Origin: Anaeromyxobacter oryzae
GTDB lineage: Bacteria > Myxococcota > Myxococcia > Myxococcales > Anaeromyxobacteraceae
Length of the DNA: 64,000 bases
Direction of reading: 5' to 3'
NCBI RefSeq assembly: GCF_023169945.1
Contig: NZ_AP025591.1
Coordinates: 682,001 to 746,000 of the forward strand
This document shows positions 1 through 64,000 of this stretch, piece by piece (positions within the stretch are counted from its first letter, which is position 1; the number at the start of each line of letters is the position of its first letter). The notes beneath the pieces were generated by a model. That model had not been told where the DNA came from, did no database searches, and worked only from the letters and a program-made list of their open reading frames with translations. The position numbers were made by a program, and so were the translations under genes.

Positions 1-1
1 C

Positions 2-2275
2 GCCGCGGTCCGGATCGAGTACCGCTTCACCTTCGCGCTCGCGCCGCCGCCGCCCGAGCCCGCCGCGCCGCCCGAGCCGTTGCCCGTGAACTTCCGCGGG
101 CAGGTGCTCGAGCGCGGGACGCGGCTCCCGGTCGTCGCGGCGCAGGTCCAGGCCGCGGGCTGGACGGTCTACACCGACGCCGAGGGACGGTTCGCGATCG
201 CCGGCGTCCCCGACGGCCCGGTGAAGGTGGTCGTCACGGACGCGGCGCACGCGCGCCTCGAGGCGGACGAGGTCATCGAGCCCGGGAAGGCGACGGAGGT
301 CCGGTACTGGCTCCGCCGCACCGCAGCCGAGGAGTACGAGGCCGTGGTGGTGGGCGAGAAGGAGAAGAACGAGGTCTCCCACGTCGCAATCACCGCGGGT
401 GAGATTCGGCGGGTCCCCGGCGTGTCGGGCGACGCCGTGAAGGTGATCCAGAACCTGCCGGGCGTCGCGCGCCCCATCGCCGGCTCGGGCCAGCTCGTCA
501 TCCGCGGCGGGAACCCGCGCGACACCCGCGTCTACGTCGACGGGCACGAGGTGCCGCAGATCTTCCACTTTGGAGGGCTCACGAGCATCTACTCCTCGGA
601 GCTGATCCGCGACGTCGAGTTCGAGGCCGGCAACTTCGGCGTCCGGTATGGGCGCGCCATCGGCGGCCGCGTGAACCTGGTCACGCGAGATCCCGGCGAG
701 CGCACGCACGCGCTCGCCGACGCGAACCTCTACCACGCGACCGCGCTCGTCGAGGGGCGGCCCTCCGAGGACGTCGGCGTGGCACTCGCCGCGCGCCGGT
801 CGTACGCCGACGCGATCATCACCGCAGCCGCGCGGCAGATCGAGAACGGGCCGACGGTGAGCGTGGCGCCGCGGTACTACGATCTGCAGGGCAAGGTCGC
901 CTGGCACGCCTCCCCCGACGACACGCTCCGGCTCGACGTCTTCGGCTCGGACGACCGGATGGTGCTCGCGGGCATCCGGACGCAGGGGCTCCGCGACATC
1001 TCCGTCCTCTCCTACGGCACCCGCTTCTGGGCGACGGCGCTCCGGCTCGACCACCGCGCGAGCGAGGACACGCGCGTCCTCGTCGACCTGGGCGCGGGAT
1101 GGTCGCAGTTCGCGACGCAGGTCGGCGACATCTTCACGGACGACGAGACCACCGTGAACGGCACGCTCCGCGCGGAGGTGAGCCACGTCGTGTCCGACCA
1201 GCTCACCATCGCCTCCGGCGTGGACGGCAACTGGTACCCGCGCGCCCGGATCGACGTGACCGCGCCGCCGATCCCGCCGCCCGGCGAGGTGCCGGACCCG
1301 AACGCGGCGAGCCGCCGCGTGAGCGAGACGCTCGACGGCTACGAGGCGGGCGCGTTCGTCGAGGCGACCATCAAGCCGGTGGAGAGCGTCACGATCGTGC
1401 CCGGCGTCCGCGCCGACGTGCACCGGAGCCTGGCAACGCTCCGGTGGGTGGACCCGCGCATCGCGGCGCGGTGGCAGCTCGGGCCGGACACGGCCCTGAA
1501 GGGCGCGGCGGGCCTGTACCATCAGGCCCCGCTCCTCGTGTACCTGACGAAGCAGTGGGGAAACCCCGACCTCGGGCCGGAGCGCGCCTGGCAGTACTCC
1601 GTCGGCGCCGAGCGCCGGGTGGCCGGGCGCGTCTTCGTGGACCTGCAGCTCTACTACAAGCGGCTCCTCGACCTCGCGCTCCCGTCCGACGCGACGATCG
1701 TCCGCGATGGTCAGCTCGTGCCGGAGCGGTACCGGAGCGCCGGCACCGGCAGCGCGTACGGCGCCGAGCTCCTCGTGCGCTGGGATCCCGACGGCCGCTT
1801 CTTCGGCTGGATCGCGTACTCGCTCTCGCGGTCGCGGCGCGATCAGCACGTCGCGGGCGGCCGAATCCAGGCGGAGGGCGACGCGTTCGACCAGCCGAGC
1901 AACCTCGTCGCGGTGGGGACCTGGGACCTGCCGGAGATCTGGGACGGGCTCGCGGCGGGCTTCCGGCTCCGCTTCACCTCCGGGAACCCGTACGAGGCGG
2001 TCAACGCCGCGCTCTACGACGCGGACGCGGACCGGTATACCGGGCTGCGCACCGGCACGCCGACGGGGCGCATGCCGGCGTTCTTCCAGCTCGACGTCCG
2101 CGTCGACAAGAAGTGGACGTACCGGACCTGGACCTTCGCCGCGTACCTCGAGGTGCAGAACGTGACCGCGCGGAAGAACCCGGAGGGCGTCACGTACAAC
2201 TTCGACTACACGCAGCGCGGCTACGTCACGGGGCTGCCGCTGTTCCCCGCGTTCGGCCTGCGCGCCGAGTACTGA
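2..2275 (+). CDS. TonB-dependent outer-membrane receptor, 5'-partial (probable N-terminal TonB fusion)
   Basis: An outer-membrane active-transport receptor. The reading frame is open from the window edge, so the true start lies upstream. From about position 103 there is a carboxypeptidase-regulatory-like beta-sandwich (RGQVLERG... to about 300). A plug domain follows at roughly 400-700, with VIQNLPGVARP, IRGGNPRDTRVYVDGHEVP and a GGRVNLVTRDP end. The rest is a C-terminal beta-barrel rich in alternating aromatic segments and ending in an aromatic/charged residue pair (EY). Residues before the plug (VRIEYRFTF, then a Pro-rich spacer) resemble the last strand of a TonB C-terminal domain, so this may be a TonB-receptor fusion. 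A lipoprotein gene starts 7 nt downstream and is probably co-transcribed. The substrate cannot be told from sequence. The receptor call is firm; the fusion is inference. Confidence 0.9.
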   Translation, partial: AAVRIEYRFTFALAPPPPEPAAPPEPLPVNFRGQVLERGTRLPVVAAQVQAAGWTVYTDAEGRFAIAGVPDGPVKVVVTDAAHARLEADEVIEPGKATEVRYWLRRTAAEEYEAVVVGEKEKNEVSHVAITAGEIRRVPGVSGDAVKVIQNLPGVARPIAGSGQLVIRGGNPRDTRVYVDGHEVPQIFHFGGLTSIYSSELIRDVEFEAGNFGVRYGRAIGGRVNLVTRDPGERTHALADANLYHATALVEGRPSEDVGVALAARRSYADAIITAAARQIENGPTVSVAPRYYDLQGKVAWHASPDDTLRLDVFGSDDRMVLAGIRTQGLRDISVLSYGTRFWATALRLDHRASEDTRVLVDLGAGWSQFATQVGDIFTDDETTVNGTLRAEVSHVVSDQLTIASGVDGNWYPRARIDVTAPPIPPPGEVPDPNAASRRVSETLDGYEAGAFVEATIKPVESVTIVPGVRADVHRSLATLRWVDPRIAARWQLGPDTALKGAAGLYHQAPLLVYLTKQWGNPDLGPERAWQYSVGAERRVAGRVFVDLQLYYKRLLDLALPSDATIVRDGQLVPERYRSAGTGSAYGAELLVRWDPDGRFFGWIAYSLSRSRRDQHVAGGRIQAEGDAFDQPSNLVAVGTWDLPEIWDGLAAGFRLRFTSGNPYEAVNAALYDADADRYTGLRTGTPTGRMPAFFQLDVRVDKKWTYRTWTFAAYLEVQNVTARKNPEGVTYNFDYTQRGYVTGLPLFPAFGLRAEY

Positions 2276-2282
2276 GGACGCG

Positions 2283-3407
2283 ATGATCCGGAACGTTCCG
2301 CGCTGCGCCCCTGCCGCCCTCGCCGCCCTCGCGGCGCTCGCCGCCTGCACGCCGAAGTTCGACCCCGCCTCGAGCGTCCGGGAGCTCCGCGTCCTCGCGG
2401 TCCGGGCCGAGCCGCCGGAGATCGCGCCGCCCGGCGATCCGAGCGCGCCGGGGACCGCCGCGCTCGACACGCTCGTCGCGCTCCCGGCGTTCGTCGTCGA
2501 CCCGTCGCCCCAGGTCGTCGTGCTGCACCTCGCCTGCACCCCGGACCCGGGCAATCCCACCTCGACTGCCTGCGTCCAGTTCCAGACGCTCTCGGATCCG
2601 GCGCAGCTCCTCGGGGGCGTCGACCCGGCCTCGGCGTGCGCGGCCCCCGGCACCGGCAAGCGAGGCGCGATCTCGTTCGGCGGCGTCGAGGCCTGCGGCC
2701 TCGCCGGCTGCGGCCCGGTGACGGTCCGCCGCGACCCCGCGGATCCCGCCTCGGACGTGACCCTGCCGGCGCCACGCTACCTGCTCCCGGCCGATTTCTC
2801 CTTCGACGCCTATCCCGCGAGCGCACCGGAGCGGGTGCTCGGGCTCGAGGCGGACGACCTCGCGCTCGCGGTACAGGCGACGCCCGCCGAGCTCGCCCCT
2901 CTCGCCGCCGCCGCCGACGCGTGCGCGACGCTCGCCGCGGCCGGTGCGCGCTTCGAGACGCTGTGGTCGTCGCGCCCGCACGTCGTGTCGCTGAAGCGGA
3001 TCCAGATCCGCGGCCCCGCCGCGCCGTCGCCGCCGAACCACAACCCCGCCGTGTCCGGGATCACGCTCGGCGGGGCGGCGCTCACGCCGCCCGGCGGTTC
3101 CCCGGCGCGGATCGCGCCGGGGAAGGTCGCGGATCTCCTGCCGGTGCTCCCCGGCGACTTCGCCGCGCTCCGCGAGACGTACGTCCGGTCCGACTCCTCC
3201 GGAGCGCCCATCGAGACGCGCCAGGAGGACTGGAGCTTCTCGTGGTTCGCCACCGCGGGAGACATCGACCTCCTCCACACCACGGATCCGTCGGAGGCGG
3301 ACGCGTACACCGCGCCCGCCTCCGGCCGCGTCCTCCTCTGGAGCGTGGTGCGCGACCTGCGCGGCGGGGTCGCGTGGACGGTGGCGGACGCCGAGGCGGC
3401 GCCCTGA
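2283..3407 (+). CDS. putative lipoprotein, partner of the TonB-dependent receptor
   Basis: Unknown function, 374 aa. The N-terminus is a signal peptide ending in a lipobox (LAALAAC, Cys about residue 22), so the protein is predicted to be lipidated. The mature part is Pro/Ala-rich, with several Cys residues (for example ACTPDPG, STACVQF, EACGLAGCGP) that could form disulfides. No catalytic motif is visible. The gene starts 7 nt after the receptor stop, which suggests one operon and a role at the outer membrane with that receptor. It converges with the TonB-family gene on the other strand, with only 23 nt between the stops. Confidence 0.75.
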   Translation: MIRNVPRCAPAALAALAALAACTPKFDPASSVRELRVLAVRAEPPEIAPPGDPSAPGTAALDTLVALPAFVVDPSPQVVVLHLACTPDPGNPTSTACVQFQTLSDPAQLLGGVDPASACAAPGTGKRGAISFGGVEACGLAGCGPVTVRRDPADPASDVTLPAPRYLLPADFSFDAYPASAPERVLGLEADDLALAVQATPAELAPLAAAADACATLAAAGARFETLWSSRPHVVSLKRIQIRGPAAPSPPNHNPAVSGITLGGAALTPPGGSPARIAPGKVADLLPVLPGDFAALRETYVRSDSSGAPIETRQEDWSFSWFATAGDIDLLHTTDPSEADAYTAPASGRVLLWSVVRDLRGGVAWTVADAEAAP

Positions 3408-3430
3408 ACGGTCGCGCCGGAGCGACCGCG

Positions 3431-4492
3431 TCACCCGCCGAAGCGGATCGGCATCACCACCCAGAGCCGCGTCGGACGCCCGGCGGCGTCGGCGCCAGCC
3501 ACGAACCGGCAGCTCCGGACCGCCGTCCAGAGCGCGTCGGCGACGCGCCGGTCCGGGACGTCGCCCACCACCTCGAACAGCCCGACCGTCCCGTCCGCCG
3601 CGACGGCGAACTTGATCGTCACGGGGCCTGAGAGCCGCTCCGCGATCCCGCGCGGCACACGGACGGCTTCCTGCACGCACCGGGGCTCGACGAGGCGCGG
3701 CCGGCGGAACCCCTCGGTCGCGAAGCGGGGCGCGTCCTCCACGGTGGATCGCTCGGGCGGGGCGCCCGAGGCGACCGCGACGGCGGGCGCGACGCTCCGG
3801 CTCGCAGGCGCGGCGGGCGCCGGCGCCGCGTCGGCCCCGGGCGGCGCGGCGCGGGTGGGCGCGTCCACCGTCGCCGCGCCGATTCCGACCACGGCCGGCG
3901 CTTCGTCGCGCGCGTCTTGCAGCGGCGGGGCCGCGGGGGGCCCGCGGTGGCCGCGCTCGGCGCGCGCGGCGTGCCGCTGGACCGCCGCGGGCCGCTCGAC
4001 GGCGGTGCGGAGCGCGGGGCCGGGCCCGGCGGAAGCACCCGCGAAGGGAACGGAGGCGCCGCTGGAGCGCGCGACGAGCGGCGGCGGCGCCGGGCTGGGC
4101 GCCTGCTCGACCTGGGCGCTCGCGACGACGGGCGCTGCGGGGGGCGCCTCGGCGGAGATCATCCGCCGCGCCGCCCAGATCGCCACCGCGACCAGCGCGA
4201 CGCACACCAGGAGCACGCCGCCGAGCAGCGGCGCGGCGCTCCTGGCCGGCGCATGGACGCCGCGGGCGCCGCTCGCCGGCCCCTTCCAGCGCGGCCGGTC
4301 GAGCGCGGGACCGCGGCGCCTCGCCGGCGCGGAGGCCTGGCCGGGCACGGCGAGCGCCGCGAACGGATCCTCGACGGCCCGGTGCGGCGCCGGGGGTACG
4401 GCGGGGACGAGCACCGCGTCGCAGCTCGCGCAGCGATCAGCCACCGCGGGGCAGCCGTGGCCGCAGCACGGGCAGATCACCTGGGTTCCCAT
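3431..4492 (-). CDS. TonB-family protein with N-terminal zinc ribbon
   Basis: 353 aa. Residues 1-25 carry a zinc-ribbon pattern (CPCCGHGC then CASC). A Pro/Ala-rich stretch follows, then one membrane span at about 95-115 (LLGGVLLVCVALVAVAIW), then a long Pro/Ala-rich periplasmic linker. The last ~90 residues look like a TonB C-terminal domain, with PVTIKFAVAADGTVGLFEVV, a paired-Cys segment and a final VVMPIRF strand. TonB proteins carry proton-motive energy to outer-membrane receptors, and the adjacent convergent receptor gene fits this. The cytoplasmic zinc ribbon before the transmembrane segment is unusual for TonB and suggests a regulatory or assembly input. Confidence 0.75.
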   Translation of the reverse strand: MGTQVICPCCGHGCPAVADRCASCDAVLVPAVPPAPHRAVEDPFAALAVPGQASAPARRRGPALDRPRWKGPASGARGVHAPARSAAPLLGGVLLVCVALVAVAIWAARRMISAEAPPAAPVVASAQVEQAPSPAPPPLVARSSGASVPFAGASAGPGPALRTAVERPAAVQRHAARAERGHRGPPAAPPLQDARDEAPAVVGIGAATVDAPTRAAPPGADAAPAPAAPASRSVAPAVAVASGAPPERSTVEDAPRFATEGFRRPRLVEPRCVQEAVRVPRGIAERLSGPVTIKFAVAADGTVGLFEVVGDVPDRRVADALWTAVRSCRFVAGADAAGRPTRLWVVMPIRFGG

Positions 4493-4626
4493 CGCGGCCT
4501 CCCGGCGGACTCGCCGCGACGAGCGTACCAGCCCGGGTCGCCGAACCAGAATTCGACGCCCGTGCTCACCCCGTCAGGGGCTCGGCAGGCGACGCGAGGC
4601 GGACGCGCCAGGCCGATAAGGCGGCG
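4493..4626. other. intergenic, no gene seen
   Basis: This 134-bp gap separates the TonB-family gene from the DUF4932 gene, both on the minus strand. I see no clear promoter, repeat or short gene in it. Confidence 0.4.
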
Positions 4627-6105
4627 TCAGGGCGTGGGCGAGGGGCTGCGGGCTGCGCAGGTGGAGAATCGAATCGTCGTCGGCGTGAGCGGGACGCCGC
4701 CCGCATCCTGCATGGGGTAAAAGTCGGGATCGTTGAGCGTGAAGCCGTACGTCCGGCCCGGCTGGAGGCGCGCGCGGAACGCGAGCACCCTGCCATCCTC
4801 GGACCATGACGGCTTCGCGCCGGGCACGAGTTCCGGAAAAGCCGCGTCGGTGGGCATCATCGCCATGATCGGCTTCATCCGTCGGTCGAACACGACCCGC
4901 ACCTCCGTCGTCGCCGGATCGACGTTCCGCGCGCTGTTGGTGGGCTCCGTCGAGACGACGCCCGGCCCTCCGGTGAACAACCCTGCCGTGCGCGCGCGGC
5001 GGGAGGCCTCGCAGGCGGTGTATCGCGCGGTAGCCTGCGCCCCCCACAGGTCGAGGGCAGCTACGATGCGGGGGGTGAACGCGTCGAGGTTGGGGTAGGT
5101 CATCCGGTCGAGGGCATACGAGTCGAGGAGCCGCACGAGGTCGGGGACCCAGTAGAACCCGATCTGCTCCTCGCCGACCTCCGCGGCCCGAGCCTGCTCC
5201 TCGCTCCCGAGCTCCCGGAGGTAACGAATCGTGAAGGCACGGACGATCGACTCGATCAGGACAGTATGCGTGGTGTAATGCTGGAGCCGCATCCGCTGGG
5301 CGACGGGAGCGTCGAGCGCAAGAGCCGCCGGCTCGAGATCGCCGAGGTGCCTCTCCGCCCAAGGGTTCACGTACGAGTGGAGGAGCTCGTGCACTGCGAT
5401 GCCGAGCTGCCCGGGGCGGAAGCTGGGCGGCTCTCCCTTCTTCGCCAGCGCGGGCCCGACGAACGCGAACAGGTGTCGACTGTTGCGGGGCCCGTCCTCC
5501 AGCCACGACGAGTAGTTGTTCGGGCCGTTCAGCGGCGCCACGACCAGCGTGACCTCCGGGCGGCTCCCCGCTCCGAAGGTGCGATCGAACCACGACAGGT
5601 CCAGGTGGGAGACCAGGACGTCGCGCGCGGAGGCCTCGATGAGCGCGTGGTACGGACCCTGCCCGCGGAGGAAGTCCTCGGCGCCGGACGCCTGTGCGAA
5701 CGCGGCCACCTCCTCCAGGAAGGCAACGGTGGCGGGCGGATCCCAGCGCCGATCGAGCCCGAGCCCCGGCTCGTCGAGCGGTCGGATCGGCTCGAACCCG
5801 CGCGCGTCCTTCACCCGGACCGCCAGGCTCGGGATGGCGTCGTACCCAACGCGCTGGCGGAGCGCCCGCGCGGTCCGTACGGCGGGATGATCGCGGAACG
5901 GGCCGAAGTGCGCGTCGACCGCCGCGGCGTAGTCCGGGAGGCCGCTCTCGGAGTACTCGCGGAACCCTGCCAGCCGGAACACGACCGAGAGGATCTCGAA
6001 CCGGGGGTCGACTCGCACCTCCAGGCCGGCTGATGACGCCGGCGTCGTAGAGGGCAGCGGCGCGGCCGCGACGAGCGCGAGGGCAAGGGCGATGGAGGGA
6101 CACAT
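4627..6105 (-). CDS. secreted DUF4932 metalloprotease-like protein with C-terminal Ig-like domain
   Basis: 492 aa. The chosen start gives a clean signal peptide (MCPSIALALALVAAAPL). The central region carries HELLHSYVNPW, an HExxH zinc-metalloprotease motif typical of DUF4932 proteins. A downstream helix with EE residues (GEEQIGFYW) may supply the third ligand. The C-terminal ~100 residues (VVSTEPTNSARNVDPATTEV, then VVFDRRM) match a Big_5/SbsA-type Ig-like domain common in secreted bacterial proteins. The frame is open upstream and allows ATGs at 6135 and 6342, but only this start yields a signal peptide. A -10-like TATACT lies 6 nt before the ATG. Protease activity is inferred from the motif only. 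Confidence 0.75.
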   Translation of the reverse strand: MCPSIALALALVAAAPLPSTTPASSAGLEVRVDPRFEILSVVFRLAGFREYSESGLPDYAAAVDAHFGPFRDHPAVRTARALRQRVGYDAIPSLAVRVKDARGFEPIRPLDEPGLGLDRRWDPPATVAFLEEVAAFAQASGAEDFLRGQGPYHALIEASARDVLVSHLDLSWFDRTFGAGSRPEVTLVVAPLNGPNNYSSWLEDGPRNSRHLFAFVGPALAKKGEPPSFRPGQLGIAVHELLHSYVNPWAERHLGDLEPAALALDAPVAQRMRLQHYTTHTVLIESIVRAFTIRYLRELGSEEQARAAEVGEEQIGFYWVPDLVRLLDSYALDRMTYPNLDAFTPRIVAALDLWGAQATARYTACEASRRARTAGLFTGGPGVVSTEPTNSARNVDPATTEVRVVFDRRMKPIMAMMPTDAAFPELVPGAKPSWSEDGRVLAFRARLQPGRTYGFTLNDPDFYPMQDAGGVPLTPTTIRFSTCAARSPSPTP

Positions 6106-6111
6106 ACCCAC

Positions 6112-6117
6112 AGTATA
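6112..6117 (-). promoter_or_regulatory. -10 box for the DUF4932 gene, near-leaderless geometry
   Basis: On the minus strand TATACT is followed by 6 nt and then the ATG. Transcription would be expected to start at or very near the A of the start codon. No good -35 is seen. Confidence 0.4.
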
Positions 6118-6149
6118 TCGCACGGGTGGTGACATACACTCGCGCGGCT

Positions 6150-6240
6150 CGTCTCTTCCCGGCGGGCCCGCGACCCCGCATGACCTGCGCCGCACGTTCG
6201 CCTCCCTCTGCGAAGCCGCGCCCGAGGATGGCGGGCTCGG
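6150..6240 (+). pseudogene. tyrosine recombinase (integrase) C-terminal remnant
   Basis: The plus-strand frame reads GPATPHDLRRTFASLCEAA around 6162-6218. HDLRRTFASL is the Box II H-x-x-R region of phage-type tyrosine recombinases. No other recombinase motif is recognisable: upstream lies the signal-peptide end of the DUF4932 gene, and downstream the expected LGH and catalytic Tyr region is absent. This is a fragment, not a working integrase. It sits at the left end of the accessory region and is probably what remains of the element that brought it in. Confidence 0.6.
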
Positions 6241-6528
6241 TCTCGACGAGCGGTGGTCGAGAGCTGCCCGTCCCACACGCTGGGCAGCAGCAAGATCCAG
6301 GCTTGGCGGCTCGCGGATGCCACTCCCCTTTACGCAAGGCACGCGGAACGTACGTGAGGCTCAGCGGAGCGGGGGACTGGACGACGAGGGTCGACGCCGC
6401 GGCAGCAGGTTGAGACCGCGCCGCGCGGCTGGCTCAGGACGATCGATTCTGGTCACCAGTGCCTGACGAGATCCGGCCGGTCAGGAGGCCACCGTATGCG
6501 ATGATGCCGTCCTGCTCGGGAGGGGACG
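6241..6528. other. intergenic junction of the accessory island
   Basis: About 290 bp without a supported gene. It holds the 7-bp inverted repeat and the motif TCCCCTTTACGCAAGG (6324-6339), which recurs as TCCCCTTTCTGCAAGG at 9044-9059. Open frames here do not look like protein. Confidence 0.4.
6263..6288. repeat. inverted repeat in the left junction of the island
   Basis: GCTGCCC and GGGCAGC are separated by 12 nt, making a perfect 7-bp stem just after the integrase remnant. No T-run follows. It could be a terminator remnant or a recombination-site arm. Confidence 0.35.
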
Positions 6529-7008
6529 ATGGCATCATGCAGGGGAAATCGTGGGCGTGGCGTCACCAGCGCGGTTCTCGCCGTAGCCGTCGGTGGCGTG
6601 CTGCTTGCGACCGCTTGCGGTGGCGGCAGCTCGGCTCCGCACGTCACCGTCCGCTGGGACCGCACGACTCTGACGTTGCCGGCCGCGGACGGGTGCGCAT
6701 GCGCGTTCCTTGAGTACCTCAGGGATGGCTCGGTCGACGGGACGGACGGGTTGACGTGGTCCGTCCTGGGTGACACGGCGGGCGCGCCGACGGTTAACGC
6801 GAACCTCCCTCCGTTGTCGTCTGGTGGCATCGTCTGTGCGAACGACCTTCCGCCGCTTATGGACGGAGCGTTCATGGGCTGGGCGCACGTGGGCGGCTCC
6901 GGCCCCGCCGGGACTTGGCAGGTCCGCGCGAACGTGTTCGAGTGGCTCGGGGACACGGACAGTATGAGGGTGCTTGCGAGCGCGGATCTCGAGGTCGTCG
7001 TCCCCTGA
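6529..7008 (+). CDS. putative small lipoprotein, unknown function
   Basis: 159 aa, not recognised. A basic N-terminus, a hydrophobic stretch (VLAVAVGGVLL) and a lipobox (LLATAC, Cys about residue 30) followed by GGGSS predict a lipoprotein. The mature part has Cys residues in DGCACAFLEYL and GIVCANDL that may pair. The ATG has a purine-rich GGGAGGGGAC just upstream. It is the first of three small exported or membrane proteins in the island, all on the same strand, each followed by a block of ~70-bp repeats. Codon use looks less extreme in GC than the flanking core genes. Confidence 0.65.
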   Translation: MASCRGNRGRGVTSAVLAVAVGGVLLATACGGGSSAPHVTVRWDRTTLTLPAADGCACAFLEYLRDGSVDGTDGLTWSVLGDTAGAPTVNANLPPLSSGGIVCANDLPPLMDGAFMGWAHVGGSGPAGTWQVRANVFEWLGDTDSMRVLASADLEVVVP

Positions 7009-7057
7009 TGGCCGGCCGGTCATAAGGGGCGAAGGACCAACGGGAGCGCGCGCGTTG

Positions 7058-7352
7058 CGGCCGGCTTTCTCGCGCGCGGATCCCGTCGGCCAGTTCTTCT
7101 ACTCCGGCATCGGCGGGTACGCCGGGCCCCCGGGCCTTAGCCGCGATGTGACTCCTGGGCCGGTGTACCTGCGAGCCCGTCGACGGAAGCACAGGGCGTC
7201 CCCCCGGCCTGAACGCCCGCGGGTCCCATCCGACAGTTCTTCTTGTCGGTCGTCGCCGGGCATGGGGACACCCCCCGCTCTTTCGCGCGATGTGACTCCT
7301 GGGCCGGTGTACCTGCGAGCCCGTCGCTGGGCTGGAACCGCGCGCCGCGCGG
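7058..7352. repeat. degenerate ~70-bp tandem repeat, block 1 (four units)
   Basis: Four head-to-tail units begin near 7064, 7134, 7207 and 7277 (period 70-73 bp). Two subtypes alternate. Type I has GTCCCATCCGACAGTTCTTC or a variant (7064, 7207). Type II has GTGTACCTGCGAGCCCGTCG (7134, 7277). CCGACA/TGTCGG at 7230-7249 forms a hairpin, and GGGGACACCCC follows. Related units occur at 8001-8192, 8840-8975 and 9218-9280. Confidence 0.7.
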
Positions 7353-7475
7353 CACGTAGGAAGAACACTTCCTGACCGACCCCGGGTGCACCGTGCAGGG
7401 CGCGTGGATCAGCACTCCTCCCGACGACCAACATTTCTGACCGGTCGGGCGAGCGGGGCCGGTAGAGTTCTGCGC

Positions 7476-7991
7476 ATGCAACTCCTCGTCGCCGTGCATC
7501 GCGAGCAGGGGCGGGTGAGCGTCGTGCTGCGCCCCTACCGGCGGTGGGGCATGGTGTGGGTGTTTCTCGCGGTCGTCGTCGTAACCGTAGCGCTTCGATC
7601 CGGTGTCCGCGTCCCAGAATTCGTCGGGGCTGGCCTGCTCGGGATCGCCGCGTGTGCCACCTATGGCGCCGCCCTCGCCACCGCGTGGTACCTCGTCGGG
7701 CGCGAGGTCGTCACAGCAACGCCGGCGTCGATCACCATCGAGCACTTCATCATCCGGCGCCGCCGCACGGAGCAGTACTCGGCGGGAAAGGTGATGAACC
7801 TCCGCGCGCAGGCCGCTGGGCGAGTCATGCGCCGGGGCCGCCTGGTGCGTGCCTTAGCGGCGTTGGCGTTCGAGCATGACGGCGAGACGGTGCGTTTTGC
7901 CGTCGGTCTGGCTGGGGCGGAAGCTGACGCCGTGCTTGCAGATCTCCAGAGCGGCCTGATGACGCCGGGGGGATCAGCGGCGCGCGTGTGA
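7476..7991 (+). CDS. small membrane protein with PH-like domain, unknown function
   Basis: 171 aa. After ~25 residues there are two membrane spans, about 26-43 (MVWVFLAVVVVTVALR) and 50-70 (GLLGIAACATYGAALATAWY). A cytoplasmic part begins VTATPASITIEHFIIRRRR. This arrangement, two helices then a beta-rich segment starting with a short basic strand, resembles bacterial PH-like membrane proteins, but the match is weak. The ATG at 7476 is chosen because upstream codons run into intergenic repeat DNA and because TAGAGT (7463-7468) lies 7 nt before it, a possible -10 of a near-leaderless mRNA. It lies between repeat blocks 1 and 2. Confidence 0.6.
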   Translation: MQLLVAVHREQGRVSVVLRPYRRWGMVWVFLAVVVVTVALRSGVRVPEFVGAGLLGIAACATYGAALATAWYLVGREVVTATPASITIEHFIIRRRRTEQYSAGKVMNLRAQAAGRVMRRGRLVRALAALAFEHDGETVRFAVGLAGAEADAVLADLQSGLMTPGGSAARV

Positions 7992-8000
7992 GGGGCCCCC

Positions 8001-8192
8001 GGCCTTTTCTCGCGGGGCCCACCTCAACGGTGATCCTCGCCGCCCGTCGCCGGGATGGCGGGAGCCCCGGCCTGATTGCGCGCGGGTCCCATCCGACAGT
8101 TCTTCTTCTGGGTCATCGCCGGGCTAAGGGGACACCCCCGCCTTTCGCCGCGTGGGTCCCATTTGGCGGTGTACCTGCGAGCCCGTCGCCGG
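8001..8192. repeat. degenerate ~70-bp tandem repeat, block 2 (three units)
   Basis: Units begin at about 8001, 8070 and 8140. The first (type III) has GGGGCCCACCTCAACGGT, the second is type I with CATCCGACAGTTCTTCTT, and the third ends in type II GTGTACCTGCGAGCCCGTCG. The third unit shares GTGGGTCCCAT with type I, showing that the subtypes are related. Each unit ends near GTCGCCGG. Confidence 0.7.
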
Positions 8193-8242
8193 TTGTGACT
8201 CGTCGGCATTGCGGCTACCCTGCGCGCCGAGCGGAGGGGAAT

Positions 8243-8803
8243 ATGCAGGTCGTGCAGGGGATGGCGCGCGTTCTTGCCGGGCTGGCGGTCTGCGCGGTGC
8301 TCGTGGCGGGCTCGGCGCGGGGCTCGGATGAGGCCAAGCCAGTCAACACCGAGGTATCGCTACGCGCATTTCTTCGCGGCTGGGCCGCCGAGGCCGGCGA
8401 CGCTGAAGATCCGAGCACTCAATATACCCATGCTTGGGTAAACCTCCGCGACAACGGCTCCCAGCAGGTCGTGGTCTACATTGAGGGGCCAAGGTGGTGC
8501 GGCTCCGGCGGATGCGTCCTGCTTGTGCTGGAGCCCCATGCGGAGAGCTTTCGAATCGTCGGTTACAGCACGATCACGTGGCCGCCCATCCGGATTCTGC
8601 GGCGGGTGACGAACGGCTGGCACGACATCGGCGTGCGGGTCGCGGGAGGTGGGATCCACCCGGCGCATGACGCGGGCCTTCCGTTCAACGGGAAGAAGTA
8701 CCCGCTCAACCCGTCCGAGCCGCCCGCGCGCAACGCGACGGGCGAGAGCGTGATCTCGACGGCAATCACCGGGGAGGAGCCCGGTCAGCCGCTCTGGAAG
8801 TAG
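8243..8803 (+). CDS. secreted protein with WCGSGGC motif, unknown function
   Basis: 186 aa. The start has a good ribosome-binding site (GGAGGGGAAT then ATG) and a signal peptide (ARVLAGLAVCAVLVAGSARG). The mature protein contains RWCGSGGCVLLVLEP and, later, GWHDIGVRV. That pairing is seen in a widespread family of uncharacterised exported proteins of gamma- and other proteobacteria; the two Cys of WCGSGGC may form a disulfide. The C-terminal NGKKYPLNPSEPPA is also typical of those proteins. Function is unknown. It is the third small exported or membrane gene in the island, between repeat blocks 2 and 3. Confidence 0.7.
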   Translation: MQVVQGMARVLAGLAVCAVLVAGSARGSDEAKPVNTEVSLRAFLRGWAAEAGDAEDPSTQYTHAWVNLRDNGSQQVVVYIEGPRWCGSGGCVLLVLEPHAESFRIVGYSTITWPPIRILRRVTNGWHDIGVRVAGGGIHPAHDAGLPFNGKKYPLNPSEPPARNATGESVISTAITGEEPGQPLWK

Positions 8804-8839
8804 GCCTCTGATCCGTTCTCGGCTAGGCGTAGGTCGGCT

Positions 8840-8975
8840 CCCGGCCTGATCGCGCGCGGGTCCCCATCCGCCAGTTCTTCTTGTTGGTCGTAGCCGGACA
8901 CGGCGCCCCCCCGGCGCTTCGCCGCGATGAGACTCCTGGATGGTGACCTGCGAGCCCGTCGCCGGGAAGGCGGGA
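8840..8975. repeat. degenerate ~70-bp tandem repeat, block 3 (two units)
   Basis: A type I unit from about 8844 (GCGCGCGGGTCCCCATCCGC, then CAGTTCTTCTTG) is followed by a type II unit from 8916 (GATGAGACTCCTGG, then ACCTGCGAGCCCGTCGCCGG). The block lies directly after the WCGSGGC gene. Confidence 0.65.
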
Positions 8976-9335
8976 ACCCTCGCATTAATGCAAGGCAGCC
9001 AGGCTCATGGGATCGCGCGGGGTTGGCTCTTCGCCGCAGGCAGTCCCCTTTCTGCAAGGTCGCCGCGCGCCTGGCCCGTCGGCACGTGAATGCTCCGCAC
9101 GGCCGGCGTTGCGCGTATCGAGCCCGGTCTCTTCCTGCGCTCGCGCAAGCGCCCGCGCTCCGTCAACGGAGCGGCGCTGGACGGCGCTCACGCCCAACGC
9201 TCTGGCGGCGATCCCCCCCCCGGGTGTTGATCGCGAAGGGGCCCACCTGACGGTTGTCCTTTGACACCGTCGCCGGGCGCTGCCCCGCGTCTCCGCGCTC
9301 TGGGCACGGCGTCACGCGTCGCATATAACGCGGCA
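8976..9335. other. intergenic, decayed island DNA with one more repeat unit
   Basis: No supported gene. It contains the 16-bp motif TCCCCTTTCTGCAAGG (9044-9059, 14/16 match to 6324-6339) and a perfect 8-bp stem CGCTCCGT/ACGGAGCG with a 2-nt loop (9156-9173). A single type III repeat unit lies at about 9218-9280 (GGGGCCCACCTGACGGTTGT, then GTCGCCGGG). A TTGACA at 9261 has no matching -10 at the right distance. Confidence 0.5.
9324..9329 (+). promoter_or_regulatory. -10 box of the ATPase operon, near-leaderless
   Basis: TATAAC is followed by 6 nt and the ATG at 9336. No convincing -35 or Shine-Dalgarno is present, so a leaderless mRNA is likely if this box is used. Confidence 0.4.
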
Positions 9336-10931
9336 ATGCACTTGAACACCGCGTTCTTGAAGCTCCCGCTTCGCGCGGAGGGCGAGGACCCGTCGCTGTT
9401 GGTCAAGACGTTCGTCGATGTCGCGCACCTCTTCACGGTGCTGTCGAACGACGACCACCAGGTTCTGTACGGGCGGCGAGGCACCGGCAAGACGCACGCG
9501 CTCAAGTACCTGGTCGAATATACGCGTTCGCGTCGGCAGGTCTCGCTGTACGTGGACATGCGCACGATCGGCTCGTCAGGCGGGCTCTACTCGGACGACA
9601 CAGCGCCGCTCTCCGAGCGCGCGACTCGTCTGCTGATGGACACGCTACTTGCGATCCACGATCAGCTCGCCACCTTCGCGCTCGGCGACTCCGACCTCGC
9701 CCAGGCCGCGCAGCCAGAGCTTCTGCCGCGGCTGGACGCCCTCGCCGAGGTGGCGACCGAGGTCCGCGTCGCGGGCACCGTTGAGCAGCACGTGGCTGCG
9801 AGCGAGTCTGCGTCAGAGAAGGCCAGCGGCAGCGCGTCGCTCGACACGACCGGCAAGCTAACAATGGCCGCCGGGACCGACGTTAGCCAAGCCGCGAGCG
9901 TCGAGCGTCGGCGGACGGAGAAGGGCCAGGAGGTACACCGGGTTCACTTTGGCTCTGCATCGAAACGGCTCGCCGATGTCGTTGCAGCACTCCCGGGCGC
10001 GCGGCTCTGGCTGATGCTCGACGAGTGGAGCGTCATTCCCCGAGACCTTCAGCCGTACCTCGCGGACTTCCTGCGGAGGTGCATGCTGCCCGTCAAGGGG
10101 ATGACCGTGAAGATCGGTGCCATCGAGCAGCGGAGTTGGTTCCGCCTGGGCACCAACACCGGTGACTACGTCGGGCTCGAATTGGGGGCCGACATCTCGG
10201 CGAACCTCGACCTTGACGACTTCATGGTCTTCAACAACGACCCCGAGCGCGCGAAGGCCTTCCTCCGGGACCTTCTCTTCCGGCACGTGCGCGCGATCTA
10301 CGCGAGCGAGGGGAATGAGGCGCGGGCACCGAGGACGGCTGACGAGCTGGTCTCCCTCGCCTTCACTCAGGTGAATGCGTTCGCCGAGTACGTCCGTGCG
10401 TCCGAAGGCGTGCCCCGGGATGCGGTCAACATCCTCGGGCTCGCCGCCCAGAAGGCGTTCGAGGAGAAGATCTCGGTCCAGCACGTACGCTCGGCAGCCC
10501 GCGCTTGGTACCAGCGCGACAAGCTTCGGGCCGTGAACGCCAACGAGTCCGCCGCCGACCTGCTCACGTGGATCATCTCGGAGGTGATCGGCAACCGACA
10601 CGCCCGCGCGTTCCTGCTGGAGCAGGGGAGAGATCACCAGCTGATCGGCACCCTCTACGATGCGCGGGTGCTCCACGTGCTCAAGCGCGGCGTTCACGGG
10701 GGCGACATCGCGGGCGTCCGCTTCAATGTGTACGCGCTCGACTACGGCTGCTACGTGGACCTTGCGACCACGTCGAACGCGCCGCGTGGGCTGTTCGCGG
10801 TGCTCGAAGAGGACGGGACGGAGCGTTTCGTTGAGGTTCCGCAAGACGACTATCGCTCGATCCGGCGCGCGATCCTCGATCTCGCGGCGTTCGAGCGGTA
10901 CCTGGGCGAGAGGACGCGGGGCGGAAGATGA
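9336..10931 (+). CDS. P-loop AAA (ORC-CDC6-like) ATPase of a two-gene accessory operon
   Basis: 531 aa. Walker A is GRRGTGKT (residues 46-53) and Walker B is LWLMLDEWS (about 224-232). A sensor-like VKIGAIEQRSW follows at 258-268. Between the Walker motifs is an Ala/Ser/Thr-rich insert (about 150-190: ASESASEKASGSASLD). The C-terminal third (from about 405) looks like a winged-helix region with VLHVLKRG. This layout fits the ORC-CDC6/STAND-like ATPases that occur as stand-alone or defence-associated genes rather than replication initiators. The next gene overlaps the stop by 4 nt (ATGA), so the two are translationally coupled. Island context suggests a defence or mobile-element role; this is inference. 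Confidence 0.8.
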   Translation: MHLNTAFLKLPLRAEGEDPSLLVKTFVDVAHLFTVLSNDDHQVLYGRRGTGKTHALKYLVEYTRSRRQVSLYVDMRTIGSSGGLYSDDTAPLSERATRLLMDTLLAIHDQLATFALGDSDLAQAAQPELLPRLDALAEVATEVRVAGTVEQHVAASESASEKASGSASLDTTGKLTMAAGTDVSQAASVERRRTEKGQEVHRVHFGSASKRLADVVAALPGARLWLMLDEWSVIPRDLQPYLADFLRRCMLPVKGMTVKIGAIEQRSWFRLGTNTGDYVGLELGADISANLDLDDFMVFNNDPERAKAFLRDLLFRHVRAIYASEGNEARAPRTADELVSLAFTQVNAFAEYVRASEGVPRDAVNILGLAAQKAFEEKISVQHVRSAARAWYQRDKLRAVNANESAADLLTWIISEVIGNRHARAFLLEQGRDHQLIGTLYDARVLHVLKRGVHGGDIAGVRFNVYALDYGCYVDLATTSNAPRGLFAVLEEDGTERFVEVPQDDYRSIRRAILDLAAFERYLGERTRGGR

Positions 10932-11446
10932 CGGGCCCGACTCGCACGGACGTTACGCAGCTCCTGCTCCGCTATCGCGAGGCCGCCAGGCACCTCTGGA
11001 ACTGCTTCCTCCGCGAGCCGGAAACCTTCGCCGCCGCGACACTCGCGGGCGACGACGCGCGGGACGATTGGGAAGAGCTGAAGCAGGTCCTCTTCCGGGC
11101 CATCGTGTTGCGGAACACGGGGAGCGCAGATCATGCCGCGGCGCGCCTGCGGTGGCTGACCCCCATCGACTTCCTCCACGTCACCTTGCGCGTGGAGGTG
11201 CCCGCTATGGTCAGCCGCAAGAAGGACCAAGGCAGCTACTGGGACCACCCGGTCGATAGGCTCGACCCTGACGATGACCTGCGGTTCATCGACTTCTACG
11301 ACTTCGACGAGTCACGCCATCGGGACTTCCAGTACTGCCAGGCTGAGATCAGGAACAGCCAGCAGCATCCCGAGGTGATCGGGCACATCGCCCTGGTCGA
11401 GGTCCAGTACGTGAACGTCGTCGTCGAGGATCCAGCATCACCGTGA
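10928..11446 (+). CDS. 172-aa partner protein of the ATPase, unknown function
   Basis: I do not recognise a named family. The N-terminus holds LLLRYREAARHLWNCFL, an amphipathic aromatic/basic helix. The middle has RWLTPIDFLHVTLRVEVP. A very acidic stretch follows (DRLDPDDDLRFIDFYDFDES), then a beta-like end (IALVEVQYVNVVVED). There is no transmembrane segment, signal peptide or known nuclease or toxin motif. The ATG overlaps the ATPase stop, implying coupled expression and probably a complex. It could be an effector or adaptor of the ATPase. Confidence 0.7.
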   Translation: MTGPTRTDVTQLLLRYREAARHLWNCFLREPETFAAATLAGDDARDDWEELKQVLFRAIVLRNTGSADHAAARLRWLTPIDFLHVTLRVEVPAMVSRKKDQGSYWDHPVDRLDPDDDLRFIDFYDFDESRHRDFQYCQAEIRNSQQHPEVIGHIALVEVQYVNVVVEDPASP

Positions 11447-11520
11447 CGTGGGGCCGCGGGTTCCGCCGCTCAAGCCTTCTGCGCTTCAAGTGGTGCCGGT
11501 GATCGAAGCGGTGAACGTCG

Positions 11521-11592
11521 CGCGCGGGGTACTCGGAAAAGCCCCGTGCGCGCCCCTGCAACTTCCATCCGGACCGGATCTCCGGATGGAAG
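11521..11592. terminator. tandem stem-loops between convergent genes
   Basis: The first stem-loop pairs CGCGCGGGG with CCCCGTGCGCG (11521-11552), with a 2-nt bulge. The second is a perfect 11-bp stem, CTTCCATCCGG and CCGGATGGAAG, with a 9-nt loop (11562-11592). No T-run follows either. They sit between the ATPase operon (plus) and the rRNA methyltransferase (minus) and probably end transcription from both sides. Confidence 0.5.
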
Positions 11593-11662
11593 AATCGCGG
11601 CCACCCCACCCCCGAACACGGCCGCACACCACCGACCCGCGCCGTAAGCAGGTGATCTTCCG

Positions 11663-12973
11663 CTACTTCTCGGAGACCAGCAGAGCGACTGCCTCCACGT
11701 GTCTTGTCTGCGGGAACATGTCGACGGGGACGACCGTGTCGACCCGGTACCCGGCCTCTCCGCACGCCCGCAGGTCGCGCGCGAAGGTGGCGGGGTCACA
11801 CGAGACGTACACCACCCGCGGCACCGCGAGGTCCCGGAGCGCCGCCCCGATCCCCTTCGCGCCCTCGCGAGGCGGATCGAGCAGGGCCGCGCCGAACCTC
11901 CCCGGGCCGCCCGGCTCGCGCGCGAACGCGAGCGCGAGCTTGAGCGCGTCTCCCGCGAAGAACCGGACCGGGCCTCCTCCGAGATCCGCCCGCGCGAGAT
12001 CGAGCGCGGGCCCCTGCACCTCGACGGCGGACACCGACCTCGCGCGCGCCGCGAGCGGTCCGGTGAAGTTTCCGGCCCCGCAGTGCAGCTCGAGGACGTC
12101 CAGGCCGTCGGGCGCGAGGAGCCCGAGCGCGGTCTCGACGAGGACCGCGTTCGCGCCGCGGTTCGCCTGCTGGAACACGTCGGGACGCGAGCGCTGGAGC
12201 CCGGCTCCGGGCCGCCCCGGGACGCGCGCCTGGCGCAGCACCGGGTCGCCGACCACGACCGGAGGCCCGCCCTCCGCCTGCAGCACGACGCCCGCGAGCC
12301 CGGCGACCGCGGCGAGCAGGTCCGCCGCGCGCGCCCGCGCGGCCGGCCCGACCTCCGGCAGGAGCAGCCACGCCGCGCCGCGCCCCTCGTGCTCCGACCA
12401 CTCCAGCGCGACCTCGCGCGCGGGGAGCCGCGCGGCGACGAGCGCCGGGCCGACCGCCGCGCGCAGGACGTCGAGCCCAGGGAGCAGCAGGTGGCACTCC
12501 GCGAGCCGGACCGGCTCGTGCGATCGCCGGCGGAAGAAGACGAGCCGGGCGCTCGCGCGATCGAGGTGGAACTTCGCCCGGGCGCGGTAGCGGAGCGGCG
12601 AGGGCGAGGCGACGATGGGACGCATCGAGTACGAGCCCGGCTCGAGCCGCCCGATCCGGCGGAGCGCCTCGGCGAGGGTCCGGGCCTTCGTCTCGAGCTG
12701 CCGCGGGTAGGCGACGTGCAGCCACTCGCAGCCGCCGCACTCCGTGTCCGGGCCGTCCCGGACGCCGAAGTGGCGACACGGTGGCGCCACGCGCGTGCCA
12801 CCGGCGGCCTCCACCTCGACGAGCGTCCCGTGGGCCGTCCCCTCCCCCGCCGGCACCTCGGCGAGCACGCGGTCGCCCGGCGCGGTGAACGGGACGAAGA
12901 CGGTCCGGTCGCCGTGGCGGCCCACGCCCTCGCCGCCGGGGGCGAGGTCCTCGATGACGATGGGGAGCTTCAC
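11663..12973 (-). CDS. rlmD: RumA/RlmD-type tRNA/rRNA uracil-C5 methyltransferase
   Basis: 436 aa. It methylates C5 of a uridine in RNA with SAM. The N-terminal ~65 residues are a TRAM domain (VIEDLAPGGEGVGRHGDRTV). Cys residues in PPCRHFG and ECGGCEW, with a later Cys in RLAECHLLL, fit the 4Fe-4S cluster of this family. The methyltransferase domain has LELHCGAGNFTG (SAM motif I), LLDPPREGAKG (DPPR) and VYVSCDPATFARD with the catalytic Cys, then the C-terminal DMFPQTRHVEAV signature. The start is GTG at 12973, where homology to TRAM begins; no strong ribosome-binding site is seen. The paralogue (RlmD, RlmC or TrmA-like) cannot be decided. Confidence 0.9.
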   Translation of the reverse strand: MKLPIVIEDLAPGGEGVGRHGDRTVFVPFTAPGDRVLAEVPAGEGTAHGTLVEVEAAGGTRVAPPCRHFGVRDGPDTECGGCEWLHVAYPRQLETKARTLAEALRRIGRLEPGSYSMRPIVASPSPLRYRARAKFHLDRASARLVFFRRRSHEPVRLAECHLLLPGLDVLRAAVGPALVAARLPAREVALEWSEHEGRGAAWLLLPEVGPAARARAADLLAAVAGLAGVVLQAEGGPPVVVGDPVLRQARVPGRPGAGLQRSRPDVFQQANRGANAVLVETALGLLAPDGLDVLELHCGAGNFTGPLAARARSVSAVEVQGPALDLARADLGGGPVRFFAGDALKLALAFAREPGGPGRFGAALLDPPREGAKGIGAALRDLAVPRVVYVSCDPATFARDLRACGEAGYRVDTVVPVDMFPQTRHVEAVALLVSEK

Positions 12974-13017
12974 GTGGAGAGGAGATCCTAGCGCGCGAGA
13001 GCGGCGCTCGCCGCCGG

Positions 13018-13377
13018 CTACACCTGCTCGAGCTGCAGCCGGAGGCGCTCGACGAACGTCTCGAGCTCGCGCTTCTGCCGCTCGTCGAGCCCGGTGAACT
13101 CGATGCCCATCCCGGGGACCATGTTCGCGTGGTTGTCGAACGCGGTGACGCGCGCGACGCGCCCGTCGAGCCGGCACGGGAACGACGCGCCCGGGAGCTG
13201 GATGATGATCTTCACCGTGGTACCGACCGGCAGCGGCGACTTCGTGTTGATGAAGAGGCCGCCGTGGCTGATGTTCGTCGCCCAGTCGGTGAGGAAGCTC
13301 CCCACGCTCCGGTACGCGACCGGGATCTCGTGGTGGAGCCGGGTGGCTCGCCGCTTGTTGTCGTCGCTCGGCGACAT
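13018..13377 (-). CDS. PilZ-domain protein (TIGR02266-like)
   Basis: 119 aa. A single PilZ-like domain: RRATRLHHEIPVAYRS, NISHGGLFI and PGMGIEF are the conserved blocks of the myxobacterial TIGR02266 family. Such domains often bind cyclic di-GMP or act as adaptors in motility and signalling. The RxxxR-like N-terminal basic motif is present (KRRATR), while the classical DxSxxG is represented by NISHGG. It lies 11 nt after the SAM hydroxide adenosyltransferase gene on the same strand. Confidence 0.85.
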   Translation of the reverse strand: MSPSDDNKRRATRLHHEIPVAYRSVGSFLTDWATNISHGGLFINTKSPLPVGTTVKIIIQLPGASFPCRLDGRVARVTAFDNHANMVPGMGIEFTGLDERQKRELETFVERLRLQLEQV

Positions 13378-13388
13378 CCGCCGAAACT

Positions 13389-14183
13389 CTAGCAGGCGCT
13401 CTCTGCGGGGCCAAGGACGAGGCGGACCGGCACGCCCCGGATCGCGCAGAGGCGCTCCGCCGCGCTCCCCTCGCGCACCGCGATCTCGACGCGGCCGCCG
13501 CTGCCGACGAGCGCGATGAGCTCTCCGGGCCGGCCCTCGCCGAACGTGCGCACCCAGCGCGCGGGCTCGCCGCCGGCGCTCGCCTCGCGGACGATCCCAC
13601 CCGCGAGGTCGGCGGCGCGGATCGACGTGAGGAGGTTCCCGAACGGATCTCGCGCGAGCGTCGTCCCGCGGACCTCGTGCTCCGACACCGCGGCGACCGG
13701 CCACTCGAGCCGGAGCGGATCCGGGACCTCGGGGCCGAGCGCCGCGGGCGTGCCGCCGCGCGCGAGGTACGCCGCCGCCGGGCAGAAGAGATCGCGGCCG
13801 TGGAAGGTCGCGCTCCGCGGCGCCGGCAGGACGCCGCCCTCGACGATCGCGCGGGCGCGCGCGCCGCGGACGAGGAACGGGGTGAGCAGGCCGTTGTCGG
13901 GCGCCACGATTCGGCGGCCGTCGCCGTCGACGACGCAGAGCGCCCGCCGCGTCGTCCCGACGCCGGGATCCACCACCGCGACGTGGATCGCGTCGCGGGG
14001 GAACCAGGGCAGGCACGCCTCGAGCAGCAGCGCGCCGGACAGCACGTCGAACGCCGGCACCTCGTGCGTGACGTCGACGATCCGCGCGTCCGGGAACACC
14101 CCCAGCAGCACCGCCTTCATCTGCGCGGGGTACCCGGAGCCGCTCCCGAAGTCGGTGGTCAGCGTGAACAGCGGACCGGCCAT
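13389..14183 (-). CDS. SAM hydroxide adenosyltransferase (DUF62 family)
   Basis: 264 aa, the usual length. It hydrolyses S-adenosylmethionine to adenosine and methionine. Family marks are TLTTDFGSGSGYPAQMKAVL at the N-terminus, IVDVTHEVPAFD, HVAVVDPGVGT (nucleotide-site Asp) and VAPDNGLLTPFL, with a C-terminal domain carrying RDPFGNLLTSI. It is co-directional with the PilZ gene (11 nt) and the CoA-transferase genes. The family is also called Cl/F adenosyltransferase-like, but no halogenase loop is seen. Confidence 0.9.
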   Translation of the reverse strand: MAGPLFTLTTDFGSGSGYPAQMKAVLLGVFPDARIVDVTHEVPAFDVLSGALLLEACLPWFPRDAIHVAVVDPGVGTTRRALCVVDGDGRRIVAPDNGLLTPFLVRGARARAIVEGGVLPAPRSATFHGRDLFCPAAAYLARGGTPAALGPEVPDPLRLEWPVAAVSEHEVRGTTLARDPFGNLLTSIRAADLAGGIVREASAGGEPARWVRTFGEGRPGELIALVGSGGRVEIAVREGSAAERLCAIRGVPVRLVLGPAESAC

Positions 14184-14229
14184 GCCGCCTCCCGAGCGTC
14201 GCCCGCGCGGGGCCGCGCGCCGGCACCGG

Positions 14230-14886
14230 TCACGGCTGCATCGTCCTCACGTCCGGCGCCACGATGAGCTTCGGCTCCGTGATCGCCTGGACCGACTGCA
14301 CCGTCTCGCCCGGCGCGAGCTCGCGCAGCACGAGGCCGTCCTTCGACACGTCGATCCAGGCGCGATCGGAGCAGATCGCGGACACGCAGCGGAGCCCGGT
14401 GAGCGGGAGCGTGCACTGGCGGAGGATCTTCGGCTTCCCGTCCTTCGTGGCGTGCTCCATGGTCACGATCACGCGCTTCGCGCCCGCGACGAGATCCATG
14501 CCGCCGCCCATGCCCTTCACCATCTTGCCGGGGACGACCCAGTTCGCGAGGTCGCCGCGCTCCGACACCTCGAGCGCGCCGAGGATCGCGAGGTCGATGT
14601 GGCCGCCGCGGATCATCGCGAACGACTCGGCGGACGAGAAGAACGCGGCGCCCTTCACGACCGTGACCGTCTCCTTCCCGGCGTTGATGAGGTCCGGATC
14701 CTCCTCGCCCTCGAAGGGGTACGGGCCGACGCCGAGGATGCCGTTCTCCGACTGGAGCACGACCTCGACCCCCGGCGGCACGTAGTTCGAGACGAGCGTC
14801 GGCATCCCGATGCCGAGGTTCACGTAGAAGCCGTCGCGGAGCTCCCGGGCGACGCGCGCGGCGATCTGTTCTCGGGTGAGCGGCAT
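14230..14886 (-). CDS. scoB: 3-oxoacid CoA-transferase subunit B
   Basis: 218 aa. The catalytic beta subunit transfers CoA between succinyl- or acyl-CoA and acetoacetate-type acids. [18 protein letters not shown] and [13 protein letters not shown] are family signatures; the Glu of SENG carries the thioester. [18 protein letters not shown] follows. It lies 11 nt downstream of subunit A and is in one operon with it and the thiolase. Confidence 0.93.
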
Positions 14887-14897
14887 GGTCCCCTCCC

Positions 14898-15599
14898 TCA
14901 CGCCGGCCGCGGCCGCACGGTCCGCCGCTCGATCCATCGCTCGTACTGCTCGCCCTTCACGATGCGCTTCACGTAGATGCCCGGCGTGTGCACCTGGTCC
15001 GGATCGAGCTCGCCGGCCGGCACGACCTGCTCCGCCTCCGCCACCGTCACGCGCGCGGCGGCGGCCATCATCGGCTGGAAGTTGCGCGTGGTCTTCCGGT
15101 AGACGAGGTTGCCCCAGGTGTCCGCCTTCCACGCGCGGACGAGCGCGAAGTCCGCCTTGAGCGGCAGCTCGAGCAGGTACTCGCGGCCGGACAGGGTCCG
15201 GGTCTCCTTGCCCTCGGCGACCTGGGTGCCGACGCCGGTCGCGGTGTAGAAGCCGCCGATCCCGGCGCCGCCCGCCCGGATCCGCTCGGCCAGCGTCCCC
15301 TGCGGCACGAGCTCCACCTCCAGCTCGCCGGAGAGGTACTGGCGCTCGAACTCCTTGTTCTCCCCGACGTACGACGAGATCATCTTGCGGACCTGCCGCG
15401 CCTTGAGGAGCACGCCGAGCCCGAGGTCGGTCGTCCCGCAGTTGTTCGAGATGATCGTCAGGTCCTTCACGCCCTTGCGGTGGAGGGCCCGGATCAGGTT
15501 CTCCGGGTTGCCGCACAGCCCGAACCCGCCCACCATCACGGTCGCGCCGTCCTTCACGTCCGCGATCGCCGCGTCGGCCGAATCGACGAGCTTGTTCAT
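14898..15599 (-). CDS. scoA: 3-oxoacid CoA-transferase subunit A
   Basis: 233 aa. The alpha subunit has [16 protein letters not shown], the glycine-rich CoA-binding signature, then [17 protein letters not shown] and [11 protein letters not shown]. It pairs with the downstream beta subunit. The thiolase stop is 16 nt upstream of its ATG, so the three genes form an acetoacetate/acetoacetyl-CoA operon (ketone-body or butyrate use). Confidence 0.94.
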
Positions 15600-15615
15600 C
15601 CGCAGCCCTCCTGCA

Positions 15616-16797
15616 CTACCGCTCCACGACCACCGCGACCGCCTCGCCGCCCCCGATGCACAGCGTGGCGAGGCCGCGGCGCTTCCCGAGGTCGGTCATC
15701 GCGTACAGGAGCGTGACGAGGATCCGAGCGCCCGACGCGCCGATGGGGTGCCCGAGCGCCACCGCACCGCCGCGGACGTTCACGCTCCTGCCGTCGAGCC
15801 CGATCAGCCGGTTGTTCGCGAGCGACACGACCGCGAAGGCCTCGTTGATCTCCCAGAGGTCGACGTCCTTCGGCTCGAGCTTCGCCTTCGCGAGCGTCAC
15901 CTTCACCGCGTCCGCGGGCGCGACGGTGAACTCCACCGGCGCGCGCGCCGCGCCGCCCCACGCGGTGATCCGGGCGAGGACCTTCCGCCCCTCTCGCTGC
16001 GCCCGCTCGGCGCTCATGAGCACGAGCGCCGCGCCGCCGTCGTTGATGGACGACGCGTTGGCGGCGGTGACCGTGCCGTCCTTCTTGAACACCGGCTTCA
16101 GGGTCGGGAGCTTGTCGGGCCGCGCGAGCTTCGGCGACTCGTCCTCCGAGACCGCCGTCTTGTCGCCCTTCCGGCCCTCGACCTCGACGGGCACGATCTC
16201 CGCCCGGAACGCGCCGCTCCGCTGGGCCTCCAGCGCGCGCCGCCCGGACTCGAGCGCGTACTCGTCCTGCGCCGACCTCGAGATCCCGTAGGTCGCGGCG
16301 CAGTGCTCCGCGCACATGCCCATGTGCTGCCGGTCGTACGGGTCCCAGAGGCCGTCGTGGACCATCCCGTCCACGAGCTCGACGTTCCCCATCCGCGCGC
16401 CGGTCCGCGCCGCGCGGTCGTAGTACGGGACGTTCGACATCGACTCCATGCCGCCCGCGACCACCACGTCCGCGTCGCCGACGGCGATGGCCTGCGCGCC
16501 GGAGATGACCGCCTTCAGGCCCGAGCCGCACACCTTGTTCAGCGTCCAGGCAGGGACGCGCTCCGGGATCCCGGCGTAGATCGCCGCCTGGCGGGCCGGG
16601 GCCTGTCCGATTCCCGCCTGGAGGACGTTGCCCATGATGACCTCGTCCACCGCGCCGGGCTCGAGCCCCGCCCGCTCGAGCGCGGCGCGGATCGCGACCG
16701 CTCCGAGCCGGGGCGCCGGCACCGCGGCGAGCGAGCCGAGGAACGAGCCGATGGGCGTGCGCGCCGCTCCCACGATGACCACTTCGCGTCCGGCCAT
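15616..16797 (-). CDS. atoB: acetyl-CoA acetyltransferase (thiolase)
   Basis: 393 aa, full length. It interconverts two acetyl-CoA and acetoacetyl-CoA. The acyl-accepting Cys is in NKVCGSGLKAV (about residue 88), the His in the conserved GHPIGASGARILVTLL and the second Cys in the C-terminal LCIGGGEAVAV. It is the promoter-proximal gene of the thiolase-CoA-transferase operon and is divergent from the isoaspartyl peptidase. Sequence alone does not separate degradative from biosynthetic thiolase. Confidence 0.95.
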   Translation of the reverse strand: MAGREVVIVGAARTPIGSFLGSLAAVPAPRLGAVAIRAALERAGLEPGAVDEVIMGNVLQAGIGQAPARQAAIYAGIPERVPAWTLNKVCGSGLKAVISGAQAIAVGDADVVVAGGMESMSNVPYYDRAARTGARMGNVELVDGMVHDGLWDPYDRQHMGMCAEHCAATYGISRSAQDEYALESGRRALEAQRSGAFRAEIVPVEVEGRKGDKTAVSEDESPKLARPDKLPTLKPVFKKDGTVTAANASSINDGGAALVLMSAERAQREGRKVLARITAWGGAARAPVEFTVAPADAVKVTLAKAKLEPKDVDLWEINEAFAVVSLANNRLIGLDGRSVNVRGGAVALGHPIGASGARILVTLLYAMTDLGKRRGLATLCIGGGEAVAVVVER

Positions 16798-16943
16798 GAC
16801 GACCTCGTTTCGAGAAGGGACCCCGGGAGGACTCAGGGGGCGCCCCGAAGATAGGGAGACGCGATCGCGGGCGTCAACCGAACGTACGCCACCCTCCCCC
16901 GCTTGCGCGGGGCGGCGCCGTTTTCTAACCTCCGCCTCTCATC

Positions 16944-17855
16944 ATGCGACCGTACGTCACGCCCGCCATCGTGGTCCACGGGGGGGCCGGAAACCTGCTC
17001 CCGGACGATCCCGCGTCGTCGGGCGGTCCCGACGCGCCGCGCCTCGAGGGCGTCCGCCGCGCCTGCGCCGCCGGGTGGCGCGTGCTCTCCGACGGCGGCA
17101 CGGCGCTCGACGCGGTCGACGCCGCGGTGCGGGTGCTCGAGGACGACCCGACCTTCAACGCGGGGACCGGCGCCACCCTGAACGCCGACGGCGAGGTCGA
17201 GCTCGACGCGTCGATCATGGACGGGGCCTCGCTCCGCTGCGGCGCGGTCGCCGTCGTGAAGGACGTCCGGAACCCGGTCGTCCTCGCCCGGGCGGTGATG
17301 GAGCGCTCGCGCCACGTCCTGCTCGCGGGCGCCGGGGCCTCCGCGTTCGCGCGCGAGGTGGGGATCGGCGCCGTCGACAACGCGACCCTCGTCACCCCGG
17401 CGCAGCGCGCGCGGTGGGAGAAGGCGCTCGCCGGCGCGGCCACCGCGGTCCGCCACGGGACCGTCGGCGCCGCGGCGCGCGACGGCCAGGGGCACCTCGC
17501 GGCGGCGACCTCGACGGGCGGGACCTCGCTCAAGCGCGCCGGCCGCATCGGCGACACGCCGCTCGTCGGCTGCGGCACCTACGCCGACGACACGCTCGCC
17601 GCGGTGTCGTGTACCGGCCACGGCGAGTCGATCATCCGGCTCACCCTCGCCCGCCACGCCGCCGACCTCGTCGGCCGCGGCCTCGCGCCGATGGACGCGG
17701 CGCGCGAGGCGGTGCGGGCGCTCGGCACGCGCGTCGCCGGCGAGGGCGGCCTCATCCTCGTCGGCCCGTCCGGCGAGGTCGGCTTCGCGCACAACACGCC
17801 GGTCATGAGCCGCGCGTGGACGCTTCCAGACGGGACGGTCGAGGCGGCGATGTGA
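16944..17855 (+). CDS. iaaA: isoaspartyl peptidase/plant-type L-asparaginase
   Basis: 303 aa. An Ntn-hydrolase that self-cleaves and then hydrolyses beta-aspartyl peptides or asparagine. The autocleavage site is HG|TVGAAARD, making Thr173 the N-terminal nucleophile. AATSTGGTSLKRAGRIGD and GCGTYAD, the substrate-binding blocks, follow. The N-terminal VHGGAGN and the FNAGTGATLNADGEVE block are also typical. A possible -10 (TCTAAC, 16924-16929) lies upstream. Confidence 0.94.
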   Translation: MRPYVTPAIVVHGGAGNLLPDDPASSGGPDAPRLEGVRRACAAGWRVLSDGGTALDAVDAAVRVLEDDPTFNAGTGATLNADGEVELDASIMDGASLRCGAVAVVKDVRNPVVLARAVMERSRHVLLAGAGASAFAREVGIGAVDNATLVTPAQRARWEKALAGAATAVRHGTVGAAARDGQGHLAAATSTGGTSLKRAGRIGDTPLVGCGTYADDTLAAVSCTGHGESIIRLTLARHAADLVGRGLAPMDAAREAVRALGTRVAGEGGLILVGPSGEVGFAHNTPVMSRAWTLPDGTVEAAM

Positions 17856-17915
17856 GGCGGCGGCGCGGCGTCGAGGCCCGCGTCCTCGCATCAGGATCCG
17901 GTTCCGGCCCCCTCA

Positions 17916-18272
17916 CCCTGGCCCTCTCCCCCGGTGGGGGAGAGGGGAGGATCTCCGAGCGTCCGCGGTCGAGCTCGCGCTCGCGATTCGTCGGGTTCCC
18001 GGCCGAGCTCGCGGTCGCCGGAAAGTGAGGACCTCCCTGACCCTCTCGCCCGGTGGGGGAGAGGAAAGGATCTCCGAGCGTCCGCGGTCGAGCTCACGCT
18101 CGCGATTCGTCGGGTTCCCGGTCGAGCTCGCGGTCGCCGGAAAGTGAGGACCTCCCTGGCCCTCTCGCCCGGTGGGGGAGAGGGGAGGATCTCCGAGCGT
18201 CCGCGGTCGAGCTCGCGCTCGCGATTCGTCGGGTTCCCGGCCGAGCTCGCGGTCGCCGGAAAGTGAGGTCCT
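17916..18272. repeat. three tandem 119-bp repeats with terminator-like hairpins
   Basis: Three near-identical 119-bp units are aligned on GGTGGGGGAG at 17933, 18052 and 18171, an exact period. Each opens with a stem like CCCTCTCCCCC-GGT-GGGGGAGAGGG (unit 1: 17922-17946, perfect 11 bp). Units 2 and 3 differ by a few bases. Each unit also carries GGTCGAGCTCGCGCTCGCGA or a variant. They fill the space between the convergent asparaginase and GIN-domain genes. Minus-strand open frames across them are not genes. Confidence 0.85.
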
Positions 18273-18313
18273 CCCTCTCCCCCCGTGCAGCGAAGCGGAG
18301 CGGGGGGAGAGGG
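18273..18313. terminator. strong stem-loop, end of the repeat array
   Basis: CCCTCTCCCCCC and GGGGGGAGAGGG pair over 12 bp with a 17-nt loop. It ends the 119-bp repeat array, just before the stop of the convergent GIN-domain gene, and probably acts as a bidirectional terminator. Confidence 0.5.
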
Positions 18314-18337
18314 CCGGGGTGAGGGGGGCCGCCGCCG

Positions 18338-19033
18338 TCACCGGTGGACGATCGCCCCCGTCCCCGACACCGCCGTGTTCGTCGCCATCGCCGTCCCGTG
18401 CCACCGGATGCTGCCCGAGCCGGACACCGCCCCGGAGAACGCGCCGCCCCCGAGCGTCACGTCCGCGTCCCCCGATCCCGACACCTCGACCGTGGCGTTC
18501 CGGGCGGTGAGGCCCGCGGCCTCCACGTCGCCCGAGCCGTCGATCGAGAGCGCGAGCGCGTCCGCGCTGCCCTCGAGCTTCACGTTGGACGAGCCCTCGA
18601 TCTCGACCTTCAGCTTCCCCGCTCCGCCCTTCCAGCGGAGGTCGCCCGAGCCGTCGACGCGGAGCTCGAGGTCGCCGGAGCCGCCCGCGATCGACACGTC
18701 GCCGGAGCCCTCGAGGTGCAGGGCCCACAGCGAGGGGACCGTGACCTCCACGCGGCCGGGGCCGCGGTAGGAGAGCTCGTCCGTCTCGACGACGAGGGTG
18801 TCCCGCTCCACCCGCGTCCGGACATGCCCCTGGAGGTTGGAATCGATGGTGACGGCGACCGCCTGCGGAGCGCCGACCTTCACGTCCGCGTCGAGCCGCC
18901 CCTCGAGCCGGATCGCGGTGAACGCGGGCAGGTCGCGCCGGACGGTGGTCTTCTCGCCGTTGCCGTGAACGGTGGCGTGCGCGGCGGCCGGCAGGGTGGC
19001 GGCGGCGAGAAACAGCGCGGCGGGGAGGCGCAT
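18338..19033 (-). CDS. exported GIN-domain (DUF2807) protein
   Basis: 231 aa. The start at 19033 gives a signal peptide (RLPAALFLAAATLPAAAHA). The mature part is a run of short beta strands with repeated G-S-G-D turns (LEGSGDVSI, VDGSGDLRW, IDGSGDVEA, VSGSGDADV), as in DUF2807 head GIN beta-helix proteins. These are periplasmic or surface proteins of unclear function, perhaps adhesive. It converges on the 119-bp repeats. Confidence 0.85.
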   Translation of the reverse strand: MRLPAALFLAAATLPAAAHATVHGNGEKTTVRRDLPAFTAIRLEGRLDADVKVGAPQAVAVTIDSNLQGHVRTRVERDTLVVETDELSYRGPGRVEVTVPSLWALHLEGSGDVSIAGGSGDLELRVDGSGDLRWKGGAGKLKVEIEGSSNVKLEGSADALALSIDGSGDVEAAGLTARNATVEVSGSGDADVTLGGGAFSGAVSGSGSIRWHGTAMATNTAVSGTGAIVHR

Positions 19034-19153
19034 CGCGTGGCTCCGGTGCCCGGGGAAAGCGGCGCGGGGGCGCACCGGCCATCTCCGGTGCCGCCCCCCG
19101 CCGGGTCCTCTCTCCCCAGAGCGGACGATCTCCCCTACGCAGCGGCTGCCCGC

Positions 19154-19930
19154 CTATTTCGGCAACGCACGCGCCGCTGCGCTCGCGGCGTCGAGGAACG
19201 GCTTCACGAGGTCGATGGGGAGCGGGAACACGATGGTCGAGTTCTTCTCGGCGGAGATCTCCACGAGCGTCTGGAGGTAGCGGAGCTGGAGGGCGCCCGG
19301 CGAGCGGGCGATCACGTCGGCCGCCTGCCCGAGCTTCTCCGCGGCCTGGAACTCGCCCTCCGCGGCGATGATCTTCGAGCGGCGCTCGCGCTCCGCCTCC
19401 GCCTGTTTCGCCATGGCCCGGCGCATCTCGTCCGGGAGGTCCACCTGCTTCACCTCGACCGCGGTCACCTTCACGCCCCACGGCTCGGTGTGCCGGTCGA
19501 TGATGTCCTGGAGCTGGCGGTTGATCTTGTCGCGCTGGGAGAGGAGGTCGTCGAGGTCCACCTGGCCGAGCACCGAGCGGAGCGTGGTCTGCGCGAACTG
19601 GCTCGTCGCGAAGAGGAAGTCGGTCACCTGCAGGAACGCGCGGTCCGCCTGCATCACGCGGAAGTAGATGACCGCGTTGACCTTCATCGAGACGTTGTCC
19701 CGCGTGATGACGTCCTGCGGCGGCACCTGCTCCGCGGTGATCCGCATGTCGATGATGATCATCCGGTCGATGAACGGGACGATCCACTTGAGCCCCGCGG
19801 TGCGGAGCCCGGCGAAGCGCCCGAGCCGGAGGACCACGCCCTGCTCGTACTCGTTCACGATCCGGATGCCGGACAGGAACCAGAGGACGATGATGGCGAC
19901 GGGGATGGCGAAACCGACGAGGTTCGGCAT
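19154..19930 (-). CDS. slipin/stomatin-family SPFH membrane protein
   Basis: 258 aa. One N-terminal membrane span ([17 protein letters not shown]) is followed by an SPFH/band-7 domain with [33 protein letters not shown] and [12 protein letters not shown] coiled segment rich in Ala/Glu follows ([20 protein letters not shown]). Such proteins form oligomeric membrane scaffolds. It lies 71 nt downstream of the NfeD gene; the slipin/NfeD pair is conserved in prokaryotes, and the NfeD protease can cleave its slipin partner. Confidence 0.93.
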
Positions 19931-20001
19931 GGTGCGGCTCCCTCCATGGGCCGCCAGTCGTGCACGCACCGTCAAGCCGGCCGCGGCGGCCCGGAGCGGT
20001 T

Positions 20002-21384
20002 CTATCCCGCCGCGCGGTCCTCGGCCACCACGGTGAGCGTCAGGCCGATGATCGCCGAGACGCGCACCCGCGCGCCGCGCGGGATCGCCGCGGCGCTCCG
20101 CGCGTGCCAGTACTCGCCGTGGACGAAGACCTCGCCCCCGGCGGGGCCGACCTCCGTCAGCGCCTCGCCGACCTCCCCGACGAGGGCGGGCGCCCCGAGC
20201 TGGAGCGGCATCCGCCGGCCGCGGGCGATCTTCCACGCCATGAAGCCGATGAGGCCGGCGATCGCCGCCGGCGTCGGCCAGACCACCCACGGCGAGACCC
20301 GCAGCGCCGACGGATCGAACCAGTCGCCCTGCGGGCTCGTGTCGATGAAGAACAGCGTCCCGAGGACGACGAGGGCGGCGCCGCCGACGACGGCGACCCC
20401 GTGGGACGGCACGTAGCCCTCGGCGATCATCAGGCCGACGCCCACGAGCACGAGGAGCACGGCGCCCACGTTCACCGGGATGACGCGCATCGCGAGGAAG
20501 GCGAGGAAGAGGCAGAACCCGCCCACGACGCCGGGGAGGATCGCGCCGGGATGGTAGAACTCCACCGCGATCCCGAGGAGCCCGACGAGCATCAGGATCG
20601 CCATCACGTTCGGATCGGCGAGGAACATGAGGAGCCGTTGCCGGACGGTCGGCTCGAACGGGATACGGGCCGCGCCGCGGACCGCCAGGGTCCGCTCGCC
20701 GGCGGCGGTCGCCACCTTCCGGCCGTCGGCGCCGGCGAGGACCGCGTCGAGGTCGGGCGCGACGAGGTCGACGACCCGGAGCTTCACCGCCTCGTCGGCG
20801 GTGACGGACACGCTCTCCCGGACCGCCTTCTCGGCCCAGTCCGCGTTGCGGCCGCGCGCCGCAGCGATGCTCCGCGCGAACGCCGCGGTGTCGTTCTCGA
20901 CCTTGCGCGCCATCTCCTTCCCGGCCTCCTCGGCGACGTCGCGGCCGCTCCCGGTGACCGGGTGCGCCGCGCCGATGTTGGAGGTGGGGTGCATCGCCGC
21001 GACGTGCGCGGCGAGCGTGAGGAAGACCCCGGCGGAGCCGGCCCGCGCGCCGGCGGGGCCGACCCACACCACGATCGGCACCTCGCTCGCGAGCATCGCC
21101 TGGACGACCTCGCGCGTGGCGTCGAGCGCGCCGCCGGGCGTGTCGAGCGTCACGACCACCGCGGCCGCGCCCTCCGCCTTCGCCCGCGCGAGCGCCGCGA
21201 CGAGGTACTCGGTGGTGCCCGAGGTGATGACGCCCTTCACCTCCGCCGTGACGACCCGCGCCGGCCCCACGGCGCTGGGCACCGGCGCCGGCGCGGCCAC
21301 CGCGACCACGACGGCGAGGGCCAGCCCTCCCGCCGCGACCGCGCGGAGCGCGGCCCTCGCGAGCGGCTGGCGCAGCGCGGACAC
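20002..21384 (-). CDS. nfeD: NfeD-family membrane serine protease
   Basis: 460 aa, the long form. After a signal/anchor helix comes a ClpP-like domain: [38 protein letters not shown], then [11 protein letters not shown] with Ser117 as likely nucleophile. The middle has several transmembrane helices (about residues 255-360). The C-terminal OB-fold NfeD domain is [20 protein letters not shown] onward. It starts 3 nt after the uracil-DNA glycosylase stop and precedes the slipin gene. Confidence 0.93.
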
Positions 21385-21387
21385 GGC

Positions 21388-22278
21388 TCACCTCCCCGGG
21401 ACGGGCTTCCCGAGCTCCTTCATCACGAGCTGGAGATCCTCCCACGCCTTCTTCTTCTCCTCCGGGCTGCGGAGCAGGTAGGCGGGGTGGAAGGTCGGCA
21501 TGAGCTTCACGCCGGCGTACTCCCGCCAGCGGCCGCGGAGCTTCGAGATGGGGGTGGTCTCGCGCAGGAGCGTGTGGGCGGCGAACTTCCCGAGGGCGAC
21601 GATCACCCTCGGGTCGATGGCGGCGAGCTGCGCGCGCAGGAACGGCTCGCAGGCGTCGATCTCGTCGGGCTCCGGGTTGCGGTTCCCCGGCGGCCGGCAC
21701 TTCACGACGTTCGCGATGTAGACGTCCTCGCGGCGGAACCCCATCGCCTCGATCATCTTCGTGAGGAGCTGGCCCGCCTTGCCCACGAAGGGCTCTCCCG
21801 AGAGGTCCTCGTCCTCGCCCGGGCCCTCCCCCACGAAGACGAGGCTCGCCCGCGGGTTCCCGACCCCGAAGACCAGGTTCGTGCGCCCGCGCGCGAGCTT
21901 GCAGCGCGTGCACGCGCCGATCTCGCCGCGGACGCCGAGGAGCGCGTCGCTCCCGCAGCCCTTGTCGGAGAGCGCATACGCCCCGCGGCCGGCGACCGCC
22001 GATCCGGGCGCCGCCGCGGCGGGGACGGGGGACGCCACCGCCGGCGTCGCCGGCGCGACGTCGCCATCCGGAGCGCCGGCGCGAGGCGCCGCCGTGGCGA
22101 TCGCCCGCCCGGCCGCGCCCTCTGCGGGACGGGCATGCGGAACGGGCGCCACCTGTTGGATGACCGCGGGCGGGGGGACCTCGCGGACGCCCGCCGCCTC
22201 CAGCCAGGCGAGATGACGGATCATCTCGGCCGCCGCCTCCGCCAGCGCGTCCTTCGGATCGTGTACGTCGTCGCTCAC
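21388..22278 (-). CDS. uracil-DNA glycosylase, family 4 (Fe-S)
   Basis: 296 aa. It excises uracil from DNA. The first ~105 residues are an Ala/Pro-rich extension. The catalytic core has [20 protein letters not shown] (motif 1), [13 protein letters not shown] and [13 protein letters not shown] (motif 3). [13 protein letters not shown] and other Cys residues match the 4Fe-4S cluster of this family. The start is GTG at 22278; an overlapping ATG is out of frame. It overlaps the promoter region of the divergent phospholipase gene. Confidence 0.92.
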
Positions 22279-22307
22279 ATGAACCTCGAACTTTTGGGGA
22301 CTTCGCG

Positions 22308-22337
22308 TTGCGAGCGGCGCGATCCGGCCCCTACAAT
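22308..22337 (+). promoter_or_regulatory. sigma70-type promoter of the phospholipase gene
   Basis: TTGCGA (22308-22313), 18-bp spacer, TACAAT (22332-22337). The ATG follows 9 nt after the -10, so the leader would be only a few nucleotides and there is no Shine-Dalgarno. Confidence 0.55.
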
Positions 22338-22346
22338 CGACGCCGG

Positions 22347-23291
22347 ATGAAGCTTCATCGCCTCCTCGCAACGCTGTCCCTCGCCGTCGCCGCCGTCGCC
22401 ATCCTGGCCTGGCCCTCCGACGCCCACGCCTGGGGACCCCTCGCGCACCTCAGCTTCTCGGCGCAGGCGCTCGCGAACCTCGGGGTAGTCCAGCCCTCGG
22501 TCCGCGCGGTCCTGCAGGACTTCGGGAACGAGTTCCTCTACGGCTCGCTCGCCGCCGACATCGTCGTCGGCAAGAACATGGCGCGGTACCTGTACCACTG
22601 TCACAACTGGCGCGTCGGCTTCAACGTCTTCAAGCAGGCCCGCCCCGGCGACGAGCAGGCGTTCGCCCTCGGCTTCCTCTCCCACCTCGCGGCCGACACG
22701 ATCGCGCACAACTACTTCGTGCCGTACAAGACCGTCGCGTCGTTCCACAAGACGAACACCCGCCACGCCTACTGGGAGCTCCGCTACGACCAGCGGATGG
22801 ACCGCGACCTGTCGCGGCTCGCCCGGCAGGTGTCCACGCGCGCGATCCGCGGGCACGACGTGTTCCTCGCGCGCGCGCTCACCGGCTCCTCGGTGATCCC
22901 CTTCGGCGTGTCCAAGCAGCTCTTCCGCGGGCTGGTCGCGAGCGCGCGGATGAGCCGGTTCCACCACCTGTCCCGGTTCGCGCTCGCGCCGGAGCGGAAG
23001 CTGGTGCTCGAGGCCGACCTCGTGAGCGAGACGAACACGCTCGCGCTCGAGGCCATCCTCGGCCTCCTGTCCGAGGGTGAGCGCTGCGAGGCGGCACGCG
23101 CCGACGCGACCGGCGGGCGGAACATCAAGCTCGCGTCCGACCTCCGCAAGCAGCTCAAGGACCGGACCGCGCGCCACCGGTTCCCGTTCGACGACGCGGC
23201 GGACATCGCCCTCGAGACGCGCGACAGCTTCCGCCGCGGGATCCACGGCAAGCTCGTCCTGCCGCCGTCCATCGGGAAGCTCGCCGCATAG
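22347..23291 (+). CDS. secreted zinc-dependent phospholipase C-like protein
   Basis: 314 aa. The signal peptide ends SDAHA, and cleavage would leave Trp (WGPLAH) at the mature N-terminus. In zinc phospholipase C the N-terminal Trp is a metal ligand. [20 protein letters not shown] and further His/Asp residues match the zinc ligands of the family. It may cleave phospholipids, but many relatives are uncharacterised. The ATG at 22347 is preferred over an upstream in-frame start at 22308 because it gives the signal peptide and follows the promoter directly. Confidence 0.85.
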
Positions 23292-23359
23292 GCGTTCCCT
23301 CCCCCGGGTCAGCCCACCGTCGCTGCAGGCGAGCGCCACCGCGCCCCGTCAGATCGGGC

Positions 23360-23424
23360 CGGGTCTCCTGTCTCTCCGTCAGGAGGCGCGCAGACGCGCC
23401 GCCGAAGACGACGAAGGAGACCCG
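23360..23424 (+). promoter_or_regulatory. structured leader that can hide the ribosome-binding site
   Basis: CGGGTCTCCT (23360-23369) is exactly complementary to AGGAGACCCG (23415-23424), which contains the Shine-Dalgarno AGGAG of the 65-aa gene. Nested inside is GGCGCG-CAGA-CGCGCC (23385-23400). CTCCTG (23365-23370) can instead pair with CAGGAG (23380-23385). The two pairings exclude each other, as in anti-SD/anti-anti-SD switches. Confidence 0.45.
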
Positions 23425-23426
23425 CC

Positions 23427-23624
23427 ATGACGACCCTCACCCCGAGCACCCGACACATCCCCCAGTTCCCGACGCGCTCCCGCCTGACGCTGCTCCGGGA
23501 CGCCGCGATGTTCGGCGTCTGCGTCGCGCTCATCGTCGGGTTCATCGCGCATGCCTGGACGCTCCCGACCCCCGCGCAGCTCCGCAGCTCGACGAGCCCG
23601 GTGACCCTGCGCACCCCGGTCTAG
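23427..23624 (+). CDS. 65-aa single-span membrane protein, unknown
   Basis: No family recognised. It has an N-terminal polar stretch, one membrane span (AMFGVCVALIVGFIAHAW, about residues 27-45) and a polar Ser/Thr-rich tail. A good Shine-Dalgarno (GAAGGAGAC) lies 7 nt before the ATG and is part of a hairpin-capable leader, which supports a real, regulated gene. It is an orphan between the phospholipase gene and coaBC (minus strand). Confidence 0.6.
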   Translation: MTTLTPSTRHIPQFPTRSRLTLLRDAAMFGVCVALIVGFIAHAWTLPTPAQLRSSTSPVTLRTPV

Positions 23625-23720
23625 CTTCGAGCGGACCCGTGGCGGGTCCGGGCGGCGGCGGAGGTCGCGGGCCTGCCGGCCCCTGGCGCTCCGCCTCGCC
23701 CGCGTCGCCGCAGGCCGCGC

Positions 23721-24944
23721 TCAGGCGCCCGCGCGGGGCCGCCGGGCGTCGAGCACCGGCAGGATCCAGTCGAGGATCGCCTCGGCGACGCGGTCCTTCG
23801 GCCCCTCGATCTCCGCCAGCTCCGCCGCCGAGACGAGCGCGACGCGGTTCGTGTCGCCCCCGAACCCGGCGCCGGGGGCGCCGACCTTGTTCGCCACCAC
23901 GAGATCGCAGCGCTTGCCCTTGAGCTTCTCGCGGGCGCGCGCGATGACCTCCTCGGTCTCCGCGGCGAAGCCCACCAGCACCGGCGCGCCGGGCTTCCCC
24001 GCGAAGCGCGCGCCCAGCCCGGCGAGGATGTCGGGCGTGCGGGCGAGGACGAGCGTCTCCTCGCCCTCGCCCTTCTTGATCTTCCGGGCCGCAGCGGTGC
24101 GCGGCCGGTAGTCCGACACCGCGGCGGCGCCGACGAAGAGGTCCATCGCGCCCGCGAACGCCTCCACCGCGCGCGCCATCTCCTCCGCGGTCTCGACCCG
24201 GACCGTCTCGACGTCGGCCGGATCGGCGAGCGCCGTCGGGCCCGAGACGAGCGTCACGTCCGCGCCGCGGCGCGCCGCGACGGCGGCGACGGCGTAGCCC
24301 ATCTTCCCGGAGGACGGGTTCGAGATGAACCGGACGGGATCGATGGGCTCGCGCGTCGGCCCCGCGGTGACGAGCACCTTCCGCCCCGCCAGATCCCGGC
24401 GCCCGAGGATCCGCGCGGCGGCGACCGCGATCTCCTGCGGATCCGCGAGCCGGCCCTCGCCCACGTCGCCGTCGGCGAGCTCGCCGGCGCCCGGGCCGAC
24501 GACGTGCATCCCGCGCCCCTTCAGCACGGCGAGGTTCTCCTGCACCGCCGCGTTCCGCCACATGCGGGTGTTCATCGCCGGCGCGAGCAGGACCGGGCAC
24601 GTCGCCGCGACGACCGTGGTCGTCACCGCGTCGTCCGCCATGCCGGCGCGGATCCGGGCGAGCAGGTCGGCGGTCGCCGGGGCGACGACCACGAGGTCCG
24701 CGGCGCGCGCGAGGGCGAGGTGCCCGTACATGAGGTCCGAGGACGTGTCGAGCAGGTCCGTCAGGACCGGCGCGCCCGACAGCGCCTGGAACGTGAGCGG
24801 GCCGACGAACCGGGTCGCCGCAGGGGTCATCGCGACCCGCGCGGTGCCGCCGCCCTTCACGACGAGGCGCACGAGCTCGCACGCCTTGTACGCGGCGATC
24901 CCGCCGCCGACGCACACCACCACCGTCCGGCTCCGGAAGTCCAT
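23721..24944 (-). CDS. coaBC: bifunctional phosphopantothenoylcysteine decarboxylase/synthetase
   Basis: 407 aa. It makes 4'-phosphopantetheine from phosphopantothenate and cysteine with CTP, in CoA synthesis. The N-terminal CoaC flavoprotein half has VGGGIAAYKACELVR, the catalytic His in MYGHLALARAADL and PAMNTRMW. The CoaB half has TAGPTREPIDPVRFISNPSS and AAVSDYRP. It is full length. CoaX, which makes the substrate, is encoded 16 kb away. It is divergent from the CPBP gene. Confidence 0.96.
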   Translation of the reverse strand: MDFRSRTVVVCVGGGIAAYKACELVRLVVKGGGTARVAMTPAATRFVGPLTFQALSGAPVLTDLLDTSSDLMYGHLALARAADLVVVAPATADLLARIRAGMADDAVTTTVVAATCPVLLAPAMNTRMWRNAAVQENLAVLKGRGMHVVGPGAGELADGDVGEGRLADPQEIAVAAARILGRRDLAGRKVLVTAGPTREPIDPVRFISNPSSGKMGYAVAAVAARRGADVTLVSGPTALADPADVETVRVETAEEMARAVEAFAGAMDLFVGAAAVSDYRPRTAAARKIKKGEGEETLVLARTPDILAGLGARFAGKPGAPVLVGFAAETEEVIARAREKLKGKRCDLVVANKVGAPGAGFGGDTNRVALVSAAELAEIEGPKDRVAEAILDWILPVLDARRPRAGA

Positions 24945-24950
24945 GCCGCC

Positions 24951-24956
24951 ATCTTA
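24951..24956 (-). promoter_or_regulatory. -10 box of coaBC, near-leaderless
   Basis: On the minus strand TAAGAT, then 6 nt (GGCGGC), then ATG. No good -35 is seen. Confidence 0.4.
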
Positions 24957-25038
24957 TCGGAAGCCCGCGTCGCGTCGCGCGCGAAGGCACCGCACGAGGG
25001 CGGCGCGCGCGCCGCCGCGTTCGCTATCATGCCCCCGC

Positions 25039-26001
25039 TTGGATCCCACGCCCCCCGCGCTCCCGGCGACGCCGGCCCCGCCCCCCGCCCCCGTCGCGCC
25101 GCGCAAGAGCGCGGGGCTGTTCTTCCTCGCCCTCGTCCTGCTCCTCCTGCCCGGCCTCGTCGCGCAGGCGCTCTCGCGCGCCGGCGGGCTCGTGTGGACC
25201 GAGGTCTTCGTCTTCCTCCTGCCGCCGGTCGTGGCGGCGGTCGGCTCGAACCTCCGCCCGGCGCCGCTCCTCGGCCTCGACCGGCCGCGCGCCCGCCACG
25301 TCGTGCTCGGAGCGCTCGTCGGCGCGGCGGGGTTCCTCGTCGCGAACGGCGTCATGCTCCTGTGGGCGCGGGTGCTCCCGCAGTGGGTGCTCCGCGCCTT
25401 CGACGTCTCGAAGGTCTTCGACGCCCCCCTCGCCGAGCGGGTCACCATCGCGCTCGTCGCGAGCGTCGTCGCGCCGGTGTGCGAGGAGGTCGCGTTCCGG
25501 GGCTACATCCAGCGCGTCCTGGCGCTGCGAGCGCGCGCCGGTGCCGCGATCGGCGCCTCGGCGGTGCTGTTCGGCCTCATGCACTTCGACCCGGTGCGCC
25601 TCCCCGCCCTCGTGCTCCTCGGCGCCGTGTTCGGCTGGCTCGCCTGGCGCGCAGGCTCGACGTGGCCGGCGGTCGCGGCCCACGCGATGAACAACGGGCT
25701 CGCGTCCGGGCTCGTGCTCGCCGCCGGGACGCCGGACGCGCCCGCCGAGCAGGTACCCGTCGTCGCCGTCCTGCAGTGGCTCGTGTTCGGCATGGTCTCC
25801 CTCGGCCTCCTCCTGCGGGCCTTCCGCACGACGACCACCCCGGCGCCCGCGACCGATGCGATCGCGCGGATCGATCCGACGGACCAGTCGACGCGCTTCT
25901 CGGTCGCGCGCGTTCCGCCGCGGCTCTGGGCCTTCGCCGCGGCAGGGGTCGCGCTCCTCCTCGCGATGCTCGCGGCGCGGGTCGCGCGCGGCGGCAGCTA
26001 G
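25039..26001 (+). CDS. CPBP-family intramembrane metalloprotease
   Basis: 320 aa, a membrane protein with about eight hydrophobic helices. The protease motifs are CEEVAFRGYIQR (EExxxR), FGLMHFDP (FxxxH) and AAHAMNNGLASG (HxxxN/D). Members are Rce1/CAAX-protease-like. The start is a TTG at 25039, 8 nt after TATCAT (25025-25030, possible -10); the frame has no ATG before the hydrophobic part. Its TAG stop and the TAG of the opposite-strand hydrolase overlap in CTAG. Confidence 0.85.
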   Translation: MDPTPPALPATPAPPPAPVAPRKSAGLFFLALVLLLLPGLVAQALSRAGGLVWTEVFVFLLPPVVAAVGSNLRPAPLLGLDRPRARHVVLGALVGAAGFLVANGVMLLWARVLPQWVLRAFDVSKVFDAPLAERVTIALVASVVAPVCEEVAFRGYIQRVLALRARAGAAIGASAVLFGLMHFDPVRLPALVLLGAVFGWLAWRAGSTWPAVAAHAMNNGLASGLVLAAGTPDAPAEQVPVVAVLQWLVFGMVSLGLLLRAFRTTTTPAPATDAIARIDPTDQSTRFSVARVPPRLWAFAAAGVALLLAMLAARVARGGS

Positions 26002-26624
26002 ACGCCGGGCGCCGCGCCGCCGCGCGAGATCCACTCCACCGCCGCCCGCCCGAGCCGCGGGAGGCCCGCGCGGAAGAGCGGGTCCGCGCCCTCGATCACC
26101 TCGACGCGGCCGCCCGGCCCGAGCGCGGCCGCGAGCACCGCGGCGCCCGCCGCCGCGCCGACCTCCGGCACGATCGCGAGCACCCGCAGGCCGGCCGCGA
26201 TCGCCGGCGGCGGCCGCTCGGGCGCGACCAGCACGACGCGGTCCACGACATCCCGGTGCGCCGCGGCGAGGGCGAGCGCGGTGTCGGCCGCCGCGCCGAG
26301 CGCCGCGACCGCGAGACGCGGCCCGGCCGTCTCCGCGAGGTGGCGAAGCGCCGCGTCCGCGTCGTCGAGCGCGCGCCCCGGGTCGGGAACGCCCGTCGAC
26401 GCGCCCACGCCGCGGTGCTGGAACCGGAGCGAGGGGTGGCCCGCGCGCGCCGCAGCCCAGGCGAGCTCCGCGACCGCCGGCGCGTCCATCCCGCCGCCGG
26501 GGCCCGGGGCGGGGCAGACGAGCAGGGCAGGACGCCGCGTCCCGCGATGGTAGAGCCCCTCGAGCGTGATCCCGCCCGCGTCGACCAGCGCGGGACGCTC
26601 CAGGTACTGGCCGTCGAGCACCAT
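25998..26624 (-). CDS. alpha/beta-hydrolase-like protein lacking the usual nucleophile
   Basis: 208 aa. It has the fold marks CPAPGPGGGMDAPAVAELA and LRFQHRGVGASTG (oxyanion/loop region) and VVLVAPERPPPAI. The nucleophile elbow, normally GxSxG, reads ALGAAADTALAL, with Ala at the Ser position. A catalytic Asp or His cannot be placed with confidence. It may be an inactive binding protein, or the motif may be displaced. It converges with the CPBP gene, with stops overlapping. Confidence 0.65.
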   Translation of the reverse strand: MVLDGQYLERPALVDAGGITLEGLYHRGTRRPALLVCPAPGPGGGMDAPAVAELAWAAARAGHPSLRFQHRGVGASTGVPDPGRALDDADAALRHLAETAGPRLAVAALGAAADTALALAAAHRDVVDRVVLVAPERPPPAIAAGLRVLAIVPEVGAAAGAAVLAAALGPGGRVEVIEGADPLFRAGLPRLGRAAVEWISRGGAAPGV

Positions 26625-26705
26625 CTGGCCGATCCTATCCGGGCCGGCGCCTGTCTCACAGCGGGGTTCCGGTTATGAACGACCGACACCCGGAGAACGA
26701 CCACC

Positions 26706-27245
26706 GTGCGCCGCCCAGCCCTCGCCCTCGCCGCCCTCGCCCTCGCCGCCCTCGCGCCCGCCCTCGCCCTCGCGCGCGGGCCGTCCACCCCCACGGAGCG
26801 GCGCCGCGCCGTCGAGACCACGCGGCGGCTCGAGCAGCAACCGCTCGCGAAGAGCTCGAATGCCGAGCGGCGGTGGCTGCTCCAGTGGATCGTGGAGATC
26901 CCGGACATCCACGTCCAGGGCTGCTCGGGCCCGCTCGACGCGCTCGCGCAGGACCAGGACGGCGAGCGGTACGGCCGGCTGCTGTTCGTGCAGTCGATGT
27001 TCGGGATGGCCGCCTACCAGGTCGAGCACCCGAAGGAGAAGGACTGGGTCACGATCCAGACGGCCGGCATCGAGAGCGTGCTCCGCGCCTACAGGTCGCT
27101 GCTCCGCTCGGAGCCGAACGCACGATGGGAGGAGCTCGACGCGCTGCTCGTGGCCGCGAAGGCCGGCCAGCTCGAGGCGGTCGTCGAGAAGACCATGGAG
27201 GGCTGCGGGGAGGAGCACGCGCCGGGGCCGGGCGACGCGATCTGA
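26706..27245 (+). CDS. exported protein of unknown function
   Basis: 179 aa. The GTG start gives a signal peptide (RPALALAALALAALAPALALA). The mature protein is mostly alpha-helical, with EQQPLAKSSNAERRWLLQWI, one Cys in VQGCSGP and one near the end (EGCGEE). FVQSMFGMAAYQVEHPKEKD and EAVVEKTMEGCG are conserved-looking blocks. No enzyme motif is seen. It is periplasmic or secreted by prediction. Confidence 0.65.
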   Translation: MRRPALALAALALAALAPALALARGPSTPTERRRAVETTRRLEQQPLAKSSNAERRWLLQWIVEIPDIHVQGCSGPLDALAQDQDGERYGRLLFVQSMFGMAAYQVEHPKEKDWVTIQTAGIESVLRAYRSLLRSEPNARWEELDALLVAAKAGQLEAVVEKTMEGCGEEHAPGPGDAI

Positions 27246-27365
27246 GGGCGATCCCGCCCCGTGACCGTGGGCGTGCCCGATCCGGCGCACGGCAACGGGA
27301 GCGGAACGTCGCCCTGCGACACCCCACCCGTTTCGCTCACCAACGGCCTGCGGCACAGTCCCGGC

Positions 27366-27863
27366 ATGCGCGTCATCTGCTCGTACTGCCGCACCGTGAT
27401 CCGCGACGCTCCGGGCGCCGCTGCGACGGACGTGAGCCACGGGATGTGTCGCGCGTGCGACGCATACTTCGAGCGGCTCTGGGGCGGCATGCGGCTCGGC
27501 GAGTACCTGGATCTCCTGCCGAAGCCGGTGCTGGTCGTCGACGCCGACGGCCGCGTGGTCGCCGGCAACGCCCGGCTGGCCCAGGCGCTGGGACGGTCCG
27601 GGCACGAGCTCCGCGGCCTCCTCGGCGGCGAGGCGATGGCCTGCGTTCACTCGCGGCTGCCGGAGGGCTGCGGGAAGACCGTCCACTGCCGCGAGTGCAC
27701 CATCCGGCGCGCGGTGACGAAGGTGTCCGAGACGCAGCGGCCCATCGCGAACGCGCCGGCGTGGCTGAAGACGGACGCCGGGCGCGTCGACCTCTCCATC
27801 TCCGCGCGGCCGCTGGAAGACTTCGTCGAGGTGACGATCGAGGAGATGCGCCCGGCGGCGTAG
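27366..27863 (+). CDS. PAS-domain protein with Cys-rich zinc-binding segments
   Basis: 165 aa. The N-terminus has CSYCRTVIRD and GMCRACDAYF, a likely zinc ribbon (two CxxC pairs). A PAS domain follows at about residues 45-150 (LPKPVLVVDADGRVVAGNAR), with an inserted Cys/His cluster (GCGKTVHCRECTIRRAV) as seen in small PAS sensors of deltaproteobacteria. No kinase or output domain is attached, so it probably signals through a partner. The ATG at 27366 is chosen because it opens on the zinc ribbon. Confidence 0.75.
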   Translation: MRVICSYCRTVIRDAPGAAATDVSHGMCRACDAYFERLWGGMRLGEYLDLLPKPVLVVDADGRVVAGNARLAQALGRSGHELRGLLGGEAMACVHSRLPEGCGKTVHCRECTIRRAVTKVSETQRPIANAPAWLKTDAGRVDLSISARPLEDFVEVTIEEMRPAA

Positions 27864-27879
27864 ACGGCCCAAGAACCGC

Positions 27880-28044
27880 CGATTCATCACAAGCCGATCG
27901 AGAACCGGCGCCTTGCGCCCGGCCGGTCTTGATCGGTGAAAGTGAAGGAGGGCTGAGAAGGGGGCCGGCCGAGGCGAGTCCGCGGTGGGGAAGCGTCGTC
28001 CGCGTGGATCGGCTACCAAGAAGCCTGCGCCGCGATGCCGGCGA
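27880..28044. repeat. left long inverted repeat of the HNH element
   Basis: It starts with CGATTCATCAC (27880-27890), includes GAGAAGGGGG and CCGGCCGAGGCG (27955-27976), and ends in a block around GGATCGGCTACCAAGAAGCC (28006-28025). The reverse complements of these pieces occur in the same order at 29495-29664. Identity is high in 27996-28044 and moderate outside. Confidence 0.65.
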
Positions 28045-28300
28045 GCTCCCGGCGCGAGACGCGGATGCGGGCGCGTTCGGGGGAACCCAACGGATCGCGT
28101 CGGGCGGTTGACACGTCTCCGGCGCTTTCGCGGATCGCGCGTCGCGCCCGCGCGAGGACGCCTCTCCCGCAGCGCTCCGCGCGCGCGGAGCGGCGCGAGC
28201 GGCGTCCGAACCCCGGGGCGACGCAGCGCGCTGATTCTCGCGCCAGCGCTCGAATCCGTGCGTTTGCGGAGGGTGAGAATTCGCGTGAGACGATGCCCGC
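28045..28300. other. intergenic within the HNH element
   Basis: 256 bp between the left inverted repeat and the HNH start. Short open frames are present on both strands but none looks like protein. A TTGACA near 28107 has no clear -10. Confidence 0.4.
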
Positions 28301-29443
28301 ATGAACGCCCGCGACTCCTCGATCCGCCTCTCCGAGCTCCTCCGCCGCGAGCACCACGCGATGGCGGCCTTTCTCGTCGCCCTGGCCGACTTCGACGCGA
28401 AGCGGCTGTGGCTCGAGCTCGGCTACCCCAGCCTCTTCACCTACCTGAACCGGGAGCTCGGGCTGTCGAAGAGCGCGGCCTTCTACCGGAAGACCGCCGC
28501 CGAGCTCATCCAGCGCTTCCCGGAGCTGGTCGAGCCGCTCGAGGACGGCAAGCTGTGCCTCTCCACCGTCGGTGAGCTCGCCCAGGTGCTCACGCCGGAG
28601 AACCGGGACGGGGTGATCCCCCGGTTCCTCCACCTCTCGAAGCAGGAGGCGCGGGCGGTCGTCGCTGAGCTGAAGCCGGTGGAGCGGCCTCCGCGCCGGG
28701 AGGTCGTGACGACCGTTCGCGTCGCGGCGCCGCCGTCGGCTCGCGACCCCGAACCCGCCGCAGCGCTCGAGCTCGGCGCGCCGGCGACCGCCTGTGTCAT
28801 TGCGCCCGGTTCGCCGGCAGAACTCGTCGATGCCAAAGTGGCCACACGGACCGTGAACGTCCCGATTTCCCGGACGACGCCGCCGACCTTCGAGCCGCTC
28901 ACCGCCGAACTCCGCCGGATGCACCTCACCGTCACGAAGCGGTTCGAGGCGAAGGTCGCCGCGGCGAAGGAGGCCCTCTCGCACTCGCACCCGGGGGCGA
29001 GCACCGAGGTGATCCTCGAGGTCGCGCTCGACCTCCTCCTCGACCGGGCCAAGAGGCGGAGGGGCCTGGTCGAGAAGCCGCGGCGCGAGAAGCGGCCGTC
29101 GAGACCGGACCACATCCCGGCGGAGGTGAAGCGGGCGGTGTGGGTGCGGGACGGCGACTGCTGTCGGTGGGCTCTCGAGAACGGCGGCGTCTGCGGCTCG
29201 CGCCACCGTCTCCAGTACGATCACATCCAGCCGAAGGCGCTCGGCGGGAAGTCGACGATCGAGAACGTTCGCCTCCTCTGCGCTCGGCACAACTTGCTCG
29301 CCGCACGGAAAATCTTCGGCGATGCATGGATGGACAGGTACGCGCCGGCCCGCAAGGCCACCGCGGCGACGGGGCGCCGCGACGCCGGCTCGGCGGGTGC
29401 GCGCTCCGAAGTTCCCGCCGCGGCCCTGACCGGGCCGACGTGA
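28301..29443 (+). CDS. HNH endonuclease (13E12/DUF222-like) of a mobile element
   Basis: 380 aa. The N-terminal ~130 residues are helical and specific to this family (ELLRREHHAMAAFLVALADF, YPSLFTYLNRELGLSKSAAF). A variable middle follows. The C-terminal HNH domain has VWVRDGDCCRW, LQYDHIQPKALGGKSTIEN and VRLLCARHNLLAA, supplying the His-Asn-His and zinc residues. It cleaves DNA by prediction. The gene is bounded by long inverted repeats and is probably multicopy in the genome. Confidence 0.88.
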   Translation: MNARDSSIRLSELLRREHHAMAAFLVALADFDAKRLWLELGYPSLFTYLNRELGLSKSAAFYRKTAAELIQRFPELVEPLEDGKLCLSTVGELAQVLTPENRDGVIPRFLHLSKQEARAVVAELKPVERPPRREVVTTVRVAAPPSARDPEPAAALELGAPATACVIAPGSPAELVDAKVATRTVNVPISRTTPPTFEPLTAELRRMHLTVTKRFEAKVAAAKEALSHSHPGASTEVILEVALDLLLDRAKRRRGLVEKPRREKRPSRPDHIPAEVKRAVWVRDGDCCRWALENGGVCGSRHRLQYDHIQPKALGGKSTIENVRLLCARHNLLAARKIFGDAWMDRYAPARKATAATGRRDAGSAGARSEVPAAALTGPT

Positions 29444-29732
29444 CCGTCGGGCGCGACGGAGCGCCTCCCGAAGCCTCCGGCTGGCCGGACCCCATCGCCG
29501 CCGTCGCGACGCAGGCTTCTTGGTGGCCGATCCCCGCGGCGACGTCTCGCCCCTGCGGCCACGCCCCGGCCGTCCCCCTTCTTCTAGAGCCCCTTCCCCG
29601 CTCGCCAACACAGACGAGGCGTCCCTGCGGCGACGGTCGCGGTGGTCCGAGACGTGATGAATCGTCAGGGACCGGGGTCACGGGCACGGAGAAGCCGGGC
29701 ACGTTCACGGGCACGAAACGGCCCGCGCGTGT
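29444..29732. other. right inverted repeat and short GC-rich repeats
   Basis: No gene. 29495-29664 holds the right arm of the HNH element. 29672-29722 has imperfect repeats of TCACGGGCACG/GTTCACGGGCACG, which in reverse would read Val-Asn-Val-Pro; this looks like a decayed microsatellite, not a gene. Confidence 0.5.
29495..29664. repeat. right long inverted repeat of the HNH element
   Basis: Contains GGCTTCTTGGTGGCCGATCC (29514-29533), reverse complement of the left arm with one mismatch in the core. GCGGCCAC and CCCCCTTCTTC follow, and it ends GTGATGAATCG (29654-29664). Confidence 0.65.
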
Positions 29733-30935
29733 TCAGCTCGCCCTGCGCAGCACCAGGCACTTCAGGTATCGCCCCTCGCGGAACTGGAGCGAGACCGGGT
29801 GATCCGGCGGCTGGCGCGTCTCGCGCACGAGCGCGAGATCGACGCGCGCCTTGTACGCCGCCTCCTTCACCGCGTCCGTGAACTGCTCCGCGGTGACGCG
29901 CGCGGAACAGCTCGCGGTGACGAGGAGCCCGCCGGGCGCCACCACCGCGAGCGCGGCGCGGTTCAGGGACGCGTAGCCGGCGATCGCGGCGTCGACGGCC
30001 TTCTGGGACTTCGCGAACGCCGGCGGATCGCAGACCACGAGGTCGAACCGCCGTCCCTCCTTCTTGTACCGGGCGAGCAGGTCGAAGCAGTCCTCGGTGG
30101 CGAACGCGTGATCGGCGGGATCGAGCTGGTTCGCGCGGAAGTTCTCGCGGGCGAGCGCGATCGCGTCCCGGTCGACGTCGACCGACACCACGTGCCGCGC
30201 GCCGCCGAGCGCCGCCGCCACGGAGAAGCCGCCCGTGTAGCTGAACAGGTTCAGCGCCTCGGCGCGGCCGGCGGCGAGCTCCCGGACCATCCGCCGGTTC
30301 TCGCGCTGGTCGAGGAAGTGGCCGGTCTTCTGGCCGCGCCGGACGTCCACGAGGATGGTCATCCCGTGCTCGTCCACCGCGATCCGCTCCGGCGGCTCGG
30401 CGCCCCAGAGCACGCGCCCCGCGGCGGCGCCGCCCTCGTCGTCGTCGTCCCGCGGGATCTCGTCGCGGCCGTAGACGCCCTCGAGCCCGTCCACCTCCGC
30501 GCGGAGCGCGTCGACGATCGCCGCGCGGTGGGGCGTGAGCCCGGCGGAGTAGAGCTTCAGCACCGCGAACCGGTCGTACCGGTCGGCGACGACGCCGGGG
30601 AGCCCGTCGGACTCACCGTGGACGATCCGCCAGCCGTTCGTGCCGTGGAGCAGCTCGCGCCGGAGCGCGACGGCGCGCGCGACGCGGCGCCGCCAGAAGG
30701 CCTCGTCGATCCGCTCGGCGGGCTCGCGGGTCAGGATCCGGACCGAGATCGCCGAGTGCGGGTCGTAGTAGCCGCGCGCGACGAACCGCCCGTCCTCGGT
30801 GACGTCGACGATCGCGCCGGGCGCGAGCCGGTTCGGCGCGCGCTCCACCGCCTTCCGGAACACCCACGGGTGCCCCGCCCTGAGGTGCCGGGCCAGGTCC
30901 TTCTTGAGCGGCAGCTCGGCCTCGGCCGTCGTCAT
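29733..30935 (-). CDS. rlmI: RlmI-type 23S rRNA (cytosine-C5) methyltransferase
   Basis: 400 aa. The N-terminal PUA domain (KDLARHLRAGHPWVFRKAVE, GAIVDVTEDGRFVARGYYDP) is followed by a linker, then a Rossmann methyltransferase: LNLFSYTGGFSVAAALGGA (motif I), VVSVDVDRDAI, VVCDPPAFAKSQ (catalytic motif IV) and VTASCSARVT with the second catalytic Cys. It has an acidic insert DEIPRDDDDEGGAAAG. Its ATG overlaps the stop of the upstream radical SAM gene by 4 nt, so they are coupled. Confidence 0.93.
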   Translation of the reverse strand: MTTAEAELPLKKDLARHLRAGHPWVFRKAVERAPNRLAPGAIVDVTEDGRFVARGYYDPHSAISVRILTREPAERIDEAFWRRRVARAVALRRELLHGTNGWRIVHGESDGLPGVVADRYDRFAVLKLYSAGLTPHRAAIVDALRAEVDGLEGVYGRDEIPRDDDDEGGAAAGRVLWGAEPPERIAVDEHGMTILVDVRRGQKTGHFLDQRENRRMVRELAAGRAEALNLFSYTGGFSVAAALGGARHVVSVDVDRDAIALARENFRANQLDPADHAFATEDCFDLLARYKKEGRRFDLVVCDPPAFAKSQKAVDAAIAGYASLNRAALAVVAPGGLLVTASCSARVTAEQFTDAVKEAAYKARVDLALVRETRQPPDHPVSLQFREGRYLKCLVLRRAS

Positions 30936-32263
30936 CCTCTCGCCTCCCGGCCGCGGGCACGGCGGCGCGCCGGCCGCTCCTCCTTCGCCCGCGAGAAGTT
31001 CCCCACCACCAGCCCCGGCCGCGCCCGCCGGAGCGCCCGCACCAGCGCGGGGATCCCGATGGGCGCGCCGCCCGCGCCGCGGGTCCGCGCGATCTCCATG
31101 TACACGTCGGGATCGATCGCCAGCGGGCGGGTCTGGACCTGATCCACCTGCGTCTCGGCGACCAGCGCGCAGAGCCGCTCCGCCTCGCCCTCCCGGTCCG
31201 TGACCCCCGGGAACGTGAGCAGGTTCACCGCCACGTACACGCCCTTCCGCTTCGCGGTCCGCATCGACCGGACCACGTCCGCGAGCGCGTAGCCGCTCGG
31301 GCGATAGTAGGCGGCGTAGAGATCCGGGGACGCGGTGTTCGTCGAGATCCGCACGGAGTCGAGCCCGGCGTCGGCGAGCCGGGCGAGCGCATCGGGCAAC
31401 GAGCCGTTCGTGTTCGCGTGGATCGAGCCGCGCGACGTCCGCCGGCGCACCAGCCGGATCGCCTTCTCGAGCTCCTTCCAGCGCGTGAGCGGCTCGCCCT
31501 CGCACCCCTGGCCGAAGCTCACCATCACGTGCCCGGTCGCCGTCTCGAGGTGCCGGACGGCGAGGTCCGCCATCTCCTCCGCGGTCGGCGGGCGGGTGAT
31601 GCGCTCGTGCGACGAGGGCGGCATCCCCTCGTCCTGCTCGGAGAGGCACCCGATGCACGCGGCGTTGCACGAGGCGGAGGACGGGATCGCCCCCTCGTCG
31701 CGGCCGTAGAACGTGTTCTGCGCGGTGAAGCAGCGCCACTCGAGGGCGCAGCGCGCGAGCTGGCGGTAGATGGGGTTCCCGGTCGCGACGAGCCGCTCGA
31801 CCTTGCCCGGCAGGTCCGGCGTCGAGTGCCGCCCCGGGTCCCAGTGGCTCCGGCGATCGGTGCGCAGCGCCCAGACGACGGGGCCGTCCTCGCCGAACGC
31901 CGCGGCGGTGTACGCCCACTGCGGGAGCACCGGCGTCTCCGCGACGGTCGCGAGCGGCGGCCGCGCCGCGCCCGGCAGCAGCGACCGGGTGAAGCCCGGT
32001 GGCAGCGTCGCGCCGACCGCGTGCGGGACGATGCGGCGCCGGCCCACCTTCACCTCCTGCATCACGGTGAGCGCACCCGACTCCGGGTCGACCCCCACCG
32101 GCCGGCGCCCCGGGAGCAGGCACAGCGTGCCGCCCTCCGGGAGCGCGATGGGGGCCTCGCGCGGCGCGACGAGCGCGTCGCCGGTGCGAGCGGCCGCGAG
32201 CAGGTCCGGGTGGTCGTAGACCCGACCCCGGTCGTCGGCGAAGAGCAGTCTCGGCATTCCCAT
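30932..32263 (-). CDS. radical SAM protein, unknown substrate
   Basis: 443 aa. The 4Fe-4S motif is SCNAACIGCLSE (CxxxCxxC, about residues 199-206). SFGQGCEGEPLTRWKELEKA and SIHANTNGSLPDALARLADA are the SAM-binding Gly-rich and strand motifs. The N-terminal ~190 residues are a family-specific domain that reads like a beta-rich cap (RLLFADDRGRVYDHPDLLAA). It ends in an Arg-rich tail. It is co-transcribed with rlmI (ATGA overlap). The substrate cannot be guessed. The start could also be the ATG two codons later. Confidence 0.88.
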   Translation of the reverse strand: MGMPRLLFADDRGRVYDHPDLLAAARTGDALVAPREAPIALPEGGTLCLLPGRRPVGVDPESGALTVMQEVKVGRRRIVPHAVGATLPPGFTRSLLPGAARPPLATVAETPVLPQWAYTAAAFGEDGPVVWALRTDRRSHWDPGRHSTPDLPGKVERLVATGNPIYRQLARCALEWRCFTAQNTFYGRDEGAIPSSASCNAACIGCLSEQDEGMPPSSHERITRPPTAEEMADLAVRHLETATGHVMVSFGQGCEGEPLTRWKELEKAIRLVRRRTSRGSIHANTNGSLPDALARLADAGLDSVRISTNTASPDLYAAYYRPSGYALADVVRSMRTAKRKGVYVAVNLLTFPGVTDREGEAERLCALVAETQVDQVQTRPLAIDPDVYMEIARTRGAGGAPIGIPALVRALRRARPGLVVGNFSRAKEERPARRRARGREARG

Positions 32264-32641
32264 CGAGGTAAGGGCGCGTCCGCGGGTGCGCTCGCGCGCG
32301 GGCGGCCGGCGGTCTTACCACGGCCCGGCCCGCTCGTGGTTCGACAGGCTCGGCGCGCCCGGTCGAGCGTTCTCGACGTGGAGCGTTCTCGACGAGGTCG
32401 CGGGATCCCCTCCCCGGCGGCCTGGCCCGTAGGCGGGGGTATTTCCCCCCGCCGCCGGATGGTAGAATCCGTCGTGGTTTCCGCATGCTCGCCCACCCCC
32501 TCGCCGGCCAGCGAGGGGCGGGCCCGTCCGGCGGGAATCTGGAAGGGCGCCGGACCGTTTCCCTGTCCGAAAGAAGTGGAACGAACGGGAGCGGAAGCCC
32601 GGCGTCCGGAATAGAACCGATCGGGAGCTTCAGAGAACCGA
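32264..32641. other. intergenic before the ECF sigma gene, with short repeats
   Basis: 378 bp, no gene. It has TTCGACAGGCTCGG (32340-32353), present inverted at 36032-36045, and a 16-bp direct repeat GAGCGTTCTCGACG(TG/AG) at 32365-32396. A GGAAC (32578-32582) with CGTC 20 nt later is a poor ECF promoter match. Confidence 0.45.
32365..32396. repeat. 16-bp tandem direct repeat
   Basis: Two adjacent copies of GAGCGTTCTCGACG plus two bases. Each contains the near-palindrome GAGCGTTCTC. A possible protein-binding site upstream of the sigma gene. Confidence 0.45.
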
Positions 32642-33280
32642 ATGTTCGACCTGCGCCAGAACGACCTCACCCGCGACGAGTTCCAGGAGCTCGCGCTCAA
32701 GCACATCGACCCGCTCTACTCGGCGGCCCTGCGGCTCACGAAGAACGACCGCGACGCCGAGGACCTCGTCCAGGACACCTTCCTCCGGGCGTACCGCTTC
32801 TTCGACAAGTTCGAGCGCGGCACGAACATGAAGGCGTGGCTCTTCAAGATCCTGACGAACACGTTCATCAACCGGTATCGCCGGTCGGTGAAGGAGCGGA
32901 ACATCGTCGAGGGCTCCGAGCGTGACGCGGTGCACGAGCGGTTCGTCTCGCGCGAGGCCGCGGAGTACGCCGCGAACCCGGAGCAGTACTTCTTCGACCG
33001 CCTCCTCTCCGACGACGTGCTGAAGGCCGTCGACTCGCTCCCCATCGACTTCCGCATGGTCGTGATCCTCGCCGACCTGCAGGAGTTCTCGTACAAGGAG
33101 ATCGCCGAGATCCTGGACGTCCCGGTGGGCACGGTGATGAGCCGGCTCTACCGCGGACGCCGGCTCCTCCAGAAGGCGCTCGCGAGCTACGCGGTCGTCT
33201 CCGGCGTGCTCCAGGATCCCGGCGAGGGGCAGAGCATCGACCTCGAGACGTACCGCCGCAAGCGCGGCAAGTCGGCCTGA
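32642..33280 (+). CDS. ECF-type RNA polymerase sigma factor
   Basis: 212 aa. Region 2 reads [20 protein letters not shown] and [20 protein letters not shown]. Region 4 has [20 protein letters not shown] and [12 protein letters not shown], the helix-turn-helix that reads the -35. An extra linker ([17 protein letters not shown]) joins them. The anti-sigma gene follows after 16 nt, so the two form a signal-responsive pair controlling an unknown stress regulon. Confidence 0.94.
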
Positions 33281-33296
33281 CGGCCCCGGACGCGCC

Positions 33297-34103
33297 ATGT
33301 CGCCGAACGCCCTTCCGACGATGGACTGCGCCGAGCTCGAGCGTTCCCTCGACGCGTACCTCGACGGCGAGTTCGAGGCCCAGGAGATCGGCGAGGCCGA
33401 GGCCCACCTCTCCGCGTGCCCACGCTGTCGCGCCAAGGTCGAGACCCAGGCGCGGATGCGCACCGCGCTGAAGGCGAAGCTGCGCGAGGCGATGGGCGGC
33501 ACGGCGCCCGGAGGTCGCGCTCCGCCGCAGCTCCGCGCCCGCGTCGAGCAGGCGCTCGCGCGCGAGCGGCGGCCGCTGTGGCGCCGCGCGTTCGCGCCGG
33601 TGCCCATCGCGACGATGGCCGCGTGCGCGGCCGGCGCGCTCGCCGTGCTCGTCGTCCGGGGCGGTCCGAACGAGCTCCTCGTGCAGGACGCGATCACGTA
33701 CCACCACCGGTCGCTGCCGCTCGAGGTCGACGCGGCGTCGATGGTCCCCTGGTTCACGGGGAAGCTTCCCTTCCGCCCCGCGCCGCCGCACCTCGAGGCG
33801 GGCGGCGCCGCGGCCGAGGGCGCTCGCCTCTCGAACCTGCAGCAGTGGCCCGCCGCCTACATCCGCTACCGGCTCCCCACCGGGCAGGCCGGCCTCTTCA
33901 TCGTCGACGATCCCGAGCGTCGCTTCGACGCACCCGGCGACGAGAAGCGGCTCGCGCACGGCGTGGTGCGGGTGACGAAGGGCAGCGGCTACAACGTGGC
34001 GGTCTGGCGCGACGACGAGATCGTGTACTCGCTCGTCTCGGATCTCGACGAGACCGCGCTGCTGCAGCTCGTCCGGACCGCGCAGGCCGATGCCGGCCGA
34101 TAG
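33297..34103 (+). CDS. zinc-finger anti-sigma factor
   Basis: 268 aa. The N-terminus is a ZAS domain (DCAELERSLDAYLDGEF, then HLSACPRCRAKV; H-x3-C-x2-C), which binds the ECF sigma. A membrane span follows at about residues 101-118 (APVPIATMAACAAGALAVLVV). The outside domain of ~150 residues has PWFTGKLPFRPAPPHLE and RYRLPTGQAGLFIV, as in other anti-sigma proteins with a sensor ectodomain. It is co-transcribed with the sigma gene. The trigger is unknown. Confidence 0.92.
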   Translation: MSPNALPTMDCAELERSLDAYLDGEFEAQEIGEAEAHLSACPRCRAKVETQARMRTALKAKLREAMGGTAPGGRAPPQLRARVEQALARERRPLWRRAFAPVPIATMAACAAGALAVLVVRGGPNELLVQDAITYHHRSLPLEVDAASMVPWFTGKLPFRPAPPHLEAGGAAAEGARLSNLQQWPAAYIRYRLPTGQAGLFIVDDPERRFDAPGDEKRLAHGVVRVTKGSGYNVAVWRDDEIVYSLVSDLDETALLQLVRTAQADAGR

Positions 34104-34136
34104 CGATCCGCGCTGCGCAGGCGGCTGGCGCGTCTT

Positions 34137-34166
34137 TTGACACTGCGCGCCGGCCGCGGGTAACAT
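34137..34166 (+). promoter_or_regulatory. sigma70-type promoter of frzS
   Basis: TTGACA (34137-34142), 18-bp spacer, TAACAT (34161-34166). Transcription would start near 34173, leaving a leader of about 60 nt before the ATG at 34234. Confidence 0.65.
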
Positions 34167-34233
34167 TTCCCAGCTTTTTCCGCACCGTGCGCGCGTCGCT
34201 CGCGCCGCGTCCTCGCCAGGCCGGGACCACCCG

Positions 34234-36018
34234 ATGTCCAAGAAGATCCTCCTCATCGAGAACGACTCTGCCTTCGCCGCGGAGGTCTCGCAGGCGCTCG
34301 AGCAGACCGGCTTCGACGTGCGCGTCACCGGGGACGGCAAGGAGGGCCTCGACCTCGCCCGCGAGTGGGGTCCCACGGCGATCGTCCTCTGCGTCGAGCT
34401 GCCCGGGATGAGCGGCTACCTCGTCTGCCAGAAGCTCCGCAAGGACGACGCGCTCAAGACGATCCCGCTCGTCCTCACGAGCGCCGAGGCGACCGCGGAC
34501 ACGTTCGAGAAGCACCGGGCGCTGAAGGTCCGCGCCGACGCGTACCAGCTCAAGCCGTACGCCTCCGACGCGCTGGTCGAGATGCTCGGCGGGCTCGTCG
34601 GGCTCCCGGAGAACGCCGGCGAGGAGGAGCTCGTCTCCCTCGAGGAGGAGATGGGGCTCGAGGCGCTCCCGGCGGAGCCGGAGGCGGAGCTGCCGGACCT
34701 CGATCTCGGCGCGCTCCCGGAGGAGCCCGCCGCGAGCGCGGGCGCCGACGAGACGCTCGCGCTGCTCGACGACGCGTTCGAGGGGCTCACCGCGCCGCGC
34801 GCGGAGACGCCCGCGGTCGAGCTCGACCTCCGGGACGAGCCGCCCACCCCCGCCGAGGACGTCGACGCCGTCGCGTCGCTCGCGGACGAGCCGGCCCGCG
34901 CGTCCGACGGGCTCGGGCCGCTCGACGACGAGACCGAGGCCGCCCTCGGGGCGCTCGGGGGTGACGAGGACCTCGCGCCTCCGCCGCCCGCCCTTCCGGA
35001 GGCGGAGCTGGACCTGGAGGCCGCCCTCGGGGAGACGGAGGCGACCGCGGCGGATCCCGCTGCGGAGCTGGACCGCGAGCTCGAGGCGGTCCGACCGCCG
35101 GTGCGCGGCGCGAGCGCGGACGCCCTGCGCGCCGCGGGGATCAAGCTGCTCGACGACGCGCCACCCGCGCCGGTGATCCCGATCTCGGCGGCCCCCTTCG
35201 CCGGTGCGCCCGTTGGCGCGACCGGCGCGAGCAGCGCGGGCGCCGCGCGGCTCGAGCGGCAGCTCGCGGACGCCCAGCAGGCGCTCGCGGAGACGCGCGC
35301 CGCCGCGTCCGGCCGGGACGCGGAGCTCCGGCAGGCGCGCGCGCGCGCGGACGACGCCGCCCGGCGCGCCGACGACGCGACGCGCCGGGCCGAGGAGGCC
35401 GAGTCCGCCCTCTCCGAGAAGGACGTCGAGCTCGCCTCCTCCCGCGCGAAGGGCGAGGCGGCGGTCGCACAGGCGCGCCGGCTCGAGACCGACCTGAAGG
35501 CGGCCCGCGAGGAGGCGCGCCGCGCCGCGGAGCAGGCGCGAACCGCCGAGGGCGAGCTGGATGACCTCAGGCAGCGACTCGCGGCCGCCGAGCGCTCCGC
35601 CGACCAGGCCGAGGCGCGCGCCGAGGACGCCGTCGCCGAGGCGCGGCGGAAGGCCGAGGAGCTCGCCGCCCTCGAGGAGGCCGCGGGCCGCGCCGATTCG
35701 CTCGAGCGTCAGCTCGAGGAGGCCCGGGCGGAGCTCCTCGCCGCGCGCGGCGAGGCCGACGGCGCCCGCGCCGAGGTCGAGACCCGCACCGCCGACATGA
35801 AGAAGCGCGTCGCCGAGGTCGAGGCCGCCAACGCGAAGCACGAGGAGCGTGTCCTCAAGGCGTACCAGAAGATCAAGAACGACGAGAAGGTGAAGGACAA
35901 GGTCCGGAAGGCGCTCGCCATCGCCGTCCAGCTCCTCGAGGAGGGGCTGCCCGCCGAGACTCCCGCGGAGAAGGAGCGCCGCGCCGCGGCAGCGGCCGCG
36001 CTCGGTCGCGACGTCTGA
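34234..36018 (+). CDS. frzS: FrzS-like pseudo-receiver/coiled-coil protein
   Basis: 594 aa. The N-terminal ~125 residues are a receiver-like domain (KKILLIENDSAFAAEVSQAL). The phosphoacceptor position in IVLCVELPGMSGYLVCQKL is Cys, not Asp, and KPYASD keeps the Lys. A long acidic Ala/Pro/Glu linker follows (about 140-310), then a coiled coil of ~250 residues with Ala/Arg/Glu heptads to the end. The layout and the YLVCQKLRKDD stretch match FrzS, the polar protein of type IV pilus-dependent motility in Myxococcus xanthus. No frz chemosensory genes are adjacent. FrzS identity is likely, not proven. Confidence 0.8.
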   Translation: MSKKILLIENDSAFAAEVSQALEQTGFDVRVTGDGKEGLDLAREWGPTAIVLCVELPGMSGYLVCQKLRKDDALKTIPLVLTSAEATADTFEKHRALKVRADAYQLKPYASDALVEMLGGLVGLPENAGEEELVSLEEEMGLEALPAEPEAELPDLDLGALPEEPAASAGADETLALLDDAFEGLTAPRAETPAVELDLRDEPPTPAEDVDAVASLADEPARASDGLGPLDDETEAALGALGGDEDLAPPPPALPEAELDLEAALGETEATAADPAAELDRELEAVRPPVRGASADALRAAGIKLLDDAPPAPVIPISAAPFAGAPVGATGASSAGAARLERQLADAQQALAETRAAASGRDAELRQARARADDAARRADDATRRAEEAESALSEKDVELASSRAKGEAAVAQARRLETDLKAAREEARRAAEQARTAEGELDDLRQRLAAAERSADQAEARAEDAVAEARRKAEELAALEEAAGRADSLERQLEEARAELLAARGEADGARAEVETRTADMKKRVAEVEAANAKHEERVLKAYQKIKNDEKVKDKVRKALAIAVQLLEEGLPAETPAEKERRAAAAAALGRDV

Positions 36019-36031
36019 CCTGACCGTTCGC

Positions 36032-36045
36032 CCGAGCCTGTCGAA
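36032..36045 (-). repeat. REP-like 14-bp repeat
   Basis: CCGAGCCTGTCGAA, exact reverse complement of TTCGACAGGCTCGG at 32340-32353. Similar short GACAGGCTC sequences are common intergenic repeats in proteobacteria. Confidence 0.5.
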
Positions 36046-36107
36046 GGTCGACTCGTGGCCACGCTTCGCCAGGCCCCCCACGAACGGGCTCTGCGCAGAA
36101 ACGACAC

Positions 36108-36137
36108 GGCGCGGGGTGCGCTGTCGCGCCCCGCGCC
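36108..36137. terminator. stem-loop between convergent frzS and STAS genes
   Basis: GGCGCGGGG and CCCCGCGCC make a 9-bp stem with a 12-nt loop. No T-run follows on either strand, so termination may depend on Rho. Confidence 0.4.
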
Positions 36138-36199
36138 TTCGCACCGCTCACGCCTGTTCGCGCGGGGCGGAGCCGCAGCCGCGGCGCCGCCGCCGGACG

Positions 36200-36514
36200 T
36201 TACCCGAGCGCCTCTTCGTCCCCGCGCAGCGGGACGCTGAGCTTCGACAGGTCGACACCGAAGTACCGGAGCAGCCGCTGCTGGTGCCAGCCGAGTCCGA
36301 GCACCTGGACCCCGCCTAGACCGGCGAGCGGCCCCGCCATGGCGGCGAGGCCGAAGTCGTGGAACTCACGAACGCGCGAGAAATCGAGCACCACCGGCGC
36401 GTTGCGTGGAACCTCGCCGAGCCACCCGGAGAGCCGGATGGCCGCCTGCCGATCGAACGTGCCGTCTATGCGAATGATGAGCTCGCCGTGCGATCCGCGC
36501 GTCACGTCCATCAT
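36200..36514 (-). CDS. STAS-domain protein
   Basis: 104 aa. ELIIRIDGTFDRQAAIRLSG and VVLDFSRVREFHDFGLAAMA match the sulfate-transporter/anti-sigma-antagonist fold; the Ser or Thr that partner kinases phosphorylate is replaced by HDFG, so it is probably not regulated in the usual way. A ribosome-binding site (GAGGTGAGG) lies 6 nt before the ATG at 36514; an ATG one codon later is also possible. The frame extends upstream but without similarity. Confidence 0.65.
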   Translation of the reverse strand: MMDVTRGSHGELIIRIDGTFDRQAAIRLSGWLGEVPRNAPVVLDFSRVREFHDFGLAAMAGPLAGLGGVQVLGLGWHQQRLLRYFGVDLSKLSVPLRGDEEALG

Positions 36515-36613
36515 TGCTTGCCTCACCTCTCTCGGAGAGGCGTCTAGGGTGCGATCGGCGGGCCGAGCGGTCAACGGGCCAACCCAACGGAGTGCGTGTG
36601 ATTCTCGCGTCGG

Positions 36614-36979
36614 TCAGTGTGTCTCACCCGAAGCGGAGCCGGCGGTCGTTTCCGACCCGTCGTCGCGGCCCTGCGCCGCACGCATCGCGCCCACCGCTGC
36701 GCCGATGGCGAGCAGGTTCGCCGGCGACAGCGCCGTCCGGACCGCCGCCTTGAGGAACGGCCGGAGCACCGGCCACAGCCCGCCCCCGAGGACGAACCCC
36801 GCCGCGGCGGCCACGCCCAGCACCGCCATCGGGCTCTCCTCCATCCGACGCTCGAGCTCGAGCTGCTCCGCGAGGCGCCCGACCGCCTCGCGCGCCTCGC
36901 TGCCGAGGTCGCGCAGCGCGTCGGTCAGCTCCCCGACCTCCTGCCCTGCCATGCCGCCCGTCCCGCTCCGCTGCTCCAT
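36614..36979 (-). CDS. small membrane protein next to DUF883 gene, unknown
   Basis: 121 aa. A helical part (EVGELTDALRDLGSEAREAVGRL) is followed by two hydrophobic stretches (AVLGVAAAAGFVLGGGLW and ALSPANLLAIGAAVGAMRA). It resembles phage-holin-superfamily or ElaB/DUF883-associated membrane proteins. The start at 36979 has GGAGG 7 nt before it; an in-frame GTG overlapping the previous stop at 36997 is less likely. It lies 14 nt after the DUF883 gene. Confidence 0.6.
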   Translation of the reverse strand: MEQRSGTGGMAGQEVGELTDALRDLGSEAREAVGRLAEQLELERRMEESPMAVLGVAAAAGFVLGGGLWPVLRPFLKAAVRTALSPANLLAIGAAVGAMRAAQGRDDGSETTAGSASGETH

Positions 36980-36993
36980 CGCTCCACCTCCGC

Positions 36994-37209
36994 TCACGTG
37001 CGGGACAGCATCCGCCCCAGGATGAAACCGACCCCTACCGCGATCGCGACCGCCGCCACCGGCCGCTCGCGCGCGAAGGACCGGATGAAGTCCCCCGCGT
37101 CCTCCGCGTACCCGCGGAGCCCCTCGAGCCGGGCCTGCATGTCTGCCGCGATGTCCTCCGCGTCGCGCCTGAGCTGCGACGTCCCCTCGCCCCTGCCGCC
37201 GTTCTCCAT
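36994..37209 (-). CDS. DUF883 (ElaB-like) membrane protein
   Basis: 71 aa. An amphipathic helix (QLRRDAEDIAADMQARLEGL) is followed by ARERPVAAVAIAVGVGFILG and a final RMLSRT. This matches DUF883/ElaB proteins, which anchor to the inner membrane by a C-terminal helix and are linked to ribosome tethering or stress. It is paired with the downstream 121-aa membrane protein. Confidence 0.8.
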   Translation of the reverse strand: MENGGRGEGTSQLRRDAEDIAADMQARLEGLRGYAEDAGDFIRSFARERPVAAVAIAVGVGFILGRMLSRT

Positions 37210-37364
37210 CGTGACCTCGCTCGCGCGTTCGTCCCTCGCGGCAAGGTAGGACCCGGCACCACGGGCGGCCAAAGCCCCGGGGAGGCGAACGAGGCCCGAG
37301 ATGGCCCGCTCCTCGGCCGATCGGGGCGAGGCCGCGACCGGGCGGGCGGGCGCCACGCCGCGCG

Positions 37365-38981
37365 TCAGGCGGCAGGCGGGGCGGGTGGTGTACGCCGGCG
37401 GCGGAGCGCCGTGGCGAGCTCCTGCAGCTCGGGGATGCCGAGCGCCCTCGCCGCGGCGAGGTAGGCGAGCCCGCCGGCCGCGACGGGCAGGAGCCCGAGG
37501 AGGAGCTGGCGCGGCAGCGTCTTCCGCGGCGGGAGCACGCCGCCGAGGCCGCGCTGCACCGCCCAGGCGACGACCGCGAGGACCGCCGAGGCGGCGAGGA
37601 CCTTCCAGAGCTGGACGAGGATCCCCTTCCCGCCGAGCGTCCCCTCCCGCCGGCGCCACGCCCACGCGAGCACGGCGTAGTTCACGCCAGCCGCGAGCGA
37701 CGTCCCGAGCGCGACGCCCCGGTACCCGAGCGCCGGGAAGAGCGCGGCGTTCAGCGCCACGTTCGAGACCATCCCGAGGACGCTCCCGATCACCGGCACC
37801 CGCGCCTTGTCGATGGCGTAGAACGCCGGCGCGAGCACCTTCACGCCCGAGTACGCGTACAGCCCGAGGGCGTAGCAGATCAGGGCCTGCCCCGTCGCGT
37901 CGGTGTCGGCGGCCCCGAACCGGCCGTGCTCGTAGATGAGCGAGATGATGGGCCGGGCCAGCACCGCGAGCCCGACGGCGGAAGGCACGTTCAGGAACGC
38001 GATCAGCCGGAGCGCGGACGCGAGGGTCGCGTTCACCGCCGCCATGTCCCGGGCGGCCGCCTTCTGCGCGACCCCGGCGCCCGCCACCGTCGCGATCGCG
38101 ACGCCGAACACCCCGAGCGGCAGCTGCATCAGCCGGAACGCCATCTGCAGCCACGTGGTCGCGCCTTCCACGTGGGACGCGAAGAACGTGTTCACGAGGA
38201 CGTTCACCTGCGTCGCGGACAGGCCGACGACGGCGGCTGCCATGAGCCGGAAGATGCGCCGCACCCCGGGATCCGCGAGCGCCGCGCGGGCGAGCACGAG
38301 CCGGGGGCGCCACCCCAGCGCGCGGAGCGACGGCAGCTGCGCCACGAGCTGGAGCGCGCCGCCGAGGACCGTCCCGATGGACCAGCCGATCACGGCCCGG
38401 TGCGGCGGGAGCCCCGCCGCCCAGAGGCCGAGGCCCACCGCGATGGAGCCGACGTTGAAGACCGCCGGCGCGAGCGCGGGCGCCGTGAACCGCTGCTGCG
38501 CGTTCAGCATCCCCATCGCGACGGACGACAGCGACACGAGGAGGAGGAACGGCATCATGACGCGGGTGAGCGTCGCCGCGAGGGCGTGCTCCTCGAGGCC
38601 GGGGGCGATGCCCCGCACGATCGGCCCCGCGAACGCGACGCCGGCGATCGTGATCGTGCCGACCACGACGAGCAGCACGGCGACGATCGCGTTACCCAGC
38701 CGGTAGGCCGCGTCGGCCCCGCGGTTCCCGTGGGCTTCGGCGAAGGCCGGGACGAACGCGGACGAGAGCGCGCCCTCCGCGAAGAGGTCGCGGAGCAGGT
38801 TCGGGATCCGGAACGCGACGACGAACGCGTCGGAGAACCGGTTCGCGCCGATGAGGATGGCGAAGAGCTGGTCGCGGACGAGCCCGAGCAGGCGCGAGGC
38901 CATCGTCGCCGCGGAGAGCCACACCGCCCGGCCGACCCGCACCGGGGCCGCGCTCGCCTGGGCCGCCATTTCCTGGGACAT
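37365..38981 (-). CDS. murJ: lipid II flippase MurJ
   Basis: 538 aa. It moves lipid-linked peptidoglycan precursor across the inner membrane. The MATE/MVF-fold is evident: WLSAATMASRLLGLVRDQLF, NRFSDAFVVAFRIPNLLRDL and AEGALSSAFVPAFAE near the N-terminus, then about 13 more hydrophobic segments. The tail (RRRRTPPAPPAA) is basic then Pro-rich. It is the last gene of the coaX-TPR-helical-murJ run. Confidence 0.94.
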   Translation of the reverse strand: MSQEMAAQASAAPVRVGRAVWLSAATMASRLLGLVRDQLFAILIGANRFSDAFVVAFRIPNLLRDLFAEGALSSAFVPAFAEAHGNRGADAAYRLGNAIVAVLLVVVGTITIAGVAFAGPIVRGIAPGLEEHALAATLTRVMMPFLLLVSLSSVAMGMLNAQQRFTAPALAPAVFNVGSIAVGLGLWAAGLPPHRAVIGWSIGTVLGGALQLVAQLPSLRALGWRPRLVLARAALADPGVRRIFRLMAAAVVGLSATQVNVLVNTFFASHVEGATTWLQMAFRLMQLPLGVFGVAIATVAGAGVAQKAAARDMAAVNATLASALRLIAFLNVPSAVGLAVLARPIISLIYEHGRFGAADTDATGQALICYALGLYAYSGVKVLAPAFYAIDKARVPVIGSVLGMVSNVALNAALFPALGYRGVALGTSLAAGVNYAVLAWAWRRREGTLGGKGILVQLWKVLAASAVLAVVAWAVQRGLGGVLPPRKTLPRQLLLGLLPVAAGGLAYLAAARALGIPELQELATALRRRRTPPAPPAA

Positions 38982-39025
38982 GACGTGGGGGCCGCGCCGG
39001 GCGAGGGACGCCCGCGGGGAGACCG

Positions 39026-40165
39026 CTACTTCTTGCCCGCCGACATCTTCGCGGCCTGCTCCTTCTTCATCATGAACGCCTTGGCCTGCGACTGGATCGT
39101 CTGCGGCACGTTGCGATCCCGGGCCAGCTCCTTGATGTCCTTCTCCTGGAGGGTGAAGAGCATCTTGAGCGCGGTGGGGAGCGGGACCTTCGGGTTCTTC
39201 ACGAGCGAGGTCTTGATCGCGTAGTTCTTCAGGAACTCGCGGGTCGAGTAGATGTAGCGGAGCACGTCCGCGTTCACCGTCCGCGAGTTCGCGAGGGAGA
39301 GGATCTCGCCATCCGTGATGCGCGGGCTCGTCACCGACGCCATGCACACGAGCTTGTTCGAGTCGCGGAGGAGGAGGGTCCGCGCCTCCTTGTTCCCGAG
39401 GGTCGCGAGCTTGATCTTCTCCGAGACGCTCATCTTGAGGATGCGCTGGGTGATGTTGAGCTTCTTCTTCGCCTCCTCCTCGGTCTCGGCCCGGGGGGAC
39501 CCCTCGGGCGCGGCGTCGGAGGCGAGCTCGCGCTGGTACTCCGTCATCAGCGCCGCGGCGGTCTCGACGGGCTCGGGCGGTCTCGCGGCCGGGTTCACGC
39601 CGTAGACGCGCTCGTGCGCCTGGACCATCTGCGGCACGTCGAGGAGCGTGAGGCCGTTGCGGACGCAGAAGTCGCACGCGCCGTCGATGGTGGACGCGAG
39701 CGCGTTCGGGTTCGCGCAGAGCGCCCGCACGATCGCGTCATGGCGGAGGAGCCGCAGCTCGTTCTGGCGGACGATGTCGGCGAGCTTCTGCGACACCGTG
39801 CTGGCGAGGCGGGCGAACGTGTCGTCCGGCGTCGACGCGTTCAGGAGGACGAGCTCGATCGCCGCGTCCTTCCCGGCGAACCGGTCGGCGAGCCAGTCGA
39901 GCACCGGCCCGGAGAGCCCCTCCGACCGGAGCGCGACGCCGTGGATCTTCTCGGGCAGCCCCTCCGCCGTCCTCGTGGCGGTCTCCCGCACGACCGCGTC
40001 GGCGTCGAAGGACAGCACGAAGAGCAGCGTCACGAGGTCGACCGGCGCGACCGCCGGGACGAGCCCCTTCGCGCCCATCATCCGGAGCGGCGGGGGCGCC
40101 TTCCCGTCTGCGTGCTTCTGGAGCGGCTTCGGGAGGGCGTCGAGCGGGATGGGGCAGTCGGGCAT
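39026..40165 (-). CDS. conserved helical protein, unknown function
   Basis: 379 aa, no named family recognised with confidence. It is highly alpha-helical, with repeated segments such as LVTLLFVLSFDADAVVRETA and NITQRILKMSVSEKIKLATL, then KEARTLLLRDSNKLVCMASV. These look like HEAT/armadillo-type repeats similar to DUF2336 proteins. A charged hinge sits near 230 (RAETEEEAKKK). There is no signal peptide. It begins 1 nt after the TPR gene stop and precedes murJ, a gene order compatible with a cell-envelope operon. Confidence 0.7.
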   Translation of the reverse strand: MPDCPIPLDALPKPLQKHADGKAPPPLRMMGAKGLVPAVAPVDLVTLLFVLSFDADAVVRETATRTAEGLPEKIHGVALRSEGLSGPVLDWLADRFAGKDAAIELVLLNASTPDDTFARLASTVSQKLADIVRQNELRLLRHDAIVRALCANPNALASTIDGACDFCVRNGLTLLDVPQMVQAHERVYGVNPAARPPEPVETAAALMTEYQRELASDAAPEGSPRAETEEEAKKKLNITQRILKMSVSEKIKLATLGNKEARTLLLRDSNKLVCMASVTSPRITDGEILSLANSRTVNADVLRYIYSTREFLKNYAIKTSLVKNPKVPLPTALKMLFTLQEKDIKELARDRNVPQTIQSQAKAFMMKKEQAAKMSAGKK

Positions 40166-40166
40166 C

Positions 40167-40714
40167 TCAGCTCCGGTCGCCGCTCTCGGGCGCGGCGGGG
40201 ACGCCGAGGGCGATGGGCGACAGCTCGTACGCGGGCCCGTGACGCCGCTGCCACCGGTGGCGCAGGCGGCCGAGCGCGCGGTTCAGCGGGTTGTTCCTGG
40301 AGAGGAAGGGCAACACCGGCGAGCGGCGCGTGCCGAGCGCGTCGCGCGCCAAGGCGAGGCGGGGGTCGTCGGGCCACAGCTCGAGGCCGCGGGCCACCGC
40401 GCGCACCGCGCGCTCGCGCTGGTTCAGCGCGAGGTGCACCCGGGCCTGGTTGAGGAGCAGCTCGGGGTCGGCGCCGGCGAGGCGCAGCGCCTGGTCGCAG
40501 AGGAGGACGCCCAGGTTCGAGTTCCTCTCGACCAGCACGAGCGTGACGCCGTACCAGGACATGAAGCGGGGATCGCGCGGATCGCGGCGGTGCGCGCGCT
40601 CGAAGGCCGAATGCGCCGCGGAGAGATCGCGCGCGACGAAGGCCGCCTGGCCCTCGTCGAACGCAGCGGCCGCCTCGGCGTCGCCGCCGCGCGCCTCGGT
40701 GAGCGGGGCCGCCG

Positions 40715-40718
<4 letters not shown>
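40167..40718 (-). CDS. TPR-repeat protein
   Basis: 183 aa. Three tetratricopeptide-like repeats: [34 protein letters not shown] and [17 protein letters not shown]. The C-terminal ~50 residues are basic ([20 protein letters not shown]). The GTG start overlaps the coaX stop (GTGA), so translation is coupled. It is probably a protein-binding scaffold of unknown partner. Confidence 0.75.
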
Positions 40719-41479
<761 letters not shown>

Positions 41480-41486
41480 GGGCGGG

Positions 41487-41516
41487 AGCCTAGCTTTCGC
41501 GGGCCGTTACGGTCAA
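41487..41516 (-). promoter_or_regulatory. sigma70-type promoter of coaX, near-leaderless
   Basis: On the minus strand TTGACC (41516-41511), 18-bp spacer, TAGGCT (41492-41487), then 7 nt to the GTG start. The predicted mRNA starts at or next to the start codon. Confidence 0.55.
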
Positions 41517-41528
41517 CGCGGGCGTGCG

Positions 41529-42521
41529 CTACCGGGGACGAAGGAGGTGGACGTCGCCAGCGAGGATCCGCTCGACCCGCTCCGGCGTCCGGACGAGCAG
41601 GGCGCCCTGCTCGTCGATGTCCTCGGCGACGCCGGCGATCTCCCGGCCGTCCGACCGGACGAGGACCTGCCGGCCGAGCGTGACCGACCGCTCCCGCCAC
41701 GCGTTGCGGATCGGCGCGAAGCCCTGCTCCGCGTGGACGTCGATCCAGCCCTCGAGGGCGGTCAGGCACGCCGCCGCGAACAGCGCCCGCGGCGCCGGCT
41801 CGTGCCGCTCGATGGCGACGCTGGTCGCCTCCTCGCGGAGCTCCGCGGGGAAGTCCTCGACCCGCGCGTTCACGTTGACGCCCACGCCGACGACGACCCA
41901 GTGCACCCGGTCCGGCTCGGCGGCGAGCTCGGTGAGGATGCCGGCGATCTTCTTCCCGCCCACGAGCACGTCGTTCGGCCACTTGATCCCGGCGTCGACG
42001 CCGGCCTGCCGGAGCGCGTCGCAGATCGCGAGGGACGCGACGAGCGTCAGCTCCGCGGCGCGCGCGGGCGGCAGGTCGGGGCGGAGCACCACCGAGAAGT
42101 ACAGGTTCCGGCGGGGAGGAGAGATCCAGGTCCGCCCGCGGCGCCCGCGGCCGGCGGTCTGCGTCTCGGCGACCACGACCTCCCCGTGGGCGGCGCCCTC
42201 GTCGGCCAGCTCCTTCGCCCGGTCGCTCGTCGACCCGAGCTCCTCGTACGTGTGGAGCACCTGGCCGAGGTCGTGCGTGTTGAGCAGCGGCCTGAGCTCG
42301 AGCGCGGTCAGCCGGTCCGGGATCCCGGCGAGCCGGTACCCCCGCGCCGGCACCGCGTCGATCCGGTAGCCGTGGGCGCGGAGCGCCTCGACGTGCTTCC
42401 AGACGGCGGCGCGGGTGAGCCCGAGCTTGTCCGAGATCGCCTCGCCGGAGACGAACTCGTCCCCCGCCTCGGCGAGGAAGGAGAGGACGAGCTCCTCGGA
42501 GCTGGACGGGTCGGAGGCCAC
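41529..42521 (-). CDS. birA: biotin-[acetyl-CoA carboxylase] ligase/repressor
   Basis: 330 aa. It attaches biotin to carboxylases. The N-terminal winged helix (GEAISDKLGLTRAAVWKHVE) is present, so it may also repress biotin genes. The ligase core has TYEELGSTSDRAKELADEGA, QTAGRGRRGRTWISPPRRNL (biotinyl-AMP loop) and KWPNDVLVGGKKIAGILTE. The start is a GTG at 42521. It lies between nadC and coaX on one strand. Confidence 0.95.
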   Translation of the reverse strand: MASDPSSSEELVLSFLAEAGDEFVSGEAISDKLGLTRAAVWKHVEALRAHGYRIDAVPARGYRLAGIPDRLTALELRPLLNTHDLGQVLHTYEELGSTSDRAKELADEGAAHGEVVVAETQTAGRGRRGRTWISPPRRNLYFSVVLRPDLPPARAAELTLVASLAICDALRQAGVDAGIKWPNDVLVGGKKIAGILTELAAEPDRVHWVVVGVGVNVNARVEDFPAELREEATSVAIERHEPAPRALFAAACLTALEGWIDVHAEQGFAPIRNAWRERSVTLGRQVLVRSDGREIAGVAEDIDEQGALLVRTPERVERILAGDVHLLRPR

Positions 42522-42625
42522 GGTCGGGCGATCTTCCGGGGGCGGGTGACGGGTGTCAATCGGCGCCGCTCCCGGGCCCCGCCTGACCGGCCCCGGGCGG
42601 CCGCCGCGGGGGTGTCCCGGGCGCG

Positions 42626-43462
42626 TCAGGCGAGCTCGAACGAGATGTCGACGGCCTTGGCGCTGTGCGTGATCGCGCCCATCGACACGAAGTCGACGCC
42701 GGTCGCGGCGACCCTCGGCAGGCGCTCGAGCGTCATGTTCCCGCTCGCCTCGAGCAGCACCCGGCCCGCGGCGCGCCGCGCCGCCTCGGCCATCGCCGCG
42801 TCGTCCATGTTGTCGAGGAGCACGATGTCCGCTCCGGCAGCGATCGCCGCGTCGAGCCCGGGGAGATCGACGACCTCGACCTCGATCCGGAGCATGGCGC
42901 CGGCCCGCTCCCGGGCGCGCCGGACGGCCTCCGCGACGCCGCCGCAGGCCGCGACGTGGTTGTCCTTGATGAGGATTCCGTCGCCCAGGCTCACGCGGTG
43001 GTTCCTGCCGCCGCCTGCGCGGACCGCCGCCTTCTCCAGCATGCGCCAGCCGGGCGTGGTCTTCCGCGTGTCGAGGAGCCTCGTCCGGCTGCCGCCCTGG
43101 GCGAGCAGGTCGGCGCATCGGCGGGTCGCGGTCGCGACGCCCGAGAGGCGCTGCAGGAAGTTGAGCGCCGTCCGCTCGGCGGCGAGCAGCGCGCGCACCG
43201 AGCCGCGCGCCGTCCCGACGAGCTCGCCGCGGGCCGCGCGCGCGCCGTCCTCGCGCTCGAACCGGCAGGAGGCCCCGAGCACCTCGAAGACGCGCGCCGC
43301 GACCGCGGTGCCGGCGAGGACCAGCTCCTCCTTCACGAGGAACTTGCCCTCGCCGGTCGCGGCCGCGTCGATCGTGGCCTCGCTCGTCGCGTCACCGAGG
43401 AGGAGGTCCTCCTCGAGGGCGATCTCGACGAGGCGCTCGGCGTGCGCGCTGAGCCGGGGCAT
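42626..43462 (-). CDS. nadC: nicotinate-nucleotide pyrophosphorylase (carboxylating)
   Basis: 278 aa. It makes nicotinate mononucleotide from quinolinate and PRPP. ALEEDLLLGDATSEATI, AERTALNFLQRLSGVATATR, TRLLDTRKTTPGWRMLEKAA and the RAGGGRNHRVSLGDGILIKD block are the type II PRTase signatures. It is full length and starts 16 nt after the stop of the valyl-tRNA synthetase/H1-like frame. Confidence 0.96.
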   Translation of the reverse strand: MPRLSAHAERLVEIALEEDLLLGDATSEATIDAAATGEGKFLVKEELVLAGTAVAARVFEVLGASCRFEREDGARAARGELVGTARGSVRALLAAERTALNFLQRLSGVATATRRCADLLAQGGSRTRLLDTRKTTPGWRMLEKAAVRAGGGRNHRVSLGDGILIKDNHVAACGGVAEAVRRARERAGAMLRIEVEVVDLPGLDAAIAAGADIVLLDNMDDAAMAEAARRAAGRVLLEASGNMTLERLPRVAATGVDFVSMGAITHSAKAVDISFELA

Positions 43463-43478
43463 CCGCCGTCGACCTCGC

Positions 43479-43868
43479 CTACCGCTTGCCCTTCTTCTTC
43501 GCCGGCTTCTTCGCGGCGACCTTCCGGGCGGCGGGCTTCGCCGCCTTGCGCGCGGGCTTCTTCGCCGCGGCCTTCTTGGCGACGGCCTTCTTCGGCGCGG
43601 CCTTCTTCGCGGCGGCCTTCTTCGCGGCGGCCTTCTTCGGCGCGGGCTTCTTCGCGGCCTTCTTCGCCGGCTTCCGCGCGGCCTTCGCCTTCTGGACCAT
43701 CGCCTCGACGCCGGACTTCACCGCCTCGATCGCGTTCTGCGCGACCTCGGCGCCCGCGGCGACGATCTTCTCGGCCGTCTGCACCACCGCGCTCTGCTGC
43801 TCCGGCTGCGCCGGGGCGGCGTCCGCCGGCGTGTCGTTCGTGGTCTTCGGCTCGTTCTGGTTCTCCAT
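43479..43868 (-). CDS. histone H1-like Lys/Ala-rich protein (internal start within the valS frame)
   Basis: 129 aa if started at 43868. This ATG has an ideal Shine-Dalgarno (AGGAGG, 6 nt spacing). It begins MENQNEPKTTNDTPADAA, has a helical middle (EKIVAAGAEVAQNAIEAVKS) and ends in a Lys/Ala/Pro-rich tail with PKKAAAKKAAAKKAAPKKAV repeats, as in bacterial histone H1/AlgP-like DNA-binding proteins. It is in frame with valS and no stop codon separates them. It may therefore be a separate gene that lost its upstream stop, or a dual product of one frame. Confidence 0.65.
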   Translation of the reverse strand: MENQNEPKTTNDTPADAAPAQPEQQSAVVQTAEKIVAAGAEVAQNAIEAVKSGVEAMVQKAKAARKPAKKAAKKPAPKKAAAKKAAAKKAAPKKAVAKKAAAKKPARKAAKPAARKVAAKKPAKKKGKR

Positions 43869-46616
43869 GCTGTCCCTCCTGGCGGGGTTCGCCTCCGAGC
43901 CCGAGAGCATCGCACGATGCGCGTCGAGCTTTCCTCTTTTTTCGCGAAGCTCCTCCGCCCGGGCCCGGTCCTTCTCGACCACCTCCGGCGGCGCCTTCTG
44001 CACGAAGGACGGGTTCTGGAGCTTCCGCTCGATGCCGGCCAGGTCCTGCTCGACCTTCGCGATCTCCTTCTCGACGCGGGCGGTCTCCGCGGCCAGGTCG
44101 ATGACGCCTGCGAGCGGCACCCGGACCTCGAACCCCGGCCCGACGCCGACCGCCGACTGCGGCGCGGGCGGCGTCGCCGGACCGAGGGTCACGTTGACGC
44201 CCTCCACCCCTGCGACCCGCTGGACGCGCGCCAGCTCGCCGGCGAGCAGCAGGTCATGCGTGGCGCGGTCGGGGACGGCGATCTCGACCTTCACCCGCTC
44301 CCCGAGCTTCACCTTGAACGGGATGTTCATCTCGCCGCGGATGTTCCGGATCGCGTCGATGATCCCGAGGACCGGACCGAAGGACTTCTCGGCGGCCTCG
44401 TCCACGACACCCGTCCGGGGATACGGGGCCGCGAACACCGAGTCCGACCAGCCCTCCGCCTTCACCTGCGACCGGAGCACGTGCCACAGCTCCTCGGTGA
44501 TGAAGGGCATGAAGGGGTGGAGCAGCCGGTAGGCCGTCTCGAGGCACCGGACCAGCACCGCCTGCGTGCCGCGCTTCCGGGCCGGGTCTTCCCCGTACAG
44601 CGCCTCCTTGGCGAGCTCGATGTACCAGTCGCAGAGCTCGTGCCAGACGAACGCGTACACCGTGTTCGCCGCGTCGTTGAACCGGAAGGCCTCGAGCGCC
44701 TCGACGGTCTCGTTCACCGCCCGCTGGAGCCGAGCGAGGATCCACCGGTCCGCCGGGGACGGCGCGAGCCGGGCCGCGTCCTCGCCCTGGTCCTCGTAGC
44801 CGGCGAGGTTCATGAGGGCGAACCGGCTCGCGTTCCAGAGCTTGTTCGCGAAGGCGCGGTAGCCCTCGATCCGCTGGTCGGAGAGCTTGATGTCGCGCCC
44901 CTGCGCCGTCAGGGCGGCCAGGGTGAAGCGCAGCGCGTCGGCGCCGTACTTCTCCGTCATGACGAGGGGATCGATGACGTTCCCCTTCGTCTTCGACATC
45001 TTCTGGCCCTTCTCGTCGCGGACCATGGGGTGCAGGTAGACCGTGCGGAACGGCACCTCGCCCATGAAATGGATGCCCATCATCATCATCCGGGCGACCC
45101 AGAAGAAGATGATGTCGTGGCCGGTCTCCATGACCGACGTCGGGTAGAAGGTCCGGAGCGTGTCCGTCTGCTCCGGCCAGCCCATGGTCGAGAACGGCCA
45201 CAGGCCCGACGAGAACCAGGTGTCGAGGACGTCGTCGTCCTGCCGCAGGTCCCCCTTGCCGCAGGTGGCGCACACCGCGGGTGCCTCGCGCGCGACCGTG
45301 ACGTGGCCGTCCGGGCAGTACCAGGCGGGGATCTGGTGGCCCCACCAGAGCTGCCGGCTGATGCACCAGTCGTGGATGTTCCGCATCCACGCCATGTACG
45401 TGTTCGTCCACTGCTCGGGGATGAAGCGGGTCCGGCCCTGCTCGACCGCCTCGATCGCCGGCCGTGCGAGCGGCTCGATCTTCACGTACCACTGGTCGGA
45501 CAGCATCGGCTCGAGGACGGTCTGCGACCGCTGGCACCGGCCGAGCGGAAGCACGTGCGCCTTGGTGCCGCGGTCGAGGCCCATCTCCGCGAGGAGGCGC
45601 TTCACCTCCTTGCGCGCCTCGAACCGGTCCTTCCCGGCGAGCGGGCCGGCGTTCCCGTTCATCCGCCCGTCGAGCTCGAGGACCGTGATCATCTCGAGCC
45701 CGTGGCGCTTCCCCACCTCGAAGTCGTTGAAGTCGTGGGCGGGCGTGACCTTCACGGCGCCGGTGCCGAACTTCGGATCGACGAGGATCGCGTCGGCGAT
45801 GATCGGGATCTCGCGGCCCAGGATGGGGTGGCGGACCTTCTTGCCGACGAGGGCGCGGTACCGCTCGTCGTCGGGGTGGACGGCGATCGCGGTGTCGCCG
45901 AGCATCGTCTCGGGGCGGGTGGTCGCGACCACGATCTCGGAGACGCCGCCGGCCGGCTCGACGAGCGGGTATGCGAACGACCAGAGCTCGCCCGGGTGCG
46001 CCTCCTCGTGCTCGACCTCGAGGTCCGACAGCGCGGTGCGGCAGTCGGGGCACCAGTTGATGAGCTTCTTCTCCCGGTAGATGAGCCCTTCCTCGTAGAG
46101 CCGGACGAAGACCTCCCGGACCGCGCGGCTGAGCCCCTCGTCCATCGTGAAGCGCTCGCGCGACCAGTCGAGGGAGGCGCCGAGCGCCTTGTGCTGCTCG
46201 CCGATGCGGGACCCGTACATCTCCTTCCACGCCCAGACCCGGCGGAGGAACTCCTCCCGGCCGAGGTCGTGGCGGGTCACCTTCTCGGTCTTCTTGAGCT
46301 CCTTCTCCACGATCATCTGCGTGGCGATGCCGGCGTGGTCCGTGCCGGGGAGCCACATCGTGTTGAAGCCGCTCATGCGCTTCCAGCGGATGAGGACGTC
46401 CTGGATGGTCGCCGTGAGCGCGTGCCCGAGATGCAGCGAGCCCGTGACGTTGGGCGGCGGCAGCACGATCGAGAACGGCGGGCGGGTCCGGTCCTTCTCA
46501 TCGCCGTGGAAGTAGCCGCGGTCCTGCCAGAAGGGGTACCAGCGCGCCTCGACCTCGCGGTGCTCGTAGCCCTTCGCGAGCTCTCCGCGGTTCTCGTTCT
46601 CGTTGGGGTTCAGCAC
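43479..46616 (-). CDS. valS: valyl-tRNA synthetase, frame continues into histone H1-like tail
   Basis: 1045 codons. It charges tRNA-Val. The catalytic HIGH motif is HLGH (residues 62-65), KMSKT is at 539-543, and TTRPETMLGDTAIAVHPDDE marks the editing domain. The anticodon-binding region and the C-terminal coiled coil (ETARVEKEIAKVEQDLAGIE) are present. A normal ValRS would end near residue 900; here the frame goes on without a stop through residue 917 (Met) into a Lys/Ala-rich tail. The start is GTG with GGAGAAG upstream. An internal start with a strong ribosome-binding site sits at the joint. Confidence 0.93.
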   Translation of the reverse strand: MLNPNENENRGELAKGYEHREVEARWYPFWQDRGYFHGDEKDRTRPPFSIVLPPPNVTGSLHLGHALTATIQDVLIRWKRMSGFNTMWLPGTDHAGIATQMIVEKELKKTEKVTRHDLGREEFLRRVWAWKEMYGSRIGEQHKALGASLDWSRERFTMDEGLSRAVREVFVRLYEEGLIYREKKLINWCPDCRTALSDLEVEHEEAHPGELWSFAYPLVEPAGGVSEIVVATTRPETMLGDTAIAVHPDDERYRALVGKKVRHPILGREIPIIADAILVDPKFGTGAVKVTPAHDFNDFEVGKRHGLEMITVLELDGRMNGNAGPLAGKDRFEARKEVKRLLAEMGLDRGTKAHVLPLGRCQRSQTVLEPMLSDQWYVKIEPLARPAIEAVEQGRTRFIPEQWTNTYMAWMRNIHDWCISRQLWWGHQIPAWYCPDGHVTVAREAPAVCATCGKGDLRQDDDVLDTWFSSGLWPFSTMGWPEQTDTLRTFYPTSVMETGHDIIFFWVARMMMMGIHFMGEVPFRTVYLHPMVRDEKGQKMSKTKGNVIDPLVMTEKYGADALRFTLAALTAQGRDIKLSDQRIEGYRAFANKLWNASRFALMNLAGYEDQGEDAARLAPSPADRWILARLQRAVNETVEALEAFRFNDAANTVYAFVWHELCDWYIELAKEALYGEDPARKRGTQAVLVRCLETAYRLLHPFMPFITEELWHVLRSQVKAEGWSDSVFAAPYPRTGVVDEAAEKSFGPVLGIIDAIRNIRGEMNIPFKVKLGERVKVEIAVPDRATHDLLLAGELARVQRVAGVEGVNVTLGPATPPAPQSAVGVGPGFEVRVPLAGVIDLAAETARVEKEIAKVEQDLAGIERKLQNPSFVQKAPPEVVEKDRARAEELREKRGKLDAHRAMLSGSEANPARRDSMENQNEPKTTNDTPADAAPAQPEQQSAVVQTAEKIVAAGAEVAQNAIEAVKSGVEAMVQKAKAARKPAKKAAKKPAPKKAAAKKAAAKKAAPKKAVAKKAAAKKPARKAAKPAARKVAAKKPAKKKGKR

Positions 46617-46724
46617 GTCTTCTCCGGTCCGTGAAGCCGCTCGACCCGCGGTTCCAGCCGGGAAGGGCGGAACGCGGGCCAGGGGCGGCGGAGGTCCTGC
46701 TTCTTGCGAGAAGGACGCCGGGCC

Positions 46725-48068
46725 CTAGCCCTGGCGCTCCTTCACGAGGCGGTCGAGGTTCTCGCGGATGATGGTCTCCGCGAGCTGGGGTACGACCTCC
46801 CAGACGACCCGCTCGATCACCTCGCGCGAGGCCTTCGAGAGCGCGTCGCGCAGCACCGCCTCGCCGCCGTCCACCGCCGCGGCTGCGGCCTGGACGGGCT
46901 CCGGCTTGTGGCCGGTCGCCTCCGCGGGCGGGACGAACGCGTGCATCGGCGCCAGCTCGGCCTCGTCAGGCTCGTCGGGGAGCTCGATGGCGGCGGGCGC
47001 CGCGGCGCGCACGGGCGCGGGGGTGGGCTGCGGCGCGGCCGCCGCGGGCGGCGCGGCCGGCTCGTCGGCCGAGACGTCGATGTCGCTCCAGTCGTTCTCG
47101 GCGGGCGCGGGCGGCGCCGCCTGGGGCGCGCCGACGCCGAAGCCGAAGGGATCTTTCCGGGCGGCGGGCGCAGGCGCGGGCGCCGGAGCGGCGGGCTGCG
47201 GCGCGGGCCTCGCGGCGACCGGCGCCGGCGCGGCGGCGGGCCGGGCCGCGGGCGCAGCCGGCGCACCGGGCCGCGCGACGCCGCCGGGCGGCATGCCGGG
47301 GCCGGGGGGGCGCGCGCCGGGCGGCATCATGCCGGGGCCGGGCGGGCGGGCGCCCGGAGGCATGGGCGCGCCGGGACGCGCAACGGCACCGGGCGGCATC
47401 ATGCCGGGGCCGGGCGGACGCGCGCCGGGGGGCGGGACGCCGGGGCCGGGCGGACGGGCGCCCGGAGGCATCGGCGCGCCGGGACGCGCGACGGCGCCGG
47501 GCGGCATCATGCCGGGACCGGGGGGACGCGCGCCGGCGGGCATGGGGGCGCCCGGACGCGGCGGACCGGCGGGCGGCATGCCCGGACCGGGCGGGCGGGC
47601 GCCGGGCTGCGGCATCGGTGCGCCCGGACGCGGCGCGGCGGCCGCCGGTGCGGCGGCGGGCGCGGCCGGGCGGGCGCCCGGAGCAGCGGCGGGCGCGCCC
47701 TTCCCTTCCAGGATCTCGCGGACCTTGTTGATGAGCGCCTGGCTCTCGAAGGGCTTCGCGATGTGGCCGTCCGCGCGCGCCGCACGGGCCCGCTGCTCGT
47801 CGAACGCCTCGAACGTTCCGGCGAGGAGGAGGACGGGGATGTGGCGGAGGCCGGCGTCCGACTTCACCGCCTCGCACACCTCGTACCCGTTCCGCTTCGG
47901 CATCACGACGTCGGCCAGGATCACGTCGGGCTTCAGCTCGCGGGCCTTCGCGATCGCCGCCTCGCCGTTGTCGACGCAGGTGACCTTGATGTCCTCGTTC
48001 GCGAACGTGATGCCCACGACCTTCTGGATCGTGATCGAGTCGTCCGCGAGGAGCAGGTTCTTGGGCAT
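46725..48068 (-). CDS. response regulator with Pro-rich repeat linker and PopZ-like C-terminus
   Basis: 447 aa. The receiver domain (residues 1-125) has LLADDSITIQK, VILADVVMPKRNGYEV (phosphoacceptor Asp) and HIAKPFESQ. Then come ~160 residues of repeats of the type GARPPGPGMMPPGAVARPGA. The last ~45 residues (RDALSKASREVIERVVWEVV, then ENLDRLVKE) resemble the C-terminal helices of PopZ-like/DUF2497 and several myxobacterial polarity regulators. The output is protein-protein binding, not DNA binding. A TTGACA lies 62 nt upstream. Confidence 0.8.
   Translation of the reverse strand: MPKNLLLADDSITIQKVVGITFANEDIKVTCVDNGEAAIAKARELKPDVILADVVMPKRNGYEVCEAVKSDAGLRHIPVLLLAGTFEAFDEQRARAARADGHIAKPFESQALINKVREILEGKGAPAAAPGARPAAPAAAPAAAAPRPGAPMPQPGARPPGPGMPPAGPPRPGAPMPAGARPPGPGMMPPGAVARPGAPMPPGARPPGPGVPPPGARPPGPGMMPPGAVARPGAPMPPGARPPGPGMMPPGARPPGPGMPPGGVARPGAPAAPAARPAAAPAPVAARPAPQPAAPAPAPAPAARKDPFGFGVGAPQAAPPAPAENDWSDIDVSADEPAAPPAAAAPQPTPAPVRAAAPAAIELPDEPDEAELAPMHAFVPPAEATGHKPEPVQAAAAAVDGGEAVLRDALSKASREVIERVVWEVVPQLAETIIRENLDRLVKERQG
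47270..47640. repeat. coding tandem repeats for the Pro-rich linker
   Basis: Short in-frame repeats on the minus strand encode variants of P-G-A-R-P-P-G-P-G-M. Units differ by a few bases, so the array has been diverging. Expect length variation between strains. Confidence 0.6.
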
Positions 48069-48112
48069 GGGTGCGTTCCGGACCGGCGAGGAAAGGGGAT
48101 CGTATTCAGTAA

Positions 48113-48135
48113 CGCCCGGGTTCCCCTGGTGTCAA
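48113..48135 (-). promoter_or_regulatory. possible promoter upstream of the receiver gene
   Basis: TTGACA on the minus strand (48135-48130), with TTACTG after a 17-bp spacer. The -10 is poor. Leader to the ATG at 48068 would be about 40 nt. Confidence 0.3.
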
Positions 48136-48206
48136 CATTTGGCAGGCATTTCGCGGGTTCTCGCGTCGCCGCCCGCTCGCGGCGAAGGGCGGCCGGCCGG
48201 CCGGAC

Positions 48207-48980
48207 CTACCCTCCGAACAGCCCGTCCCACGGCGGGCGGATCACGTCGGGACCGCCCTCCCCCACCCCGAGGACCCGGTCGGCGACGACGCCGACCCCG
48301 GCGCCGCCCGCGTCGACGAGGAGCACGGTCCGGCCTGGCCCCGGCGCCGGCTCCCCGTACAGCGCCGCCAGGTCGACGACCGGGTGGAGCGCGCGGCCGT
48401 GGTACAGCAGCCCCCGGTGCGACGGCGGCGTGAGCGGCACCGGCGCCAGCGGCGGATCCTCGAGCACCTGCACGAGCACCGAGAGCGGCACCGCGTACAC
48501 CAGGCCCGCCCGCGCGAACCGCAGCTCCCGGTCCGCGACGGCGCCGAGGCCCTGCGGCGGCTCCGGAGCCTCCTCGGCCGGCTCGAGGGGCGCGAACCCC
48601 AGCGTCCCGACGGCGAGCTCGAGCGCGACGCTCCCGCGCGCGACCACCGCGCCGGAGAAGGGCGCCGGCTGCGGCAGCGGCGTGCGCGCCGGGAGCTGGA
48701 AGAACTCGGCCTCGGCGAGGTCGACGATCCCGTGCAGCGCCTCGACGCGGAGCGCGATCCGGGGCGAGCCCTCGGTGAGCAGCGCGTACGGCGACGGCCC
48801 CCCGGGGAGCCCCAGCACCGTCGAGACGAACGCGGTCGGGACGGCCTCGCCGCGCGCCTGGATCTCGCCGGCGTCGCCGGGCACCGAGAGGATCTCCCGC
48901 AGGTGCGCGAGCCGCAGCGCGAGGCGCACGCCGCCGGCGGAGAAGAGCAGCGCCTTGCGCTCCGCGGGGAGGGACTCCAC
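48207..48980 (-). CDS. CheW-like domain protein (two CheW-like modules)
   Basis: 257 aa. Two beta-barrel modules: residues 5-125 (LLFSAGGVRLALRLAHLREI, then SPRIALRVEALHGIVDLAE) and about 150-257 (ELRFARAGLVYAVPLSVLVQ, then VLLVDAGGAGVGVVADRVLG). CheW proteins link receptors to CheA kinases. The GTG start is 23 nt from the divergent diguanylate cyclase gene, so both may be read from overlapping promoters. Confidence 0.75.
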   Translation of the reverse strand: MESLPAERKALLFSAGGVRLALRLAHLREILSVPGDAGEIQARGEAVPTAFVSTVLGLPGGPSPYALLTEGSPRIALRVEALHGIVDLAEAEFFQLPARTPLPQPAPFSGAVVARGSVALELAVGTLGFAPLEPAEEAPEPPQGLGAVADRELRFARAGLVYAVPLSVLVQVLEDPPLAPVPLTPPSHRGLLYHGRALHPVVDLAALYGEPAPGPGRTVLLVDAGGAGVGVVADRVLGVGEGGPDVIRPPWDGLFGG

Positions 48981-48990
48981 GGGGGCATGA

Positions 48991-48996
48991 TATACG
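48991..48996 (+). promoter_or_regulatory. -10 box of the diguanylate cyclase gene
   Basis: TATACG is followed by 7 nt and ATG 49004. The 23-nt divergent gap leaves no room for a normal leader. Confidence 0.4.
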
Positions 48997-49003
48997 TTCC
49001 CCG

Positions 49004-50371
49004 ATGGCCCACGCGGTGCTCCTGGTCGACGACGAGCGCTTCGCGCGCACCGTCTACGCCGACTACCTGCGCGCGGCGGGCTACGACGTCGAGGTCGCGG
49101 CGGACGCCGAGGCCGCCCTCGCGCTCCTCCGGCAGCGCCGCTACGACGTCCTCCTCACCGACGTCATCCTGCCCGGCTCGTCGGGGCTCGACCTCCTCGC
49201 CGCCGCGAAGCAGCTCGACCCGAACCTCGAGGTCGCGGTCATCACGGCGCTCGACGAGGTCGACCCTGCGGTCCGCGCCATGAAGTCGGGCGCCTCCGAC
49301 TACCTCGTGAAGCCGGTCACGCCGGAGCAGCTCCAGCTCACGGTCCAGCGCTGCCTGTCGACGCGCGAGCTGCTCGCCGAGAACAAGAGCCTCCGCGCCC
49401 ACCTCAAGCTCTTCGAGGCCGGCCAGCGCATCGCGGCGACGCTCGACCGGGACAAGCTCCTGCCGATGGCGCTCGCCGCGGTCGCCGCCTCGTGCCGGAG
49501 CGCCGCCGCCGCCCTCCTCGAGCGGGCGCAGGACGGGGGGTGGGTCCTCTCCGGCGCGCACGGCCTCGAGTACGGCCCCGCCGCGGATCTGCTCGGGCTG
49601 TGCCGCGGAGCGCTCGAGCGGCTCGCGCCCGAGCGCCCCGCGCGCGTGGACATCGTACCCGGCGAGCTGACCGCGCTCGCGCCGCGCGCCCTCCTCCTCC
49701 CCATCACGGACGACGGCGCGGTGGTCGGGGCGGCGGCAGTGCTCGTCGCGGGCGAGCTCGACGGTCCGGGCGCCGAGGCCGCCGCGTTCCTCTGCCGGAA
49801 CCTGGGGCTCGCGCTGAAGAACCTCGGCCGCCTGCAGCAGGTCGAGCACCTCGCGTACCTCGACGACCTCACGCACCTCTACAACCTGCGCTACCTCGAG
49901 GTGGCGCTCGCGCGCGAGCTCGACGGCGGCAAGCCGTTCTCGGTCCTCTTCCTGGACCTCGACCGGTTCAAGACCGTGAACGATCAGTACGGGCACCTGT
50001 CCGGCTCGCGCCTCCTCGTCGAGGTGGCCCGCGTCCTCCGGTCGTGCGTGCGGGACGACGACGTGCTCGTCCGGTACGGCGGGGACGAGTACGTGGTCCT
50101 CCTCGTCGGGATCGACTCCGGCGGCGGCCTCAAGGTCGCCGAGCGCATCCGGCGCGCCATCGAGGACCACCGCTTCCTCTCTCGAGAGGGGTCGCGCGTG
50201 CGCATCACCGCCTCGATCGGCCTCGCGAGCTTCCCCGAGCACGCCCAGTCGAAGGCCGAGATCCTCGACCTCGCGGACCGCGCCATGTACCGGGGAAAGC
50301 GCTCCACCCGCAACGTCGTCTACATGGCGTCGAAGGACCTCCCGCCCGTTCCGGCGGGGGAGCGGAGCTGA
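49004..50371 (+). CDS. REC-GAF-GGDEF diguanylate cyclase response regulator
   Basis: 455 aa. The receiver (1-120: VLLVDDERFARTVYADYLRA, VLLTDVILPGSSGLDLL) has its Asp and KPVTPEQ. A short helix and a GAF-like segment follow (LEAGQRIA... to about 290, degenerate). The GGDEF domain has DDLTHLYNLRYLE, LFLDLDRFKTVNDQYG and RYGGDEYVVLL, a GGDEY active site. RDDD five residues before it is an intact inhibitory I-site. It makes cyclic di-GMP by prediction, phosphorylation-dependent and product-inhibited. Confidence 0.9.
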   Translation: MAHAVLLVDDERFARTVYADYLRAAGYDVEVAADAEAALALLRQRRYDVLLTDVILPGSSGLDLLAAAKQLDPNLEVAVITALDEVDPAVRAMKSGASDYLVKPVTPEQLQLTVQRCLSTRELLAENKSLRAHLKLFEAGQRIAATLDRDKLLPMALAAVAASCRSAAAALLERAQDGGWVLSGAHGLEYGPAADLLGLCRGALERLAPERPARVDIVPGELTALAPRALLLPITDDGAVVGAAAVLVAGELDGPGAEAAAFLCRNLGLALKNLGRLQQVEHLAYLDDLTHLYNLRYLEVALARELDGGKPFSVLFLDLDRFKTVNDQYGHLSGSRLLVEVARVLRSCVRDDDVLVRYGGDEYVVLLVGIDSGGGLKVAERIRRAIEDHRFLSREGSRVRITASIGLASFPEHAQSKAEILDLADRAMYRGKRSTRNVVYMASKDLPPVPAGERS

Positions 50372-50404
50372 GCGGACGCGCGGGTCCGGCACGAGCGCTG
50401 AGAC

Positions 50405-50446
50405 AAAAAAGCGCGGGGCCAGGAACCTCTCGGCTCCTGGCCCCGC
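50405..50446 (-). terminator. intrinsic terminator on the minus strand
   Basis: Perfect 12-bp stem GCGGGGCCAGGA/TCCTGGCCCCGC (50413-50446, 10-nt loop), followed on the minus strand by GC and TTTTTT. It would end minus-strand transcription some 200 nt past the xylulokinase stop, or a small RNA from within that space. Confidence 0.8.
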
Positions 50447-50652
50447 TGACGACGACTGCCGGGTTCCGCCCTCTCGAGCACGTAGTAACGGCTGCCCTCG
50501 TCATCGACCAGCGGCCCGCGCGACGCGAGACCGCTTGTCGTGTGTCAAAATCCTACCCGAATAGGCCCCCGATATCAATGTCGCCTCGGGTCGGCTCCCT
50601 TCGGTCCGGCGTGCCAGCCATCCCCGAAGGGGGCGTAAGGCGGCCGCGGCCA
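50447..50652. other. intergenic between terminator and xylulokinase
   Basis: 206 bp. No supported gene. A minus-strand frame reads LVDDEGSRYYVLERAEPGS but has a stop just before it, no start codon and runs through the terminator. A small RNA is possible. Confidence 0.35.
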
Positions 50653-52122
50653 TCAGGCGGCGGGAGGCCAGAGCGGCGCAACCGCCGGATAAAGCCGACG
50701 AAAGCGATCCCGTCGGTTCGCCAGCAGGGTCGCGCTGGCGGGTGACGGTACGTGCGCTCGTGCCACGGGCGGACGACCGCACACAGCGGCCTCCGGCGCA
50801 CCGCAGGCGATCTGCGCGAGCCGCGCTGCGCCGAGCGCCGCCCCGCGCTCGCCGCCCTCCGGCGTCTCGAGCCGGACGTCCAGCACGTCCGCGATGAGCT
50901 GCGTCCAGACGCCGCTCCGGGCGCCACCCCCCACGACCGAGAGCGCCTCGACCCGGGCGCCGGCTTCCTGCAGGGCCGCGAGCCCGTCCGCGAGGCCGAA
51001 GGCGACCCCCTCCAGCACGGCGTAGACGAGGGCGCGGCGGTCCGTGTCGTGCGTGAGCCCGTGGAAGACGCCCGTCGCCGCGGCGTCGTCGTGCGGCGTG
51101 CGCTCGCCGGACAGGTACGGCAGGAAGATGGGCGCGCGCGCCCGCGCGGCGGCGTCGAGCCCCTCCACCTCCGCGACCAGGTCCGCCTCCCCGATGCCCA
51201 GCAGCCGGGAGAGCCAGCGTAGACAGCTCGCCGCGGAGAGCATCACGCTCATCTGGTGCCAGCGCGCCGGGAGGGCGTGACAGAACGCGTGGACGGCGCG
51301 CGCCGGTGCGGGCAGGAACCGGTCGTTCACGACGAACAGCACGCCGGAGGTCCCGAGGGAGAGGAATCCGTCCCCCGGTGAGATCGCGCCGATCCCGACC
51401 GCGCTCGCGGCGTTGTCCCCGCCCCCGCCGGCGACCACCGGCGTGCCGGCGATGCCGAGCGTGGCGGCGACCGCGGGGAGGAGGCGGCCGGACGGCGCGC
51501 TCCCCTCGACGAGGCGCGGCATGTGCGCTCGCGAGAGCCCGGTGGCGGCGAGCATCACGTCGGACCAGTCGCGACGCGCGACGTCGAGCCAGAGCGTCCC
51601 CGACGCGTCGGACGGATCCGAGACCTTCTCGCCCGTGAGCCGGAGCCGGACGTAATCCTTCGGGAGGAGCACGCTCGCGACGCGCGCGAAGAGCTCCGGC
51701 TCGTGCCGCGCGACCCAGAGGAGCTTCGGCGCGGTGAACCCGGGCATCGCCCGGTTCCCGGTGATCTCGAGGGTGGCGGGGGCACGCTCGAGGAGCTCGC
51801 GGCACTCCCGGTCCGACCGGGTGTCGTTCCAGAGGATCGCGGGGCGGAGCGGACGGTCGACGGCGTCGAGCAGGGTCGCGCCGTGCATCTGCCCCGAGAG
51901 GCCGATGCCCCGCACGGCGGCGACGGCGGCAGGGTGGGCGTCGCGCAGCCGCTGGACGGCGGCGACCGTCGCGCGCCACCAGTCCTCGGGCGCCTGCTCG
52001 GACCAGCGCGGGTGCGGACGAGACACCTCGAGCGGCGCACCCGCCGCTCCGGCGACGCGGCCGGCGTCGTCGACGAGGAGCACCTTCACCTCGGAGGTTC
52101 CGAGATCGATGCCGAGGAACAT
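50653..52122 (-). CDS. xylB: xylulokinase
   Basis: 489 aa. It phosphorylates D-xylulose at the end of sorbitol/arabitol/xylitol routes. The FGGY kinase marks are MFLGIDLGTSEVKVLLVDDA (N-terminal ATPase), LSGQMHGATLL (substrate loop), VAGGGGDNAASAVGIGAI, TSGVLFVV and ALSVVGGGARSGVWTQLIAD (FGGY signature 2). It is divergent from the polyol ABC transporter with a 185-bp gap, probably sharing control. Confidence 0.93.
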   Translation of the reverse strand: MFLGIDLGTSEVKVLLVDDAGRVAGAAGAPLEVSRPHPRWSEQAPEDWWRATVAAVQRLRDAHPAAVAAVRGIGLSGQMHGATLLDAVDRPLRPAILWNDTRSDRECRELLERAPATLEITGNRAMPGFTAPKLLWVARHEPELFARVASVLLPKDYVRLRLTGEKVSDPSDASGTLWLDVARRDWSDVMLAATGLSRAHMPRLVEGSAPSGRLLPAVAATLGIAGTPVVAGGGGDNAASAVGIGAISPGDGFLSLGTSGVLFVVNDRFLPAPARAVHAFCHALPARWHQMSVMLSAASCLRWLSRLLGIGEADLVAEVEGLDAAARARAPIFLPYLSGERTPHDDAAATGVFHGLTHDTDRRALVYAVLEGVAFGLADGLAALQEAGARVEALSVVGGGARSGVWTQLIADVLDVRLETPEGGERGAALGAARLAQIACGAPEAAVCGRPPVARAHVPSPASATLLANRRDRFRRLYPAVAPLWPPAA

Positions 52123-52307
52123 GCGCCGGCCCTCCACGTTTCGCTCCGACGGTGCTCCCTGCGAGGCGCGTGGACCACGCCCATCCGGTCGCGGCCCCAT
52201 CGGTTCGCGCCGCACGGCCCTTGTGGAACGCCTCCCCCGCGCAAGCCGATCGTTACGGTCCCACCGTCACGCCCAGCCACCCGCACCACCAGAGAAGAGG
52301 TGACCCC
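52123..52307. promoter_or_regulatory. divergent control region of the polyol genes
   Basis: 185 bp between xylB (minus) and the transporter operon (plus). Promoters for both must lie here. I cannot see a convincing -35/-10 pair or operator palindrome. No regulator gene is adjacent in the window. Confidence 0.35.
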
Positions 52308-53621
52308 GTGCCTGCTCTCCGCCTCCTGCTCGCAGCCCTCGCCAGCCTCGCGGCGACCGTCGCGCTCGCCCAGACCCGCGTCACCATCGCCACGGTGAAC
52401 AACGGCGACATGATCATCATGCAGCGCCTCTCGAAGGAGTTCGAGAAGGCGCACCCGGACATCAAGCTCGACTGGGTGGTGCTCGAGGAGAACGTGCTCC
52501 GCGAGCGCGTCACGACGGACATCGCCACCAGGGGCGGCCAGTTCGACGTGATGACCATCGGGACGTACGAGACGCCGATCTGGGGGAAGAAGGGCTGGCT
52601 CGTCCGTCTCGACGAGGACCTGCCGCCGGCCTACGACGTCGCCGACGTGCTGAAGCCGATCCGGGAAGGGCTCTCCAGCGAGGGGAAGCTGTACGCGCTG
52701 CCGTTCTACGGCGAGAGCTCCTTCACCTTCTACCGGAAGGACCTGTTCCAGAAGGCGGGCGTCACGATGCCCGAGAAGCCGACCTACGACGACATCGCGA
52801 AGTTCGCCAAGGCCACGAACGACCCGAAGGCGGGGGTCTACGGCATCTGCCTGCGCGGCAAGCCGGGCTGGGGCGAGAACATGGCGTACGTCGACACGCT
52901 CGTGAACACGTTCGGCGGGCGCTGGTTCGACGAGAAGTGGAAGCCGCAGCTCGACTCGCCCGAGTGGCACCAGGCCATCACCTTCTACGTCGATCTCATG
53001 AAGAAGTACGGGCCGCCCGGCGCGAGCTCCAACGGCCACAACGAGAACCGGGCCCTCTTCGCCACCGGCAAGTGCGCGATGTGGATCGACGCCACCGTCG
53101 CCGCGGGCTACCTCGCGAACCCGAGCGAGTCGAAGGTGGCGAGCCAGGTCGCGTTCGCGCCGGCGCCCATCGCGAAGACGCCGAACGGCGCGCAGTGGCT
53201 CTGGGCGTGGGCGCTCGGGATCCCCGCGTCCTCGAAGCACGTGAAGGAGGCGAAGGCGTTCATCCAGTGGGCGACGTCGAAGGAGTACGTGCAGCTCGTG
53301 GCGAAGAGCGACGGGTGGACGGCGGTGCCCCCGGGGACCCGGCAGTCGACCTACGACTCGCCCGAGTACAAGAAGGCCGCACCCTTCGCGGACCTCACGC
53401 TTAAGGCGATCCTCGCCGCCGATCCGGCGCACCCGACGGCGCAGCCGGTCCCGTACACCGGCGTCCAGTACGTGGCGATCCCGGAGTTCCAGTCGCTCGG
53501 CACGCAGGTCGGCCAGCAGATCGCCTCCGCCCTCGTCGGGAAGGAGCCGGTCGACCAGGCGCTCAAGTCCTCGCAGATGATGGCCGAGCGCACGATGCGG
53601 CGGGCCGGCTATCTGAAGTAG
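52308..53621 (+). CDS. smoE: polyol ABC transporter substrate-binding protein
   Basis: 437 aa. Family 1 sugar-binding protein. GTG start with AGAGGTGACCCC upstream; signal peptide LRLLLAALASLAATVALAQT. TIATVNNGDMIIMQRLSKEF opens the lobe, with ITFYVDLMKKYGPPGASSNG, FATGKCAMWIDATVAA and the C-terminal WATSKEYVQL. Sequence and gene order match sorbitol/mannitol-binding SmoE/MtlE. It delivers sugar alcohols to the two permeases that follow. Confidence 0.9.
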   Translation: MPALRLLLAALASLAATVALAQTRVTIATVNNGDMIIMQRLSKEFEKAHPDIKLDWVVLEENVLRERVTTDIATRGGQFDVMTIGTYETPIWGKKGWLVRLDEDLPPAYDVADVLKPIREGLSSEGKLYALPFYGESSFTFYRKDLFQKAGVTMPEKPTYDDIAKFAKATNDPKAGVYGICLRGKPGWGENMAYVDTLVNTFGGRWFDEKWKPQLDSPEWHQAITFYVDLMKKYGPPGASSNGHNENRALFATGKCAMWIDATVAAGYLANPSESKVASQVAFAPAPIAKTPNGAQWLWAWALGIPASSKHVKEAKAFIQWATSKEYVQLVAKSDGWTAVPPGTRQSTYDSPEYKKAAPFADLTLKAILAADPAHPTAQPVPYTGVQYVAIPEFQSLGTQVGQQIASALVGKEPVDQALKSSQMMAERTMRRAGYLK

Positions 53622-53638
53622 CGGTCGGAGAGCGCGCG

Positions 53639-54565
53639 ATGGAGCTCGCACGGCAGCAGGTGGTCCTCCCGCCCTCCGCGCCGGCCCGGCCGGCGCGCCG
53701 GGCGCGGCGCGCGGTGAGCGCCGCGACGCTCCAGGCGCCCTCCGTGGTGGTGCTGCTGCTCTGGTCGGTGGTGCCGCTGCTGATGACGCTGTGGTTCTCC
53801 TTCCAGCGCTACAACCTGCTCTCGCCCGGCGAGCGCGAGGCGGCCGGCATCGAGAACTACCGGTTCCTGCTCACCGACCCGGGCCTCGGGATCGCCATCG
53901 GGAACACGCTCCTCCTCGTCGGCTCGGTGCTCGTCGTCACCGTCGGCCTCGGGACGCTCCTCGCGGTCCTCTTCGATCAGGACTTCTTCGGCCGCGGCGT
54001 CGCGCGCGTGCTCCTCATCGCCCCGTTCTTCGTCATGCCCACGGTGAGCGCGCTCATCTGGAAGAACATGATGATGCACCCCGCGAACGGGGTGATCAGC
54101 TGGCTCCTGCGCAGCGTCGGGCTGCAGCCGATCGACTGGTTCTCCGCGGCGCCGCTCACGTCGGTCATCATCATCGTCGCCTGGCAGTGGCTCCCCTTCG
54201 CGACCCTCATCCTGCTCACGGCGATCCAGGCCCTCGACCCCGAGCGCAAGGAGGCGGCGCGGATGGACGGGGCCGGGCCGGTCTCGATGTTCTTCTTCAT
54301 CATCCTCCCGCACCTGTCCCGCGCCATCAGCGTCGTGGTGATGATCGAGACGCTGTTCCTGCTCGGCGTCTTCGCCGAGATCTTCGTCACCACCTCCGGC
54401 GGCCCGGGGTACGCCTCGACGAACCTCGCCTTCCTCATCTACCGGTACGCCCTCCTCGAGTACGACGTCGGCGCGGCCTCCGCGGGCGGGGTCCTCGCCA
54501 TCGTGCTCGCGAACGTGGTGGCGGTGTTCCTGGTCCGCTCCATCGCCCGCAACATCGAGGCCTGA
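53639..54565 (+). CDS. smoF: polyol ABC transporter permease 1
   Basis: 308 aa, about six membrane helices. The transporter coupling motif EAARMDGAGPVSMFFFIILP (EAA loop) contacts the ATPase. The N-terminal tail is basic/Pro-rich. It lies 17 nt after the binding protein and is followed directly by permease 2 (stop-to-start 1 nt). It corresponds to SmoF/MtlF. Confidence 0.9.
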   Translation: MELARQQVVLPPSAPARPARRARRAVSAATLQAPSVVVLLLWSVVPLLMTLWFSFQRYNLLSPGEREAAGIENYRFLLTDPGLGIAIGNTLLLVGSVLVVTVGLGTLLAVLFDQDFFGRGVARVLLIAPFFVMPTVSALIWKNMMMHPANGVISWLLRSVGLQPIDWFSAAPLTSVIIIVAWQWLPFATLILLTAIQALDPERKEAARMDGAGPVSMFFFIILPHLSRAISVVVMIETLFLLGVFAEIFVTTSGGPGYASTNLAFLIYRYALLEYDVGAASAGGVLAIVLANVVAVFLVRSIARNIEA

Positions 54566-54566
54566 C

Positions 54567-55397
54567 GTGACCGGCACGAACCGCGCGCTGCGGAGGAAGG
54601 CGATCACCACCGCCGTCGCGTGGGCGATCGCGCTCCTCGTCTTCTTCCCGATCCTCTGGATGTTCCTCACCGGCTTCAAGACGGAGGTGGAGGCGGTCGC
54701 GACGCCCCCCACCCTCTTCTTCCGGCCGACCTTCGAGAACTACCTCGCCGTGCAGCAGCGGGCCGACTACTTCAAGTTCGCCTGGAACAGCATCTTCGTG
54801 TCCCTGGGCTCGACCGTCGTCGCGATCCTGTTCGCGGTCCCGGCCGCGTACGCCATGGCGTTCTTCCCGTCGCCGCGCACGAAGGACACGCTCGTGTGGA
54901 TGCTCTCCACGAAGGCGCTCCCCGCGGTCGGCGTGCTCGTGCCCATCTACCTGCTCTTCCGCGACCTCGGCCTGCTCGACTCGAGGGTCGGGCTGCTCAT
55001 GGTCTACACGCTCGTGAACCTGCCCATCGTGGTCTGGATGCTCTTCTCCTTCTTCCGCGAGGTCCCCCGCGAGATCCTCGAGGCGGGCCGGATGGACGGC
55101 GCCGAGGCGCGGCACGAGCTGGTCCACCTGCTCCTGCCGCTGTCCCTCCCCGGCATCGCCTCGACGTGCCTGCTCGCGATCATCCTCTCGTGGAACGAGG
55201 CGTTCTGGAGCCTGAACCTCACGGCGGCGAACGCCGCGCCGCTCACGGCGTTCATCGCGTCCTTCTCGAGCCCGGAGGGGCTCTTCTGGGCGAAGCTGTC
55301 CGCCGCCTCGACGATGGCCATCGCGCCCATCCTCGTGTTCGGCTGGATGAGCCAGCGCCAGCTCGTGCGCGGGCTCACGTTCGGCGCAGTGAAGTAG
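54567..55397 (+). CDS. smoG: polyol ABC transporter permease 2
   Basis: 276 aa, six membrane helices. The EAA loop is EAGRMDGAEARHELVHLLLP. GTG start 1 nt after the stop of permease 1. The N-terminal part has the TGFKTEVEAVATPPTLFF block typical of the MalG/SmoG group. With SmoF it forms the membrane channel. Confidence 0.9.
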   Translation: MTGTNRALRRKAITTAVAWAIALLVFFPILWMFLTGFKTEVEAVATPPTLFFRPTFENYLAVQQRADYFKFAWNSIFVSLGSTVVAILFAVPAAYAMAFFPSPRTKDTLVWMLSTKALPAVGVLVPIYLLFRDLGLLDSRVGLLMVYTLVNLPIVVWMLFSFFREVPREILEAGRMDGAEARHELVHLLLPLSLPGIASTCLLAIILSWNEAFWSLNLTAANAAPLTAFIASFSSPEGLFWAKLSAASTMAIAPILVFGWMSQRQLVRGLTFGAVK

Positions 55398-55412
55398 GAC
55401 CGGAGGCACCGC

Positions 55413-56606
55413 ATGGCCGCCGTCGCGCTGAGGGACGTCCACAAGGGCTTCGGCGACGTCGAGGTGATCAAGGGGGTCACGCTCGACATCGCCGATCGCG
55501 AGTTCGTCGTCTTCGTCGGCCCGTCGGGCTGCGGGAAGTCGACGCTCCTCCGGCTCATCGCCGGCCTCGAGGAGATCACGTCCGGAGACGTGCTCATCGA
55601 CGGCGAGCGGGTGAACGACGTGGCGCCGGCGCGACGCGGGCTCGCGATGGTCTTCCAGAGCTACGCGCTCTACCCGCACATGACCGTGGCCGACAACATG
55701 GCGTTCGCGCTCCGGCTCGCCGGCGAGTCCCGCGAGGAGCGCGCCCGCAAGGTGCAGGAGGCCGCCCGCGTCCTCCAGCTCGAGCCCCTGCTGGCGCGCA
55801 AGCCCAAGGAGCTCTCCGGCGGGCAGCGGCAGCGCGTCGCCATCGGCCGCGCCATCGTCCGGAACCCCCGGGTGTTCCTCTTCGACGAGCCGCTCTCGAA
55901 CCTCGACGCCGCGCTGCGCGTCCAGATGCGGGTCGAGCTGACCCGGCTCCACGATCAGCTGCAGGCCACGATGATCTACGTGACCCACGACCAGGTCGAG
56001 GCGATGACGATGGCGGACAAGATCGTCGTCCTCCAGGCCGGCGTGGTCGAGCAGGTCGGCTCGCCGCTCGAGCTGTACCACCACCCGCGCAACCTGTTCG
56101 TCGCCGGCTTCATCGGCTCGCCCAAGATGAACTTCCTCCGCGCCTCCGTGAGCGACGTGAACCTCGACGTCGCCACCGTGAAGCTCCGCGACGGGACGCG
56201 CGTCGAGGTGTCGGTCGAGCCCGATCACCTGCAGGAGGGCGAGGAGGTCACGCTCGGCGTCCGCCCCGAGCACCTCACGATCGTCGCCGACGGACCGCTC
56301 CACGGCGAGGTGCTCGTCGTCGAGCGGCTCGGCGGGACCACCTTCCTCCACGTGAAGCTCGAGGGCGGTGAGCTGATCACCGTCGAGGCCGACGGCGAGA
56401 ACGCCGTGCGGATGCACGACCGGGTGGACCTCGGCCTCGGCCGCGATCGCTGTCACCTGTTCGACGCGGGCGGGCTCGCCATCCCGCGCGCGACCCGCCA
56501 CCCGCTGGCGGAGGACCTCGCGGGGCGGCCGGGGGTCCGCGCGACCGCGCAGGACGTGGGCCCCCGCCCGCTCGGCGACGGCGGCGCGCCCGGGATGCAC
56601 CGCTGA
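55413..56606 (+). CDS. smoK: polyol ABC transporter ATPase
   Basis: 397 aa. Walker [12 protein letters not shown] (about residues 37-47), signature [15 protein letters not shown] and Walker [18 protein letters not shown]-loop [10 protein letters not shown]. The C-terminal TOBE/MalK regulatory domain has GSPKMNFL and [10 protein letters not shown]. The protein has an extra Pro/Arg/Gly tail (about 40 residues) after the TOBE part. It powers SmoFG. Confidence 0.92.
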
Positions 56607-56624
56607 CCGGCGAGGAGGCCGCGC

Positions 56625-57401
56625 ATGGCCGGCAAGCTCGAGGGGAAGACCGCGATGGTGACGGGCGGCGCCCGCGGCATCGGGCGGGCCGTCTGCGAGG
56701 GGTACGCGCTCGAGGGCGCGCGGGTCGCGGTCGCCGACGTGGACGTCCCGGAGGCGGAGGCCACCGCGCGCGCGATCGGCCCGGCGGCGTTCGCGGTCCG
56801 GCTCGACGTCACCCGGCAGGAGTCGATCGACGAGGCGATCTCCGCCATCGTCGCGCGCGCCGGCGGCCTCGACGTCCTCGTGAACAACGCGGCGGTGTTC
56901 GACCTCGCCCCCGTCGTGGAGATCACCCGCGAGAGCTTCGACCGGGTGTTCGCGGTGAACGTGAAGGGGCTCTTCTTCACGCTGCAGGCGGGCGCGCGGC
57001 AGATGATCCGGCAGGGCCGCGGCGGGAAGATCATCAACTTCGCCTCGCAGGCGGGGCGGCGCGGCGAGCCGCTCGTCCTCGTGTACTGCGCGAGCAAGGC
57101 GGCGGTCATCAGCATCACGCAGTCGGCCGGGCTCGCCCTGATCAAGGACCGCATCAACGTGAACGGGATCTCGCCCGGCGTGGTCGACACGCCGATGTGG
57201 GACCAGGTGGACGCGCTCTTCGCGAGGTACGAGCACCTGCCCATCGGCGAGAAGAAGCGCCTCGTCGGCCTCGGCGTGCCCTACGGGCGGATGGGCCTCC
57301 CCGAGGACCACGTCGGCGCCGCCGTGTTCCTCGCGTCGAGCGACAGCGACTACGTCGTCGCCCAGACGCTGAACGTCGACGGCGGGCAGTGGATGAGCTG
57401 A
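56625..57401 (+). CDS. smoS: sorbitol (polyol) dehydrogenase, SDR family
   Basis: 258 aa. NAD cofactor loop TGGARGIGRAV (13-23), DVD after strand 2 suggesting NAD, NNAAVF, catalytic YCASKAAV, then GISPGVVDTPMWDQVDALF. The tail QTLNVDGGQWMS is typical of sorbitol/L-iditol 2-dehydrogenase. It oxidises sorbitol-type polyols to ketoses next to their transporter. Confidence 0.9.
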   Translation: MAGKLEGKTAMVTGGARGIGRAVCEGYALEGARVAVADVDVPEAEATARAIGPAAFAVRLDVTRQESIDEAISAIVARAGGLDVLVNNAAVFDLAPVVEITRESFDRVFAVNVKGLFFTLQAGARQMIRQGRGGKIINFASQAGRRGEPLVLVYCASKAAVISITQSAGLALIKDRINVNGISPGVVDTPMWDQVDALFARYEHLPIGEKKRLVGLGVPYGRMGLPEDHVGAAVFLASSDSDYVVAQTLNVDGGQWMS

Positions 57402-57440
57402 AGGTCGCGACGCGCCGGGCGCGCCGGCGGAGGACGAGCG

Positions 57441-58924
<1,484 letters not shown>

Positions 58925-58956
58925 CCCGCCGCGTCGCGGTGGATCGAGGTGAGGCC

Positions 58957-59952
58957 ATGGCCGAGGTCGTCTGCGTCGGGGAGCTGCTCGTCGACTTCGT
59001 GCCCACGGTGTCCGGGACCGGCCTCGCCGACGCGCCCGCGTTCAAGAAGGCGCCCGGAGGCGCCCCCGCGAACGTCGCCGTCGGCCTCGCGCGGCTGGGC
59101 ACGTCGAGCGCGTTCATGGGCAAGGTCGGCGACGACGCGTTCGGGCTGTTCCTGGCGCGGACGCTCCTCGACGCGGGGGTGGACGTCGGGCCGCTGCGGC
59201 TCTCGGCCGAGGCGCGCACCGCGCTCGCCTTCGTGACGCTGCGCGCGGACGGCGAGCGCGAGTTCCTCTTCTACCGGAACCCGAGCGCCGACATGCTCTT
59301 CGCGCCCGAGGAGGTCGACGCGGACGCGATCCGCGCGGCCCGCGCTCTGCACTTCGGCTCCATCTCCCTCATCGGCGAGCCGTCGCGGAGCGCGACGCTC
59401 CGGGCGGTGGCGCTGGCGCGGCAGGGCGGCGCGCTGGTCTCGTACGATCCGAACCTGCGGCTCGCCCTCTGGCCCGACGCCGCTGCGGCGCGCGCGGGGA
59501 TGCTCCGCGGCTGGGAGGAGGCCGAGATCGCGAAGGTGAGCGAGGAGGAGCTCGACTTCCTCGTCGGGACGCGGGACCTCGCCGCGGTCCGGCGCGCGCT
59601 CTGGCACGACCGGCTGCGGCTCGTCGCGGTGACGCGGGGCGCGGCCGGGTGCACCTTCGTCACCCGCGATCTGGCCGAGGACGTGCCGGGCTTCGCCGTC
59701 CAGACGGTCGACACGACCGGCGCCGGCGACGGGTTCGTCGCCGGCCTCCTGCACCGCCTGCTCGCGGCGCCGGGCGCGCTCGACGATCCGCGGACGCTCC
59801 GCGAGGCGTGCCGGTTCGCGAACGCGGTCGGCGCGCTCACCACCACCGAGCGCGGAGCCATCCCGGCGCTGCCGACGCTGCCGCGGGTCGAGGCGCTCCT
59901 CGCCGGGGTCCGGCCGTCGCAGGGCTCGACTACGGCCGGAACCGGAGCGTGA
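58957..59952 (+). CDS. frk: fructokinase, PfkB family
   Basis: 331 aa. It phosphorylates fructose from mannitol or sorbitol oxidation. VVCVGELLVDFVP opens the fold, APGGAPANVAVGLARLG is the sugar-binding Gly-rich motif, FYRNPSADMLF is substrate-specific and DTTGAGDGFVAGLLH is the ATP/catalytic signature. Its start is 32 nt after the dehydrogenase. The stop overlaps the convergent ankyrin lipoprotein gene by 23 nt. Confidence 0.92.
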   Translation: MAEVVCVGELLVDFVPTVSGTGLADAPAFKKAPGGAPANVAVGLARLGTSSAFMGKVGDDAFGLFLARTLLDAGVDVGPLRLSAEARTALAFVTLRADGEREFLFYRNPSADMLFAPEEVDADAIRAARALHFGSISLIGEPSRSATLRAVALARQGGALVSYDPNLRLALWPDAAAARAGMLRGWEEAEIAKVSEEELDFLVGTRDLAAVRRALWHDRLRLVAVTRGAAGCTFVTRDLAEDVPGFAVQTVDTTGAGDGFVAGLLHRLLAAPGALDDPRTLREACRFANAVGALTTTERGAIPALPTLPRVEALLAGVRPSQGSTTAGTGA

Positions 59953-60910
59953 ACCGGAGGGGCTGGAACAGGTCGGTCGCGGTCCCGAGCGGCGGCATCA
60001 CCCCCATCAGCACGGCGAGGCCCGGCCCGTCGTAGCCCGAGAGCCGCACGGTCCGGCGCGCGTCGGCGCCCGCGTGCGCGCCCGGCGCGGGCCATCCGAT
60101 GACGATGAGCTCCTCGACCGCGTGGACGTACTCGAGGAGCAGGAGCACCGCGTCGCGTTCCCGGAGGAGTACGGCCGTCGTGAGCGGGCAGGCGGAGAGG
60201 CCGCATTTGTCGGCGCGGGCCCCGCTCGCCAGCAGGCTCTCCACGAGCGAGCGGTCGCCGAGGTAGATCGCCTTCAGGAGCAGGGTGGCGCCGTTCGAGA
60301 GGCGGTCGTCGAGCTGCGCGGGCGCGATCGCGCCGCTCTCGAGCGCCGCCGCGAGGTCGGCGCTCGTCCGCACGCGGTTCCGCGCCCGGCGCGCGACGAG
60401 GACCGGATCGGTCCGCAGGTCCCGCGGCCGCGGCAGCGCGGTCGCCGCGTACTTCGCGAGCCACGCCTGCGGGTCGACGGCGCCGACGAACTTGCTCGGC
60501 TTCTGCCGCTCCACGTCCACCAGCAGCCATCCGGAGCCGGTCGGCGCAGGGAACGGATCGGACAGTCCAGCCGGCGAGAGCGCGAGGACGTGCTCGCGCA
60601 GGGGCAGCGGGATCTCGTTGGAGCGGGTGTCGACCTCGCGCCAGCTCAGGGTCGCCTGACGGCAGCTCGCGGGGACGAAGCGATCGTGACATGCCCGCGC
60701 CGCGCTCTCGGACGGGAAGACGAGCACGCGGTACGTGTACGCGGATCCGTCGAACGTGGAGACCGCCTCCTCCCAGAGGAGCGCCCGGTCGCCGCCAGCA
60801 GAGTCCGCCGCGGGCGCGTCTCCCTCCTCGCCCGCGACGCCGTCCGCCCGCTGGATCGAGGAGCACGCGCCGAGAACGGCGAGGAGCGGCACGAGAGCGA
60901 CGGTTCGCAT
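59930..60910 (-). CDS. lipoprotein with ankyrin-type repeats, unknown
   Basis: 326 aa. Lipobox in VALVPLLAVLGAC (Cys about residue 16). The mature N-terminal half has YRVLVFPSESAARACHDRFV. The second half has ankyrin-like helices: DLAAALESGAIAPAQLDDRL, NGATLLLKAIYLGDRSLVES, LLASGARADKCGLSACPLTT. It is exported and probably binds a protein partner. It overlaps the end of frk by 23 nt on the other strand. Confidence 0.7.
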   Translation of the reverse strand: MRTVALVPLLAVLGACSSIQRADGVAGEEGDAPAADSAGGDRALLWEEAVSTFDGSAYTYRVLVFPSESAARACHDRFVPASCRQATLSWREVDTRSNEIPLPLREHVLALSPAGLSDPFPAPTGSGWLLVDVERQKPSKFVGAVDPQAWLAKYAATALPRPRDLRTDPVLVARRARNRVRTSADLAAALESGAIAPAQLDDRLSNGATLLLKAIYLGDRSLVESLLASGARADKCGLSACPLTTAVLLRERDAVLLLLEYVHAVEELIVIGWPAPGAHAGADARRTVRLSGYDGPGLAVLMGVMPPLGTATDLFQPLRFTLRFRP

Positions 60911-61047
60911 GAGGTCACCGAGGGTGCGAGCGGCGGGTTCTGACGGAGCGGCTGGACGGCGACGACGAGTCAACCCGTTCCGACGCGCGTTGACAACTCC
61001 GTCCGCGAGGCTCGCCTGCGCGAACCCGCGACGCGCCGGTCCGGGCG

Positions 61048-62718
61048 CTAGCCGGTGGCGTTCGCTGCGGGCCGACGGAACCACCGGGTCAGGTATCGCG
61101 TCACGGCCTCCAGATCGCTGCCGCCGCACCGGAAGGCGATGTAGCCATCGGGGCGGACGAGGTACTGCGCCGCGTCCCGAACGCCGAGCAGCGACAGCAC
61201 ATCCTCCGCGCCGGTCTCCGCGCCGGAGGTCGTCTGGACCGGGAGATGGCGAAGCTTCACGAGTCCGGAGAAGCGCTCGAGGCGCGCGACGTCCCACGCC
61301 CCCGCCTCCCCGCACAGCAGGAGCGTCAGGTGCGGCCCGACGATCGCACGCTGCAGGGCCACGCGTCTCCCGTCGAGCGTCAGCCACGCATCCGGGAGCC
61401 GATCGCCCGCGCGCGGGCCGCCGTGAAGCCGCGGACGCCCCTCCGTCACCGCAGGGCTGTGCCGGTACCGGATCCCGAGCTCCGACACGAACCGGAACGC
61501 CATCGCGCGTAGCCACCCCGAGTCGAGGAGTCGCGGGAGGACGCGTGGCGCCACGACCTCGCGGGCCCAGGACGCGAGCCGGCCGGCGGAGAGAGCGCGA
61601 GTGAACGTGGAGAAGACTCGATCCGTGTAGCGAAGGAGATTCCGGCCGACCGGCCACCGCTCGGCATCGTACGATTCGAGCAGCCGCTCGGTGGCGGTAC
61701 CCCGCGCGACGAGCGCGAGCTTCCAGCCGAGATTCCAGGCGTCCTGGATCCCGGTGTTCATCCCCTGCCCGCCGACCGGGCTGTGGATATGGGCGGCGTC
61801 GCCGGCGAGGAGCACGCGGCCACGGCGGTACTGCGCGATCTGGCGGTGGTGCAGCCTGAAGTGGCTCAGCCAGGCGGGGTCGCGGACGAGGATCGAGCCG
61901 GAGGTCGGAGTGGCGACGACGGCCTGCAGCTCCTCGAGGGTCAGCGGCCCGGCGGGCGAGTCGTCCGGGGCGACCTCGTCGCGCCGGGCCCCCGGATCGC
62001 GCGCCTGCATCGCGATGACACGCCAAGTGGCCGGGTCGCCGAGCGGGAAGAACATGGCGACCCCGCCTCCGCCGACGAACGAGTTGATCGCGCCGGGCTC
62101 CAGAGGCCCATCGGCCTCGACGTCGCCGAGCACGAAGTCCTCGGGATAGCTCCCACCGCCGAAGGAGAACCCGGCGCCCTTGCGCACCGTGCTGTGTGCG
62201 CCGTCGCACCCCACGAGGTAGGTCGCGCGCACGCGCTCCTCGCCGCCGCCTGGATGCCGGAGCTCGCACTGCACCCACCGTTCGTGCACCTCGAACCGGA
62301 CGAGCTCGACGCCTCGCTCGATCGCGACGCCGGAACCGGCCAGGTACTCTTCCAGGACCCGCTCGGTCTCGGACTGCGAGACGAAGAGGATGAACGGGTA
62401 CCTCGTGTCGGTGGCGCCGATCCGGCCGAGCCGCGCCTCGGCGATCCGCCGGGCGCCGAGGTGAATGACGAGTCGCGAGCTGGTGTTCCCGCGCGCCACG
62501 AGTGGCTCGGCGAGCCCGAGGGCGTCGAGGACCTCGAGCGTCCGCGCCTGGACGGCGAGCGCGCGCGACTCGTGCGCGCGATCGAGCGAGCGATCGATGA
62601 TCCGGGTGCGGACTCCGAGCCACCGGAGCTGTGCGGCGAGCGCCAGGCCCGTCGGCCCCGCCCCGACGACGAGGACGGCAACCTCGTCGAGGTGCGACTC
62701 GTCGCCATCCGAGCCCAC
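61048..62718 (-). CDS. FAD-dependent aromatic monooxygenase (TfdB/PheA-like)
   Basis: 556 aa from the GTG at 62718; an upstream in-frame ATG at 62781 is possible. The FAD motif is AVLVVGAGPTGLALAAQLRW, followed by YLVGCDGAHSTVRK (DG motif) and RVLLAGDAAHIHSPVGGQGM (GD motif), then DAWNLGWKLALVARG. The C-terminal thioredoxin-like domain (RPDGYIAFRC) is seen in phenol hydroxylases. It hydroxylates an aromatic or polyketide substrate, unknown. GGAGG before the GTG supports that start. It is monocistronic. Confidence 0.85.
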   Translation of the reverse strand: MGSDGDESHLDEVAVLVVGAGPTGLALAAQLRWLGVRTRIIDRSLDRAHESRALAVQARTLEVLDALGLAEPLVARGNTSSRLVIHLGARRIAEARLGRIGATDTRYPFILFVSQSETERVLEEYLAGSGVAIERGVELVRFEVHERWVQCELRHPGGGEERVRATYLVGCDGAHSTVRKGAGFSFGGGSYPEDFVLGDVEADGPLEPGAINSFVGGGGVAMFFPLGDPATWRVIAMQARDPGARRDEVAPDDSPAGPLTLEELQAVVATPTSGSILVRDPAWLSHFRLHHRQIAQYRRGRVLLAGDAAHIHSPVGGQGMNTGIQDAWNLGWKLALVARGTATERLLESYDAERWPVGRNLLRYTDRVFSTFTRALSAGRLASWAREVVAPRVLPRLLDSGWLRAMAFRFVSELGIRYRHSPAVTEGRPRLHGGPRAGDRLPDAWLTLDGRRVALQRAIVGPHLTLLLCGEAGAWDVARLERFSGLVKLRHLPVQTTSGAETGAEDVLSLLGVRDAAQYLVRPDGYIAFRCGGSDLEAVTRYLTRWFRRPAANATG

Positions 62719-62806
62719 GGTCCTCCATCGCGCGGCGGCGCTCCGGGCGTCCTCTCTGTCCCGGAACCGGCGCGGCTGCATCGACCTGACGTGACCCGCC
62801 CGGACG

Positions 62807-62837
62807 AAAACGGCGGAGACCCGGAGGTCTCCGCCGT
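62807..62837 (-). terminator. intrinsic terminator of groEL
   Basis: Perfect 12-bp stem ACGGCGGAGACC/GGTCTCCGCCGT with a 4-nt loop (62810-62837), followed on the minus strand by TTTT, about 30 nt past the groEL stop. Confidence 0.85.
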
Positions 62838-62866
62838 CACGTCCGAACCAGGCCTTCAGGTGTCGA

Positions 62867-64000
<1,134 letters not shown>

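Follow-up and report, generated by a model that had tools for sequence, protein, structure and literature searches.

REP/BIME elements, which go together with RAYT transposases, are intergenic repeats located at the 3' ends of genes, and their subtypes alternate in tandem. MITEs are short non-coding repeats that occur in several related genomes. With regard to gene capture, the familiar case in which single genes are strung together by means of a reusable site is the integron, which depends on the integrase IntI and on folded attC sites. Small serine recombinases of the resolvase/invertase type (PF00239) are not known to form cassette arrays. Clusters of attC sites lacking an integrase are termed CALINs (PMC9668308).

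The window, which is the whole analysed stretch of 64,000 nucleotides of the chromosome of the soil bacterium Anaeromyxobacter oryzae, exhibits an array of small genes and short repeat units. The array comprises the following features (window coordinates; positions given in kb are those of the chromosome):

6529-7008, + strand: small gene 1, 159 aa, exported/lipoprotein-like, no curated family, stop codon 52 bp before block 1
7060-7337, + strand: block 1, units A (7060-7123), B (7124-7191), A (7198-7266) and B (7269-7337)
7338-7382, + strand: tail of 45 bp after the last B unit, with the inverted repeat AGGAAG-AACA-CTTCCT
7476-7991, + strand: small gene 2, 171 aa, membrane-type hypothetical protein, stop codon about 2 bp before block 2
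7993-8194, + strand: block 2, units C (7993-8060), A (8063-8128) and A-left/B-right (8132-8194)
8243-8803, + strand: small gene 3, 186 aa, exported hypothetical protein, stop codon 34 bp before block 3
8837-8971, + strand: block 3, units A (8837-8904) and B (8906-8971)
8980-9069, + strand: segment common to the window and the orthologous hotspot of the relative G004, ~90 bp (91 bp), 80%
9214-9280, + strand: block 4, a single C unit

The initial annotation had counted ten related units, grouped by four, three, two and one, and this was borne out between positions 7060 and 9280. The units are non-coding, about 65 bp long, and spaced by about 64-74 bp inside the blocks. Alignment of the units also agrees with the two alternating subtypes and the third subtype that had been reported: A (CCCATCCGACAGTTCTTCTTGTCGGTCGTCGCCGGG) alternates with B (GACTCCTGGNCGGTGNACCTGCGAGCCCGTCGCCGGG), and C (GGGGCCCACCTNGACGG...GTCGCCGGG) opens block 2 and makes up block 4. 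The unit at 8132-8194 is mixed, with an A-like left part and a B-like right part. Such A/B hybrids were considered as proof of a central crossover; this argument was dropped, since the ancestral unit may itself have been of hybrid form. A protein-coding reading of the units was rejected, as B copies exhibit 1-nt indels and base changes in GGTG(T/G/C)ACC, so that no frame is kept. Identity among units is roughly 60-90%, and it is 75-90% in alignments of copies from unlinked loci. The strongest match is that of the whole A-B-A-B block with its 45-bp tail to the block at 5743 kb (80% over 332 bp, E 2.7e-75); the tail is also observed 3' of the B unit at 653 kb. A sequence profile built from 23 units and searched against the whole 6.72-Mb chromosome recovered 24 units, with E values up to about 1e-6 followed by a gap to 0.03. 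The ten units are related beyond chance, as is apparent from the alignment of unlinked copies and from this gap in profile score.

Fourteen of these 24 units, which had been overlooked in the initial annotation, lie outside the ten of the window. The units occupy about eight places, chiefly at 614-691 kb and 5.71-5.74 Mb, and their positions are 614.7, 641.0, 648.8, 652.7, 653.3, 689.1-691.3 (the window), 5453.6 and 5741.1-5743.2 kb. Only the right half of a unit is present at 5712.8 kb, and a degenerate A remnant is found just before the unit at 641 kb. The arrays and their genes have a GC content below that of the neighbouring core. The family is not confined to the window, nor to this genome, since single copies were found in five relatives: full-length copies of C type in four genomes of the same genus (G002, G003, G004 and G007; two identical G004 copies represent a contig overlap and were counted once), and a full-length copy of B type in one genome of another genus of the same family (G010). 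Beyond these same-family copies, an order-wide search of 145 genomes gave only weak and partial matches, and among about 85,000 species genomes there was a single match, short and partial, in Nocardioides. No units were found in phage and plasmid records or in viral contigs, where 13 matches to an 18-base pattern were incomplete and resembled background; a viral, plasmid or phage origin was therefore rejected. Based on this distribution, with single copies in a few relatives and no more than partial matches beyond, the repeat family is probably old, local to one bacterial family and, of the genomes searched, amplified in this one alone. A word-matching search of open-licence papers on Anaeromyxobacter returned no description of such repeats.

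The genes between units encode small products, often membrane or exported proteins, with almost no family match; remote homologues of small gene 3 are found on plasmids of Sphingomonas, Cetobacterium and Vibrio. The gene-repeat layout first noticed in the window also applies to the 19 blocks of this genome and its relatives. A same-strand ORF of at least 80 codons, ending between 15 bp inside the block and 60 bp before it, is observed at 12 of the 19 blocks, against 3 expected from the rate at random places in the same loci (0.158; P ~4e-6), and a codon-usage filter leaves six of the 19 against a rate of 0.042 (P 1e-4), these P values being indicative only, because GC-rich DNA makes the ORF test permissive and the list of blocks was fixed after inspection. 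The mirrored control on the opposite strand was at chance (4/19). In four cases the stop codon is 1-2 bp from the unit, namely small gene 2 of the window and the genes encoding products of 109 aa (653 kb), 236 aa (5741 kb) and 155 aa (5743 kb). There are exceptions: no same-strand gene ends convincingly close upstream of the units at 614.7, 5453.6 and 691.2 kb, and at 5742 kb an inverted gene lies between the C unit and the tail.

As in integron arrays and CALINs, small orphan genes are thus followed by a 60-70-bp site by the stop codon, in one orientation. Unlike the sites of integron arrays, the units have no attC core, no conserved fold and no IntI above the cut-off, and they are often in tandem. 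We considered whether they could be a divergent integron of the CALIN type, whose attC sites would be recombined by IntI as folded single strands. This would account for the gene-site anatomy, the site length and the small genes without family, but the RYYYAAC...GTTRRRY pair is present in none of the 24 units, and no integrase of the genome reaches the cut-off (best TIGR02249 match 85.7 bits, cut-off 265). The missing IntI alone is not decisive, since CALINs lack an integrase by definition. Given the absence of an attC core and of a conserved fold as well, integron membership was rejected, and we regard a divergent integron as very improbable.

With regard to the fold, the two stems reported in the initial annotation are confined to one or two copies. 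The CCGACA...TGTCGG stem is perfect in one of the ten units (7231-7250), and the second, GGGGACACCCC, corresponds to the spacer leading into the C-run of the next unit. Single units fold no better than shuffled sequence, the fold of A-B dimers is not significant, and RNAalifold returned no pairs for 23 units. The CCGACA/TGTCGG helix exhibits 33% paired cells and no covariation across these copies, and the outer CCCGG/CCGGG helix with the inner GACGG/CCGTC helix exhibits zero double changes. No significant dyad was found in the A, B and C consensus sequences, and no match to Rfam was obtained at the gathering threshold or at E up to 1. The stem-based reading was therefore abandoned. The units do resemble REP/BIME elements in being intergenic, in lying at gene 3' ends and in the tandem alternation of their subtypes. 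In contrast to these elements, they have no conserved palindrome, are few and are bound to islands. Membership was rejected, as a consensus without dyad or fold provides no palindromic core. RAYT-like genes, a family common across these genomes, are far from the units in this genome, and one is located about 1 kb from a unit of G003.

The ends of the units bear on another possibility raised in the initial annotation, that of a MITE, which would here be a non-autonomous transposon of about 62 bp inserting beside genes. Like MITEs, the units are short non-coding repeats found in several related genomes, there as single copies, and their sharp-looking ends (C-run ... CCGGG) and unrelated flanks could be explained in this way. 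Nevertheless, no target-site duplication is observed, the words shared between flanks being no longer than those of re-paired flanks (P 0.12). The terminal inversion spans at most 5 bp (CCCGG/CCGGG), with 77% of cells paired and neither covariation nor compensatory change. Tandem copies in head-to-tail orientation with short spacers would be unusual for a MITE, and homology often differs on both sides of a unit. A MITE origin is thus quite unlikely.

Comparison between genomes gives information on how the genes are joined. The locus of the window has anchors at 681.6 and 693.7 kb; the stretch between them is variable, and relatives hold about 2-9 kb of other genes there. The same hotspot of G004 contains a lipoprotein gene, and the homologue of this gene in A. 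oryzae is at 5453.7 kb (85% identical, including the left part of a unit). The segment of about 90 bp at 8980-9069 follows, in G004, a truncated unit beside the lipoprotein gene and, in the window, a B unit and a different gene. Homology thus switches at a unit in both of the cross-species comparisons available. Within the genome, the neighbouring genes of the A-B-A-B-tail block at 689 kb differ from those at 5743 kb, and the single B-tail block at 653 kb has yet other genes on its two sides. These comparisons show the units as junctions between differing genes. An empty-site comparison at 614.7 kb and at C110 of G003 yielded no clean empty site, the synteny being broken in an unmatched stretch.

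The recombinase remains beside the units are of serine type, unlike those of integrons. Only two loci of this genome carry the Resolvase domain PF00239; each of them is broken and lies 0.6-0.7 kb (<700 bp) upstream of a unit block on the same strand. About 0.25% of the chromosome lies that near a unit, a figure to be read with the facts that the distance was picked after looking, that the loci are few, and that islands collect both units and mobile genes anyway. At 5742284, a C-terminal recombinase fragment abuts the 3' end of the C unit. Among the relatives, the sole resolvase of G007 is 0.8 kb from its sole unit, a resolvase fragment of G003 is 1.65 kb from a unit (a second unit has none near), one of the five resolvases of G002 is at 2.9 kb from a unit, and the unit of G004 has none near. 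The broken copies are beside unit blocks, and the units themselves exhibit no res-like dyads.

Several further observations concern these recombinases. Seven fragments of one serine-recombinase family break recurrently between DRLHRSMxGAI and LDTSGPVRP, and a 35-bp piece of the recombinase gene is isolated at 5715 kb and in G004. The loci concerned are at 654.16, 5715.1, 5742.3 and 5744.1 kb in this genome (G000) and on L080, L083, L111 and L112. In G007, near-identical copies of a 136-bp tandem repeat (L081:2434-2627 and L081:12072-12507), about 9.5 kb apart, bracket the unit and an intact resolvase.

Our tentatively preferred explanation, for which we claim somewhat less than an even chance, is an integron-like gene-cassette array, now decayed, in which the units served as non-canonical junction sequences. 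Each cassette would consist of a small gene and at least one unit of about 65 bp just after its stop codon, and the cassettes would all point in one direction within genomic islands. Recombination at the units would have swapped genes between islands; we infer that it was site-specific and performed by a small serine recombinase of the resolvase/invertase type. The observations that support this explanation are the polar gene-unit order, the restriction to a few islands, the homology switches at units and the broken serine recombinases nearby. The cassette-like reading of the initial annotation stands to this extent. The system looks inactive in this genome, because the units are only about 60-90% identical and both recombinase loci are broken. 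Against a cassette array, there is no intact recombinase in this genome, no movement was seen, and the units do not have the dyad expected of many recombinase sites.

A passive repeat is a close rival, to which we give only slightly less weight. The units would be a dispersed intergenic element located where genes end, such as a termination or processing element, that spread in the islands and was shuffled there passively as its copies underwent homologous recombination. The polar placement after stop codons and the tandem amplification and dispersal of the same module are consistent with it, and homologous recombination would also produce the switches, no dedicated recombinase having been demonstrated. 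However, such an element does not predict the nearness of broken resolvases, exhibits here neither a conserved fold nor an Rfam match, and is present in 24 island-bound copies only rather than chromosome-wide.

A more specific form of the cassette explanation appears unlikely to us: a non-integron system in which a resolvase/invertase-type serine recombinase captured single genes, and of which fossil arrays are left here. Capture would have taken place at double-stranded, non-palindromic sites of about 65 bp after each stop codon. Such a serine-recombinase cassette system would be new. If the units are a second, unrelated family of sites with the same gene-site anatomy, cassette capture would seem to have arisen repeatedly in evolution. 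A passive repeat, too, is a useful tag for the entry points of foreign single genes, since it labels the 3' ends of genes in islands of a single bacterial family.

With regard to the island setting, pieces of tyrosine integrase genes are found near some units, and a tyrosine integrase is located near 5.744 Mb. A 165-bp segment, whose beginning resembles a tRNA T-arm (GGGAYTCGAACCC) and whose end resembles the 3' terminus of a gene for a tyrosine integrase, is present at 5711.9 and 5740.3 kb in this genome and at L080:9011-9175 and L082:8525-8690; in three genomes, units are no further than about 1.4 kb away. These segments are probably island attachment remnants. Together, the integrase pieces and the T-arm-like segment suggest, from sequence resemblance, that the units lie in ordinary tRNA-linked islands. 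Just upstream of the array, the translation of window positions 6180-6260 (TPHDLRRTFASLCEAAPE) resembles, by eye, the C-terminal motif of tyrosine recombinases. Right after block 4, positions 9336-10931 encode a 531-aa P-loop ATPase, ORC-CDC6-like (PF24389), with a match to the NCBIfam Sll1717 family below cut-off and a weak PADLOC match to mad8. It is possibly a defence gene, with a putative 172-aa partner at 10928-11446.

Follow-up and report, generated by a model that had tools for sequence, protein, structure and literature searches.

A family of short Anaeromyxobacter elements with conserved inverted ends, duplicated palindromic targets and a single HNH endonuclease gene

The DNA analysed here (the window, G000:C1:682001-746000) is a 64-kb stretch of a 6.72 Mb genome of the genus Anaeromyxobacter. 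Within it, an HNH endonuclease gene is enclosed by long inverted ends, and the unit lies between two flanking genes that do not belong to it; the coordinates of these features are listed in Table 1. An initial sequence-only reading had described imperfect inverted repeats of about 165 bp around this gene, and this is borne out by arms of approximately 164 and 169 bp. Two blocks of the arms pair with one another, one of 45 nt (28000-28044 with 29495-29539, 89% complementary) and one of 43 nt (27956-27998 with 29540-29582, 79% complementary), and both were joined by BLAST at E 3e-19. The outermost inverted 10-mer, GATTCATCAC, recurs on the minus strand at 29654-29663, and the pattern GATTCRTCAC occurs only twice in the 64 kb, both times at the element ends, against 0.16 occurrences expected from shuffling. 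The limits first proposed, 27880-29664, were correct as to the presence of inverted ends but not as to the exact bounds: the true right end is at 29668 (GTCAG), and the left end is without its outer 5 bp, having ccgcc at 27876-27880 where other copies have CTCAT. A structured RNA in the arms was considered and rejected, as the 64-kb window gave no Rfam match at the gathering threshold.

Table 1. Features of the window copy and its surroundings (window coordinates)
Feature	Position	Strand	Remarks
Left neighbour gene, PAS domain (outside the element)	27261..27863	+	Stops 17 bp short of the element
Element, window copy	27881-29668		Long inverted ends flanking a single intact HNH gene
Left inverted arm	27881..28044	+	Tip GATTCATCAC at 27881-27890; inner conserved motif GGATCGGCTACCAAGAAGCC at 28006-28025
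HNH endonuclease gene, 380 aa	28301..29443	+	Sole ORF between the arms
Right inverted arm	29495..29668	-	Inner motif followed by the tip GTGATGAATCGTCAG, the last base of which is 29668
GGACCGGGG, probable right copy of the target duplication, left partner lost	29669..29677	+	Identical to the L006 duplication
Right neighbour region, SAM-dependent methyltransferase-like ORF (outside the element)	29733..30960	-	Convergent; named from sequence alone; start approximate

As had also been claimed, the arms enclose one gene and no transposase: the 380-residue product matches Pfam HNH (PF01844) above the cut-off (28.4 bits against 21.4, E 1.9e-6), and in Pfam the ORF matches only HNH models and no RuvC family. 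Residues D307, H308, H330 and N331, together with C288, C298 and C327, are invariant in 25 of 25 alignment rows. The protein comprises an N-terminal helical domain (residues ~16-127), a disordered linker and the C-terminal HNH domain (~260-345). In an AlphaFold model (pLDDT 81) the predicted N-terminal domain aligns with the DNA-binding domains of ParB/Noc (best Z 7.8, 101 residues aligned), and the HNH domain with those of McrA, IscB and Gme; the ParB/Noc and McrA matches are below Z 8, at which level they may reflect a common arrangement, and a Foldseek search with the same predicted model returned no hit with an E-value of 0.001 or less. These structural alignments suggest that the N-terminal domain may have a ParB-like, DNA-binding fold.

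A protein search of the host genome returned 30 match rows, corresponding to about two dozen copies in two subfamilies. Ten copies, that of the window included, are full length (92-100% amino-acid identity), two more have 77% identity, and about eight make up the second subfamily at ~53-55%; the remaining rows are partial or rearranged. When the copies were aligned as DNA to the window unit, the alignment started at 27881 in most of the first subfamily and ended near 29606-29670 in most, and four internally deleted copies (L013, L015, L024 and L027) retain their ends. The copies with alignable ends that the sequence-only reading had suggested looking for are thus present; other HNH copies do carry the flanks, which are moreover multi-copy, each arm query giving 41 matches in its own genome with both ends of a copy counted. 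The protein was detected in 26 of 41 genomes (the host and 40 relatives), with a maximum of 38 matches per genome. A tree built from 66 chosen rows, drawn from eight genomes, groups the copies by genome: the genome label changes 11 times, compared with a mean of 41.8 after shuffling. We conclude that they have spread in genome-specific bursts. The HNH gene is under purifying selection, with a median dN/dS of 0.34 in the first subfamily (66 pairs) and 0.26 in the second (21 pairs). Several draft contigs stop inside or beside elements (L359-L362, L328, L331 and L341), which indicates that this family breaks assemblies and that copy numbers in drafts are probably underestimates.

Both subfamilies have in common the tip CTSAYGATTCATCAC, read inward, which is found with small variations at both ends of the copies. 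A search of the host genome with TSABGATTCRTCAC, allowing one mismatch, gave 43 matches, 36 of them at HNH copies and seven at isolated single sites, and the reversed pattern gave none. Among 38 tip-containing stretches fetched from genomes, 29 contain an HNH gene, four are contig ends and five hold host genes only. A second pair of conserved inverted motifs sits ~125-150 bp inside the ends. A GGATCGGCYNNCAAGAAGCC-like motif occupies the inner end of each arm in the host, in one G007 element and in A. oryzisoli (G004). Elements of G003 and G006 have a GGGCATCGACGGGG-like motif there, as do other G007 elements at one end. The tips are thus common to all, and the inner motif follows the HNH clade. 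Identity between the window protein and the HNH proteins of A. soli and A. terrae is only 32-36%, yet the elements of these two species have the same tips together with duplications.

More divergent arrangements were seen among the relatives. Copies of the A. dehalogenans type (G002 and G005; L163-L184) have no recognisable tips, their right ends are lost and similarity disappears directly after the HNH gene; they are possibly immobile remnants. One HNH subfamily of G007 (L347-L355) has the tips CTCTCGATTCATCAC / CTTGTCATTCRTCAC and lies in GTCGGG-type hexamer tracts rather than in palindromes. In an Armatimonadetes metagenome-assembled genome (G041; L240, L262, L385-L398), relatives of the HNH gene lie between palindromes of 18-20 bp, ACTCGGTCCGGACCGAGT or ACTGGGTCCGGACCCAGT, the two halves of which vary together, and solitary palindromes are also present; the HNH family was thus retained there although its ends changed. 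Matches in plasmid and phage sequences (two plasmid records and one phage record) were to the HNH domain only, covering 18% of the query.

Directly outside the 5-bp tips, host copies are flanked by a direct repeat, for example CCCGGTGGG at L008, GCCGCAGGC at L005, GGCTGCGCC at L015 and CCCTGCTTC at L007, so that the target duplications sought after the sequence-only reading were found, with a length of 9 bp. At the 14 host loci with both ends, 85 of 126 bases match between the left and right 9-mers (permuted mean 54.5), a value reached in none of 20,000 permutations; inverted similarity of the flanks was weaker, 334 of 20,000 permutations being as high. Across six genomes, duplications of 8-11 bp with at most one mismatch are present at 27 of 33 tip-paired loci, a liberal count that takes the best of several lengths and shifts and in which four of the 27 lie in the hexamer tracts of G007, where a duplication is trivial. 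Loci without both tips within two mismatches were left out of these counts, as were same-site duplicates from two collections. At eight loci with both tips in A. soli, A. terrae and A. oryzisoli, 18 of 5,000 permutations were as high, a weaker result because most of these loci have one common target sequence.

The targets are palindromic, and the midpoint of the duplication coincides with their dyad. Around this midpoint 86 of 135 positions pair, compared with a mean of 42.6 and a maximum of 64 on shuffling, and pairing drops to 57-60 when the centre is displaced by 1 bp, giving a sharp peak at the exact centre. Joining the flanks gives GGGGGC-GCA-GCCCCC in A. soli and A. terrae and CGTGCCT-GTA-AGGCACG at L342, and a CCCTCTCCCCCGGTGGGGGAGAGGG-like palindrome is found at L003, L008 and L027. 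We considered whether the palindromic flanks form part of the element and rejected this, as the flanks are locus-specific and the common part stops at CTSA. Of 13 host sites inspected, 12 have an ORF to either side, and convergent genes flank ten of these (raw count).

The window copy, one of six paired loci without a duplication, has none because it is without its left tip and the left partner. On its right it is flanked by GGACCGGGG, which is identical to the duplication of L006; the right flank of L006 is the same dispersed repeat. This intergenic repeat (29669-29715; GGGACC..TCACGG..CACGGAGAAGCCGG) has many copies in A. oryzisoli (G004; L316-L325). Empty sites, the third kind of evidence looked for, were found in relatives: at the locus corresponding to the window copy the ends of the flanking genes are 154 (G001), 92 (G002) and 41 bp (G005) apart, as against ~1880 bp in the window, and in G004, which is without the element at this place, 247 bp separate the right neighbour from the next gene to the left. 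In G003, G006, G007 and G008 the left side was non-syntenic or the contig ended.

That these elements insert by a transposition-like reaction is therefore well supported, and the fixed ends, the near-constant length of the duplication and the symmetric target indicate a staggered-cut insertion by an enzyme that synapses the ends. In the sequence-only reading the unit was called HNH-based and mobile; its mobility stands, given the copies, ends, duplications and empty sites, whereas the part of the HNH protein as the moving enzyme is only likely. As the sole encoded protein it is the candidate, and its role is favoured by the association of HNH gene and tips across deep divergence, by the clade-specific inner motifs, by purifying selection and by the near absence of the DDE families tested. 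We regard the chance that the HNH protein performs insertion as about even, and our best explanation, held with equally balanced confidence, is a family of ~1.8-kb DNA transposons moved by the product of their single gene, an HNH nuclease with a ParB-like domain for DNA binding. The N-terminal domain would bind the inner inverted motifs, the protein would synapse the element ends and make cuts in tips and target that are staggered by 9 nt and symmetric about the palindrome, and the gaps would be filled by host repair. A counterpoint is that copies in which the HNH gene is broken or shortened (L013, L015, L024 and L027) also have duplications, so that either activity in cis is not required or the gene decayed later. 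A further point against it is that HNH enzymes are not known to carry out strand transfer.

The closest known system is the IS4 family (IS10/IS50, Tn5), which resembles the element in its 9-bp target duplication and CT... ends. IS10 and IS50 also use symmetric targets, as does the element. PMC2266710 gives the IS50 end signature CW------Y---CA-A--W- and 8-9 bp direct repeats for IS10/IS50; CTGACGATTCATCACATGT-type tips fit this signature by eye, and the duplications described above agree with these repeats. IS4-family members differ in encoding a DDE transposase, and the element differs from them in its conserved inner motifs. Mobile insertion cassettes, of which MIC231 is an example, have IS-like ends around a non-transposase gene.

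The main rival explanation, which we consider unlikely although it has to be taken seriously, is that the element is such a cassette: non-autonomous, bounded by IS50/IS10-like ends and mobilised in trans by a DDE transposase, with the HNH gene as cargo. Besides the fit to the IS50 signature and repeat length, 8-13 of 19 bases of the tips match the Tn5 outer end, the best value among all 19-mers of the window being 12, and the transposase could have been lost or could lie outside the three DDE families sought in the host genome. Among these, PF01609 (DDE_Tnp_1, IS4/Tn5-type) had no match in the host genome, and the model was working, as it detected the Tn5 transposase at 63.5 bits; PF00872 gave one 52-residue fragment and PF00665 matched in two places. 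No Tn5-like match was found in 1.5 Mb of fetched loci, and neither the host nor the fetched tip loci of relatives gave an autonomous or, in the host, a trans-acting element that has these tips. The failure to find a matching autonomous element in these sequences is a difference from known cassettes, as is the retention of the same HNH family across clades. The presence of HNH in most fetched tip stretches, the selection on the gene and the entirely different ends of the Armatimonadetes relatives likewise speak against a cargo role.

A less probable alternative, to which we give little credence, is that the HNH protein acts as a helper or homing nuclease that cuts only palindromic empty sites, with repair copying the element in and excision or joining left to another enzyme. 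IscB/TnpB elements are small and encode only a nuclease, which by cutting the empty site lets repair restore the element. The present element is similarly small, nuclease-only and HNH-bearing, and the resemblance of its modelled HNH domain to IscB and McrA is compatible with homing. The palindromic targets are dispersed and intact copies remain: CGGGGGCTGCGCCCCC has nine exact copies in the host, eight away from element ends and one beside L004, and an intact CCCTCTCCCCCGGTGGGGGAGAGGGG is present in the window at 17922. However, homing copies flanking homology without duplicating the target, whereas here the flanks differ per locus and each has its own duplication. The element further differs from IscB/TnpB in its inverted ends and 9-bp duplication and in having neither a RuvC match nor, in the window, an Rfam match; the IscB model NF040563 (NCBIfam) scored 19.5 bits against a cut-off of 175. 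Repeats that arose by chance, or that recombination spread in the absence of insertion, would suit the window copy with its missing duplication, and are contradicted so plainly by the duplications, the empty sites and the association of tips with HNH that we regard this explanation as having almost no likelihood.

Returning to the HNH-driven transposon, a bolder version, which we put forward tentatively and judge a little short of an even chance, is that the protein is itself a transposase using metal-dependent HNH chemistry in place of DDE, HUH or recombinase chemistry; the ParB-like domain would read the clade-specific inner motifs, insertion would occur at the dyad with a 9-nt stagger, and multi-copy HNH/DUF222 genes of other phyla could be diverged members. 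The REP13E12 / DUF222-HNH genes of actinobacteria, named as repeats in PMC10589994, resemble the present family at the gene level, as multi-copy HNH genes; matches to DUF222 (PF02720) were weak (E 6e-4 and 1.6e-3) and below the cut-off, the best being 19.6 bits against 24.4 (L017, second subfamily), and the window protein gave no match. The description of the unit as undescribed holds within the literature searched, which had most subscription journals and ISfinder outside its scope and yielded casposons and mentions of repeats but no such element.

If the HNH protein moves the element, this would be a new chemistry of DNA transposition, performed by a compact enzyme of 380 residues with a predictable target, namely the centres of palindromes that lie between genes and outside coding sequence. 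Should the HNH gene instead be cargo, then Tn5-like ends have carried a nuclease through a bacterial family in which no transposase is visible, and this too would call for an explanation. In both cases there is a function to test for the multi-copy HNH genes that appear in databases merely as endonucleases. Palindromes of the target type also occur elsewhere in the window, where a 119-bp intergenic unit is present three times in tandem (17916-18276), each with the palindrome CCCTCTC-CCCGGTGGGGGAGAGG.
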